The notes beneath the pieces are model-generated. The model worked only from the letters and a program-made list of their open reading frames with translations. It did no database searches and was not told where the DNA came from. A DNA stretch of 64,000 nucleotides. It comes from Owenia fusiformis (taxonomy: Eukaryota; Annelida; Polychaeta; Sabellida; Oweniidae). Positions 1-64,000 of the stretch are shown piece by piece; position 1 is the first letter of the stretch; each line of letters begins with the position of its first letter. The position numbers and the translations under genes are program-made. The stretch spans positions 4,805,375 to 4,869,374 of the forward strand of contig CAIIXF020000005.1 of the NCBI GenBank assembly GCA_903813345.2. Direction: 5' to 3'.

Positions 1-3000
1 TTATTTAACTTTCTTACGGTCCTGTTTTTTTTGGACACCCTGTACGTTAATAACGTATAATATTCGTAAGAATGAATTCTAATAACATTTGAAATAAACA
101 TCTATTAAAATGTGGTGAATTTAATTGGTTGGAAACTCTAAGAAATATATTTTTAAAAAGATGTCAACTTTTGGACAAGGGTAAACTTCCCGGGACATTT
201 ACAATCTGCATGAGGTAACAGGAGGCACGGATTGCACTGAACGAAGGCTAGGAGATTGCTAATCAGCACTGATGTGTTATACAGGTAAGACTGCCCGATC
301 AACAAAAAACATTTCGACATATCAAAAATAGCTCAAATAGCTCAAAAATAATGAACAAAATTATGCAATTCCGGCTTTATTTTATTTTACTAGAGAGATG
401 TCAGACCTATAAATAAAGGCATATGGATGCATAAATTCATCTATAATTCAGGATAAACTGAGATTGAAGATTGTTTTAAACATTTAAAAATTTAACTCTT
501 TAAAGACTGGGTCAGGACCCACGTACGTGGGTACGAGGGTACGTGGGTAGGAGGTTTTTTATACAAAGCCAATTTTGTAGCACGACATCCCTATAATTAT
601 GGGACAGAATATCGATGTTGTACTCTGCAGAGACAATCCTCCTTGGTTATCATTGTTGTTGTACTCTATCGTGAGTTAATCTCATTGTCTGAGTGGTATT
701 GCCATCTATATTTATCATTAACACCTGCTTACATGTTGAGTGTAAGCACGTTTTGCGTCGGTGGTGATTGTTACGCTACTGGTGGTGCCAGGCCTTTATA
801 TTTGTTCAAAGTGTGTTGCTCCCAAAGAAACGGGACAGGGCTGATAGAATGTGTATAACCCAAGACACTCGAGTAAGAGCCAATTCTTAATGGACAAACA
901 TCGTCCATATGTACACTACACGATTTGCGGTAGAGTTAAAAGTCGTGGCGGAAATCTCCTGTGTATACGATTATTAAACATTGAGAACTTTTATTTACAA
1001 ATAAGTCATTTTATCATTGATGGTTTGTCAAACCTTTCGACAGGAACAATTCTTATCTGAAATAAATTTTAGTTTTAGTTTTGACAATGGAAATTGTTAT
1101 GATTTAGACTGGTACGTGAGGACGTAGACATGGTGTATTGGACAAGATATACAACTGTTAAATTGTTATCTACTTCAAAGACAACGTTTTTAAGTTTTCT
1201 TAAAAGTGCACCTATCTTCAATAGGTGATATGTGTTCGAATATATGAAGGTCAAACAAAGATAGATCATAATTCAATCACCATATAGTTAATTGCATCCG
1301 TCCTGAACCCTCTTAACAATCAAGTCTTTACTTCGATGTTTGTAAATCAACTGTAAAGTACAAATATTGTTTTTTACCAAAGAACATTAATCAAACAATA
1401 AATTTCGTAGATATCGAACTAAAAGGTAACCATTGAAACAAAAATCATGATCATTTTTTAAAGATTTACTTGAGTCGAGTGTGTATGATAATTGAACTTA
1501 AAATAAAGTATCCTCATAGTACACCGTATGTGTATTAAAAGTAAACATTCACGGCGAAGGCGCTAACAGGAATGTTACAAGTGTAACACTAGCTGACACA
1601 TTCACTTGTGAAAATCGTCCAATTTTAGAAAACAAGGGATTGACTGACAAGGCTGAGATAAAAGCACTGAACGCATAGAGACCGAGGTACCTGGTCAATT
1701 TGCTTTTTGTTGAAATATAAATATGTATTTGTCAATATCATTTCCTCGATCATATTGGCCTTATTTGACTTAAAAGAGTTTTCTTGTACTAACCACTAGA
1801 CATCGAGCGCCATTTGACAATGACTGCAGGGACTGGAATATCATTAATATTGAAGGTAGTCTGCAAAATAGACTCATCGAGTTAAAACAAAAAAATATAC
1901 AGGATGGGCCAATTAATACTGATTATAATATATACACACATTTTCATAAATTCACATAAATGTATCTTAAACCTTTATGTTTTAATATTTTACCTGAAAT
2001 TTATTACACGCATGCGATGCAATGTGTCTCCTGCTATTTCTAGGCTAAATTTGGGGATCACTGTTACATGATATTACATTTACATACTTTTGTTAAACAT
2101 TTATTTCAGTTGCAATGAACAGTTACCAGTATTAGTGGTTTGGTCAAAGTATGCCAATAATTTATATAATGGTTCTGCCAATGCGAAGACAACAGTATGA
2201 ACTTGTGAAGTATGAATAAACTCTCTTAAATCAAATATTATAAATGATTTAGTATAAAGCAGATGAATCATTGGACATAGTCGATCTTTACGTGAATAAT
2301 TTGGAGGCTAGACACACGCTAAAAATACTTGCATCGTAAATATCTATTGAACCACTTAATCAACATAGTAAGTGCTGGTGGAGAATTCTTTGGTCTTGCA
2401 AATGCATTTGATGTCATTTAAAAAATCGAGTTTCACGAAAGTAATTTCATGATGAAGCTTCCCATAAGGAATTGTATAACCTTTGGATGAACTGAAAACT
2501 ATAACAGCTGAGTATGAGTACATTAAGTGTAAAGAACGTGATGTAGTTCCGATTGATCAAATGCAACATTTGACAAGTGATACCACAGGGTTCACTCTTT
2601 AAAGCCACATTGTTTTTAAGATCAATTTATTTTTTCACACAGAAGCCATAGTCTGTCTGCTAGTCATAAACTGAGATGTATGGTGTTAATTGAAAGCTAT
2701 CAGTGCATGCTGTTAGTTATTTAAAGCTTACTCAAAACATTTTTAATGTTAATTCTTTCCAAAAATATCGATGAATGCCTTTTGTATATGGCCGAATTTA
2801 ATAAGGTAAAATATAACCAATAGAGTGGGATACTGAATTAACCGAAGAACACTTATCCCATAACCATACCGTGAGACAACTACACGGGTACATGTACCTT
2901 ACTTCCTCAGGTCATGGCTTGAACTTGTTCTCGCTAAGTCAAACACTCGATACATGTTTTATTGGCAATAATTGGGTTATTGATGATAACGGAGCAAGAA

Positions 3001-6000
3001 TTAACCCCTGTCCGTGGTGTCAACAGCAATAACAATTGACCAATTAATCCCTAATACACCATAAATAAAACAAAGTCCATTCTTGTATAGTATAAAGCTT
3101 GTATTCGCGAAAGCAGCTTTCAGCTGTCGGCTACCGGATTAACCAACTGTCTTATCGGCAACTAATTTAAATATGAATAATATCTGCCACTATTCCATTC
3201 ATATTCAAATGAGTTGGTCATGAAATAGTAGGATAATCCGGTACCCGACATCCAAAAGTTGCATTCACAAATACAAGCTAAGTCTCAAACAGTCATATTA
3301 TCAAATCACCAGCCTCATATCCAAATGTTCAAAAAAGATGATACAATTATTTATGAAAGATTTTCACTTTCTAACTCCCAACGCCACATTCTACAACTAT
3401 AACATGAAGAATCAGTTAAATTTGTGAAAGCTAAGGTATATTGAATCATTTGAGTAAATTTAATACTAGACGTATGACGTAGTAGTTGATTCTTTAGAAT
3501 ATTTGTCTGGATAGACATGGTCGACATCGGAATTTGAATAATGATAATCTGAATGAGTTTTTATATCCTTCTGTGTAAATCACAACGAGACATTCAAAAT
3601 AATCTATGAACGGACAAAATATGATACTTATATCAACAACAAAATAAGGTATGCAAAAAGAGTGCAACTGTAAACAACATATTCTATGAATTTGTACTAA
3701 CCATGCCGTGACTCGACTCCGGGGATATACATGTATTCTACGAAACCCCACGAGTGGCGTCGTGGTTGCGCTTTGGCGTTGCTCCGTTGTGCCTTCCCCC
3801 GTGGGTACGGGTCCACCCTCACCCCTGACCTGCCCCTCCTCGGTGGGAGTCAGCCGTCCTCTTGTTAAACTTGCCCCAACAATTTTAATTACTGATAATG
3901 CTGCTACAACAGCAGTTCAACATAGAAAACCAAGTAGCACTTCGTTTTACATCTTTTTCTCCTTAACACTGGAAATTAATTCTTTTTTGGAGATTAGCTT
4001 CTCATTTGTTTGCTCTGAAAGATCCCGATCCTGTGTTTATATGCTATTTTAGTAGTAGGATCCAGGTAAGCAAAATGAATGATGAACCAGTTAATTTTTA
4101 ATCACAACAATTCTAATTACATCAATTCCCTGGAGTTCTAGGATCAATAGGTATTTTGAGTTACACATTGGTTAGGCTCCTGTATCATCTTTTCTATTTT
4201 CCTATAAGACATTTCGATTGTCAATGTAAACCCTTCTCCAGAAATATCTCAATTTTGACGAATCGATTATCGTTTGAATCGAATATGACAACTGCGATAA
4301 GTCACTTTTTGCATTCGATCGCCGATGAAAAGCGCCGTCTGGAATATAACTGCACAATTCCAAGTTCGTCTCAATCGTCTGATTTCACTTGTGTTATTCC
4401 TACTAGAGATAACGTCCGCATTTGGCATTGCGTTGTATTAAATTTGCGAATTTTTTAGCGTTCCCAAACAATGTGTTTCGAAATAACTTTGTGCGATCAA
4501 ATATGAGCGTGAACTCTGGGTTAACCGGGGAGCCTATCTCTTACCCACTCAACAAAAATGATCTATGCACATTCATTCACTGTTAGGTAAACATTTGCCT
4601 GTATATTTACAGACCTATCGGGACAGGTAAAGTCGATATCTATCTTAGGTGACTTGTATTTTGCCGCCATTCAAGGTTTCATTAAATCGTAAAGAACAGC
4701 GTGTATAACTAGTTAGTTTGAGCGACTGCTGAGCAAAAATAAATAAATGAATAAAATGGAAGTCAGACATGGGTGGTGCAAGATTGAAATTATTGAAAAG
4801 TAAAAAATTATTTTAATATTTAAGGGTAAGAGTACTGTTGGTACAAAATAAACTCAGCACCGAACCAAAAAAGCATTGATATTCTAGACGACAGATGTGG
4901 GCCTTCATCTCCAAATGCATTAAGTTATAGCTTGAGAAACATAGGTGTTCTCACAATATAGACAGCGTGATAAGTTCCAAAATCTATTAATCTATGAATA
5001 TCTATATACCTTTTATAATATAAGTCTACTTATTCTCTAAGTAGGTGCATACTGCATATATGTGCTTTAAATATATTTTTTATGCTTGCAGAAAAGAAGT
5101 TTTTTTTATTCATTCGTGAAGTATCTTTAATATCAAGTGTTGCTTATAGTGATATATAGTTGAACTTATAGTGATAGTCTTGCGATCGTTCTCAATTTCC
5201 TTTCAATTTTGATGTACGAGCGTTGTCCAAAAAGTCTTGAAATCTTCGCTATAACCTTCTTGAATGTTCTTAAATTCAGCTTAAGTTTTGTGTTCACCTT
5301 AAGTTTTGTGTATACTACAATCGAAGTGTCGTCTATCATAACCTGAAGTTTCAGCATCTTACATTAATTGGGGCAGGTACCATTTTTTCAATCATGTGTT
5401 ATTTTACTTCTTTCTTCTAAATATCAAAATGTTTGAGAAACCATTACATTTATTCATCATGGTGTTCACCAAGCACAATAATGCCATTCAGCATTGTGGT
5501 GTTATATTGCATCAGTTCAATAGTCCCAAATTTAAACTCATTCAAAGTAAGGAAATTGCAAAATGGCTGAAATTCTCCAACCTGATATGAAGTCATAGTG
5601 TGCATTAATACGTTTCATCATTAACTTGGTCTCAAAGCCACACAAACTTATGACTCTTACTAAGATGATGAAAGTGAACAAGGGGTATACACCTTATCAT
5701 TGTGGCAGAGGAGATGATGACAGAAAAAATGATAACAGACCCAAATGACAACTCCAAACTTGAAAGGCTTAAGACTCCAAACCTGGGAGACCAAATTAAA
5801 GACTCTCTGAGTCAAGGTGGAAAATTGCCATGACTGGTTTGGGAACGCATCAAAAGTGCATTACAAGTGCAAAGGCCAATATTTTGAAAGTGTTAAATGG
5901 GACACTGCACAGTATACATCAATTAAAATTAAATGTGCTCCTAATAATTTAGTAACTATAAATATATCATTAAGTATTGCATGTTTGGGATATGGTCCTA

Positions 6001-9000
6001 AATTCAAAATTTTCTATTTTTGTACTGGATCCCTGTGCAATATAATATTTAATTATATACCCATATTAGGGTCTACAAAGGTTATAGTCATATTGAGAGG
6101 TCAAGGTCACCTGAAAGAAACAACCCACAAAGAGTTAATTCTCTGCTTGTGACATATAAAGATACATGTACACCATACATAGAAAATTAATTACATTACT
6201 CAATGTATGCTTTTGCATATCAAATTAAAAAAGAGAAGCTTAATGGCACCAACGTCAGAATGTTCCTCTTTGTGCTTTTGATACAGTTGACGTTTTTATG
6301 TTTAAAAAGTCAATATTGACATTCTTGAGATCATGCAAGGCCAAATTCCTAGATGTATGTCACTGACAGAGTTAATGTCACCATTGTCACAACAATGTCA
6401 CCATTGTCCCAGCAATGTCATTTATTTTTGAATTATAGAAACGAGCTGTTCCTTTTGGCATAACGCCAATCGTGTTTTGCAATATCCCACCTGATAAAAC
6501 AAAGTTTTCGTAAAAATGTAAGAATGTTTAATTACCATTTATTTGGGATAAAATGATTAAAGTGATTCAAGTCAATATGTAATTGCTGGTAACAATATGT
6601 AGGGCTTATATCATCGTGGAATCAACTAAGACGAAATTGAGAAAAAGCAAGTTCCTGTTCAACCGATGTAGACAGGGTAGGTATCTCATGTAATAAATGT
6701 CTATGAAGGGCAAAATCATCGAACTGGAGAATTTACTACCCCCCCCCCCCATCACCCGCCCCATATAATTGGGGCCTTGAATACATAGCATGGGCTAACA
6801 AATATGCGCAAAATTAATTACAATTAACCAAATGATACCTACCCCTTACACATCGGCTTGTTTTCACTTACCAAAATAAATAAAGCATTTTTTGCTGAAG
6901 TCATCATATTTTCTCAGTGTCAATTGACACTTTCGTCAGAGATGCAGCAACTTTTTGTCTATATAGTCCTGCTTTCATTTTCTAGGCGTAATAATTCAAT
7001 GGTTCACATGTATACATCGGAGCCTCTCGTCTTGATTTTGTCATTTATATGCTCAAATTCAATAAAATGTAATTACGTCAATTGGTTGATTTACCTCTTT
7101 GAGTCGGTTTATTTTTATTATTAAATGTATGGATTCAGCATAATGGTCCATTTGTCGTTATTGTCTAAAAGTTTGACTGCGATTCCCGTGTGTTGGTCGG
7201 CTTAATAGTTATGAATTAACGCTCAAATTGAGCGTTTCGTCGAAATAATAGTTCCTGTTTGATTTCTTCCTCTAATCTCGGGATATTTTGTTACTATTTA
7301 CGTCTTCTAGAACCGACAAAGATCCATAGTCGTTAATGAGTTCTTGTACGTTTGAGTTCATCTCAAAATAGTTTGTGTTTAATGAAATCACATCTTGGTT
7401 CTTCACTGGTCTGTTCTATACTCACTAATGGGTGAGGTCGTCGAAACAAATCCTTGATTTCATATATACCTTTTATTTCATTTTACTCATGGAACTACGG
7501 GAGTAGTTCTTGCGCGTGTTGCTTAGTCACTTGCTTGCATACTTTTACTGTTGATAGGCCTATTTCATGGTCTTATATTCGATAGTATCTATTATCTACT
7601 GTTATTTACCAACATCATCCGTATTCAATCTTTTTACTATTATGTATGATTTCAAAAAGGTAATATTTGGTAATGATAAACATGTCGTTATTCTATCTAT
7701 CCCTATATACATTTTCATTTGAATCAGCAATTGACTAATAAACGTTTTTCAAACAAACACCATATACATAGGCTTTAGAGGGCATTACTTTCTCGTATTA
7801 TAAAAAACATTTGCCATTCGTGGGGAAATGAATATGTTAAGGAATTTTACACTCTCAAAATTGCAATATTGAGAAAGGAAGATATTTAGTTCTTTTGTAT
7901 GACGTCCCTAGTTTCAAGAATGTTAACTTAATTTACACACAGCGGTGACTTTTAATTCATTTTCTCTTTTCAATAACGTTAAAATATTATATATCATACT
8001 ATTGACGTTTTTAAAGATAAATCATCAAAAATTCTGTTCAAAATGTCAACCTTGTTCTACTTCAGGCGTCATTTAGAAATAACATTCTTGGATCGTTTGC
8101 AATAAATATTAAGTTTCACATTTAGATAACATCAAACGAATGTTGAACTTTTATTAAATTGGTGTTTGGAGTTACATTTTTACAAAGGTTACATGATACA
8201 TTCTTTGATGAATGGAAATCAAGGTGACCTCCGAGAAGTTCTTTTAGAGACCCATTCTGAAAAGAACACTAATGTTTATAACGAGTAGGGAGTAAGTTTC
8301 TTAAATAGCAGTCATGTAAAATTAGATTTGCCACAATTATTTCTGTATTCTAAAAATTATTTTACATTGACTGGCTGCACGACATGAAAATTAATGATTT
8401 TTATGACGTTTATGGGAAAGCTTTGATTCACATGACGATTGACTTTTGCGGTTATGAATGAGCCCAGTGGTGTGTAGTTTGGTTCAATACACAGGCTGCA
8501 AACAGGCTACACGCATTTTATGTAGATGGGCGTTTGCTTGTCAATTCGACAAGTTGTTCTTTTGGGGCGCTTATTCATTTAAACCAGGCCTTTGGAATTG
8601 TTCTTAAATTTTTAATAACTTTAAAGAATTAATTCATATTGTAAAATTCATTGTAAAAGACAAAGAAAAGGTCCGGACACCAAGTTAGACTAATTGGTCT
8701 CGTTATATCAATTCATGGACACCCTGTATTGCAAGTATATTGACGTAATACGATCTATTTGGAAGGAAGTAAGAGAAATTGCAATCAATCTTTTTCAATA
8801 TCTAAGAGCGTGGGTTGGTACTTAGGAAATATACGAATTAAGATTTGACATGATGAGCTATTGACATATTCCATGAAGCATGCCTCTCTTAATAGAGAGA
8901 GTTTTAGAACGTGCAATCCAGGTAGAGATTTGGATATTTTTAGTGTCATTGATTCCGAGAAAATAAATTCGTTAATTGTGTAATTGAATTTAAATAGGGA

Positions 9001-9792
9001 TATTTGCTAGTTGTAGCATCGATTCAAGGAATTGATATCAAAAATGTCGCCCACGTAACTCTTGGGGCACAGAGACCAGTGATCTGACTCTTTTGGGCTT
9101 CTAAATGAGTGCCTTAGGATAATTTAACTCACTGAAAACAAAAATAAAAGATTCCAAACATTAGGTTGAAATCTTTATTCATCCCTTTGGAATTATGTCT
9201 AATAAATCTTTTATAGTTAATGTTTTGCAAATGAGCGCAATATCATTGCAGTATTTAATTTTATGAAGGAATAAAGTACATACTTGTAGTCCTAAGAAAT
9301 CTGCAGATGTATAGCAGCGCCATCTTTAAATAGAATGCTCTTTTTTTCTGGCATAAGGTGGACATACAATTGTAAGACAATCATTACTAAGACAAAAATC
9401 ATATTAGTGTTTCTTGTTTCTATTGGCGAATGTACAAAAATGCAAGAGGTAAGTCGGTAACATGTACACTGTACAGATATCAGGATCGAGTTTGTCCTGA
9501 CATCTATATAAGAGAGACGTTTTTAATTTTATGGATCTCAACCTTTTTTACAAAACTTGCTCAGATGAATTTTGCTTTATTTCAATAGCATCTTTTCAGG
9601 GTGATCAATGGAATGAGACCTACCCTTTGCATTCGTTCGGCTTCACTTTTAAAGGAGGGTTTCGTTTTCGTAGTTTATAACCGTACACGCTGCGCGCGGG
9701 TAATTTTATGATGGTCTCAGGTGACAGGCGGAGTAGACTGGCAACAATGCTAATGGCATGGTATTCAAGTAAGCACACAAAACATACCCATA
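1..9792. other. Intergenic region without recognisable gene
   Basis: No reading frame here resembles a known protein; all are short and lack paired splice signals. Visible details: a run of ACGTGGGT-type repeats near 515-555, tandem AATGTCACCATTGTC units near 6376-6415, a poly-C tract near 6740, and a GC-rich patch at about 3715-3875 that stands out from its AT-rich surroundings and may be a repeat fragment. A palindromic MITE at 3096-3281 is listed separately. Confidence 0.6.
3096..3281. repeat. Palindromic MITE, TATTCGCGAA family, copy 1
   Basis: The ends are inverted copies of AAGCTTGTATTCGCGAA / TTGCATTCACAAATACAAGC, and the centre carries the paired blocks ATTTAAATATGAATA and TATTCAAATGA. 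Further copies lie at 26185-26525 and 47848-47990, with an end fragment at 52904-52933. There is no coding capacity, so this is a non-autonomous DNA element. Confidence 0.75.
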
Positions 9793-9801
9793 GGAAGGTT
9801 G

Positions 9802-12555
9802 GGTAGACTGTAAATCTAGTAAATCTAGTAAATCTCGTAAATCTAGTAAATCTAGTAAATCTAGTAAATTTAGTAAAATCTAGTAAAATCTTGTAAAAAC
9901 TTGATTATTCAATGTCTAAGATACAAAGTGCAAATGTCGAAAAAGCACTGAAAATGCCTTTGTATGAATGAAATGAACATGTAGAAAAAATTCTACCTTT
10001 TATTTCATTATATTTAGTTACAAAACAACTATATGTTAGTACTGGATAACAAAATGGTTATCAAATGGTACACCCATTTTATCATCATACACACCCCACC
10101 CAAGAAGCATGCTCTATTAACAAATTAAGCCACACATTTAAGGACTGAGGGGACAATGCGTACCATCTAAATGACGCAGGCTTGTTTTTCCCTTGCAAAA
10201 TGTCATAATGCTTGGCCTATCGGTAGACTGTAAATCTAGTAAATCTAGTAAATCTCGTAAAACTCGTAAATCTAGTAAATCTAGTAAAATCTAGTAAAAT
10301 CTTGTAAACTTTTTAGGGACCATTCATTTGATATCAATGTCAGTCTCTATGAAGAGTATTGGTGATTATGATTCTTTTTTAGAGCAATGCATTATTGTCC
10401 CAACGGGAAGCTAACTCGAATACTACGAAGCCGATTCTCTCTATATTTGATGGAAAGATGTATAATGGTCATACTTTTTATGGACTTTTCATCAAGACAG
10501 CCTCCCTTTTAAAAATGGCGGGAATTTTTCGTAGAAATCTAAGTTATACCTTAGCTCCCTGAATGTAACATCATTTCCATTCTCAAAAAGTGATAAACAT
10601 TACTGTTAGCAATTTCGGCAGTATGCTCACAACATACATGTATATCTATTGATATATTATTGAGCCTGACTGCCATGAGCGATGAATGGGAATGGGGGGG
10701 GGTATTCAAACTGCAATATTGACTATGCAAAATATGAATAGGCTTATTGCCCCGGGCTTATTGCATGGTCAAGAAGTGAGGTAATTTCCCACAAAATCAT
10801 GAAGGATGCATGTAGATTGCAAAGATGAGCATCTAAATGGTGCCACCACATACCTGTTACAAAAAGACCTTCTCTGCATTAAAATTCAGAGTCATTCCTT
10901 TCATCAAATACTCAATTTACACAATTTTTAACAAAATTGTGAAATATTATAATAAAAAAGAATGTTTAAAGGGGTAATATGATATGGCTTTAAACTATTA
11001 ATTACAAGGAATATAAGGAACATATCATCATCAAAACATAAATGGAAAGCATTATAGAAATGCCATACTATACTTTATGTATAGGTAAAGCAAATAGATC
11101 AATCAGTGAGTTGTCTAACTCTTCCCCTTACCATAGCATTTGATTGTGTTTTAATAATTTTTTGAAATTGCCATTTATCCATTTCCCTAACATTGGAACT
11201 TCTACAAATATAGTCAATTGAACAGCATCAACAAACAATAAGCAATAACTAAATTATCTGATAGGCGAAGCATTATAACATTTTGTGAGGGAAAAACAAG
11301 CCTGTGTCATTTAGATGGTACGCATTGTCCCCTCAGTGTGGCTTAATTTGTTAATAGAGCATGCATCTTGGGTGGGTTGTGTATGATGATAAAATGGGTG
11401 TACCATTTGATAACCATTTTGTTATCCAATACTACCATATAGTTGTTTTGTAACTAAATATAATGAAATTAAAGGTAAATTTTTTTCTACATGTTCATTT
11501 CATTCATACAAATGCATTTTCAGTGCTTTTTCGACATTTACACTTTAAATCTTAGACATTGAATAATCAAGTTTTTACTAGATTTTACTAGATTTTACTA
11601 GATTTACTAGATTTACTAGATTTACGAGATTTACTAGATTTACTAGATTTACAGTCTACCTGGCCTATCTGATAATTTAGTTATTGCTTATTTTTTGGCG
11701 ATGCTGTTCAATTGACAATATTAGTAGAAGTTCCAATGTTAGGGGAATGGATAAATGGCAATTTCAAAATTGATTTTTCGAACCCCCAAAAATAATAAAA
11801 ACAATCAAATGCTGTAGTAAGGGGAAGAGTGAGACAACTTACTGATTGATCTATTTGCTTTACCTATACATAAAGTACAGTGTGGCATTTCTACAATGCT
11901 TTCCATTTACGTTTTGATGATGATATGTTCCTTATATTCCTTGTAATTAATAGTTTTAAGCCATATCATATCAGCCCCCTTAAACATTCTTTTTTATTAT
12001 AATATTTCACAATTTTGTTAAAAAATTTGTATATTGATTATTTGATGAAAGGAATGACTCTGAATTTTAATGCAGAGAAGGTCTTTTTGCAACAGGTATG
12101 TGGTTGCACCGTTTGGATGCTCATCTTTGCAATCTACATGCATCCTTTATCATTTTGTGGGAAATTACCTCACTTCTTGACCATGCAATAACCTATTCAT
12201 ATTTTGCATAGTCAATATTGCAGTTTGATTTCGTCAAGCCCACATCCAGATCATATTAGTAAGGGATAAGTTGATTTAACATTATCACCAATTCTTGAAA
12301 TTTTTCATCATGGAACGTTTTTCCCCAGAAAGTTATGTATGCGATATTTATATTTTTGAAAAGTAATTAAAATTGTACAATATTTATTAATAATCAAGAA
12401 TGCTGTAAAAGGAATCATAATCACCTATACTCTCCATAGAGAATGACATTGATATCAAATGAATGGTCCCTAAAAAGTTTACAAGATTTTACTAGATTTT
12501 ACTAGATTTACGAGATTTACGAGATTTACTAGATTTACTAGATTTACAGTCTACC
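9802..12555. mobile_element. Outer foldback/MULE-like element with a nested copy of itself
   Basis: The element begins GGTAGACTG and ends CAGTCTACC. It is flanked by a 9-bp direct repeat GGAAGGTTG (9793-9801 and 12556-12564). Both ends are built from tandem TAAATCTAG-type 9-bp units. It is interrupted at 10222 by an inverted copy of the same element; without that insertion and one target duplication it is about 1306 bp. There is no protein-coding capacity. A 9-bp duplication plus tandem-repeat arms is typical of Mutator-like and foldback elements; the superfamily is inferred. Confidence 0.85.
10222..11660. mobile_element. Inner foldback element inserted in inverted orientation
   Basis: This 1439-bp copy begins GGTAGACTG, ends CAGTCTACC and is flanked by the 9-bp duplication TGGCCTATC (10213-10221 and 11661-11669). 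Its body is the reverse complement of the joined halves of the outer element. Its own version of the target site, near 11265-11285, is uninterrupted. This explains the A-B-A'-B' order of repeats in the region. Confidence 0.87.
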
Positions 12556-12564
12556 GGAAGGTTG

Positions 12565-14181
12565 GGATATTGAATCCATCCAGCAATTTGGTTAAATTGC
12601 TGATGGTCAGATAGTTCGCTGCCATTCTATTTTAAAGATGCATGTGGAAGCCCAACTTTTCTGGGCTAGCCCGGCCAAGTGTTCTGACTCTTGCCAAGCT
12701 ATTTTGACATAATTGTTCCAATTTTTCTGATCTTATCTGAATACATACAAGGGTGAAAAAGATGTTTGTCCCCTTTTGAGAATGTCGACCAATTTTGATT
12801 TCGAAATTAAGGTCCATTTTTCCGAAAACGAGGCATATTATTCCCAGGCCACGCTAATATAAGTGATTTATTCTAGTCTTGAAACTATTGCTCAAGAGTG
12901 TTCCATCAGGTGCAAAAGTCGCACAAAGAGGATCTGTCAGGCCCTGTTAGTATAAAAACCTGGAAGATTTTGAAAATTTGAGGCCCTACAAAACTTTTAG
13001 GCCCAAAATTATTTCACTGGGCCCACTCCCGTGGATCCGCCAGCGTTAAGTTCGTTTCCGATTTGGATAATAAAACATTGCTGACATGACATAATTCTGT
13101 TCCCAGATCTGCCAGTATTGAATTTAATTCAGTGACCTGATAAGCAATTACTGAGATACCTCATGCACAATCAGTTTTGATGTGAATTGAATTTTGATGA
13201 CAGAGTTTTCTTAGTTTCAATAGTTCAGTAAGCCTATATGTGCTGAATACAGTCCGATTCAAAATTCTATTTAGTACTTTGAATTAAAAAATAAGCATTT
13301 TTATTTTAATTTGTTTTGTAACATGGCTATCATATGTGTAGCCTTTTATATTTTGATGCATCTAATCAATCTAAGTATTCGCGCGAACATATAAACATGG
13401 CTGAAACTCCCTAAATTACAAAAGGCCACAGTCTTATCCCGTCTACCTGTACATATACTATCTGAATATACAAAAGTTAGATATTGTACATATGTTTCTA
13501 TTTTTCATTAACTGTTGCAATATGGTTATTTTATTGCTTATTTTTTAATTCAAAGTACTAAATAGAATTTTGAATCGGACTGTCTGTAGTGCAGTAAAGG
13601 CTAATGAAATTCTTAGCCGTGTCGCTGTATCGATTTGTATTTGTCAATTGGTGCTTTTGTAACGACAGTCGGTATTCTTGAGCAGAAAACAAGTGTCAGT
13701 CATTGACTGTTGTTGACACGATCAAACACAATTCTAAATGCAGGACATAGGCACAAAACGCAGTTGCTTTTAGTGAGTATTCGAGTTCGAAGTTAGAGAT
13801 GGAGAATTTCTTCATTTTGGGTATTCTGGAGGGCGTGTTCTATGGTTCACGTGGAAAAATCTCATGAGTCAAAAGACTCTAAGACGAATTCACAGATGTT
13901 GGCTTTATTTGTAAGCTACAGTCTGACAGTAGTTGGATCATAGGCTCAAGGAATATTATATTGAGCTACTGATTCTACTACAAAATAATCTTGCCGCAAT
14001 CTATGGACTTTCTTGTGAGTCATCTTGAAATTATTCTTAATCAAGAATACAAATTGTTGTATGCGTTATTACATGTATTAGGAAAATCATTAAATGTTTT
14101 TAACCATTTCCAGGATTTGACCAGGCCCTGGACCAGGCCTACACTCAACGTCAGAAGCAACGTAAAGATTGAAAAATAAAA
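12565..14181. other. Intergenic gap upstream of the methyltransferase gene
   Basis: Apart from the MITE at 13250-13582, I see no gene. The stretch at 12955-13035 contains GGGCCCACT and GGATCCGCCA and resembles the end of the G/C-rich element at 26625-26880, so it is probably a decayed relative. Confidence 0.5.
13250..13582. repeat. MITE with ~50-bp terminal inverted repeats
   Basis: It starts CAGTCCGATTCAAAATTC and ends with the inverted sequence finishing ATCGGACTG. The inverted match continues through a shared AATTAAAAAATAAGCA-type segment. The roughly 230-bp interior has no coding sequence. The target duplication is not clear. Confidence 0.75.
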
Positions 14182-15385
14182 ATGGCTTTGGTACCTTGGA
14201 CATATAATAATCCCAGGATTCAACGCTCAAACTGCAGGGAACAAACATACACGTTTTGTAACAAGAATGTAACTGTTTATCAAGATACAGAGAAGGAAAT
14301 CAACGTACACAATAATACTGCTTTCAAAATGTGGGATGGTTCATTCCTACTTGCAAAGTATCTTGAAAATAAATGTTTAGGTGATAGAACTAATTCATTT
14401 TTAAAGAAGAAGAATGGTCCTTTTTCCATATAGCTTTGAAATCTCGTTAAGGTCTTGTTTTTAATGAGATTTTAGGAGATCTGCATTTTTAACCATTGAA
14501 AACTAATGTTTTCTTCCATCTGATGGCATATTTGAATTCTGTGAGTAATTCTCTATCAAAACAACTTTGATTTGCACTGTAATTTACCATTATTTAAATT
14601 CTAATGATTTACTGGTTGTCTAAAAAAGGTCGGGCTAAATCCCCATTGACACAATGCTGAAAAACCTTAAAAAGTTCATTTACTCTTCCAAGGATCACAA
14701 TTTTAATATGAAATCACAATCCACATGTCAATAAGATCATAAAGTTACATTCCAATGATTTTTTAAGTTGATCCAAATGGAATTACTTCTTAAATCAAGA
14801 AATTAAGTGACTCTGGCAATGCATTTACATGTATTCTAGCCCTACCCAAGCTCTACCAATACACATGATGCCATCTATTTTTCATTTATATGGAAAAAGG
14901 TCAATTGTATTGAATTAGGTGCGGGTTGTGGCCTTGTTGGCATAGTAACGTGGTTACTAGGGGCAAATGTCACTCTGACAGATATGGACACTGTTGTCAG
15001 CTTCACAGAAAACTGTGTCGCTAAAAATATCGGCCATCTTACAGAAGAACACGCAGAACTAAATGCAAATATCAATGTGATGGAACTAACTTGGGGAAAG
15101 AAAGATCTTGACGATTCCAGATTCTGTGCTTATGACATAATATTGGGATCAGACATTGTGTATAGTCCTGATATAAAACTCAATGAGATGTTGATATCAA
15201 CAATGGAGAGTTTGTGGAAGGAGGATACGGTGTTTATCCTTTCCTATAAGCCTCGTAGTTTGGGTGAAAATATATTCTTTGACATGTTATCAGAGAGAAA
15301 CTTCGCGACTCATACGATTCCATCTACCCAACATCCCAAAGAATTCTCGGGATCAGATTACTCAATATTTCACATCACAAGATGA
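14182..15385 (+). CDS. METTL21A: METTL21-type protein lysine methyltransferase
   Basis: A class I SAM-dependent methyltransferase of the METTL21 family; METTL21A methylates a lysine of Hsp70 chaperones in the cytosol. Exon 1 starts at ATG 14182 and encodes the N-terminal segment with WDGSFLLAKYLEN, matching the family block before the Rossmann fold. The last exon begins near 14900 and ends at TGA 15383-15385. It holds motif I (ELGAGCGLVGI), the acidic loop TLTDMD, ELTWGK, and the family-specific DIILGSDIVY (DxxY), which closes the substrate pocket. The join between exon 1 (candidate donor near 14375) and the last exon (candidate acceptor AG at 14898-14899) does not keep frame, so a short middle exon may be missing. 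A polyadenylation-type AATAAA lies at 15460. Family is firm; assignment to the A paralogue is less so. Confidence 0.8.
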
Positions 15386-16821
15386 CAAATAATGAAATGG
15401 TATAGAGAAAGTAGGCCTTGTCAAGCCCTTTCTACGATCTGCGATTTCCTTAATAACAGAATAAAGTAATAATAAACACATAATAGTTGAAGTTATACTA
15501 TAGGTGTACACAGTGTACGTAGTTCGAAAGTTTTTTCCCTTACAATGTCATCCTCCTAAGCAGGTGTCCAGAATCCGTACCTCCTTCTTCCCGGTAAAAT
15601 AAAGAATATATCCCTGTGATCGGAGGTTGTAACAATGTTCAATAAGTGATACTAGTAACATATATTGCAGATTTAAAATCAATATATTTGTGTAAAGTGT
15701 TGGTTAGGCAGTTGCCTCGCTAGTCTCTAATCTGGTTAGACATGTTAGAGGCTCATTAATAAAAAATACAAATTAAAATCTTTGTTGTTACTTATTATTA
15801 AATTCATAGAGACCCAATCGGTTAGAATCAGTACTTTGGGACTTAAATATTGCACAACACGCAAAATTACTGATTTGACCCAAAGTAAGTCTCATCTCAC
15901 CATTGGACATAATCTATTACAAGGTGGAATAAAGAGACGTGGCCAGTTTTTCATAAAACGGGACCGTGGATGTTTATTTGAGAGAGTGCTGTGTACATTT
16001 TTTCATTTCGAAGGCCCACGGTCGTTCTATTCGATTGCCTGAAATAAACGCCCAGTGTGTATGAATTGGAATCGCTTGAAAAACAACCATGCACAGGTGG
16101 TTTCGGTTGTTCACACGATGGCCCATTCCGTTGACCTACAGTATATCAAAAACCAAATTCCAAACCGCGCGTATTATATATTCTGAAATTAGACTAATCA
16201 TTTCTTCTCTCTAAAGAGCCAAATTGTAGTGTGCAACTAAGCTTCTTGACTTGTAAGTAGGTTTTAATCGGCGACAAAAATCTTAGCTAACTCGAAAACA
16301 GGTAGTTCTTCCATTTTGTTTCCAATTTGTAAATGAACTTGTAGTTTGCCTCTTTATAGATTCGACGAATTTAATTGGATTTATAGACAGATAGATATGA
16401 TTTCATTTAAATATGTTATGCTCAAAGTAGTCATAAAACAGTTTTAAGTTTAAGTTTTAAGTGTAATTTAGAATAGTGGATATTGCAAGAATACAATGTC
16501 ATGTAACTTCTCTATTTCAAATTGTACCAGCTGAAGTTGTAAATGCCTTTTATACTTTTGATGAAATTTTGGATTGATAGATGTCAGGTTGATTTAAATT
16601 TACTTCACGTTATCTATTCGTAATAAGTGACGCGGAAAAAACGCTTAGACTAAACTGTAAAGGATATCATCGAAAATATAGTACATCATTTACTTACCCG
16701 GTTCATTGGACGATCGCGACATGACATGTACACCCTGATGTAGGGAAGTTTAACAATTGTTTTAGAAATCAAAATGTGAAAATACATCAGTTTTATAGTG
16801 TTTGAGATACTAAAATCGGAC
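15386..16821. other. Gap between methyltransferase and heparanase
   Basis: AT-rich with no gene seen. The last few hundred bases are presumably the promoter and leader of the first heparanase first exon. A segment at about 16660-16760 has a recognisable relative at about 17600-17700, which suggests that upstream sequence was duplicated along with the first exon. Confidence 0.5.
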
Positions 16822-17015
16822 ATGAGTACAAGTAGTATAACTTGTTTCTTAAATTTATTGTTCTCTTCAATTTCAACGTTGTTCATGTTTGATTCGTCGC
16901 AAACAGAACTTGTAAAAGTTGAAATTGACTTACAAAAAATACAATACGAAGTCAGCGATGAGTTTTTAAGTTTCGGATTGGGATCAGAGGGTGCAGTGAA
17001 ATTATTACCACACAG
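16822..17015 (+). CDS. HPSE: Heparanase alternative first exon 1a
   Basis: ATG at 16822, hydrophobic N-terminus ([15 protein letters not shown]), then [19 protein letters not shown], equivalent to the start of the human 8-kDa subunit. It ends ...CACAG|gtaggt in phase 2, which joins exon 21448-21677 to give ...[15 protein letters not shown]. It closely resembles exon 1b at 18678-18862, and the similarity reaches upstream of the ATG, so the two are tandem duplicates. Confidence 0.8.
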
Positions 17016-20000
17016 GTAGGTCTGATTTGGAGTAGACGGACCTGCTCTGGGAAGCGCCATCTGTAGTGTCCTTTGTGTAAAGTCAAGGAGTGTGACCAGG
17101 CTAGGTCAATACAGTACCCACCACTGAAAAGTAATAAAATATATTTTAGTGGTCAGAAATTGCTCATTGCGGGCTAGTACAGGTCTCATTTTGGAGATAA
17201 ATGAGTTCATCGCAGACAGCCCTGAATCATTACCCTTTGCAAGTGTTCGATTTCGACACTTCATAGAATATTAATATTCAAATATTAATATTTGTATGAC
17301 ATATACGAGACCAATGTTAATGCTACCAGGGGGAATTGCACCTGCAGGCCTTACTATTTTACACATATTTTTTATGTTTTGAAAAATTCGATATGTGATG
17401 TATATTTCGTAGTTTTCTTAGCATCGTAATTTACCGCCATCATTTTTCAAACGAGTTACCTTGAAATATCAGAACGTCGTGCTACTCTTATCAGGAAGTA
17501 AAAATTAATTTGCTTCATGGGTGACAAAATTTCTTGGTGAATGTCGAGTCTTACATCATACGAATGTAATTTTAGGCGATCTGTTTCCATGGGGTGTATC
17601 ATATCGACGTGAATATAGTACATTATTAAGATGCTTAGCTGGTTCCCCGGGGCTGGTTCATTGAACGACATGACATATAGATAACCCCTAGGATGAAGAA
17701 GAGATAACCCGAAATTGAAGTAGTAATCTGATAATCTTAACGCTAATTGTTCGATGGACTCTGGACCTGGCCTGTTTGTAAACATTTCAAACCTAAGTTT
17801 TCATTTTTACATAGCATAACTTTTCTTCAGATTAAACAATTAATTGGCTTAATTGCAGCTAGATAGTCGATAGACTTATCAGTACAAGCAACATGCTTGC
17901 TAATATAATGCATTATATACTACAGGTGTTTATTCAGTTTATTAATGGCAATGATAAATGTACATCACCGACAATTTATCACAATCACCACGTTCTGCTT
18001 TCTTTGAATACCACTCTACCTATCTATGTCGTGCCGGATCACTACCTTAGTGTCGGGATTCCACCGCAACCACATAGTGACGTGGACCTTAGGTAAGTAT
18101 AAACCGCCCCCCCCCCCAACGATGCGTTGGTGGTTTGATTAGTCTTGACTGGCTGCAGGGGCCCTTGGTCTACGGGGCTGTGTTTGTCCTTGCCTTGTGT
18201 CTCAAATTTTTAGTCTAAATCCCCATTTTAATAAACCCGGTGGAGACGGTGGCTCGATCAGCCAAAATCAAACAATGACTGAAATACTGCTTATTTCTCG
18301 AAAGTTTGTAAGTACATGTAGTACGATGAACGTTTGGAAATATTTCAAGTTTGAAACACCGTTGATGATGTAAATTCACTTCTAAGTAGTAGATCGAGAC
18401 TGGAGAGGCAAATTGTGTATTTACGTCCAGAAACGTTTTGAAAATATCGCCGTATAACGTTTTAAGTAAATTCAAATCATGGGCTGAACTGGAGTAAAAC
18501 TTCCCGGGAATTGACGTAGTCCATGAGTCAAAACTTCTTTTCGTTCATTACTTGCAGTCACGCTAAAGCGGCTTAACTCGGAAGTCCATCAATTCAAGGA
18601 AGTTTCAGAAGTTATAGAAAGAATCAAAATGTGACAATAACTTCAGTTTTACAGTGTTGGAGATCCTAATTTCGGACATGGATGTAACACGTCTGTTTAA
18701 CGTACTGTTCACCTCATTTTCAACGTTGTTCATGTTTGATTCGTCGCAAACAGAACTTGTAAAAGTTGAAATTGATTTACAAAAAATTCAATACAAAGTC
18801 AGCGATGAGTTTTTGAGTGTCGGATTGGAATCGGAGGGTGCAGTGAAATTATTACCAGACAGGTAAGTTTGCCTTATAGTATAGTACACGTAAGCGGGGC
18901 TTCCCCGGCTGCAAAATAGCTTGAACCTTGGAGACACTATCTCAAAGGCACAGGGAAAGTTTTAAGTATTCTGTGCTTATTGAGTCGAGGCTTGCCCTAT
19001 TGACTTCTTTTTCCTTCTTTTTCCTTCTTTTTCCTTAAAGCGCCATCATAATTCACAAGTGTAGTACAGTAACATATGCGGTCAATAATATGATATCCCA
19101 TGATGCACAGGTGGGGTACAGTATACAATTGTTGACCTCTCCAAAGGTCAACCGGCAAAATTGTATACCGAGACTGTAAACCGAGAAACTACTGTTGACA
19201 GAGACCGAAGGTCGAGGTCAACATTAGTTTCAAGGTTTACAGTCGAGGTATATGATTTTGACGGTTGACCGAATGGAGAGGTCTACAATTGTTTTGTTAG
19301 TCAGAAGAAACTAATAATACACATATAGACGACAGTCATCAATCATGGCTTCATTTCAAAATCTTCTCCCCGAACCCCACCAGCAATAATCTTTTAAGAA
19401 AATCTGAAGACAGTTGAAGCTAAACTCTCTGTTTTCGGCACATAACTGCGTACTCATTAGTAAACTTTCAATGTTAATTTTGCGTTTCTATTTGTATTTT
19501 TGCTATACTCGTCGTGTAGAAAAGTATCACTTTCATCAACGTTTACAAAATGTCCGTCTAACATGTTTTTTTCTGTCAGCATTGTGACGTCATATTTCCC
19601 ATAATTCACAAGTGTAGTACAGTAACATACGCGGTCAATAATATGATATCCCATGATGCACAAGTGAGGTACAGGCAAAAATGTTGACCGCTAATAGACC
19701 AATCAGATGCGAGTATTTACAGTGAGGTACTAACAATATACAATTATTGACCTCTCCAGAGGTTTACTGTCAAAATTATATCCCGAGACTGTAAACCGAG
19801 ACCGTAGGTCGAGGTTTACAGTCGAGGGATATAATTTTGACAGTAAACCGAATGGAGAGGTCTATAATTGTTTTGTTAGTCCGAAGAATATCTTAGATTT
19901 TTCTGATTTGGGTGGTTTTACCTTTTCCTGACTTCTGCAGTTCCACAACCATCGCTATGAAAACATCGTTTGATGCCTTGAATTCAGACTTGGTAATGTC

Positions 20001-23000
20001 CATCTTAAGTGTCTCTCTGATGTATCGTGCCACTCCCCATTTAAGAAGCTGAAATGATTTCAACTTATAAAGTCCACCGTCTTTTTTTCCAGTAATACCA
20101 ACGTAAAACTTTTTCAAAAAATTATCTACCCATGATCTGCCACGGCAGTAAGTTCACTCAATGGAGTCAAATTACTCTCCTGGGCGAAGTCCACTAAAAG
20201 CTTTGTACAAAGTTTTAGATTTTTCTTCGTATTTTGACTGTCTTTACTCTCTAAGAGACTAATAATATCCTCATCTTCAACATTTTTGAAACGGCTAGTG
20301 CTAGCGGCGGCCATTTTATCGTCTGATAATGACGTCATTTTAGTGGAATGCTGGGAATATTATTCACCGGCAATGCATTGCGCGGTGTACAGTTAAAATT
20401 ATTCACCGCTCGTTGACCAATCAAAATCGAGTATTTCAACTGAGGTACTAACAATCAAAAATGTTCACCCCTAATTGACCAATCAGATGCTGGTATTTAC
20501 ACTGAGGCACTAACAATATATGTAAGCATGGCTTCCCAAGCTCTGGCATACTCTTATTTTGCAAAAACCTTGAATCTTTGAGACACTCTCTCAAAGGAGC
20601 TTGAATCTCCATCTATACTGTTCTTCATGTAATATACAGACTCCTTACCCCATCTAGATCAGTTTAGATGGTGCTTCATGTTCCTGTGCTTTCTCTAAAT
20701 GCTAGATCCATGGTTGTAGCCAGGATCCAAACATAGGTGAGGCAAATTTGAATTTGTGAGGCAATTGTGAATAAAAAACACTAAGTCCTATCATGTCTGA
20801 ATTGATATTTTTGTGTACTCTTTGGTGAGGCAAATGCCTCGCCTGCCTCATATGTGACTCTGCCAATGACATGTATAGTTGATCAGTCTGTATCTGTCAT
20901 GTCTGTAATTGTGAGAATTCTAAACTGCCATACATGAAAATGATTTCTCAATGCATCTGAGCAATGGATTTTAGGTTTTTCCAACATACTGGTTCTTTGT
21001 TTTCAGAAAACAGGATAAGGTTAAAATGTCTCCGTGAAAATTTTACTCTAATGTTAGTCTTAGCTCTAATTAAGCTTTTAAAGGACCACAATCTTCTAAG
21101 GTGACCTCAAAGAGCATGTGAATAAGTTTATTTAGCTTTATGTCAATGGAGTTTTAAAATCCAATTGAAAATAATTCAATTGAATTTGAAAATGAAATAA
21201 AACATTTGTTCACGATTTAAAAGTTGTTTTGTGTGCTTGTTTAGAATACATTGATATATGTTATGGTAAAGAATACATGAAAATACATGTACCGCTTGCA
21301 ATTTTGTCACCTCCTCCAGCTCTGATTTTCCAGCAGTGTAAAATGAAGCAATATCTCCTCTAAATTCTAATGTCAGTGATATAGGTATTAAAATTTCTTA
21401 TATTTATCCCATGCTACATTAGAACTCAATCAATTTTTATTTTTTAGTTCCCCAAAGTTACTGGCTTTGACCAGAGGGCTCTCACCAGCATACCTGAGGA
21501 TAGGTGGCACCAGTGCTGATTTCCTTATATTTGACAATACAAGGACTGACAGAGAAGTTTATCCATTCAGGAGAAATGATGTCCTCGATGTTGATGATAT
21601 CTTTGATGATGATGTTTTGTTTGAAAGCAGGGCATTTGCAAATAAAAAGAAAGTTCATAAAAATTACACCATGACAGGTACATATACATCTTCCAGACAT
21701 ACCTGTATATACTACTGTAATGTTAAATGTATTTAAGATTTTTATTTTAGTTTTGTGTGAAAACACAGCGTTTTATGTATAAAGGGGTTGATCTTAAGTT
21801 AGTTTCACACGACCACAAAACATCAAAAGAATTAAGATATTGTCATTTCAATTTCATGATTTATTCAAAATGTTTTGATTTTTGAACCAAATACCATATT
21901 AAAGTGTTCTAATATCAAATGTTTTATGAATTATTGGTAATTTTAATCATGTAAGTTATTATCATTAAAATTCAATTCTTTGGGTAGTAATACCTAATAT
22001 TACCTGCATATTTGATGTTTAGAAAATACAAAACAAAATGTATGCAGTTTTTTTGAATGAGCTACATATATTTATGGCAGCCATAATTTAAACCATGGAT
22101 TACATATACTTTTTTATTATGATTTTTTCCCATATGATGTAAAATGGCTTCATCCTATTAAGACCACACTTTGCCAAAATTTAAATTACTTAACAGCATG
22201 TGTGAAGCCATGGGCTAGTTGAATACCCATGGTGTAGCCCATGTACATGTACATGTACATTTACAATTATTCCTGATCACATATAATTATTTTTAAAATG
22301 ATCAGTGAAGTGTAGATAAATGCAACAGTGCATTGAATCTACATGGTGTCCCATAAGTAATGATTTATGCTCTAAAATGTTTATTTGATAGGGAAACAAT
22401 ATGATACTTACACAAATAAAAGATTAAAGTCCCCGTCTAAAGTTTGAAAATATTTTTTTATCATTCATTTACTATTTGTCAGGACTTAAAAAGTGATTTT
22501 AGAGATTTTTGAACAAAAAAAAAATTTTGAAAAAAAAGTTGTGAGCATTTCATTTCTCAAATATTCAAATTTCCCGCCATTTTTCAAAAAAAGTTGAAAT
22601 TTCTTAATCATCAAATATTTCTTAATGCATTTCAAAAAAGATTATCTTTTTAACACCAATGCAAAGGTTGAACAAAGGACAAACTATTTCAATAATAAAA
22701 TGCCATATTTAATGGGCCACTTCAATGTTTTAACATATCAAAAATATTTTGAAACATTAGTGATGTCACTAAGGTACCAAAAACTTTTTGAAAAAAATTG
22801 AAATTTTTTTTTCGATGTCAATCTTTTCTAAATATGTTAGACTTTCATAAAAAACCAATGTTGATTGTCTAACCAGGTTAAAAAGAAGAATAAATTATAT
22901 TTTAGATATCATTGTACCATTGGTTTCTATGAGAACTAAAATTTTGAAATGCATTTTTCTCAGAACCATTTTCATGCACTGATAAGTTCATTTCTCGCTT

Positions 23001-26000
23001 ATTTATGAACCGATTTTCTTAATTTTTTCGGCAAAAAACATGGGAGGATGAATGCTATACATTGGTATGAATTGTGGCTAATTAGAAGATATGAGTGACC
23101 TCTAAAAGTTGGTTTTAAATAAATTCACAAATTTTGGAACAAAAAAGTCTATCAAAAACCACTTTTTAAAATTCAAAAAAAATTTCACATATCACACTTT
23201 GATAACATTGGGTAAGACTACAATATAAGCCAAAGTGGTTTAAACTTTATATGGGGCCTTTAAAGATATAAGCTATATAACACAAAAATATTGCATGTAT
23301 GGTTGTCATAGCAACCTGTATGTGAATTCTGTGGAGCAACTTTGTGTCCATACTTTTTTGAAAAACATTTCGTGTAAATATGTTTCACTATATCGAATAT
23401 CGATCATATTCATGCTGTTTACTGTTCACAGACCTGGCTATTGGGCCTACCAATTTGAACAAGATCTTTTGTGTCAATACATCTATTTTTACACATCTCA
23501 GTAAACAAGTGTAAGGCAATTGAACTGAGTGTCATCAAACCTGAAACTTAAAAAAAGTTGACATTAAATACAATGTCACCTCCCAGCATTGAAAATGCAT
23601 CTTTAACCATTTCTCAAACATGAGACATAAGCAAACTATCGAAGAGAAAATGATTTGAAGGTCAAAATCGACCACATTTCCCGCTTCACATATCATCCAA
23701 AACAAACCTCTACTTACTAATTTATTTTCAGGCGACTGTTTCGATGCTATCTACAAATTCTCAAAACAATCAGGATACAAGATGTTATTTGATCTGAATG
23801 TACTATTACGTAAGGGAGCTAACTGGGATCCAACCAATGCAAAGATGTTATTTGACCATGTTCAAGCTAGAGGATATGATATAGACTGGCAGCTGGGTAA
23901 TGGTAAGGAAATACCAAGATTTAACTACACTTGGGATGATAATTATAATGAATTGAATTAAAACAGCATACATTTTCCTAACACTGAAAAGTACACAACT
24001 ATTAGTTGAATATGTAACTGTTTTGTATTGTGATCAATTAAACATATCTCTCTGAAATAAAATGAAGAAAATAGAAAGAAAAAATGCTAAGTACAGGGTC
24101 TAATGATTAAAAATCTCTTTGGCATCTAAAGTACTTGAACTTTTGATGGAGTTTTGAATTGGGTGAATTGAATTGAAAAACAAAAAATGATCGAATGAAA
24201 AACCCCAGATAAGCAGTAAGTGTACAAATCTACATGCATAAGAATTTATCATTCTGATGATTTATTTATTTATTATTGGTTGATTGATTGATTGATGCTG
24301 GCTGAATCATAAAACACAGGTATACAGGCAGAACTGGATTTATTCAACAGTACAGTGTATTATGAATTCCGATTGCACCAAGTATCTTTTCTAACTAATG
24401 AACAAAGTTTTGAAGAGATATCTTCCAAGTATTAGTACATGAATAAAGTAATGCTCAATCAATTTTGATTTTATTTTAGAGCCAGACTTGTTTCAAGAAC
24501 CCTATATCCTGACTGGGAAACAGATTGGTGAATCATACAACTTGTTGGATAAGAGTTTACATTCTTACTCTATGTATAACAATTCTGTTAAAACTGGCCC
24601 AGGTGTCACTCAAATTTATGGGTCAAAAAGGAAGATTTCTTTTTTAACTCAGTAAGTTGACACCAAGACTTAGAACTTTAGAAGAATCTTGATGTATTTG
24701 AAGTGGTACAATATCTACAGGGTGGGCTAAGAGAGCTTATTTTCATACCAAGTGGTTTTCAGGTGTTAGTTCAAATTATGTGATGTTTATTACATGTACA
24801 GTATATGAGCAATATTTACCCATTGAAAGTCTAAAAAAAGTTTTCTGGCCCACCCTGTACTGTGTAATACAGACTGAAATCATATCTCAGTACACCAATG
24901 CAATGAATGCATTTATTTCAGTACATCAATAAGTGCATTTATGTTAGGAAATTAATAAGTGCATTTATTTTAGCAAATCAATAAGTGCATTTATTTCAAA
25001 ACATCAATAAGTGCATTTTTGTCAGGGAATTAATAAGTGCATTTATTTTAGCAAATCAATAAGTGCATTTATTTCAGTACGTCAATAAGTGCATTTATGT
25101 CAGGGAATTAATAGGTGCATTTATTTTAGCAAATCAATAAGTGCATTTATTTCAGGAAATCAATAAGTGCATTTATGTCAGGAAATTAATAAGTGCATTT
25201 ATTTAAGCAAATCAATAAGTGCATTTATTTCAGGAAATCAATAAGTGCATTTATTTTAGCAAATCAATAAGTGCATTTATTTTAGCAAATCAATAAGTGC
25301 ATTTATTTTAGCAAATCAAAAAGTGCATTTATTTCAGGAAATCAATAAGTGCATTTATTTTAGCAAATCAATAAGTGCATTTATTTCAGGAATCAATAAG
25401 TGGATTTATTCCAGCACACCAATAGGTGCACTCATTGATTTGTTTTACCACATATTTGATTGAGAGATAATGTGAATATGCTGCGTGAATTCAGTCTGTG
25501 TATGTACTTTGTTCATACTAACAATAGGACACTACAGCTGTGCAATGCATAGAAATAATAATCTGCTGTTTTTATTGTTGATTCCATTCCATTATACATG
25601 TATGTAGGTTTGCATGCTGGCAACTTTAACAAAGTATGATGGTCATGGTTGATGGCTGACGTGTATTAAGTAACAGCCCCCCCACATGCTAACCCTAACA
25701 TAGTTTACCCCTTATTTATAGAGCTTATATTTAACATATTTCTTAATGATTTCTTATGAACTATTGCAGAGCCCAATGCATTCAAACATGCATTAAATCG
25801 CACTGTATCAGCTGCTCAACTTGGCCTGGATTTTGTGACCCTTCGACAGATTTTGTCTTCGTACTCAAAGTATAGGCAGAGTTTACTTGTTGGCCCAGAT
25901 ATTACAAGGCCAGACAAAACGAGGCCTGTTGAATATTTACTTGAGTAGGTGAACTTCTTAAAATTAAGTTATTTAAGTTTTTGCAAATCCTTAATGGTAC

Positions 26001-29000
26001 ACATTAATTTATTAAGTAGAAGGGTACCAGGCCAAGTTAAGAATGCATTAGCTTGCACATAAACTAATTATAGGCTGGTTAATTTTTGTAATAGATTACT
26101 AATGATATCTTTTACTGCAGCCAGCTTATTGCCAGATCAATCATATGTACTAGCTACGTGTATTCCCGGGCATGTATTGTAAGTTAAGCTTGTATTCGCG
26201 AATGCAGATAGCGGCTATTAGCTAGCGGGTATGGGTTGATTGCACTTTGATGGCAAACTCATTTAAATATGAATAGTACCTGCCATGCATCCTGTTAGTT
26301 GCCTGCTCTCGCCCCAAACCCTGTAGCTGAGCTTACTTACGATTTAACCTGGTATTGAAGCAGCACTGACTATCAAGGTGTTTGGAATTGTAAATAGCGG
26401 AAGTACACCTGGCGCATGCGTATAGTCGCAAAACACATTTTAAGTTTGTTTGATTAATTTATGCAAATCAATAGGTAAATCTGGTATCCAATAGGTGCTA
26501 TTTGCATTCGCGAATACAAGCTTAGTTTCAATTTGCTCATCAAGCTGTTCAACAATGATTTTGTATTAGGTGGCACAAAGCTCCGCATTTTACCAAAATA
26601 AATACATTATGTGTACATGTACACTGGCGGATTAGGGGGGGGGGGCCTGGGGGCTTGGGTGGGCCCAGAAAAAAAATTGGGGCCAAAAAAAATTTGGGCC
26701 AAAAAGGCCTTAAGGCCCAAAAAAGTGGGCCTTTTTGGTCATAACTGGGCATTTTAAGGCCTTATTTTTTAATTTCAGGCTATATTTTGAAGAAAATGGG
26801 CCTCAAAATTTCAAAATTTGGGCCCACATTTGGGTTTTAGGGGCCCCCCCCCCTTTGTTGGTTCCCAGATCCGCCCCTGATGTATATTTATAAACGTATG
26901 ATTCCAAGCATAATTCATTGCTTTAACCCCTTCACTATTCTTGATTATCAAAAGTAATAGTTGTTCAAATTAAATTAAAAAGCCATCATTGTAAAATGCA
27001 TCGCATAAAGTCTATAGATCTACATGTACTATAGATTGCATAAAGCCTATAATAATTTACTTTATCTTTTATAATATCTTTTTCAGGTTTTTAGAGACTG
27101 CCAAGGATTCTATTGATGTTGTGACTTGGCACCAGTAAGTTGAGAATTTTATACTTTATCCAAATACTTGAGTAATGTAAACACCCGCAGAACCTTATAC
27201 ATGTACTGTATAAAAATTGTTATGAATACAATACTATTGTAATATATATATTTTATTGACTCACTAATGCCTGGGTCACATATGCTCCAATCCATCAACC
27301 GGCACCCGACCAATTGAGTGTTTTATTCAATATTCTATTCAATTTTGAACAAAATACCCAATCGGCCAGACGCCGTAGTGAAAATCGAAGCAAATGTGAC
27401 CAAGGCATTACCATGTCATGTAATACTGTACTAGGGATAACCTCTATTTTTATTAAAGGGGCACTGACAGATAAACTTTATTAAACTGATTGGCTCCCTT
27501 TAATCATGCATATTGTTCCAGTTACTACTCTAATGGCAGGACAGCAGTCGTTGATAATTTCACCGACCCCCACCTATTAGACAGACTAGAGAAAGATATA
27601 GCTACAGTGCAGGACATTGTCAGCAAACATGCCCCTCAGAAGAAAAAATGGCTAGGGGAAACAAGCTCGATGTATGGAGGCGGAGCCAAGGATTTGAGTG
27701 ACAGATACGTTGCTGGATTTATGTGAGTATGAACTAAGTTATGTAATGTATGCATGCATGTGTAGTCTATGTTACAATCTTAAATAATTATTCAAGCTTG
27801 AGCTGTCTAATGCCTTGGTCACATTTGCTCCGATTTTCACTACAGCGCCCGGCCGATTGAGTATTTTGTTCAAAATTAAATACTGGCCGGGCGCCAGCCG
27901 ATGGATCGGAGGAAATGTGACCCAGGCATTATGGGAGTTTGTTACAAGAAGTGAAATAGCCATATAAGCAAGAAGTATAGACAAGTGTTCCCGAAAACCA
28001 TAATGTCCATGCACAGTACTCTGTCGGTCTGTAGGTCACTCTTACCTAGTTTCACAAGAAAATGGGTCATTGAATTTGATTTGTCATAACGCACATTTAA
28101 GTCAATAAAATATATGATAGTACTGTATGCATGACTGCATATCAATTTCTAAGCTTGCTTGCTTGAAATACTAATTTGTATGTATTATTTCATAATTATG
28201 ATTCATCCTTATAAGGTTAATGCACTGGTACTTCTACATGTATGAGATATGTTATTCTTCCAGGTGGTTGGATAAACTAGGCCTTATGGCTAAGTCTGGC
28301 TATGATGTAGTTATACGCTGGTCACTACTCAGAGGCAACTACGGTCTCATTGACAAGAATCTCAACCCAAACCCTGTAAGTTCATGTACTTGTAGATTGT
28401 TTTTTTATGAAGTTAAAGTTTTTATTTCCATGATATAAACAGTATACAGAGTACATTAATTTTCAAGATCTTAGAGTAAAATCATTTTTGGCCCCTCTTT
28501 AGACAAAACATTAACATGTGAAAAACTGTCAATTGGAACATCTCTGTAAGTGGGAAACATTTTAGATTCCTTGATCAACAGAATCTCTGTAAGTAGAACT
28601 TGGGAGATGCTCTAGTGGGACATTTTGGAGGTACCAAAGATGTTCAACTTATGCAGGATTTACTCTAAAATGAATTTATAATTATTTTGTGTGTCTCACA
28701 ACAAACTATATATATGGGAAACATTTGATGAAAATATTTCAGGGCTTGTGAGTGAACTTAAAAGTCACCAATAATGCAAAAATGGCAAGATTAAAAAAAT
28801 CTTCTTAGAGCTATTTTAGACCATATAAAATGATATAAGTCTGTTCTCCCCCCTTAAATTTTTTAATTCAGAGATAACATAGGGTTGGTATATATCATCT
28901 TAAAGGGAATTTAATTTGCTGATCACACACCAAATTTCAGAGTGATTGGTTAAATTCCCAGTGATGTCCATAGTGTCCAAAGGATCCCCTGAATGTAACA

Positions 29001-31499
29001 CATTTTTCTCTGTAATGATATTGAGAAACATCGAAATCACCCAATGTTCACATTGTCACTGCAGTATCAACTTTTCACTTATCATTCACTATACCTGGTA
29101 ATGTTACTTGTTTTGACGTAACCAAAGGTCAACTACAACCTTACAAGAAACCATGGACCTATATCCGAGGATATAGGTCCATGAAGAAACATTGTAGCAA
29201 TTTTATTATGAGGAGTTCATGATTGATTTTTTGAGGGTGATCAGCATTTTCCATGAGCTTCAAAATGATATATGCAAAAGTATGATAAATATAAAGATAA
29301 AAAAGTTAAGGGGGGAGAACAGACTTATTTGACACCCTGTAAAGAACTATTTATAAAAAGGTGTTTATTTTTAGGACTACTGGTTATCGTTTGTGTACAA
29401 ACAATTTGTGGGCCCTCAAGTGTTACAAGTGAATGCTACAGTATTTACAGACTCCAATGGTAAACATCAGCGCCTGCGAGTATACGCTCACTGCACGCAC
29501 CCCAAGTAAGTACCCTTGGGTCAGTTTTACAGTAGCACACTTGGGGACTAATATGCGAATAGGAACTAAATGTCTATGTTCAAACATGTTAGGTAAATTG
29601 CCTTATATTTCCAAAAATAATAACTTCCCCTTAAAATCAATATTTGGTTGCAGGAGGTTCTAATACACGGGGTACCATCGAATAATTTTGGCAACGTACT
29701 GGAGAACGACATTTTACTAAGAAATGGCAATAATTTAGCACAATATATTTTTTAACTAGAGTTCTATTTTGATTTTGACAAAAGTAAGTATTCCATGCAA
29801 TGGCTATTTCATTCATGAGTTTGTAGGAATTCTGTTGGAACCCAGTTCTGATCAAGTACGAAGTTATTGAAATCGGCGCAGACGGACTTTACTCCGAAAG
29901 ATGGTTTTTCGATTATAACTTTTCACAACATTTAAGTATAGACTTTTGAAAAAAGTACAGAATAGTCCTTATACTATTGAATTATTCTGTTATTTCTGAT
30001 TCACACGACTCTGATTTGTTTAATTAAAAAAAAACTTTTAAAAATATTACTTAGGAACGTAACCGGAGCTGGGGACGTAACTGGAGCAGATCAGTTGAAT
30101 TATTTAATCAAAAAAATTAAAATATATGATGTAAAGCACATATACTAATTTAAAAACATACGGGATTGTTCGAATGCGTATTTATTATATCATATTTTTT
30201 TTTTTTTAATTATATAATTCAACTGATCTGCTCTGGTTACGTTCCCAGCTCCGGTTACGTTCCTAAGTAATATTTTTAAAACTTTTTTTTTAATTAAACA
30301 AATCAGAGTCGTGTGAATTAGAAATAACAGAATTATTCAATAGTATAAGGACTATTCTGTACTTTTTTCAAAAGTCTATACTTAAATGTTGTAAAAAGTT
30401 ATAATCGAAAAAACCATCTTTCGGAGTAAAGTCCGACTGCGCCGATTTCAATAACTTCGTACTTGATCAGAACTGGGTTCCAACTGAATTCCTACAAACT
30501 CATGAATGAAATAGCCATTGCATGGAATACTTACTTTTGTCAAAATCAAAGTAGAACTCTAGTTAAAAAATATATTGTGCTAAATTATTGCCATTTCTTA
30601 GTAAAATGTCGTTCTCCGGTACGTTGCCAAAATTATTCGATGGTACCCCGTGCTAATAAGGGGTTAGCATTTTGGAGTTTACTTTTATTTCATGTACCGT
30701 TCATGTATTTTTGCAGTTAAACTGAAAAGTTTGTATTTCACTATTGATGCTGGCTGTACAGCTTATTATTGCATTTGTTTTAGGAGTCGCTACCCGAGGG
30801 GAGCAGTAACAATTTTTGTGCTCAACCTGTACACTAGTGCTGCTACCTTCAGTGTGCCACGTGTACTAAATAGGTCTGCAATACATGAATACCTAATGAC
30901 CCCTGGACCTGGGGGGCTTAGCTCAGAGTAAGTCATTGGATGCATTTCAATTCCCTCTCTGGTTTGCAGTAATGCACGCAAAGAAAAGTGAAAATACTTA
31001 GTAATTCAATTATTGGCTTCAATACTGTTGCTTGTGAATTCAGAATCAGTGAATCTAAATGTTAAATTTTTGAGAAAGGATGAAATTAATTTTTTCATAG
31101 AAAAACAACCTCTTACCAAAAATTGAGAAATAAAATATTTTTTATATAATGCACATACATATATAAGTATGAACAATTTTAATTTAATTCTTTCATGTTC
31201 TATATTAATTTTTGTGATTTAATCAATAGCATGGTCCAGTCCATCATTTATTTATATACTCCCTGTCACATGTATTATTTATTGTTTAAATTGCTTTTTA
31301 TTGTGCTAAACAAGTTCATGTTGACTCTATATGTTACAGGTATGTTAAGATGAATGGCCAAGTGTTGCAGATGCTAGACGAGCAAACATTCCCAACGTTG
31401 AACCCAAAGATTTATCCACCTGGGAAAATCCAGACCATGCCGAGCAGAACATTTGGATTCTATGTCTTCCCTGGTGCAAATGCTAGAGCTTGTTTATAG
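16822..31499 (+). CDS. HPSE: Heparanase (GH79 endo-beta-glucuronidase), alternatively spliced
   Basis: Cleaves heparan sulfate chains; secreted or lysosomal in known animals. Exons: first exons 16822-17015, 17893-18092 or 18678-18862; then 21448-21677, 23732-23902, one of 24480-24651 or 25770-25944, 27087-27134, 27522-27722, 28264-28375, 29375-29505, 30784-30927, 31340-31499. All joins keep frame. The form using 18678-18862 and 25770-25944 is 518 residues (human about 543). Landmarks: [20 protein letters not shown]; the proton-donor Glu in LGN|EP (residue 196, on the exon junction); [12 protein letters not shown]; the nucleophile in [12 protein letters not shown] (Glu316), giving 120-residue spacing as in the family. 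The linker that is excised from human proheparanase is shorter here. Each first exon begins with a hydrophobic, signal-peptide-like stretch. AATAAA near 32297 is a possible polyadenylation signal. Confidence 0.93.
17893..18092 (+). CDS. HPSE: Heparanase alternative first exon 1c (diverged)
   Basis: ATG at 17893, a hydrophobic start ([11 protein letters not shown]), and a C-terminal part [15 protein letters not shown] that aligns with the same strand in exons 1a and 1b (DEFLSVGL) and with human heparanase. The donor ...CTTAG|gtaagt is in phase 2, as in the other two first exons. It is much more diverged than 1a and 1b are from each other. It lies between them. Confidence 0.6.
18678..18862 (+). 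CDS. HPSE: Heparanase alternative first exon 1b
   Basis: ATG at 18678; signal-peptide-like [15 protein letters not shown], then [19 protein letters not shown]. The donor ...GACAG|gtaagt is the strongest of the three first-exon donors and is in phase 2. I used this exon for the reference protein because it is nearest to exon 2 and has the best donor. Confidence 0.8.
19062..19610 (-). pseudogene. Tyrosine-recombinase (Crypton-like) N-terminal fragment, copy 1
   Basis: The minus-strand frame at 19600-19457 encodes [12 protein letters not shown]...[12 protein letters not shown]. This aligns with the N-terminal segment of copy 2 ([20 protein letters not shown], then NTKK). Sequence beyond 19457 is broken by stops. 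A flanking block (GTAGTACAGTAACATA, CGGTCAATAATATGATATCC) occurs on both sides, at about 19070-19120 and again at 19610-19660. It lies inside a heparanase intron. Confidence 0.5.
19123..19301. repeat. Palindromic MITE, TTGACCTCTCC family, copy 1
   Basis: The arms CAATTGTTGACCTCTCC and GGAGAGGTCTACAATTG form an imperfect palindrome around GTAAACCGAG/AGGTTTACAGTCGAGG. Other copies: 19736-19881, 51185-51320, 51361-51515, with a degraded relative near 54689-54800. Several copies are followed or preceded by a GTTAGTC(A/C)GAAG or GGACTAACA edge. Confidence 0.75.
19736..19881. repeat. Palindromic MITE, TTGACCTCTCC family, copy 2
   Basis: Same arms as copy 1 (CAATTATTGACCTCTCC ... GGAGAGGTCTATAATTG), directly beside the second tyrosine-recombinase fragment. 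The same arrangement of palindrome next to recombinase fragment is seen for copy 1. Confidence 0.75.
19885..20338 (-). pseudogene. Tyrosine-recombinase (Crypton-like/QRICH1-ZMYM type) N-terminal fragment, copy 2
   Basis: The minus-strand frame from 20338 encodes [19 protein letters not shown], and after a frame break near 20118-20126 continues [10 protein letters not shown]...[21 protein letters not shown]...[10 protein letters not shown]. This is the arrangement of the DNA-binding N-terminal part of Crypton-derived tyrosine recombinases, as found in QRICH1/ZMYM/KCTD1-related proteins. The catalytic domain is absent and the frame is broken, so it is a relic. It sits in the heparanase intron between the last first exon and exon 2, on the opposite strand. 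Identification is from remembered family pattern. Confidence 0.6.
21448..21677 (+). CDS. HPSE: Heparanase exon 2
   Basis: Acceptor tttttag, phase 2 in, phase 1 out. It encodes [20 protein letters not shown] and an acidic segment ([13 protein letters not shown]) where the human enzyme has the excised linker. This is the common acceptor for all three first exons. Confidence 0.9.
22422..23272. repeat. Degenerate inverted-repeat element in heparanase intron 2
   Basis: The left end AAAGTCCCCGTCTAAAGTTTG pairs with the right end CAAAGTGGTTTAAACTTTAT-ATGGGGCCTTT read on the other strand. Internal blocks (AAAAAGTGATTTT / AAAACCACTTTTT) pair in the same way. It is rich in A and T runs and has no coding frame. 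Confidence 0.5.
24480..24651 (+). CDS. HPSE: Heparanase exon 4a, alternative catalytic-acid exon
   Basis: Acceptor ttttattttag, donor gtaagt, 172 bp, phase 1 to 2. The first codon is completed across the junction to Glu, giving LGN|EPDLF; the exon goes on through [18 protein letters not shown] to KTGPGVTQ, alignable with human EPNSF...GSQLGEDF...YGPDV. It has exactly the phases of exon 4b, and splicing 4a to 4b would shift frame to an early stop, so one copy at a time is expected. It differs from 4b at most positions and has GPG where GPD is usual. Confidence 0.8.
24718..24857. repeat. TA-flanked MITE in the 4a-4b intron
   Basis: 140 bp, starting CAGGGTGGGC and ending GCCCACCCTG, with TA on each side, as in Tc1/mariner-type miniature elements. 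It lies directly downstream of exon 4a. Confidence 0.75.
24908..25426. repeat. 26-bp minisatellite between alternative exons 4a and 4b
   Basis: About 20 tandem units of roughly 26 bp with the consensus TGCATTTATTTCAG + GAAATCAATAAG. Units alternate between TTTATTTCAGG and TTTATTTTAGC cores. Each core is a short pyrimidine-rich tract followed by CAG or TAG, resembling a 3' splice site. The array fills the middle of the intron between the two mutually exclusive exons. Confidence 0.92.
25770..25944 (+). CDS. HPSE: Heparanase exon 4b, alternative catalytic-acid exon
   Basis: Acceptor ctattgcag, donor gtaggt, 175 bp, phase 1 to 2. It gives LGN|EPNAF, the canonical NEPN active-site motif, followed by [15 protein letters not shown] and VGPDITRP. 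It is closer to vertebrate heparanase than exon 4a, so I treat it as the default form. Confidence 0.9.
26185..26525. repeat. Palindromic MITE, TATTCGCGAA family, copy 2
   Basis: It begins AAGCTTGTATTCGCGAATGC and ends GCATTCGCGAATACAAGCTT. It is longer than the other copies because of extra central sequence. Confidence 0.8.
26625..26880. repeat. G/C-run MITE in heparanase intron
   Basis: The ends GGCGGATTAGGGGG and CCCAGATCCGCC are inverted. The interior contains GGGCC/GGCCC runs arranged as hairpins. A possible decayed relative lies near 12955-13035. Confidence 0.6.
27087..28375 (+). CDS. HPSE: Heparanase exons 5-7 (nucleophile region)
   Basis: Exon 27087-27134 ([15 protein letters not shown]) receives either 4a (CA|G, Gln) or 4b (GA|G, Glu). 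Exon 27522-27722 carries YYSNGRTA and the nucleophile Glu in [12 protein letters not shown]. Exon 28264-28375 encodes [20 protein letters not shown] and ends in phase 0. The intervening introns hold two copies of the TAATGCC MITE. Confidence 0.93.
27265..27410. repeat. Palindromic TAATGCC MITE, copy 1
   Basis: The ends TAATGCCTGGGTCACAT and TGTGACCAAGGCATTA are inverted around ATTGAGTGTTTTATTC / GAACAAAATACCCAAT. Other copies: 27808-27931, 34248-34366 (truncated), 48214-48359. The TA at each edge suggests TA target duplication. Confidence 0.85.
27808..27931. repeat. Palindromic TAATGCC MITE, copy 2
   Basis: TAATGCCTTGGTCACATTTG at the left, inverted at the right, with a shortened centre (GCCCGGCCGATTGAGTATTT). 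It is in the next heparanase intron after copy 1. Confidence 0.85.
29375..31499 (+). CDS. HPSE: Heparanase exons 8-10 (C-terminal beta-sandwich)
   Basis: 29375-29505 encodes [17 protein letters not shown] and [11 protein letters not shown]; 30784-30927 encodes [18 protein letters not shown]; 31340-31499 encodes [28 protein letters not shown] and the TAG stop at 31497-31499. These match the C-terminal domain of the family. The first of the two introns is mostly the 987-bp palindromic element. Confidence 0.92.
29666..30652. mobile_element. Long palindromic (foldback) element in heparanase intron
   Basis: 987 bp, beginning CACGGGGTACCATCG and ending with its inverse CGATGGTACCCCGTG. It is nearly palindromic over both ~480-bp arms and is flanked by CTAATA (29660-29665 and 30653-30658). 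Matching reading frames in both arms are a by-product of the palindrome and do not indicate a protein. Confidence 0.88.
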
Positions 31500-33330
31500 T
31501 CCAGGTGCTACAATACACAATTGGAATAATATTAAATACATATAAACACTCTATGCAGGGTGATCAATGCTACACCCCCAATCCGAACTCTGAAATGACA
31601 ATGGGTGCCGTACCGTACGGTACATTAAGATTATGGTACCGTACTGTACCGTTGGAGATTGACTGTCCATGTATAGCGTTAAAATCTTCCTTAGTAAACA
31701 CCTCTTTCTAGTGAACACCTGTGTCTAGTGAACATTCTCTTAGCACATACTCCACTGAGTGTTGTATAAATTGTCTCTCTTTAGTGAACACCTACCTACA
31801 AACAGTGAACACATTTACAGGGTAACGCAAATACAGGGTGTTTCACAATGTCTGTCCTCTCATTCACAGCTTATATTAGATCACTTGCCCTCATAATATC
31901 AATATATTATCATAAATAAGGGTTATGTACAGGGAGGTTTTGGATACAGGTTTTATCACGAGGGAAATATTAGCATCTCCCGGGTGATAAGGGAACAAGA
32001 TACGCATTTTTACCGAGTGATGAACCCATTATACAAAACCGATTGTATATAACAGATGTTCTGTATCTCATAGCCTCATACATACTGAGTTTTAGGTACA
32101 TTATGCCTTCTGAAGTTCCAATATTTTTAGAAACAGATTTTGTTTTATGAAAAGTTTATGTGCACTTCAGAAAATACTGAAAAGAGACCTTTCATAAAAG
32201 TTGTTTCGAAAACGTAAACTTGTACTTTAAGATTCAGCTGGAAAATAGCATTTTGGGAAAAAATTGCTCTACATGCACATGTTATTTTCTGGTACAAAAT
32301 AAAGTATGAAATTTTGTGTTAATTTCCTTGCTTTTTTCTATCTGTGCCATCGTTGTAATGTGTACGTTATCAACTCAATACCTAGCTCTTGTGGCGTGAT
32401 GTTTTACACTCAAGACCCTTTAAAGGGTTCCGATTAGCATCCCGTATAAAAACAATATGGCGGCTCCAGGCGAATCAACTGGATCAGTCCATTTTTAAGA
32501 AATAAGGGGAGTTCTGTAAAATCCAGTTTATTGAAATTGTCTTTGAGATAAAGTAATCCGTTTATAATGATTTTGAAAACGTTATCCAAAGAGTGATTGC
32601 GTTCAAATAATACATGTACAACAGCCAATATAAATTCTTGTATTAGAAACCGGTTTGTCTTGCTTTGTTTCATTTGTAGGATATTTCATATGCCAAGCTG
32701 TGTGCTATTACGTTATGGGGAAATTTAGATGCCAATTTTTACTTATTATACACAAATAGAAGATCCTGAAACTTCACCCATAAATGTGGAATTGATTTGT
32801 CAAAATAAAAATCACCCTTTTATAAATGTGTGACGATCTATAATATACTTATGCTATATAACAGTTAGAGGTGTTGACACAACGACCTCGAACCTGTGAA
32901 CCCTTGAGTATTATTCCGGGATCGGGCCTTTTATACTAAACGGTGAGCAACACCAGAAACGAGCGTTCGATTTGCTAAACGATATGCGTCACCCTTTAAC
33001 GTGGTTCACCACGCGGAAGAATGAATTATTTCACAGTTCTTATAAAAGTTTAAGTTGAGATCTAAGTTTAGAACATATAAAAAGTCATATGTAGACACCA
33101 TGATTGTAAACTTACAAATCGGATCAACGCGTAAACCCGAACATACTCGTGTGTGTCGAGTCGTCGACCCCTGGACCGTGATCCCTATTCAAAATTAATA
33201 AGCTGAATATGTAAAATATTCAATCAAACACTTCGGCTACCATTTTGATACACTGATCAATCCAATCTGTGCTAGTGATTTCTGCGGCGAGTCATTTGGT
33301 TGCATAATAAACTCCCACCAGTTTTTGTAC

Positions 33331-33563
33331 AGGGTGTTTCATAGTGTTCATCTCCAAAGTCAGTTTGAGATAAGATAGACTTATAATGTATATATTATAT
33401 AGGAATTCCTATTTTATTTTAGACCAAGAGAGCTCACACACGTGATAATACATACAGTTTAAAAGTTACAGATGGTTTGCATTTGAACGTTATATATCAT
33501 CCGACTTCTGGAGATTTTGGACATTTTTGACTAATAGCCATTGTTATGTAACACCCTGTATTT
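33331..33563. repeat. MITE with ACAGGGTGT ends
   Basis: The left ACAGGGTGTT is mirrored by the right AACACCCTGT (near 33552-33563), each with TA close by. The same ACAGGGTGTTTCA end is seen once more at about 31836 without an obvious partner. Confidence 0.55.
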
Positions 33564-34247
33564 TTGTTTAGAATTACAAGTTTAAGTACAAGTTTACCAA
33601 ATTACTTATATGGAAAGCTCTCTATTGATTGATCATTCCTAACGTACGTACGTGTATTCATGAACTTACATTTGGTAGGTCATTATCACCTCAATTTTCA
33701 TGTTTTATGAGAAAAATAAATCACTAAAATAATTTTTTGATAATGTTTATAGTTCATTTTACTTTCAAATATCACTGATTATTCTCGAGCATCGTCCAAA
33801 TATTATAATTTGTAAATTACGATAGATAAATAACAGCATGTAAAAAAAAAAAAAAAAAAAAAAAAAATATTCTCTGAAGTAAAGAATTTGACTTGTTTCT
33901 GAGATAGATAAATAGTTTTGTGGAGCATATTGAAAATGTTGCTCTCAGATTGTATGCTATTTCGTAAAGATATCTAGCAAGCTGGGATCGATGATCAGTC
34001 GTGATATCTGGAGCCGCTGTCTTGCATTTGTCAATGTTACTAACGTAATAGATGGGAGCGTTAAAACTCTCGGAGGCATACGTAGTTCATGGGCATCCCC
34101 GCCCTGCATATTTTTTATTTACATTGCCATTCCTACTTATGAAAATATTTGCAATAAAATTTTAATTATATTCGTATCTATGCTGTTTTGTGACTTCTCT
34201 CTTGACATGCTCACTGCACCAGAAACAGTGTAAAATCAATCCACTGG

Positions 34248-34366
34248 TAATGCCTGGGTCACATTTGCTGCGATTCATCGGCCGGCGCTCGGCCGATTGA
34301 GTATTTTGTTCAAAATTTAATACATTTCTAAACAAAATACTCAATCGGCCGAGCGCCGTAGTGAAA
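34248..34366. repeat. Palindromic TAATGCC MITE, copy 3 (right end lost)
   Basis: TAATGCCTGGGTCACATTTG at the left; the centre and the inner right arm (CAATCGGCCGAGCGCCGTAG) are present but the terminal GTGACC..GGCATTA is missing. Confidence 0.75.
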
Positions 34367-34900
34367 AAGTATGAGCTGAGGTCCGGCGTGTCATAAATAA
34401 ATGTATTAAAATAACTTTATTGTGTTTCAAAGTCTGTCATTATCATTATGTCACCACCAAAAAGTGTGGTGACATATTCCTATGGTTTCCATTTTGAAAG
34501 TTGACCTTCTCAAGGTAAAAAAATTTGATCTTCAGTGACCTTCTCAAGGTAAAAAAGGGCAAAAGGTATTTTTCAACTTGCTCCAAATTGACCAAATTTT
34601 CTTTTCCAAAATCATCTACGAATTCTCGGGAGTTCAAATCTGAATTTACATTTTAAATTTCACCTTCAACGAACTTAGTCTCATGGTAAAAAGCTATTTT
34701 TCAACTTGCGTCAATTTTTTTCACAATCATCAATAAGTTCTCAGAAATTCAAATCTGACTCAAGATTGAACTCATAATATTTTGATCAACTAGTTGGTGA
34801 CGTTTTGTCATGTTAATGCCCTGTTCTTATCTTTTTATAACCTTATCCATGTGTATGTGCGAATTTTTGGTGAATTAATTCGTTCCTATGTACATCACGG

Positions 34901-34942
34901 GGGGAAAGAGTACCCGCGTATATACAACCTACCGCCGAGCAA
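34901..34942 (+). repeat. Left terminal inverted repeat
   Basis: 42 bp identical to the complement of 45651-45692. The inner end CTACCGCCGAGCAA resembles the subterminal repeat unit CTACCACCGAGCAA at 35333-35346. Confidence 0.9.
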
Positions 34943-35292
34943 AGACCCGAAGATGTCTGAAAGTGTAGGGGGTGAGTTATAAACTTTTGTTTATATCTTG
35001 AATTTCTCAATATGAGAAACAGATAAAACACAGAATTGTGTGTAACTGATAAATTTATTGTTCCAGGCACTCATGTTTGCAAAATAATGAGTACTTAGCG
35101 CAATGCTTACTATCCAATCGCTAAATTCAAATTTTAAATATTTGAATGATGATTTACATCTTGAATAAGTCACAACCATGGCTGTCTTTACTTCATTCGA
35201 TTCAAAGATACAATAGGTGTAAATGTATCATATTTATTTCACTGCCATTCGTTGCATATCATTGAAATCACCGGTGAAAGTTGAAAATGAAA

Positions 35293-35389
35293 GACCCGAT
35301 TATGTCACGAGTACGATTACATAGGACCCGAAGCTACCACCGAGCAATTCCGACTATACCGTGAGTAGAACCCGATGAGGTAGTGAGTA
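35293..35389 (+). repeat. Left subterminal repeat array
   Basis: Units of ~22 bp of the form GACCCGAt...CGAGTA: 35293-35313 (GACCCGATTATGTCACGAGT), 35325-35346 (GACCCGAAGCTACCACCGAG), a partial CGACTATACCGTGAGTA at about 35351, and 35368-35389 (ACCCGATGAGGTAGTGAGTA core). A further GACCCGAAGATG lies at 34944, next to the TIR. They precede the zinc-finger gene and could bind an element-encoded protein; that role is inferred. Confidence 0.75.
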
Positions 35390-35557
35390 AGCTTTCGAAT
35401 GAGCATATAATATCATGACGATATCGCAAATATTCCTTTTTATTTATCATATACTCCTGGCACCGGGATATAATATAATATGATATAATTCCCGCAGCAC
35501 TATACGTCAACTGTTTCCGGCAAAATTCTTTAAACATTGAATTTATGCTTACACTTG

Positions 35558-35826
35558 AATGACCATAATTTCCTATGTGTCTATGGTAAGAGTGCAACCC
35601 AAAAACATTTAATTCTGCATTGCAAGCGCCATTCTACTCAAAGAACCCAACTTGAAGAATCCCTCGAACAGTACAACCTGTGGACCCCACTCAGTGGACA
35701 AGAAAAAATTGAATCTCTAATTTTTCAAAATTCCCTTTCACTTGGAAAGGATTCTATCAATTAAAACATCTCATCGAAGTGTAGTATTTGATAACCAGCC
35801 GATGAAAATTCGAACGAACGAACGGC
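35558..35826 (+). pseudogene. LINE 3'-end fragment
   Basis: The frame encodes CVYGKSATQKHLILHCKRHS followed by QRTQLEESLEQY, the Cys/His-containing tail typical of non-LTR retrotransposon ORF2 C-termini. A stop at 35762 is followed by a short tail ending in CGAA repeats (35811-35824). It is truncated at the 5' side, as is usual for such insertions, and sits within the 10.8-kb element upstream of the zinc-finger gene. Confidence 0.55.
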
Positions 35827-36154
35827 AATCAAGGTTCGAAAACTCTCAAAGGTAACACGAATGAGCCTAATAATGAACCATTCACTTTTTAGCTAAGGCG
35901 AATTTGGATAACGGCAAACCCGTGTTTTAAGGGCGCAAGTGGCCAAGTCCTCATATACTATAGTATTTAGTATATATCTAGTATTTAATGATCCAAAGGT
36001 CTTTTTTCTCCTGTGTTCGTTTTCTATGTTTATTAGGAAATCCACCCACATTGTTTTAATACTTAAATTATGTCTTCTCCGTTCGTCTGCCATCTTTGCC
36101 TTTTGTTCAGTTCAGTGTGGAAATGGTCATACGTGGATTCGCAGGGCGGTATAT

Positions 36155-36433
36155 AGCCATCGTAAGACCCGGAGAACGGCTTGAGCGGGATATACGATTT
36201 ATATGTCCATTAAATCTCATCAGGGATAGAATACAATGGGATACTGTATCATGTTAAGCTTATATCAGGCAGTTACGATTTTACTGGCGCATACCAGAAT
36301 TATATTTCGTTGTTATCCCTATATATATTTAGTATCCAGGGGTTAAAATATGATATTTAGAACGTCATGAATTTTTTGTTTGTTGCGTAATTTGATATTC
36401 CGTTGAGTTGCTGTTTACTTTTTTCAGGTATAA
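36155..36433 (+). promoter_or_regulatory. Putative 5' leader and intron of the zinc-finger gene
   Basis: The start codon at 36439 is preceded by a pyrimidine tract and ttttttcag at 36419-36426, so the 5' UTR is probably split. A plausible upstream donor is ATC|GTAAGA near 36160, inside a locally CpG-rich patch (36070-36185). Inferred from splice consensus only. Confidence 0.35.
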
Positions 36434-36438
36434 CAATA

Positions 36439-37543
36439 ATGGCAGAGCCGGTACTGATTGAGACCGTGGAGCTCGACTCCAGTATTAATATAGGCCCCCC
36501 TGATTCCAGCTACCTTGATGAAAACGAAAATGTATTACCCATGACGTCTACACCCCAAAAGACTTTTAACAGTAGTAATAAAAAACATGAACAACTATTG
36601 CATTGCGCACTTTGCACATCATACAGCACAACACGAAAATACAATTTAAAAAGACATTTAGAGACTCATTCTGAATCGAGTGATGGCGCACCTTTGGCTT
36701 CTCCTTCGAAACACCAGTGTACACAAGATAACTGTCATAAGTCATATACTTCAAAAGCAGGACTTGCAGAACATGTAAGAGGCGTGCATGGCAATGGCTA
36801 CTCGTGCTCGCAGTGCTTCAAGCACTTGAGTTCTGCAACAGCCCGACGACGCCATGAGTTACAAATACATGAGGGTGTAGGTTTCAAGTATGCGTGTGAA
36901 GTATGCAATAAGAAGTTCCGAGCTTCATGCGACAAAGAGGGGCATTTCAATACAGTCCATAGACAATACAAACCATTTAGATGTTCTAAATGCAAAAAGT
37001 CGTATCATTATAGAAGGTCCCTTGACACCCACAAGGTAAAGAACCACTAAACTATTATCCTTAACCAAAGTTTTTTCAAATTAAAAAAGTCCTTCAAAGT
37101 AAAAATATGTACACGGCTATTCTATACTCAACGAAATAGAACAGAGAAACTAATTTTCCAATAGGACTTTGAAGTTCTGTTGTCCATTTATAAGAATATA
37201 TATATTGGTATCATTTTATCAATTTTAGTCATCTAGAATTATTGTTAATTTTATTTTAAACGAGGTGTTGAAGTCCAAATGATATACTGACATATTCGAC
37301 TTTGTAAAGTTAATCATTTTGCCTAAATAAGTTTTATTCTGTAATTAATTTCAGATATCCTGCTTTGGCGAAGGGTATACCTGTACATACGATGGCTGTA
37401 ACGCAACATTTTCATCACATTCCGGACAGATAGATCATGTTGCGGCACTACATAAACACAAGGTATTCAAGTGTGATTCTTGCAGCAAAACATATGGATA
37501 TAGATCATCTCTCAGCAAGCACAGAAGACAAAACAATCATTAA
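36439..37543 (+). CDS. C2H2 zinc-finger protein of the 10.8-kb element
   Basis: Exons 36439-37035 and 37355-37543 join in phase 0 to give 261 residues. I chose the ATG at 36439 (MAEPVLIETVEL) because a splice acceptor lies just upstream of it. An acidic ~50-residue N-terminus is followed by about seven fingers: CALCTSYSTT, CTQDNCHKSYTS, CSQCFKHLSS, CEVCNKKFRA, CSKCKKSYHY, CTYDGCNATFSS, CDSCSKTYGY. Spliced, finger 5 ends H-x3-C (HKISC); unspliced, it ends H-x4-H and translation stops at 37050 after five fingers, 203 residues. Its fingers have low similarity to the TGEKP-linked type. It is probably DNA-binding and, given its place in a TIR-bounded unit with subterminal repeats, may recognise those repeats; this is inference. 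It converges with the nuclease gene 950 bp away. Confidence 0.8.
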
Positions 37544-38495
37544 GTGTTTCAAATATGTTACTGAAGGAAGACTCAACTTTACATGTTATAGATGTGGTTA
37601 TATTTACCACGTGTAGCTATAGGTGTTTGCAATATGCATCAGTTATGTTTTATTCCACATCTTTATAATTATGAACGTTATGAAATAATTATAACTTTGC
37701 TTATTTTGTATTGAAAGTTGTTAGTATTTTAAGTAATTCGTACAACGATTAAGTTGCCAATGGCCAAATGCATGATGTGTAAAATATCAAAGTGTGACCA
37801 AATTATCATTGTGTAATTCACTGCATCATAGCGTTCAACTAAGTTTAACATTTTATATAATTATAAGATGGTTTGGTATACTATATTTTCATTTTAGTAT
37901 GTACATGCTGTCATACTATTATAAATAATACTACCCCTGTTCAAAAGGGATGTTGATTACTTCGTAAAAACATTTCGCCTTTAACTTTGAAGTTCAACGA
38001 ACGATGTGATATGTTTCTTGACCATGTTGCAATATGGAGCATTACAGCAGATTGTCAAACTGTTATTACATACGTTGCTCTAATTCACATTGTCTCTTAA
38101 GGTTGTCTTTTTATCTGTATGAAACGTACTTTACAACGCAGTAGATACATGTGTAAAGTATGCTTGTGTATGAGTATAGTTCTTAGTTTTGATATTTCAT
38201 AAATATATATTTGTAAACTAAAAATATTTTTCTTGTTCTTAATCAAACCGTTATGAAGTATGTTCCAACAAAGTAACATTCTAAGTTAGCATGTCTCTCT
38301 CAATAGGTACTCGCTTTTCCTCTTGTGACAACCAAGGCCTTAAGAAGTAGATGCTCCATTTTGTTTTACGTCGTGTTAAATTGACCCTATATTGAGTCGA
38401 GTATGAATCAGATATGTCTAGATTTTAACTTTACTTCGAATTACTGATATCGTGTGAGAAACGAAATCTATTTCTCATGGCTTAGTAGAACTTCA
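37544..38495. other. Gap between the two convergent element genes
   Basis: AT-rich; presumably the two 3' UTRs. No other coding sequence seen. Confidence 0.5.
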
Positions 38496-41400
38496 TCACT
38501 CAATGTCATAGCCAGTCCGCTTGTGGTAAAGAATCTTTTCTTCATTTCGTCTATGGAACTCACGAATTCCTTTCACCCCCTTGGCAGATGAATCTGGTCT
38601 GCTGACATATACGGATTTCCTTTTGTATTTGTGAGAAGGGGTACATTTATCAAACTCATGATCCCTGTAAAAATAATGAACTATTTAAGATAGGTATACC
38701 CAACAAATTCACTGCAATGAAAAATCACTAAAGAAGTTTTTTAACTTGTACTGGGCTTAAGGGAAAAACTATGGCTGTATAATAGCTGGGATTAACCTTT
38801 AAGTTGGTAGGACATTGTCAGTTCTGAGCAAATCTGAAATTACTTCAATATCTTTGAGCATGTCAGGAAATAATGATGGTCCTGTACGAAATGATCAGAG
38901 CAATTGTTCAGAGTGTTCAGCTTTAGACCAACCAAAACTGTGTGGTACGCCAATATTAAATAAATTGTACCGTGGGTACTGAGCTCACATGATATTGCTC
39001 AGAAAGAGAAAAATGAATGATGGCTAAAATGGCAGACAATAAAAAATGAGCTAAAAAGCAGATATAAAATTTTGCCAATTCTTTTACAATGTAAAACACC
39101 TGAACTCGTTATGAGGTCATCGCCAAGCTAACTTGGCAACCTCTACTGAACTCCTGAACTGACAAAAGGTGAATTTTCTGCAAATAAAATGACAGTAATT
39201 TTTAAAATAGGCAAGCTTTTGAACCTGGACTCACAGGAGGGACTTCTGTGTTAAAGAGGAACCCTAATGATTAAAACAGGAATCTTATTGACCCAGGTTT
39301 TAAAATGTGCTTCCATTGTTAACGGACTGGGAGACAAATGGACAGATCAATGTTAATTAAATGGCTAAAAAACGATATATTTTTGCAGATTCTGTGTAAC
39401 AAAATTATTTCATACAATAACTATTTACAGTGACATGACATTTTACGATGCAAGACACCTGAAACTATTTATAAAGCTACCAAATGGTCCAAAAGTGAAT
39501 TGTGCAAGACAAAAATAGCGGCCATTTTGAAAGTAGGCGAGCTTTTGAATTAGGGGTCATAAGGGAGTTTTCTGTATTGATGCTGAACAAAAATAACTAA
39601 AACGTGATTCCTATCGACAGAGGTTGTAAGTTGCCACTATGTTGACAGACAGATGGATGATAGACGGCCAAGTAGGTGATTGCAATAGCTCACCATGTGA
39701 GCTAAAAACAACATGGGTGTGTTCAATGTCCTATTACTTACATTCTTTAATCTTACCTTATATTTTGAACTCAGTAACAAATGTGCACAAACAATAATGC
39801 AACATTTTTGTAATGTAAATAGTTAGATTACCTAATTGTTATTATATCAGGGGCAATCTCAACAGAATCTTCACGAAAGGACAGATGAGCCAGTTGCACT
39901 GCAAGACCCTGTTCTCCATCAGAATCATCCTCAGCTTGTACACTTACGCCTAGAGGCCGTTCCACATAAACAGGCTTTCTCCGTGTCGTGTTAAAGCAAA
40001 ATCCTCTGAATATCATAAAATGAATATACTGTATACAGCATATTCTCGTATGCAGATATATAGAGTAAATAACTAAAATATATAGATTTTCAATGAAATA
40101 TTTATATGTTTACTAACCTATCAGGATTCAGACGAATGTCGAGAAGCTGGCAAGAGATACTCATCGCTTTTGGTATGTCTGCTGGTTTAAGCACCCCATC
40201 GCCTTGTGGGTCCAAATCTCTGAATGAGCTGAAATATGTTTCGCTCATTTGACTCCCCAATGCTCGAACATTAAACGATCGCTCACCAGTGAATAGGTGC
40301 ATTTGCATTATACGTTCTGTACTAAGGATAATGCCTTCAAATGTAGTGATTGGTATATCCTTTATTTTGTTTGTAATTGGTGGAAATGTATTGAGGGATG
40401 GTAGAACCTTAGACATAAACCACGTTCTTGTTGTCAGAAGATCAAATATCCGTTGGAAAGAATCCAAACCTCTTTCATCGACGCTTTTGTACCATATTCT
40501 CATTACATGTGCATAATCAGCTTCTGAGCAAAATCCCATTTTTCTAAGTTCTGTTTCTACATCCTCACTAAAGAATAACTTGGCAACATCGTTACTCTGA
40601 GGATCTATCACGTCTTCAACAAATGCTAAATTTAGGCCAGTTTTATTGATTTTTTCTGCTCTTGCTACTTTAACCCACGCCTCTCTATCGATACCTGATG
40701 CTTTGTAGCCGTGCCTCGCTATATGGCACCTAGAGTTAGTCAATAAATGATGGAAATCAAGAAAAGCGAAGATTGGGTCTCCATCCTCATCAATTTCAGG
40801 TTTAGTTAGCCAGTGAACCGTTCCCGTCGACCTTGATTTATCAGGTGTCTCGAGACGAGATGGCTTGATAGGAGAACAATTATAGAACTCCCTCATTTCT
40901 CCAGGCCACTCTAGAGTACATATCAATATACATATGGTTTGCTTTTTCATCTGGCTTAATAAACTCTTGAAACTTGATATGCTCTTGGTCTTTTTAGTTT
41001 GGGATCTTATTTTAAATTGCACAGCCGTCCCATCACCAACTTTGGAAGACAGTAAGTTGACATAATCACCTTTCCGTTTCAGACATTTGGTTTCAATCTC
41101 AGTCAGGATATTCTTATTTGTGAAAACTTTTACAACCAACCGCAGTTCTTCAAGGGTGAATGCTTTTTGAATGTCACTTGCAGTTCTGAACAACTTTGCC
41201 AAATCAGTCAAAGTCCTGTGATTCCAACGTTTTTGGATTTTAACTGATGCTGTATGAAATGTTTTTAGAACTTGATCAAGTGCATCATTTGGTAATATTG
41301 TTTTAGCTTCGCAGTCATCACTTGCTAAGGAACCTGATACATTAGCTGAAACATGACCAGTAATCTCCTCATCATGGTTGTAATAGATAGTTTCATCTAA

Positions 41401-44400
41401 GTCAATCTCATCAGCATTCTCAGGGTTTTCTATGGTTATACCCATAACTGTGTCGTCAACAATGTTCTCTGCAGTGTTGTCACTATGCTTACTTTCAGTT
41501 GTTGCATGCTGATAAACATCATCGACATTATCAATGATTTCTTCTTGTAGCATTCTCTCAATGTCGGGATCATCTCTGTTATATTCCCCAATTGTTTCCC
41601 CTTGAAATGTCGTTTGTACATCTGATGGAGGTGGCACATCCTTTGTACTAGCTGATTCTGCTGAACTCTCGTTGGCACCACCTCTTGAGTGCTTTACTTT
41701 TGTTAAGTCAGATTTAACTATTGTGGTTAATCCCCCGGCGATTTCGTCTACGATTTCATTTGTATTCTGACCGTCGGTGTAATTGTTTGTTAGATCAACA
41801 GTCATTTTAATAGCGGTATATAATGCATCATCCAGCTTTGTCATGCTCGATTTTACCTCCTCTGTGATCAAAACGTCTCCCATTGTTGGGCAGATTAGAG
41901 ATCCTATTATATCTTTGGTGTCAAGATTGTCTTTGTCATTTCTGTTCTTGTCATTTACAGTTACTCTTTCGCTTAGTTCTAGTAAGAGATCTACAAGCTG
42001 TTGTTTACTAAGATTTGCTATTCTGTTCCAAAGGAACTTTTGGCACTGGAGTAACGTGAGTGGCTTTGCATTAGCATCTAGAACAGCAAGTTTGTAGAAC
42101 TGGCCATCAAAACCAATAGTGAGGATTTTCAGATTTCTAGCTTTCATTTCTCTTCTCAGGTAGGAAAATATATCTCTCACTTTATAGACTGGTAAACTTT
42201 TCCCTGACAGTCCCCAGAATATAGGAATGGACAATACATTGCTGCCTGCAACCTTAACTCTATCGAGATCTGACAGCACTGCAACTAGGACATCTGATGC
42301 AAGTGGCATTGTTAGTTTGACGCTTTCATGAATTGTTTGAGTAATGTTCTTGCATAAGGCTGACAAATCACTAAGAACTTCCTTTGCTTTGGGATCGTTT
42401 TCTTCAGTTAATTGCAAATCGTCCATGTGTGTATGATAGCGCTCCGATTCACAATACTTGCTCTCAGTATCAGTATCTGATTCTGTGATAACATTCTCAT
42501 TGGATAGTTTGTGAATGCATGCTGATGCCAGTGCTGAGGGGAACTCACAAATTAACTCCACATTGTGACTTATAAACTCTTCAATTTTCCGTTTCAGCTC
42601 CAGGGCAATTGGGGATTTTCTTTTTGGCTTTATCGGATTATCTACACCATATACCTCGACAAGAGCATTGTATATCTCGTTCCAGAGGTCTTCGTCATTT
42701 TTTATGCAGAACACTGTGGATGACTCTGGTGACCAACATAACAGTACACACTTCTCAACTACCTGACCAACTTTGCGTGTTTTAGCACCATTCATATGGC
42801 TCAGCACTTGGGTTATATAGTATGTGGGTACATTGTAAAAGACAGGAAGCTTAAATGCACTCTCATCTTGGAATGGGCATTTGAATTCTGCTGTTAATTG
42901 TATACAGTTTTCTCCCTCCCATCCTTCTCCATCTGGCGAGGTAATTAAGAATGGTTCCTCATTTCTCTTTATGACGTAGCACCCGGCTTCTTTAAAGCAT
43001 AAAGATGGGAAAAAGCATGGCAGTACCTTTCCAACAAATGTTGCGAGTGCATTTTCTTCATTGATGGTTCCATGGTCCAATTTTTCCTGAACTTGAGGTG
43101 AAAACTTGCGTTTTTCGTGGGAGATAAAGACACGTTCAAAGTGGTCTTTTTGCAGTTTGAGAGTACGAAGACCAACTGCATCATATATAGTACTCCCTGT
43201 AACCTTTGCCTCTGTTCTAAGATCAAACCATGCACCCGAACGTTGCGCTAACAAATGGCTGTTTTCGATAACCAAATTTTTGTTTTCTTCACAAATTTTT
43301 GGTTCATGGATACCATCAAGACAAACAAAATTGTGTTGATTCTGCAGTGGAACTGTATTGCCTAATGTGTAATCATTGCTCTCCTGTAGCTTAGAAGTTA
43401 TGAAACCGCATTTATCTGTATTTGTTAGCATATTGAGAACACATTCCTTTACTTCTACGATGACAGTTTTCACCATACTTATTGCTGCAGCATACTTGGA
43501 TTTTTTCCAATCACCCTTTGAGTTGTTTTCCTCCTCGGCGAGTTTCAATAATTTTTCCAATGCATACTTTTTAGACTTGGTAAACTCCCTCAATCCTTGT
43601 AGTCGATTTGCTTGTATTTTCATGAGCTTCTGGATTCGTATCACAGTGTCATCAACAACAGTCTTATCTGACATACGCAGCTGATTTATCGAATAATCTT
43701 CACCATGTATTTGTTTTAATAACAATTGGGCATTTTCTTCTACATTTGCAACTTCAGCTACTTCCTCAGCAAGTTCTCTCTGCATTTCTTGTTTGGTCGG
43801 TGAAGGTTCAAAATTTGCTAGGTCTATTCGTCCATGCTCATTACGAGTTGTATTTATTTTCTTCAGATCCAAAGATATATTGTGAAATTTGATATCAGAA
43901 TTTTCCACCTTTTCCGTATACATTTGAACGATGTTTGACATGAAGCCAGTTTTTATGTCATCTGGTATGTGACTTGAAATTCTGACGGCTGAGGGTACAG
44001 CAAAATTTATATTGGTGTCTTGAGGATCGAAATGTCCTTTTTGTGTTCCACCATCGGAAAGATATCCCTCAGACTTTGTTCCCTTCATGAATGCTAAAAA
44101 CTTTCCATGGAAGAGTCGTTTAGCAGTAAACCAAAACCGCATTATGTCTTCAGAGTATCGCATTTGTGTCGTGTTTTGCAGAGAATGCCACTCCACTACA
44201 TCCAAGAACAACTTGTAGGCTATGTTGTTGAAAGGAAAGGTGTTTGATGCTATCAGTTTTAAAAACTTTTTAAAGCGCTTGAGGTGAAAGGGGTCTTGTC
44301 TTTTAAAGACTTCATACGCGTCTTCGAGCATTGCTTTCAAATGAACAATACCAGTATCACCATCATCATCATCGTCTGGCTCATCCGAGTCACTGACATC

Positions 44401-45077
44401 ATTTATATCTTCAGATGCGACAGCTTCCGAAACTATTGGAGTTATTTCATCATCTGTATCTATTGTATCTTCTGGCTTATCATTATTTTCCAGATTTGCA
44501 TCGATCTAAATAGCACAACATACAAAACAATTATACATAACAACAAACGGTAAATCATATGGAAAATCAATAATTTATTGATAAAATACATGTATATACA
44601 TTGCACTAGTAGTACTGTACAGGTTCATTCTAAAATGCTTATAATTAAAATTAATTCATTGATACATTATCTTATCTAGTTTGTATTGTTGTTTCTCCCA
44701 ATTCACAGTGTAAGTTTACTTATGTTTTGATGACTTACTTGAAATAAAGATCTTGGACGCTGTGTTGAATCAGTTTTGTCCGACATTTTTACTCGCTTTT
44801 TTTGTGGACTATCCTTTTGAACAAGCTTCATATCCTCGAAACGAAAATTACCGTGATCTTTCTTTGATAATGCAATACCATAGTCAAAAACATTGTAAAT
44901 CCATTTTTTGCCATTTAACTCAGGCACATTAACTTTAATACTCAGTAATGGATGGTGCTGACTGAAGTGGACCACAAAGTCATCCATCTCGTGTGATTTA
45001 TAACTACAGTGGTAGCATTTGTATCGAGGACCTGAAATACAATGTTTCGATGTGCAGTGGTAACTGGTGATAGCCAT
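38496..45077 (-). CDS. Zinc finger + YqaJ-type nuclease protein of the 10.8-kb element
   Basis: Exons (minus strand) 45077-44739, 44505-40118, 40005-39832, 38664-38496; all junctions keep frame, giving 1689 residues. The N-terminus has a single C2H2-like finger (YKCYHCSYKSHEMDDFVVHF). An acidic run (DSDEPDDDDDGD) follows near residue 155. At about 530-700 is a YqaJ/lambda-exonuclease fold of the PD-(D/E)XK superfamily: RSGAWFDLRTEAKVTGS, GTINEENALATF, then SPDGEGW and AEFKCPF giving the D...ExK active site, and YYITQVLSHMNG. All key residues are present. The ~1000 residues after it are unassigned; one patch reads LKILTIGFDGQFYKLAV (near 908), another DLDPQGDGVLKPAD near the C-terminus is only loosely EF-hand-like. 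The N-terminal finger probably binds DNA. Catalysis is inferred from motifs; no homologue of the whole protein is known to me. Confidence 0.85.
39006..39710. repeat. Imperfect ~330-bp tandem repeat in the last intron of the nuclease gene
   Basis: Two adjacent diverged units share GCAAGCTTTTGAACC / GCGAGCTTTTGAATT, CACCTGAAACT-type and GACAGACAGATGG / GGAGACAAATGGACAGA blocks. The array is bounded by GAGCTAAAAA at each end (39047 and 39700). It lies within intron 39831-38665. Confidence 0.45.
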
Positions 45078-45169
45078 ATTTTTTTCAATTTCATTTATTG
45101 TTCACAACAAAATGATTCGCATGAATGATGCAGATTGTATGTTTATTATTTTTTCATCAGCACGTCATA

Positions 45170-45277
45170 AACTCGACGATATAATCGGATCTCAAAAGAT
45201 TTTACTCAAGATATTTTCGGATCTTTATAATATTACTCGCCGATCACATCGGGTCCGACGTCCGATAACATCGGGTC
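45170..45277 (-). repeat. Right subterminal repeat array / nuclease gene promoter region
   Basis: Four ~22-bp units in inverted orientation relative to the left array: 45170-45191, 45203-45223, 45234-45255, 45256-45277. On the minus strand each reads GAYCCGAt...TCnnCGAGTA or close to it, with starts spaced 22-33 bp. They lie 93-200 bp upstream of the nuclease ATG (45077), so they may also be promoter elements. Confidence 0.75.
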
Positions 45278-45650
45278 TTTTAGGACAAAGTTTAAGTGAA
45301 GATTTTGCTGTTCAAAAGTGCTATTTTGACCTAATATTTTGACACTGAATATATAATGCATATGCACATCCATTTACCGACCCAAGTATGTCTTATGTAT
45401 GGCTCATTATCAATTAAAGCGAGTATGAATGAGAAAAACAAATCGAAAACCAATATACGTTTACCTTATCTCTTAATTTGGACATAAAAATATATTTCCA
45501 CTATAATTCTAGGCCAATTGCGCCTGCTAAAACATCTTAGTAACAATTCTAACCATCCAAAGGAATTGATAGTGACATTATATTACCTTTATTGTCCATT
45601 TTCCTACGAGATGACATAATCAAACATTTGCTTGGCGGTATATGCGTGTC

Positions 45651-45692
45651 TTGCTCGGCGGTAGGTTGTATATACGCGGGTACTCTTTCCCC
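45651..45692 (-). repeat. Right terminal inverted repeat
   Basis: Exact reverse complement of 34901-34942. A diverged second copy of its inner part (CTTGGCGGTATATGCGTGTC) lies just inside, at 45631-45650. Confidence 0.9.
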
Positions 45693-45934
45693 TCGTGTAC
45701 ATTGTATACAATACACTTAACGAGATATGTATGTTTATATTTTATATTATATCATATAATTTATATTTATGCAGTGACGCAACCCGGGCATAATAAGATA
45801 AAGGGATGACATGTTTGTGTGAATTAAAAATACCCAAGGGTGCTTATAGTTGTGGATTTCTAACGTTGTTGGATGTGTATGTAACGACCTTAGGCCGGCG
45901 ACCTCTCGGTAATAAATTGTGAGGCCAGATAGAC

Positions 45935-46785
45935 CACCCTATGCAGACAGAGCCTGTGGGAAATATTGGGTGCGGAGCAAATGAGCGGAGGGTGCGGAGC
46001 TAACGGTCATTTTTGAATTTAAATTTGGAATATTTCTGTAACTAAGCCGTTTTGGGACTTCAAATATACCAAGATATGTGTATTTGACACCAAATATCAA
46101 TACAATTGTGAAAATAGTAGCGCAATTCATTCTATAGCGACGCAGTGTGCCTTAAACCTTTCCCAGACCTATATATTTTGAAATTATCCTTTTAATACTG
46201 AGTCCCCAGCATTCATAAAAAATGGTGTTCAAGGTACACTATCTATACAAATTATTTTTGCATCTTGGAAGCCAGGCAGTATCAGTGTGATTTTATAAAA
46301 ATTCGGAAATGTTTTTCAGATATGAGCCCCCTCTAAATATTGGGTGCGGAGCAGCTCCATAAACGTAGCTCCGCACCCAATATTTAGAGGGGGCTCATAT
46401 CTGAAGAACATTTCCGAATTTTTATAAAATCACACAGATACTGCCTGGCTTCCAAGATGCAAAAATAATTTGCATGGGTAGTGTATCTTGAACACCATTT
46501 TTTATGAATGCTGGGGACGCAGTATTAAAAGGATAGTCTCAAAATATATAGGTCTGGGAAATGTTTAAGGCATACTGCGTCGCTATAAAATGAATTGCAC
46601 TACTATTTTCACAATTTTATTGATATTTGGTGTCAAATACACATATCTTGGTATATTTGAAGTCCCAAAACGGCTTAGTTTCAGAAATACCCCAATTTTA
46701 AATTCAAAAATGACCGTTAGCTCCGCACCCTCCGCTCATTTGCGCCGCACCCAATATTTCCCACAGGCTCTGTCTGCATAGGGTG
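45935..46785. mobile_element. Foldback element with GGGTGCGGAGC repeats
   Basis: 851 bp, ends CACCCTATGCAGACAGAGCC and the inverse ending GGCTCTGTCTGCATAGGGTG, flanked by TAGAC (45930-45934 and 46786-46790). The arms are nearly perfect inverses meeting near 46355. The motif GGGTGCGGAGC recurs both close to the termini and at the centre. No coding potential beyond mirrored frames. Confidence 0.87.
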
Positions 46786-46815
46786 TAGACATGGAAGAGA
46801 GAATGCCAAAATTCA

Positions 46816-46900
46816 ACGCCCTATGTGGGAGTCGAACGCAAGTCGCTTTACGTAGTTCAAAGCATGATGTTACAGCTCTACCGTAGAGCTTATGAAAATA
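46816..46900 (-). repeat. tRNA-like fragment (SINE head or tRNA pseudogene)
   Basis: The minus strand carries a D-arm-like AGCTCTACGGTAGAGC, then a T-arm-like GCGTTCGACTCCC and CATAGGGC. These resemble A and B boxes at tRNA spacing. The 5' acceptor strand does not pair with the 3' end, so an intact tRNA is unlikely. Confidence 0.4.
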
Positions 46901-47847
46901 TAGTGGCCCTTATGCTCAGTGGTACGTGAACACTAAAAATCCAGTCTAAAAATACAAACGTTAAATTCTGTCTCGTCATGAGAACATTGGGGTTCTACTT
47001 ACATGTATATACGTGTAATAGTATAATGGCGAATTCTATTTGTTTCTCTCATGAGTAAATTGCATTTTTGAATTTGGTGTTTTTCCAAAGCAGAATAGAT
47101 TCGTTGCGGGTTATTGTACGCAGCCTCTACCATCTTCGGAAGAGAGCTAAGATAGAAAGGGCCTCTGATAGATCAGAATAGATTTAAACCTATAATATAT
47201 ATATTATGAGTCACTGAAAGCACATGAGGCTGTGAGTATGACGCCCTAAAATGTTGTAAACAATCTTCAAAAAACATGCCAATGTTTCCCTTACAAATTG
47301 GACTTTCATTTTCTGAAAAGAATTGAAATATTTGATCAAGTATGTATGAGTTATTGAAGAATTAAGTTGAAGAAATGTCAAAGAACTTTCAATCGATAGG
47401 TCTGCGTCAAAAGCGTCTATTCATACATTTATGGGGTTTACATGTTGAGTTCTTTCACCTTCAGTCGATGCTTAAATATCTAAACCTCTATATGTTCACG
47501 CTACTTGGATTATCTTTTCCAGAACACAGTAAGTTTGAAACCAGGGGATGCAGCAGTAAAATGTTTTAAAATAGTGTTTCAGCTCATCACGGCATAATGT
47601 CAAATCATATTCGGCCATATTCATCCTTATTCATTTGAAGGTATGTGTATATCTAGTTAAATAATTACTTTTCTGTACACTGAATTCACTCTTGGGTGAA
47701 GAAAAGTTAAATCAGTACATTGGGGTACTTTTTAAACACTACGTATTTCTGGGCCAATTATTGTGGTAATATTAACTGTAGGTCGTCATGTACAGGTATA
47801 TCAGTAACACCTTTTATGTTTATACTTTTTAATATTTGTAAATGCAC

Positions 47848-47990
47848 GGATTAACCTAATATTTGACGGGCAACTGATTTAAATACGAATAGTACCTGCC
47901 ACTACTCCATTCATATTTAAATGAATTGGTCACAAAACAGTAGGTTAATCCGATAGCCGCCAGTTAGTTGCATTCGCGAATTCAAGTTAG
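47848..47990. repeat. Palindromic MITE, TATTCGCGAA family, copy 3
   Basis: Central blocks ACTGATTTAAATACGAATAG and TATTTAAATGAATTGGTCA match copy 1. The right end GTTGCATTCGCGAATTCAAG is present; the left outer end is lost. Confidence 0.75.
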
Positions 47991-48213
47991 TTTGAACAAC
48001 TTTTTTACATGTCTATCACTGGAGGAACTCATAAACAGGATACAAAAACGTATTCGTTTTATAGCATATACTACAGTTTATAATTAATCACTTACGCATT
48101 GAATATCACGGTTTGGGCATCTTCTTGAACTAATCCACATGACATGTAAAATAATTTGTTTTTCGAACAACATCTTATTCAGTGAACCCAGCATGCAAAG
48201 CCTTCATGCTCGC

Positions 48214-48359
48214 TAATGCCTTGGTCACATTTGCTCCGATTTTCACTACGGCGCCCGGCCGATTGAGTATTTTGTTCAAAATTGAATACACTATTGAACA
48301 AAACACTCAATCAGCCGAGCGCCGGCCGATGGATCGGAGCAGATGTGACCAAGGCATTA
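48214..48359. repeat. Palindromic TAATGCC MITE, copy 4
   Basis: Complete copy, TAATGCCTTGGTCACATTTG to TGTGACCAAGGCATTA, with CGGCGCCCGGCCGATTGAG in the arms. Confidence 0.87.
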
Positions 48360-49588
48360 CCAGTTTGATTTTCATGTACATGTACTGTATGTGTAGCAAT
48401 CAAAATCCTTACAATTTGGCAACACATTGAAAAACCATACTTTAGGTATGCACATGTCACGCTAATACTCTACATCATATTAAAACGCACCCTGGAATAC
48501 AATTTAAATCAAATATAAACTTGCATTGTATAACTTTTAACTTGAACATCAATTTATTTTGATACATCTATCACATTTCAAGGGCTAAGCTTGGCATGAG
48601 ACACGCAGGACAACTGCCTCGCTAACATTACAGAAAACATGTTTTCAGACGTTTTAGAAATTAAATTAAATTTAAATGTGTATGATGTACCTCCTTCACC
48701 CATTTACATTGCCAATTTAGTCTAGCGTCAAGCCGTTGCACATACACTGTGTGAGAAGGTGTTTAGTCAAGTAGAGGGGGGTTATAGAGGCTTGGAGCTA
48801 GACTACCAATTATTTTGCCTCGCCAAAGTAGTGATCCTTGCCATACCCCTGCCTTGATAGATTTAAATTTGCTGTATTTTAGGACCAGCGGGCTATAAAG
48901 GTTATTCCAAATGAATAAACATACAGTAAATGTACACAGTATACACAATTATTTCACATAGATTATAAAGAACCTTACAATGTCAGATATATATGAATTA
49001 AGGGTATACATATAAACATCGGATTCGATATTAAGCGCTTTTAGCGTTTTCTTTGTATTGCGACCCTCGATAATTACTTTTAGCTATCTTTAGCTATGGT
49101 ACTTGTACCATTCACTTGTATATTAATTCTAGGTTTTGATTTTGTTATAACCACTCTAAATGATGTCATCCGTCCTAAAGCGATGGAGGGCTGTTAATTA
49201 ATCAATTTACTGTTAATTGACGTTGATCAATCGGTGATTAAATGGCCGAATATTATAGAAATATATCATCATTACTTTCATCAATTTAACGTTCATAAAA
49301 CTTTTAATTAACACATCGTTTCAACTTTTTTTTAGTTGGCAGTGATAAGTATAAACAAGTTGGAAGGGAGGACGTCCATGCTGTGTTTTACAAGGCGAGA
49401 CGGTAATACCAGGTAAATACAGATTTACCTGTTGTATCACATGTACAGTAGTACGCTGAATCAATACTGTGTAAAGCTTTCATTGTCAGATGGCACAGTA
49501 ACTTGGATATTTTATATTTACATGCATACATTCTTTTACATCTGTGCCACGTTGAATAGGCAAGTTGGGATAGTGCAACCAAGTCAAC

Positions 49589-52500
49589 ATGTCAAAGTCT
49601 GACAGTGAGATTGAGATAAATGCAGCTAGTGACGTTGAGAAAGATGCTAAAGCTGAGAGTAAAGCTGAGACTACAAATCCACTGGATCGAGCAAAGATCT
49701 CGAAAGTTGAAGCCGTCTCAATGATCTTTATATTTATACTGATCGATGTCGGGAAGCAAACATCAAGCTACGCTGTAAAATACTACAACAATGGGAAATA
49801 TCCGATACCTCAAACCATGATAGTCGCAGTGACAGAATATCTCAAATTGTCTCTTGTGTTTGGCAAACTTGTGTACGATGGTGTGTTAAGTGATGTAAAA
49901 CTTTCTTTAAAGTTTGCAATTCCATCTATAATTTACGCTGTTAATAATAACATTTACTATTTCGCTTTTTATTACACCACCCCAGCAGTGTGGAATATAC
50001 TCACACAATTTAGGATTATCTTAACCGCTGTTGTATATCGTGTGATCTTCAAAAGGGAAGTGACTAGACTACAATGGGGTGCTCTTATGCTGTTGATATT
50101 TGGGATCGTGCTGACACAACGGACCAGTAGTGATCACGGAGACGAGGGAGGAAATTTGCTCAAACCACAGGCACTTATTCTTGCCCTGGTTGTCTGTGGA
50201 CTCTCAGTTGTGGGCTCAGTTTATATGGAGGTGAGTTCCAATACACCCTGCCATCTATTGGTACATTAAAGAAGCTGTGGTATATTGGCTAGCTGATTGA
50301 TGATGTCAATGTCTGTAGGTAGCAAGCAATATGTCCAAGCAAAAAAACAAGATCGTTAATTTTGAAAAAGGCCTATTGTTTTAAAATCGAAAACCAAAGT
50401 GTTTCTTATCTAATCCCACCGCTGTCACCAATGAAATGTAGCATTCATATACTACGGAATTCCACAATCAAACATTTTACACATTAATGCGTTTTAAGTA
50501 CAATAAGCCATTCCAATATAAAGGGAAATCAATATTTCACTTCGCAGTCAGTTTATCTTTTCCCACCGTTCACTGGGGGGTAACGTGATGCAACAACACC
50601 GTGTTGTTGCATCAAGATGGCCAGACTTCCGGTGATAGATTTTCGTACGATGTTTTGTTTTCCCAATTTACACCCATTTCTAGGACGAGTTGCTCAATAA
50701 TCATACACATGCAGTTAGCGCATGATCTATATTTTAAAAAACTGTCATTGGTATACATGTAGCATCATCAAGAAGCGATAAATTCGTGGTTTTAATTCCT
50801 CACTATTGATGCAACAACACCACTCTGTTTTTTATCGATGATGCAACAACACCAATGTACTGATGCAAAAACGCCAATATAATGTATCATTGAACAACAA
50901 GAGAAACTGTTTAATGTTCTGTTTAGAGGTGTAGGTCGGGACATGAATAAAACGCGTGAGTCAGTGGTCCATGACCACTACTAGGTACTGTTGACCGCTA
51001 TTTTTGAAAAATTGTTTTTTAATGTTGATTTTTTTTAATTTTGAAAAAACAAGTTGTGTATAAAATTACAAGTATTCGACGGTTTGGGGATTTTTTGCTA
51101 AAATATGATACCTTTACTTATCAAATATGTTCACGTGATATTCGATTATATATTCGTCCAATTATTATATTATTTGGACTAACAGAACAATTGTTAACCT
51201 CTCTTTTCGGTCAACTGGCAAAAGTGTCCTCGACATCTGGTCTTGATCAACAGTACTTTCAAGGTTTACAGTATCGGTATACAATTTTGCCAGTTGACCT
51301 CAAGAGAGGTCTACAATTGTATATTATATCCTTCAAATTATAATATTCTTCGGACTAACAAACAATTGTTAACCTCTTTATTCGGTCAACTGGCCAAAGT
51401 GTGTACCTCAACAGTAAACCCTGAGAGTACTGTTGACCTCGACCTCCGAACTTTCAAGGATTACAGTATCGGTATACAATTTTGCCAGTTGACCTCAAGA
51501 GAGGTCTACAATTGTATATTGTATATCCTTTGTTATCCCACCCAAAGTATGATGTCATGTATCAAGTTGAGGAGTTGTATACGCTGCTCAGGAGTTTACG
51601 CTATCCAGGAGTTGTACATCGTTCTCAAGAGTTGTATAGGATGAGTGTTGGTTTAATGATATTGCAGTTATACAATGCTATTATATAAAGGTTATTTACT
51701 GAGAGAGATTCAATATTGGTTTTATTCCGAGAGACAATATGATATTTCCCTAGGGCCCGGGATATCTGGGATATCTGTACCCATATCAATTCACCTTTTT
51801 GGGCCCTTAATCTTATCACTTTTGTTTACCTTTTTACTCAGTCGGAGATAATTTCCAATAGCTCGTCATGTTTACCGAGAACGAAAGATGTTTGTCCACC
51901 ATTTTGAATGATACTAACTGGAGTCAGGGTCATCAAGCTATGGAACAGTGGTTTATGAAAATAGATTGGGTTACTAAAGCTTGCCATGTTAAAGGCGATT
52001 GAACTATATTATAGAACAACGTCCAGTACATTATAATATCTAAAAGTATAAATTTTTGAAAATACATTATAAAGGATCTTCGCCCGCAGGACATGCATTT
52101 TGAATGCCTTGAGAAGAACGCAAATATGGGTAATGGGTAACGGTGTTGCAATACTAGTAGTAGTATTTAAAAATCTGTTCCTCTCGAGATTTATGGTCTT
52201 CTGAAATTATACTATTATTTGGTGTTGCTGCATCATTGCTCAAATCTAGCGGGGTGTTGTTGCATCTTCGGTTTGGTGTTGTTGCATCAATAGTGAGGAA
52301 CTAAAACCGTGAACTAATTGCTTCTTGGTGATGGTACATGTATACTAATGACAGTTTCTTTAAATATAGATCGTGTGCTAACTTCACGTGTATGGATATT
52401 GAGCAACTCGTCCTAGAAATGGGTTTAAATTGGGGAAACAAAATATCGTACGAAAATCTATCACCGGAAGTCTGGCCATCTTGATGCAACAACACGGTGT

Positions 52501-54170
52501 TGTTGCATCACGATACTCCCCAGACTGATCAATCCAGATTTATTGTTGAGTTCATTTAGTATCATCAGTATCTGCTGCTATACACATACGCCATCTATTA
52601 TTGATATGCGTGTTCGAATTTAGCATTTTAACCATTATCGAATAATTTGTAGCATTCAGGCCTGAAGCCAGGGAAATCTGGGGCAGCGGAAGCTCCCCCC
52701 CCCGCCAGAAATCCTTCCAAAACCATGCAGTTTTTCACCATTCTGAGCACTTTTTGCATGATTTTTAGCCAAAACTGTAAAAAGCTCCCCCCAGGAAAAA
52801 GCTCTCCCCTCCATTCAAGTCCTCTGTACTTTATATTAGTAGACTGCTATTTGAAACAACAGCAATTTTATATTTAGATGCGTAGCATTTGCATCTCTTG
52901 TAGGCGTTAGTTGCATTCGCGAATACAAGCTAATTTGTCTGAAATTTATAAACATTTTATTCAAAATATGAATGTATCTTTTATATTTTAGATTGGATTG
53001 ATTCAGTCACGTAATATGCTCCGCATTAAAAGTTATACAGTGATATCAAACAATACAAGTTGTACAGGGTGCATCAAAATTCTTTAATAGATTCTCTGTG
53101 AAAATTTGTCAATCGCCTATATCGTTAATTAAGTAATTGTAATATCATTTGTAGTATTGTAATTTCAATTGATCCTTATACTGACATTAATATTTTTAAA
53201 TTTCAGTATCTATTTAAAAATGATAAGAGGACTTTCTTTGAACAACAGTTGCAGTTATACATATTTGGATCTATGGCAGCTAGTATTTTCTACTTTGGGG
53301 AGATCAAGTCGACTCCTTCCTGGGAACAATGGCAAGGTAAGTGTATGCTAATATTTTGTACTTTAGTATTCATTTTCCGATCCTACAGCGAGCTGTACTA
53401 TTATATTTGCATCCCCTACACGTCTTTTTCAACCCATAATAGAAATATAGATGTCACGATTCTAACATTCCATATTCGTTTGCCAATCCTCCTAATACCC
53501 GCCTCCATATATTATAACATTCGTAAACCTATCCAACATATGCCTCAATTAAAGCATTCATTCACAAATAGTTCACCAATCCTTCACATGCCAAGATGTC
53601 ACAATTGTAACATTCGTTCAAAAATCCTAACATAAGGGAGTTTAAGCTTGCATATAAAATCGAAACGCCAACCTATACGTATGACCAATCGCCCATACAA
53701 ATGCATCGCTTAACTATTTTTCCGTTCAAGTTCAGGTTGTGAAAAACATTGCAAACTTAAACTCCATATTTTAACATTCGTAAACGTATCCAATATATGC
53801 CAGAATTGTAACATTCGTTCATTAATCTCAAAACTGTCAAATGTCACTCTGAAAAGCTACACTGATGTGATAAGTCTAAGTTTGACATCGTATTTTGTCT
53901 TATTTTTCAGAAGTTCCCGTGACTGCAATTGGTTGGCTGATCTTATGTATATTTCTGAGTGGAATTATCGGCATTTCCGTTGCGCTCATCGTGAAAAAAC
54001 TGGACAATATTGTCAAAATTTACACGCAAGCTCTTTCAAATATGGCTACTACGATTATTTCGGCGATCCTATTCCCTGATCATTTGAAACTAAACGTAAC
54101 ATTTGCAGTAGCGTTGGTGGCAGTGTTTACGGCAATTCACCTGTATGAAAGGAAACATATTAGATGTTGA
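49589..54170 (+). CDS. SLC35A: SLC35A-type nucleotide-sugar transporter, copy 1
   Basis: Exons 49589-50230, 53207-53336, 53911-54170 (phases 0 and 1) give 343 residues, the usual size for the family. SLC35A proteins exchange nucleotide sugars for nucleoside monophosphates across the Golgi or ER membrane. A charged, cytosolic N-tail of ~38 residues leads into about ten hydrophobic segments. Family blocks: YYNNGKYPIPQTMIVAVTEY, FAIPSIIYAVNNNIYYFAFY, PAVWNILTQFRIILTAVVYR, SVVGSVYME, and KKLDNIVKIYTQALSN in place of the usual KxADNxxKxxxxSxS. The substrate cannot be inferred. Intron 1 is mostly an inverted-repeat element (50573-52523). Copy 2 follows 1.9 kb downstream. Confidence 0.9.
51185..51320. 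repeat. Palindromic MITE, TTGACCTCTCC family, copy 3
   Basis: ACAATTGTTAACCTCTC ... GAGAGGTCTACAATTGT around CAACTGGCAAAA / TTTTGCCAGTTG. Preceded by TTGGACTAACA as in copy 4. Confidence 0.75.
51361..51515. repeat. Palindromic MITE, TTGACCTCTCC family, copy 4
   Basis: AACAATTGTTAACCTCT ... AGAGGTCTACAATTG. The right halves of copies 3 and 4 are almost identical, which indicates tandem duplication within the host element. Confidence 0.75.
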
Positions 54171-56032
54171 TATTTCAGGAAAACATTTGAGATGGGTATT
54201 CTTCCACGAGCAATATTATTAACATTAAACAATGCTTAAAAATATCCAGAATCATATATAATAGTACCTGTGGGCGTATTATTTGGATTGTTATAGTTCC
54301 ATATATTATGCTTGGCCTTGGAAAATATAAGTATGGCAAAATGGTATGGATGTGCAAAAGATTATATTGCAATACTAGGGAGGGTCATCCTTGGTCCAAG
54401 GGTATTTCACTTCTTTCTATTTGAATTTTAGCGTAAGTGAAGTCCTTTGAAGAAGGATGGGGAGGGTAAGTTACACGTTTTTAAGAGAACCTGTACGCGA
54501 GCATGTAACATTTCGACCCACTGAAATTACTATACCGCTCTCAATTCACTTTTCCAGGGACCTAATTACAATTATTTTCCATATATACTCAATCGGCCAA
54601 GTAAACAGTATAAATGGGAAAACTATTCCACAGATTAAGAGGACCATAATTCTACACGTTCATGTACAGGTTTTAAAAACGTATATCTTAACCTCCCTAC
54701 TGACTTGACTATTGAAAAAAATGTACAACAGTACAAGTCGAGGTCAACAATAAACTCAAAGTTTACAATAAAGGTATACAATTTTCCACGTTCACCTCTA
54801 ATATTTTCATAAAAACAAGCAAATCAACATATTCAAACAATCGAGATTCATTTTCATTATTTTTTGTTTTTTTTCCTGTTTACCATTGTTAATATATATA
54901 ATAGGATTTTATTAGTACTGATGCCCTTTTAGGGGCAAACGTACATTCGATATACAATTTTCAATAACAGTAAATATCCTATTTCCAAGTACTTAAACAA
55001 TATAGAAAATTTTGCAAGTCAAGCACTAAACGAGGGTATACTATCAGATACATACATCTGAGGTTCCATTTTACTGAGATGCATACTCTGGTTTATGAGA
55101 CTAAGAGCAAACTTGGAAATACGAAGATTTTTAGATCTTTACCACCACCAAGAAGCGATAATGAATTATGGAACAATAAAACAATATTTATGAATAATAC
55201 TGGTATATTAACAGTAATTAAACTTCTTTTTTTTCAACATGCAACAGATAAGTGTGATACATTATTCATGCTATAACGTGTTTTACAAAGTCTGTCTAAC
55301 AGTTTTTTATAATATATTAAATTAAGACAATAGACTAGATGCGAGTAGAAATAATCTTGATTTAATGTGACTTCTACTTCTAGTTCGGGGATATTCCCCA
55401 TAGGCCCCATGTTATAAAATCTAAAATCTTTTACTGGACATATTTTGATTTGCATAACCTATTAGATAAAAAATTGAACCACTAAAACTGATGAATTTCT
55501 ACTAAACTATCTTAATAAACACTTCACGAATTTTTGGAAAATTTGAGGATATGTGATTTTGTAGATTTTGAATTTCTGTTGGTTATGTATCGAGCCCTCC
55601 TTTACTGCTCATACACTGTTCAATGATCTGTGCGGCCTGATTATGGCTTATAAACATGACAGCTTTGAAATCAAAGACAATGGTATCACCATTGATCATT
55701 TAAATTGAATTTTGCTCAATAATTTTAAACAATATCACGTTAGAGTGTGTAATCAATATTAAAAGGTTCGTAGTTAACAATTTACAAGCTTGGGGTATGG
55801 CTCATTAAAGTACTTGTTATTTAGAAGCTTAACTGGTAATTTGGTATCAGCCACGGAAGATGAAAATAAATAGCACTACTTAGATTTAAATCTAATTGGA
55901 GTTAATTAAAAAACGGAATGGCGAATATAATAAATGAAAATATGATAAAAGATAAGATAAGATATAATACTGAGTAAAGATTTGTAAGTAAATTGACATT
56001 ATGTTCAGCAGAATTTGCCTGACCAGCTTTAC
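54171..56032. other. Intergenic gap between the two transporters
   Basis: No gene seen. A degraded relative of the TTGACCTCTCC palindrome lies near 54689-54800. Any copy-2 leader or upstream exon would lie at the right end; a possible acceptor ttcag is at 56003-56007. Confidence 0.5.
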
Positions 56033-58475
56033 ATGTTGATGGTCAACTGGACTTCGGACTGTAGTGCTATAAAACCCATTTACAAGGAAAGATTTGCCAA
56101 GCTGACAGTTGGAAGATATTCAAATATGGGCGTCACTCCTGACGACTCGTTTGAACAAGAGACAAAGACAGACATCCTAATCTTAGATGATCACCAGCAT
56201 AAAGAATCCACAGACGCCAAATCTAAAGATATTGAGACAAAACATCCTTTAGAGAGAGAAACTGTATCCATTTGGCTTATGGTTATGTATTGTACCTTGT
56301 ACGTGGCTTTGGAAACAGGAAAGCATGTTTCGACATATGGAGCGAAGTATTACAATGATGGTGTTTACCCCATGAGACAGACACTAATGGTCTCTGTGAC
56401 GGAAATTATGAAATTAGTTGCAGTTTTATGTAAGCTGATATATGACGGTAACCACAACAATATGAAGTTGTCAATCATGTTTGCGATCCCCTCATTAATA
56501 TACGCCATCAATAACAATATCTCGTACTATGCTTTCCACTTTACTACTCCTGCCATTTGGAATGTTCTGTCCCAGTTCAGGATTGTCCTCACTGCCCTTG
56601 TATACAGAGTCATCTTTAAACGCTCGGTCACTAAGACGCAATGGATGGCAATACATATTCTTCTTAGTGGTATCTTCATAGTGGCTTTTACGTCAACTGA
56701 ACCAATAGATCTCCATGTGCAGGAAAGACGCTTATTGAATCCATTTGTGTTTGTTTTGTCGTTCATATTATGCAGTCTCTCAGTCGTAGGATCTATCTAT
56801 ATGGAGGTAAGATGAATGTTCCATCATGCGTTTGTTTCAATAATTTAGTAACATATACTCGGATATACCATTACTGTCCTAAAACGCCCCATTACAATTG
56901 GTTTAAAGGGCATTGTAATTTGCCCCAATTTACCAATGATAATTAATGCATATTACAAGGCTCTGATACTTCAAATTCCAGAATTCACTAACTATGCTAA
57001 CCAGAAAATTGTCACCAGTATGCAAATGACCCCATAATCAGAATTTGCGATAAGATGCCCACTAGACACTGTGAAGCACCACATAATAAAAGTGGTAAAA
57101 CGCTGTATTGCATAGGAATGCACGTATTCAGTTGATATTGCATTGGTTAACATAGTGTTTCCCACATTGACATCCTTCTGACCTTTATCAAAATGAAAAA
57201 TCAATTATATCTTGCAGTACATATAATATATATGCTTTGCTATTAATTTGCAGTACTTGTTCAAAAATGATCGGAGACCATTCATTGAACAACAGTGCCA
57301 ATTATACATGTTCACTGGAGCTGTAGCCACTTTATTCTTTGCTCTCGATTCTTCTAAGGTAGAGGCGTTACACCAAATAAATGGCACTGGTAAGTTATGG
57401 TCCATTCGTAATTGTTCTGCAGAGTGATAATGCGAAACGTTAACACTATAGCCACATTCATAAAGAGAACAGTACAGCTGCCTAAAAAATATTTATTATT
57501 GTTCTTCTATTATTTAAGGGAGTCATGAAAAGGAAGTGACAAAACAGGATATCACTTTGCTGGATTTTTGAAACAATGATGTCTGAGTTATGTTTCGACC
57601 TTCAGTCAGTTAGGGATGGTCAGAATGCATAGAATCCAGTTGTAGATTGAAGGGCATTTTCTTTTGATGTAGTATCTATTATGAATAATAGTGATGATGA
57701 AATAATTTTTTCATCCTGTGACTGAAAAATAGTTAAAAGTTGTAATTTCAGAAAGGTCACTGAACAGAATATTTTGAATATATCAGTTAATGTGCTCAAT
57801 TTAGCTTTGAATAACAAGAGCTTTGAAAATTTAACAAATTGTCTGAAACAAAAACGGTGGTCATGCATAAGACAATACCATTTGAAACAATATATCGGAT
57901 AAAAGATTCTGTTTGATGACCTTTCCGAATGTACAACTTTTGACTATTTTTCAGTCACATTTTTAGAGGGCTGAAAAGGCTATTGTAGGCGCATTGTAAT
58001 CTTTGTCATGTAAATGATATATGCAACTTGTAAAACTGACTTAAGGTCAAAACAGAACTCTATTGTCTCAGTTCAAAAAGTTTCAAAATTCCAGAATGTT
58101 TTATGACTTCCTGTTTGTCACTTCATGTTAACTACCTGAAGAACTTAATGTTTCGGTGATTTGTAATTTAGTAAATAGCAATGATGACAGTATGGATCGT
58201 CTTCTTAATTTGTAGGTAGTGTGCCGCTAGCCTCACAATTGTGCTTCATGGCAAGCATTATACTGGGGACAATACTCGGCCTGACAGTGGCAGTTATCGT
58301 GAAGAAACTTGACAATATAGTAAAGATATACAGTCAGACATTGGCCAATATATTCACAACTATGCTCTGTGCATCGTTCTTTCCTAATGATGTTACTATA
58401 ACACCAGTGTTTATTGTGGCACTTGGACTTATTTTTGTTGGAATTTTATTATATGAAAAGAAATCTATACAATAA
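56033..58475 (+). CDS. SLC35A: SLC35A-type nucleotide-sugar transporter, copy 2
   Basis: Exons 56033-56806, 57254-57389, 58216-58475 (phases 0 and 1, as in copy 1) give 389 residues. The first in-frame ATG at 56033 gives an N-terminal tail ~45 residues longer than copy 1; the ATG at 56127 (MGVTPDDSF) would give a more usual length, so the start is uncertain. Shared blocks: TYGAKYYNDGVYPMRQTLMV, FAIPSLIYAINNNISYYAFH, PAIWNVLSQFRIVLTALVYR, SVVGSIYME|YLFKNDRRPF and KKLDNIVKIYSQTLANIFTT. Identical intron positions and high similarity show a tandem duplication. Intron 2 contains an inverted-repeat element. Substrate unknown. Confidence 0.9.
57524..58130. repeat. Inverted-repeat element in transporter 2 intron 2
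   Basis: The left GAAGTGACAAAACAGGATATC ... TTTCGACCTTCAGTC pairs with the right GACTTAAGGTCAAAACAG ... CTTCCTGTTTGTCACTTC. Arms are ~85 bp and imperfect. No coding sequence. Confidence 0.6.
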
Positions 58476-59647
58476 ATTGCTATAGGGGTTTAAGATATTT
58501 AGATTGAAGTATAACGATTCTAGAAAAATGCATCATGTTAGCAAGTTATCATCTAATATAAGGAAGGGTATAAAAAAGAGCTGGATGCCTCCAAGGGAAC
58601 CTTGAGCGGCAATTTGAAGTGTTTCTGCTCCCATTCTATACCTTCCTTATGTATCATATTTGTTTGTAATTGAAATTAGTAAAATTTGAAAACCAATATT
58701 TCCCTGTTTGCGGACGAATGTCAGTTTACCGCGTTAATGCCACCAATCTAGTACGTCTTTAATACTCAAAAAACATGCATAAAATTTCTTTCCTACAGTT
58801 GGTCTTAGATTAACTATAAATGATATACTGCATATTTGCATATTTATCTTCCTTTTTATTGTATGTAGAAGTACTTTAAATAATATACAACATAGACAAA
58901 ATGTAAGAAAAGTTGAAAAATTACAATAAGCAATAAGGGCATGATACGATAAAAGCCGTTTATTAAAGTGGATGTGTGCGATGATTTAGTTAAGATGATA
59001 TCAATGGTATATAAGTATCTCAAGAGCATTATAAAAAACACAACATTAGGTCTTACAATGAAACTGCTTCATATTTTATGAAAACATCACATGGAAATCT
59101 TAAAACTGCATAATTTTTCATACAACATGCTTCCTCTCAAAGTCGTGAAAACCATGGCAGCTGGAGTATCACTCCTCTCAAACTTGACATTTTGGCCCAC
59201 CCTGTGCATGTGCATGCAGCCTGTTGACTCGATCTCCAGGGTAAAGTACATAAACTTAAACACTGTTTACACAAAACAAACACATATAAGATATCAGCGT
59301 AACTTGTCCTTGTTATACATACTTTAAAGTTTAAAACATTCATATGGGTAGTCGGATTGCAATTATTCGAACCACTGGTATATATTGTAACTATATTTTT
59401 CTAAATTCAAACACGGAGCTCTGATTTGCAATAGGCCTATTACATTATACAAATTAAGAATTGGATTTAAATAAAAAAACTGAGAAAACAAAATTGATTA
59501 GGTATCCACATGATATTTTACGAACGTGATTCTGTGGCAGAAAAGGTTAAACAAAGCATATGACTATGTTAATACATGTAAGTTGTTGAAGCTGAAAGAA
59601 GTAGACTGTAAAGATACTTTTAGAAGTGGTTATTGGTAAACTTAGAT
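58476..59647. other. Gap between transporter 2 and hydroxylysine kinase
   Basis: No gene seen. A short inverted pair (AAGGAAGGGTATA at 58560, TATACCTTCCTTA at 58637) looks like a small MITE. Confidence 0.5.
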
Positions 59648-62600
59648 ATGACAGAAATCAACAAAGATGGCGTGGAGAACCGTACCGTGCTGATGCCTTC
59701 GGAGGCTACAAAGGCAAGGAATGTGCCCAAGGAGAAAATCTACGAACTGGTGTTCAGGTATTCTATGAAATGTAAAACTATTGAAAAGGAAATGAAGTAC
59801 ATGTAACCATTCCTCAGACAAATTGTAATATGAAACCTTTGAAGTGACATTTTTACTGGAAAGTGTTGATAATAAGGTAATCTAACATTAACAACTTAAT
59901 TTTTGATGGTATTTTGTTATTCAATGCGAATTGTGTTCTCAAATTGTGTAAAGAACGCAAGATAGTAGAGCGTCTCCGTTGACTTTTAAAGGTCCTTTTT
60001 TACATGTGCCACGCAGTTTAAACGTTGCAACTTCTCTTATTGTCTTGCTTCAAGACTGTGGACCTGGCCCCATATCTAACCAACATGTTTTTTAGAGTAG
60101 ATAGTCCAGGTAAAGCAAGACTATTTTTCCATATTTATTGTAGATTGTTTGGCATGACTGTTCTCAGTAGCAGAAAAGTAGACTCATGGGATGACCAGAA
60201 CTTCTACATCACATGCAAAGATACAGATAATACAATTCAAATCAGCCCTCATGGTTATACACTAAAAATTGTCAATGCCGTGGACTCAAAAGTACCCGCG
60301 TTTATTGGTAAGTAATAAATGGCACAAAGCTCTCTTTTATCGTAGCAATAATGAAAAATACATCTACAAGGTGATCCCAAAAATTAGCCCTTTGCTTTTA
60401 AAATATTTTCTAAATGATTGTGAGAAACTTTTAACGAAGAATTATGCACAACAAAAAAATGAGTATTTAGCTAGATCATATCGATATGGAAAAGTCCGAT
60501 CAATTGCCCCATATGTTTCTAGATGCACAGCATGCAATGGCTAAACGTATAAGCGAGTCGGGTTTGACATGTCCTGTACCAGTGAAGAACCTAAAGTCGT
60601 CTTATAAATCTCTAGAGGAACTGTCAACAGAGAATGGTATACGTAGATGTTTTTGTTCTTTTTTGTCGAGTGGTATTGTATTAATCATCAAACAGAATGA
60701 TCAAAATAAAGACGTTTTCAATAATAGCTATAATGATCAATCATTGTTTTATGACTATATTGACTGATTGATACGTAGTAGCTATGAATCGACCATTAAA
60801 GTATTTGTTACAAATTACAGGTTGGTCCAACAAAAATGCAACTCATGAATATAAAAATGTGCATAACTTCGATACACAATAAATGTAAACAATATAATGC
60901 CCACGATTATATTCAGTTTAAGAAAGAAATGTGTAGAAAACTATTTTGTGTCGGCCTGGGAGTGTTTGGACGAGTTTGTTGAAAAGGTACAGGGATGACA
61001 AGTTTTTATTTATTTAGGCAATGTCGAGTTGCGACTCGTTCACATGGTGACATTCATTCCTGGGGAAGTTTTGGCAGATATACCGTTGACGCCATCTATT
61101 GTCAGACATTTAGGGGGATACATGACTAAACTAAGGGGAGCATTGCAGGTGAGGACGTTAAGCTCTCTGTGCTCATTCTGATTCACAAGGTCTCATTTGC
61201 TCCAACCTCATATAACCACCGTGGCTGTAAGATAACTTGCATTTTGATAAATGTCAATTAATTATAATAAATGTTCTTTCACACATACTCCAGACAGACT
61301 AAAGCTGAAAATGATGATTGGGAGATGGGGAATAACAGAAGAAACACGATTCAGGGCCTAGGGACGATAGTTTGCCAAGTATACTTGGGCTTCCACACAC
61401 GTGCATATGGTCTATTATTAGAGCATGCATGTCAACTAGAAGATACACAAATCAATTATCAATAGTCTCAATTATGAGCCATCTTCCGAACGCAGGGTTC
61501 AAGACATCATCCACTAATTAATGCCTTCTTTCTTCTAAGAAGAAGGAGGTACGAGTTCTAGAGGCCTGTGTTCGGAGGAGGATTTTGACAATATCGAAAC
61601 ATTTTTCCATTTTCATAGTGTGGTAGTTATGTTTCCTATCAAGAGAAAACATGGCTTGTAATATTCCTTTATGAATAAAGATGCCATAAGAAGAAACAAT
61701 AAAAAATACGTGATATTTAGATTAGGGGGGCCGTAAAAAGGAGACCATTGAAGTTGACAATATCTCCTAAACTGGACAAGTGACATCGATGAAATTTCGC
61801 TCACCTCAGTCAACTGGATAAGTAGCTGTGATCATTTACATTACATGCTCATATTCGAATATGTCAAAGGACTTGGTGTATAGCTTGATCTTATTAATCT
61901 TGCAGGGCTTCTACCATGCTGGGTATGAGGACCATCAGACCATATATAACATTGAATGCACCCCCAAACTAATGGAGTTCATGGAAAGTGTGACAGGATG
62001 CGAGAAGAAAGAACTCTATACTGAAGTCATCAGAGCCTATGAATCAGAGATAGTGCCTAAGTACGACAGTTTGACCAAAGGTAAAATTGGAATGTTTATA
62101 AATTTCAGTCTTCTAATTTTGAATACATAGCACAAAATGGTTAATATTTCAGGCCATGTACATTGAAATGTTTTCAAAAATATGGTAAACTGTCACAAAC
62201 CTAGATGTAAAAACTAGAAACAGTTGTTAAATTGTTACGATTTGTACTGATTCGTACTATTGTTGATTATTACCACCTTGCCGGGCCAGTTCTAGAGGTT
62301 TTAGTGCTAGTTTAGAAGGCGTTTATTTTACTATATCGACCTGAGAAATGTGTGACGTCATAGTGGTGGTCCATATGGACCGGTCTAGAATATATTCTGG
62401 ACCGGCAATTTTCCCCGGGAAATTAAATATCGTTCAATGCGTAAGATTTTCTTGCTGTTTCAGTCCTGGTCGTTAACGGTGGTAATAATACTAATAACGT
62501 CATTTCTGCGAGCGATATAGTGAAATATTGGACCTTGGGCCTTCGGCCCTTGGTCCAACATTTCACTTTATTATGCACCTCATTAAAATACTCAATCTGA

Positions 62601-63763
62601 TTGGTTCTTAGTTGCTTGTAATTTGGCAATACTCTGCTCTTTTCTGAAAACTGCCGGATATTTTTTTAATATCTGACCCTTTCGAGAAAAAGGGTCGGAT
62701 ATTTTTTTCAATGTTTTTGCAACATTCCCACTTCAGAGTTTTATTTCTTAATAACTGGAGTACTACTTAAAGCTTACATCTGAAACTGGCGGAAAATAGA
62801 AGAAAAAATGCACTTAATCAATCACAATTACCCTTATCATTCAAAAGTTACATATAATTCTGCAAGAACGTCTCGAATAAATAAAAATTAAATTCCCGGG
62901 GCAAATATTTTCGTCCAGCGTAGCGAATAAACTGGCCGGAAGTCGTCTGAGTTTTGAAAGAAAAAATAAATAAATGGCAAAATAATGTCAACTAAACGAC
63001 AGTTTAAGCCTGTACTCCAGTAAGTACTCCACTTAACTTTGATTGGGAGGTGCATAATAAAACAAATACTGGATGATCAGGAGCTGGATATGGCCAGAAT
63101 ACCTATCCTCGAAAAAATATTGGGCTCGGCTGCCGCCTCGCCCAATATTTTTTCTCGAATAGGTATTCTGCCATATCCAGCTCCTGATCATCCAGTATTT
63201 GTTTAATATCGCCCTTAGAAATGACGTTATTGTACTATTATATCCTCCACAAGTAAAAACCATTCCAATTCCATGGGTTTGAATATCAAGAGAAAAACTT
63301 CTATGTATCGATATGCTGATAACCCTGCATCTGGAGTTTCAATTCTTTTACAGGAGTTATTCACGGTGATATAACTGCGAAGAATATCATTATGAATAAA
63401 AACAGCCCCGATTGCAACGTTGCGGCTGTAATCGACTTTGGTGACTCGGTGAATTCTGTTCACGTGTTTGATTTGGCAGTTGCCATAGCAGCGTTTATCT
63501 ATGAATCAAAGTTAGATGTTTTGGAAATTCTAGAAAATGTCCTTTCACCGTACACCAAAGTTTTCCCACTAACAGCGGAGGAATCGTCCGTGCTAAAGGT
63601 GGCCATTGCAGCTCGCTTGACAATAATTGGAGTGATGGTGGAATACATGTACTCGCTTAAAAAAGAAGCATATTTTCTGGAAGAGGGTAAAAATGCATAC
63701 AAACGATTGAAGGAGTTTTGGGAAATTCCAGTTGATGAAATAAATAAAACCTACATGCAGTAA
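59648..63763 (+). CDS. HYKK: Hydroxylysine kinase (AGPHD1/HYKK type)
   Basis: Phosphorylates 5-hydroxy-L-lysine with GTP in lysine/collagen breakdown. Exons 59648-59757, 60144-60307, 60523-60636, 61018-61148, 61906-62080, 63354-63763; all joins keep frame and give 367 residues (human about 373). Aminoglycoside-phosphotransferase fold: SWDDQNFYI (nucleotide-binding strand of the family, SYDDQNF in vertebrates), LVHMVTFIPGEVLAD, Brenner motif VIHGDITAKNI (Asp237, Asn242) and metal-binding VIDFGDSVNS (Asp259). The gene looks intact. A polyadenylation-type AATAAA overlaps the stop codon (63762-63767), probably too close to be the signal. Intron 5 carries an inverted-repeat element. Confidence 0.92.
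62493..63231. repeat. Inverted-repeat element in HYKK intron 5
   Basis: The outer ends AATAACGTCATTTCT...GCGATAT and ATATCGCCC...AGAAATGACGTTATT are inverted. Inner pairs (TTATTATGCACCTC / GAGGTGCATAATAA) and a near-perfect ~140-bp palindrome at 63062-63202 (core GGGCTCGGCTGCCGCCTCGCCC) support one foldback-type unit. No coding sequence. Confidence 0.7.
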
Positions 63764-64000
63764 TAAAATACATCTAATCATAGTTCATGTTGTACCATGG
63801 TCAGAGCAATATTAGGTATGTGAAAGCAGGTGATAAATAACATATTTCCGATAGGGATGATAAAAGGGATGATGTCAGGATTAGAGGGATGATATGATAT
63901 CATCCCGGTGTGAAAGAATTTATGGTCCCCTGGGGATTATGGTCTCCTTTCTTAACGGCCCTTACTGGCCCTGATTGTGTGTAAGATAATAAGAGAAAGA
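63764..64000. other. Downstream of HYKK to window end
   Basis: Probably 3' UTR and flank. A short GGGATGAT-rich stretch with palindromic GATGATATGATATCATC at about 63889-63905 is the only visible structure. Confidence 0.5.

Follow-up and report, generated by a model that had tools for sequence, protein, structure and literature searches.

A two-gene DNA transposon of Owenia fusiformis carrying a YqaJ nuclease, a putative DDE core and a zinc-finger gene

The window (the whole stretch analysed, 64,000 nt of Owenia fusiformis contig CAIIXF020000005.1) harbours a DNA transposon of 10,802 bp, at positions 34896-45697, with the termini CACG...CGTG. Its terminal inverted repeats (TIRs) are 47 nt long with one mismatch, and comprise the outer CACG and the 42-nt perfect repeat that an earlier note, made from the sequence alone, had correctly recognised. 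That note placed the element at 34896-45695; the left end stands, while the right end lies 2 bp further, at 45697. It also proposed TGTACAT as a 7-bp target-site duplication (TSD). Since all 36 TIR pairs tested across the genome (see below) have TSDs of 5 or 6 bp, TGTACAT consists of a 5-bp duplication, TACAT, preceded by two bases of the TIR, the right-hand TG being part of the TIR end CGTG. A 7-bp duplication is rejected by these 36 pairs and by empty sites, and the 5-bp TACAT is in keeping with the 35 other copies, whose TSDs are 5 or 6 bp long, and with the empty sites found for three of these.

34891-34895, no strand: left TSD, TACAT, abutting the CACG end and equal to 45698-45702
34896-34942, + strand: left TIR, 47 bp, starting CACG (repeat comparison; inner-TIR genome matches)
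45651-45697, - strand: right TIR, 47 bp, ending CGTG (repeat comparison; inner-TIR genome matches)
45698-45702, no strand: right TSD, TACAT, equal to the left copy

Between the TIRs lie two genes that, as the earlier note described them, are convergent, intact and spliced, with GT-AG introns in our gene models. The left gene encodes a C2H2 protein of 271 aa with fingers in exons 2 and 3; in its main exon only zinc-finger models exceeded the Pfam cut-off, with no THAP or DDE match. The right gene encodes a YqaJ protein of 1,684 aa.

34953-34971, + strand: zinc-finger gene exon 1, with its start codon 57 nt in from the left end (gene model)
36428-37035, + strand: zinc-finger gene exon 2, five C2H2-like motifs (gene model, Pfam, motif count)
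37355-37543, + strand: zinc-finger gene exon 3, two C2H2-like motifs and stop (gene model, motif count)
45587-45617, - strand: YqaJ-transposase gene (transposase putative) exon 1, with its start codon 80 nt in from the right end (gene model)
44739-45031, - strand: YqaJ gene exon 2, with a single C2H2-like finger at the N-terminus, aa 16-37 (gene model; finger by eye)
40118-44505, - strand: YqaJ gene exon 3, aa 109-1570, with YqaJ domain, acidic linker, helical domain and putative DDE core (gene model, Pfam, alignment)
42793-43230, - strand: YqaJ/lambda-exonuclease-type nuclease, aa 534-679, with D633, E648 and K650 (Pfam PF09588)
39832-40005, - strand: YqaJ gene exon 4 (gene model; 41% identity to the C5 relative over aa 1571-1616)
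38496-38664, - strand: YqaJ gene exon 5 and stop (gene model; 64% identity to the C5 relative over aa 1629-1684)

The nuclease assignment, already made in the earlier note, is upheld by a PF09588 score of 26.5 bits against a Pfam cut-off of 22, and YqaJ is the only domain above the curated cut-off in the main exon of the large protein. Its D633, E648 and K650 (D + ExK) are kept in the window protein and in all six relatives aligned. The N-terminal finger is a weak Pfam match (E 0.061), and the helical domain is taken from the confident part of an AlphaFold model.

A search with the inner 35 TIR bases, allowing up to three mismatches, returned 237 places (112 + 125) in the 498-Mb assembly and none with the reversed-sequence control, rejecting a single-copy or chance TIR. 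Among 100 listed of these places we counted 41 inverted pairs by eye, and 18 places were without an opposite-orientation partner among those listed. A perfect target duplication flanked each of the 36 pairs taken into the TSD test (five of the 41 were left out), 20 of 5 bp and 16 of 6 bp, and the 15-nt flanks of these insertions all differ from one another. Empty sites were sought with nine of 11 joined flanks, L025/L026 and L027/L028 being omitted as repetitive, and were found elsewhere for three of the nine insertions (best 40 of 443 candidates scored; at least 41 empty sites found); the target was single-copy in all 10 empty sites fetched. The C6 tandem-repeat insertion (L025/L026) resembled an empty site but was not a clean one. 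TIR-bounded copies, TSDs and empty sites identify the element as a class II (TIR DNA) transposon; with matching TIRs elsewhere, varied flanks and empty sites, the earlier note's reading of a TIR DNA transposon also passes the test that the note had set for it. A small exon-like stretch occurs in eight places of the genome; the surroundings of one were read, and no new element was recognised there.

Each of the eight non-autonomous copies read whole consists of the first 768 bp of the element fused to its last ~877 bp. The right piece begins at element position 9926 in seven and 9935 in one, and two of the eight copies are 99.7% alike.

34896-35663, + strand: left 768 bp kept in non-autonomous copies (90-97% identity; same inner breakpoint in 8/8)
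44821-45697, + strand: right ~877 bp kept in non-autonomous copies (92-98% identity)

Short deleted copies of the element have spread through the host genome recently. No second near-identical coding copy was seen among the best 32 of 124 candidates scored, where the next-closest is 46-52% identical, and the two-gene element is probably the autonomous source of the deleted copies.

The genome also contains seven diverged relatives, four of which have TIRs of their own, with a clear 5-bp duplication in three of those four; no TIR could be assigned at three of eight loci (C1, C11a and C11b). A zinc-finger gene stands tail to tail with the large gene in five of the seven. C11a has a divergent finger gene, and none was found at C11b. 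C2H2 genes are common in this genome (68 matches at E 1e-4), so that the pairing in C7, C3, C6 and C1 is supported by position more than by similarity. Related elements that have TIRs of their own carry these same two kinds of gene.

These data bear on whether the two-gene element could be a passenger, its nuclease and zinc-finger proteins being accessory and the real transposase coming from a partner with the same TIRs. Pfam detected no standard transposase domain in the window protein, and as 100 of the 237 TIR places were listed, such a partner could lie among the remainder. However, no other of the 41 inverted pairs in those 100 places reaches 10.8 kb; the longest, at 6.3 kb, is a deleted copy with a 1310-aa retroelement-like ORF. 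The same kind of large gene also occurs in four divergent relatives with their own TIRs, and we consider the passenger explanation improbable.

Alignment of the relatives points instead to a candidate catalytic core within the large protein itself, downstream of the nuclease.

42544-42546, - strand: codon E762, invariant 7/7, candidate first catalytic position (alternative D856) (alignment of relatives)
42106-42108, - strand: codon D908 (DGQ), invariant 7/7, candidate second catalytic D (alignment of relatives)
40756-40758, - strand: codon D1358 of the DxxH motif, in 6/6 families with the region aligned (alignment of relatives)
40240-40242, - strand: codon E1530 (SETYF), invariant 7/7, candidate catalytic E (alignment of relatives)

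The order D908, DxxH (D1358/H1361), E1530 is that of the C/DxxH-type DDE transposases (P, hAT, MuDR, Kolobok and Dada), and either E762 or D856 is the candidate first acid. The invariance counts come from alignments outside which C1 was inspected by pattern alone, a simple pattern finding no DxxH at the expected place; C3 is without most of aa 978-1442, DxxH included. Several homology searches were applied to this core. First, no Pfam transposase matched the window protein itself, and one of 14 pieces scanned, from the C7 relative, matched PF21787 (TNP-like RNase H) across the D908 motif at E 0.0018 (19.0 bits, under the cut-off of 24.6). Second, hhalign aligned the DxxH half with P-like transposases encoded in this genome, matching it to the DxxH motif that those proteins carry. 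In a control covering this half of the core, the score was reached by one of 200 column shuffles and was not reached by the reversed profile; by hhalign's own statistics the alignments with P-like proteins, one set of whose comparison rows ended at the first stop, are not significant (P 0.07 to 0.78), nor was any match of A5 and A3 to three P-like proteins. Lastly, two AlphaFold models predicted the core poorly (mean pLDDT 54.6 and 52.9), and with this poorly predicted core Foldseek returned nothing at E 0.001 or better (best E 0.027, a nuclear-pore protein) and VIA-align nothing at Z >= 8 (best Z 5.5; no transposase among the best 50 rows). The main exon in phmmer and its alignment in hmmsearch gave no matches to PDB sequences. 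From its conserved residues, the region after YqaJ looks like a hidden cut-and-paste (DDE) enzyme. The earlier note saw no DDE transposase and offered the nuclease, a partner element or the ~1000 unassigned residues as the source of strand transfer. Given the C/DxxH-order residues past YqaJ, the absence of a DDE enzyme and the need for the nuclease or a partner are probably wrong; the suggestion of the unassigned residues gains from the invariant acids and DxxH there, with homology weakly supported.

Might the YqaJ nuclease itself perform strand transfer, making this a mechanistically new, non-DDE transposon? It is the sole domain over the curated cut-off in the main exon, and its D633, E648 and K650 are kept throughout the aligned relatives. 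DDE enzymes, however, ordinarily produce short TSDs of almost constant length at varied targets, and the C-terminal half has invariant acidic and DxxH residues of its own. Such nucleases are described as accessory in ISL2EU and KolobokE (PMC4482050, PMC9587614), and we regard this explanation as very unlikely.

Among the closest described systems is the P superfamily (P element, THAP9; PF21787), with the same D2-DxxH-E order, a DxxH-to-E spacing of 172 aa as against 192 in DmTNP (D339 to E531, as given in PMC8230255), a collinear weak alignment with P-like proteins of the same genome and the PF21787 match of C7. It differs in an N-terminal YqaJ nuclease and the lack of any PF21787 match over cut-off. 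Canonical P membership is rejected by the D2-DxxH spacing (450 aa vs 36 in DmTNP; PMC8230255) and by TSD length (5 or 6 bp in 36/36 vs ~8 bp as reported for P; PMC3706591). Dada shares a DxxH-class DDE and a TSD given as 6-7 bp, and in members from two hosts the stretch from D2 to DxxH is described as containing an inserted exonuclease domain (PMC3706591). That exonuclease is of DEDDy type, and membership is rejected because Dada has no TIRs, in contrast to the 47-bp TIRs here, and targets small RNA genes, whereas the flanks of our 36 insertions, compared by their letters, all differ. It is an appreciable though lesser possibility that the element belongs to one of the named C/DxxH superfamilies (P, hAT, MuDR, Kolobok or Dada), as a divergent branch that acquired YqaJ and changed its TSD length. 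It is favoured by the DxxH signature, the weak PF21787 match, the shuffle control and the 5-8 bp TSDs reported for hAT (PMC4482050), the comparison with hAT and MuDR being one of DxxH alone, with no model of either among the Pfam families listed. Against it, TSD, termini, and domain order or spacing are unlike P, Kolobok and Dada. This explanation overlaps with the one we prefer and differs from it in rank alone.

Two described groups carry comparable nucleases, and identity with either is highly improbable. KolobokE combines a C/DxxH-class DDE with a PD-(D/E)XK lambda-exonuclease-like nuclease (PMC9587614). Kolobok, however, has TTAA TSDs and 5'-RR termini, as opposed to varied 5- or 6-bp TSDs (36/36) and CACG termini here; the KolobokE nuclease lies downstream of the transposase, whereas here, on the DDE reading, YqaJ (aa 534-679) precedes D908-E1530 in the same protein; and the zinc-finger gene is extra. 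TSD, termini and domain order thus reject Kolobok and KolobokE. In ISL2EU (PHIS), too, one of two ORFs encodes a YqaJ exonuclease domain (PMC4482050), but the TSD of ISL2EU is AT and its other ORF a separate THAP-HTH-DDE transposase, where the second gene here has C2H2 fingers only, without THAP or DDE match; membership is rejected on both counts.

The combination of domains and insertion signature fits none of the transposon groups compared. Among the papers listed by the literature searches, several of whose lists were capped, none describes the group by title or abstract start; Repbase lay outside this search, so an entry there is possible. We conclude, with a probability of roughly 75%, that this DNA transposon is autonomous, was probably active in recent times and belongs to a group described nowhere in the literature searched. 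The group is likely to be new at superfamily level and to consist of DDE transposons with an integral nuclease, set apart from the groups compared. Exact ends, staggered insertion at 5 or 6 bp, empty sites and the spread of internally deleted derivatives are observed. We postulate that the large protein would bind the TIRs, cut at CACG and join the ends to phosphates of the target that are spaced by 5 or 6 bp, and that the YqaJ domain could act at the donor break or on the transposon ends, trimming or removing a strand. The C2H2 protein of the other gene may bind TIR or subterminal DNA as partner or regulator, and each gene would be transcribed inward from its own TIR. More tentatively, and with somewhat less than even odds, this may be a new eukaryotic cut-and-paste superfamily whose transposase has a lambda-exonuclease-type nuclease built in before a split DDE core. 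The nuclease would then be required for processing the ends, a zinc-finger protein would serve as dedicated partner, and the target cuts would be flexible, at 5 or 6 bp.

To our knowledge, eukaryotic YqaJ-bearing proteins have mostly been left uncharacterised. In one publication the YqaJ domain is classed with the recombinases (PMC10225492). The present element links one group of these proteins to exactly defined transposon ends, to TSDs and empty sites, and to deleted copies that spread recently. It contributes a probable superfamily-level group and, next to KolobokE, KolobokD and Dada, another example in which a DxxH-class transposase is joined to a nuclease. With its source copy intact and its deleted derivatives numerous, a cell assay could test what such nucleases do in transposition.

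The ends of the window element lie in a 47-nt inverted repeat, in which the inner 42 nt, the perfect repeat claimed by the earlier note, are followed by one mismatch and by the outermost CACG. Between the arms, the two convergent genes described in that note have models with unbroken frames and GT-AG introns, and the YqaJ domain that it saw in the large gene scores above the Pfam cut-off.

Features of the window element
34896-34942, left TIR, 47 nt, inverted repeat of 45651-45697
34953-37543, plus strand, C2H2 gene, 271 aa, seven C2H2-like motifs
45617-38496, minus strand, YqaJ gene, 1,684 aa; YqaJ domain, aa 534-679, at 26.5 bits against a cut-off of 22; one C2H2-like finger, judged by eye
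45651-45697, right TIR, 47 nt, inverted repeat of 34896-34942

A promoter in each TIR is probable, given that the two genes have their start codons 57 and 80 nt in from the ends of the element.

In the 498-Mb assembly, 112 forward and 125 reverse places match the 35 inner bases of the TIR with up to three mismatches, and the backwards control gave none. Among the 100 of these 237 places that were listed, 82 form 41 inverted pairs by our count and 18 stand alone. Of these pairs, 36 had their flanks read, the window included, and in all 36 the CACG...CGTG ends are immediately flanked by perfect direct repeats, 5 bp long in 20 and 6 bp long in 16; with the base composition here, an exact 5-bp match would arise at random with a chance of about 0.0015. 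Further copies bounded by these TIRs, which the earlier note named as support, are present, with target duplications; the 7-bp duplication TGTACAT proposed for the window is not, two of its bases belonging to the TIR and the real duplication being TACAT. Empty sites, which the note would look for in related individuals or species, were sought here within the same genome, using the two flanks of each of nine insertions (that of the window among them) joined to one another. Among the 40 of 443 candidates scored, three insertions had uninterrupted flank matches elsewhere (41 places, 93-98% identity) and the window insertion had none; ten of ten sites fetched from these places carried a single 5-bp target copy and no element.

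Deleted copies have spread without either gene intact. All eight non-autonomous copies read whole join element positions 1-768 to 9926-10802 (start 9935 in one), some with later inserts or rearrangement; the identity of their end pieces to the window copy is 90-98%, and a pair of the copies agree at 99.7%. Given this shared structure and high identity, they most likely go back to a single internal deletion in an element of this kind and were mobilised recently in trans. Scoring 32 of 124 candidates turned up no further near-identical coding copy. One non-autonomous copy of 6.3 kb (L053, G000:C9:3801600-3808060) carries an insertion with a 1310-aa, retroelement-polyprotein-like open frame.

Relatives at seven further loci emerged from protein searches, with identities of roughly 25-53% in the longer of the exons matched; four of these loci have TIRs of their own. 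The window element is a member of a group, not a single element.

Relatives with TIRs, named by position
C5:40.97 Mb, TIR 63 bp perfect, TSD GAGAG
C3:22.03 Mb, TIR 49 bp perfect, TSD ACCAC
C6:5.36 Mb, TIR 56 bp at 89%, CACTGTGG ends, TSD TTTAA
C7:16.36 Mb, TIR 68 bp at 98.5%, edge with two readings (TSD ATTAA, 5 bp, given CA ends; otherwise a match of 9 bp)

Against the group reading, no terminal repeats could be assigned at C1, C11a and C11b. At C5, C7, C3, C6 and C1 the YqaJ gene stands tail to tail with a multi-finger C2H2 gene, whose similarity to the window's is strong at C5 (E 8e-35), modest at C7 (3e-8), C6 (1e-5) and C1 (2e-9) and weak at C3 (0.045); because C2H2 genes are common in the genome, position outweighs similarity for the pairing at the latter four. 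Also against it, the C11a finger gene (E 2e-18) sits on the opposite side of the YqaJ gene in head-to-head orientation, and none was found at C11b in the stretch read. One member of the group has an open frame of 1438 codons (L041:2273-6586, G000:C11:10095272-10099585); intron-free there and with no TIR found, it is possibly an immobile or domesticated copy. Across the assembly, 44 YqaJ-domain matches reach E 0.01 or better and 39 outscore the window's match (31.3 bits), making other YqaJ-bearing elements likely.

Pfam assigned nothing to the ~1,000 residues after YqaJ in the scanned exon of the large gene. The window protein and six of six aligned relatives retain the D and ExK of the nuclease. 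In the region after the nuclease, acidic positions E762, D908, D1358, E1436, D1451, E1498 and E1530 are invariant, being the same in every family that has a residue aligned at the site (at least six of the seven). D908 lies inside a DGQ motif, D1358 and H1361 form DxxH with N1365 and R1367 next, and E1530 lies inside an E..F motif; the first catalytic acid could be either E762 (7/7) or D856 (6/7, with E in the remaining family). Outside those alignments, the C1 relative has DGQ and E..F and, by pattern search, no DxxH in place; C3 has no DxxH stretch. Exon-like stretches of ~50 aa akin to the DxxH-E region occur in short open frames at L112 (G000:C3:13968890) and seven other places (45-50% identity), with no element recognised around the one place read.

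In the C7 relative, the TNP-like RNase H profile PF21787 matches over the DGQ motif (E 0.0018, below cut-off). Half-profiles were compared with P-like transposases of the same genome: the N half aligned best at the putative second catalytic Asp, D2 (P 0.78), and the C half at DxxH (P 0.08). With exons joined, the C half, to which the shuffle control was applied, scored 21.15, reached by one of 200 column-shuffled profiles (reversed profile, 13.3). None of these comparisons is significant by the statistics of hhalign. This weak homology evidence falls in register with the motifs. AlphaFold, run with 14 rows, gave no confident model of the core region, and structure searches with large-protein models returned nothing usable. 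We put the probability of a hidden DDE core in the large protein at about three in four, and that of a P-like origin of this core in particular at less than even. P-like transposases of other families (PF21787) occur at 13 places in the assembly, and the open frames of some are long.

Exact ends, staggered 5/6-bp insertion and the spread of deleted copies are the observed side of transposition. The DDE core would perform cleavage and strand transfer, YqaJ would trim ends or remove a strand, and the fingers of both proteins would bind DNA; movement may instead be by replicative transfer. The window element is a DNA transposon, probably of DDE type, in a group set apart from ISL2EU, Dada and P. 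In ISL2EU the TSDs are AT and THAP, HTH and DDE sit on a separate protein (PMC4482050), Dada lacks TIRs and has an exonuclease of another type, P elements have ~8-bp TSDs (both PMC3706591), and D2 to DxxH spans 36 residues in P (D303, D339; PMC8230255) versus 450 in the window protein. Because TSDs, TIRs, exonuclease type and this spacing differ, the group fits none of these systems.

Just to the right of the element, window positions 46020-46700 hold a 333-nt inverted repeat, 95% complementary with a 15-nt spacer. Its word AAATATTGGGTGCGGAGC recurs in the inverted repeats flanking the C11a relative, which are 587 bp long, 96% identical and about 15 kb apart.
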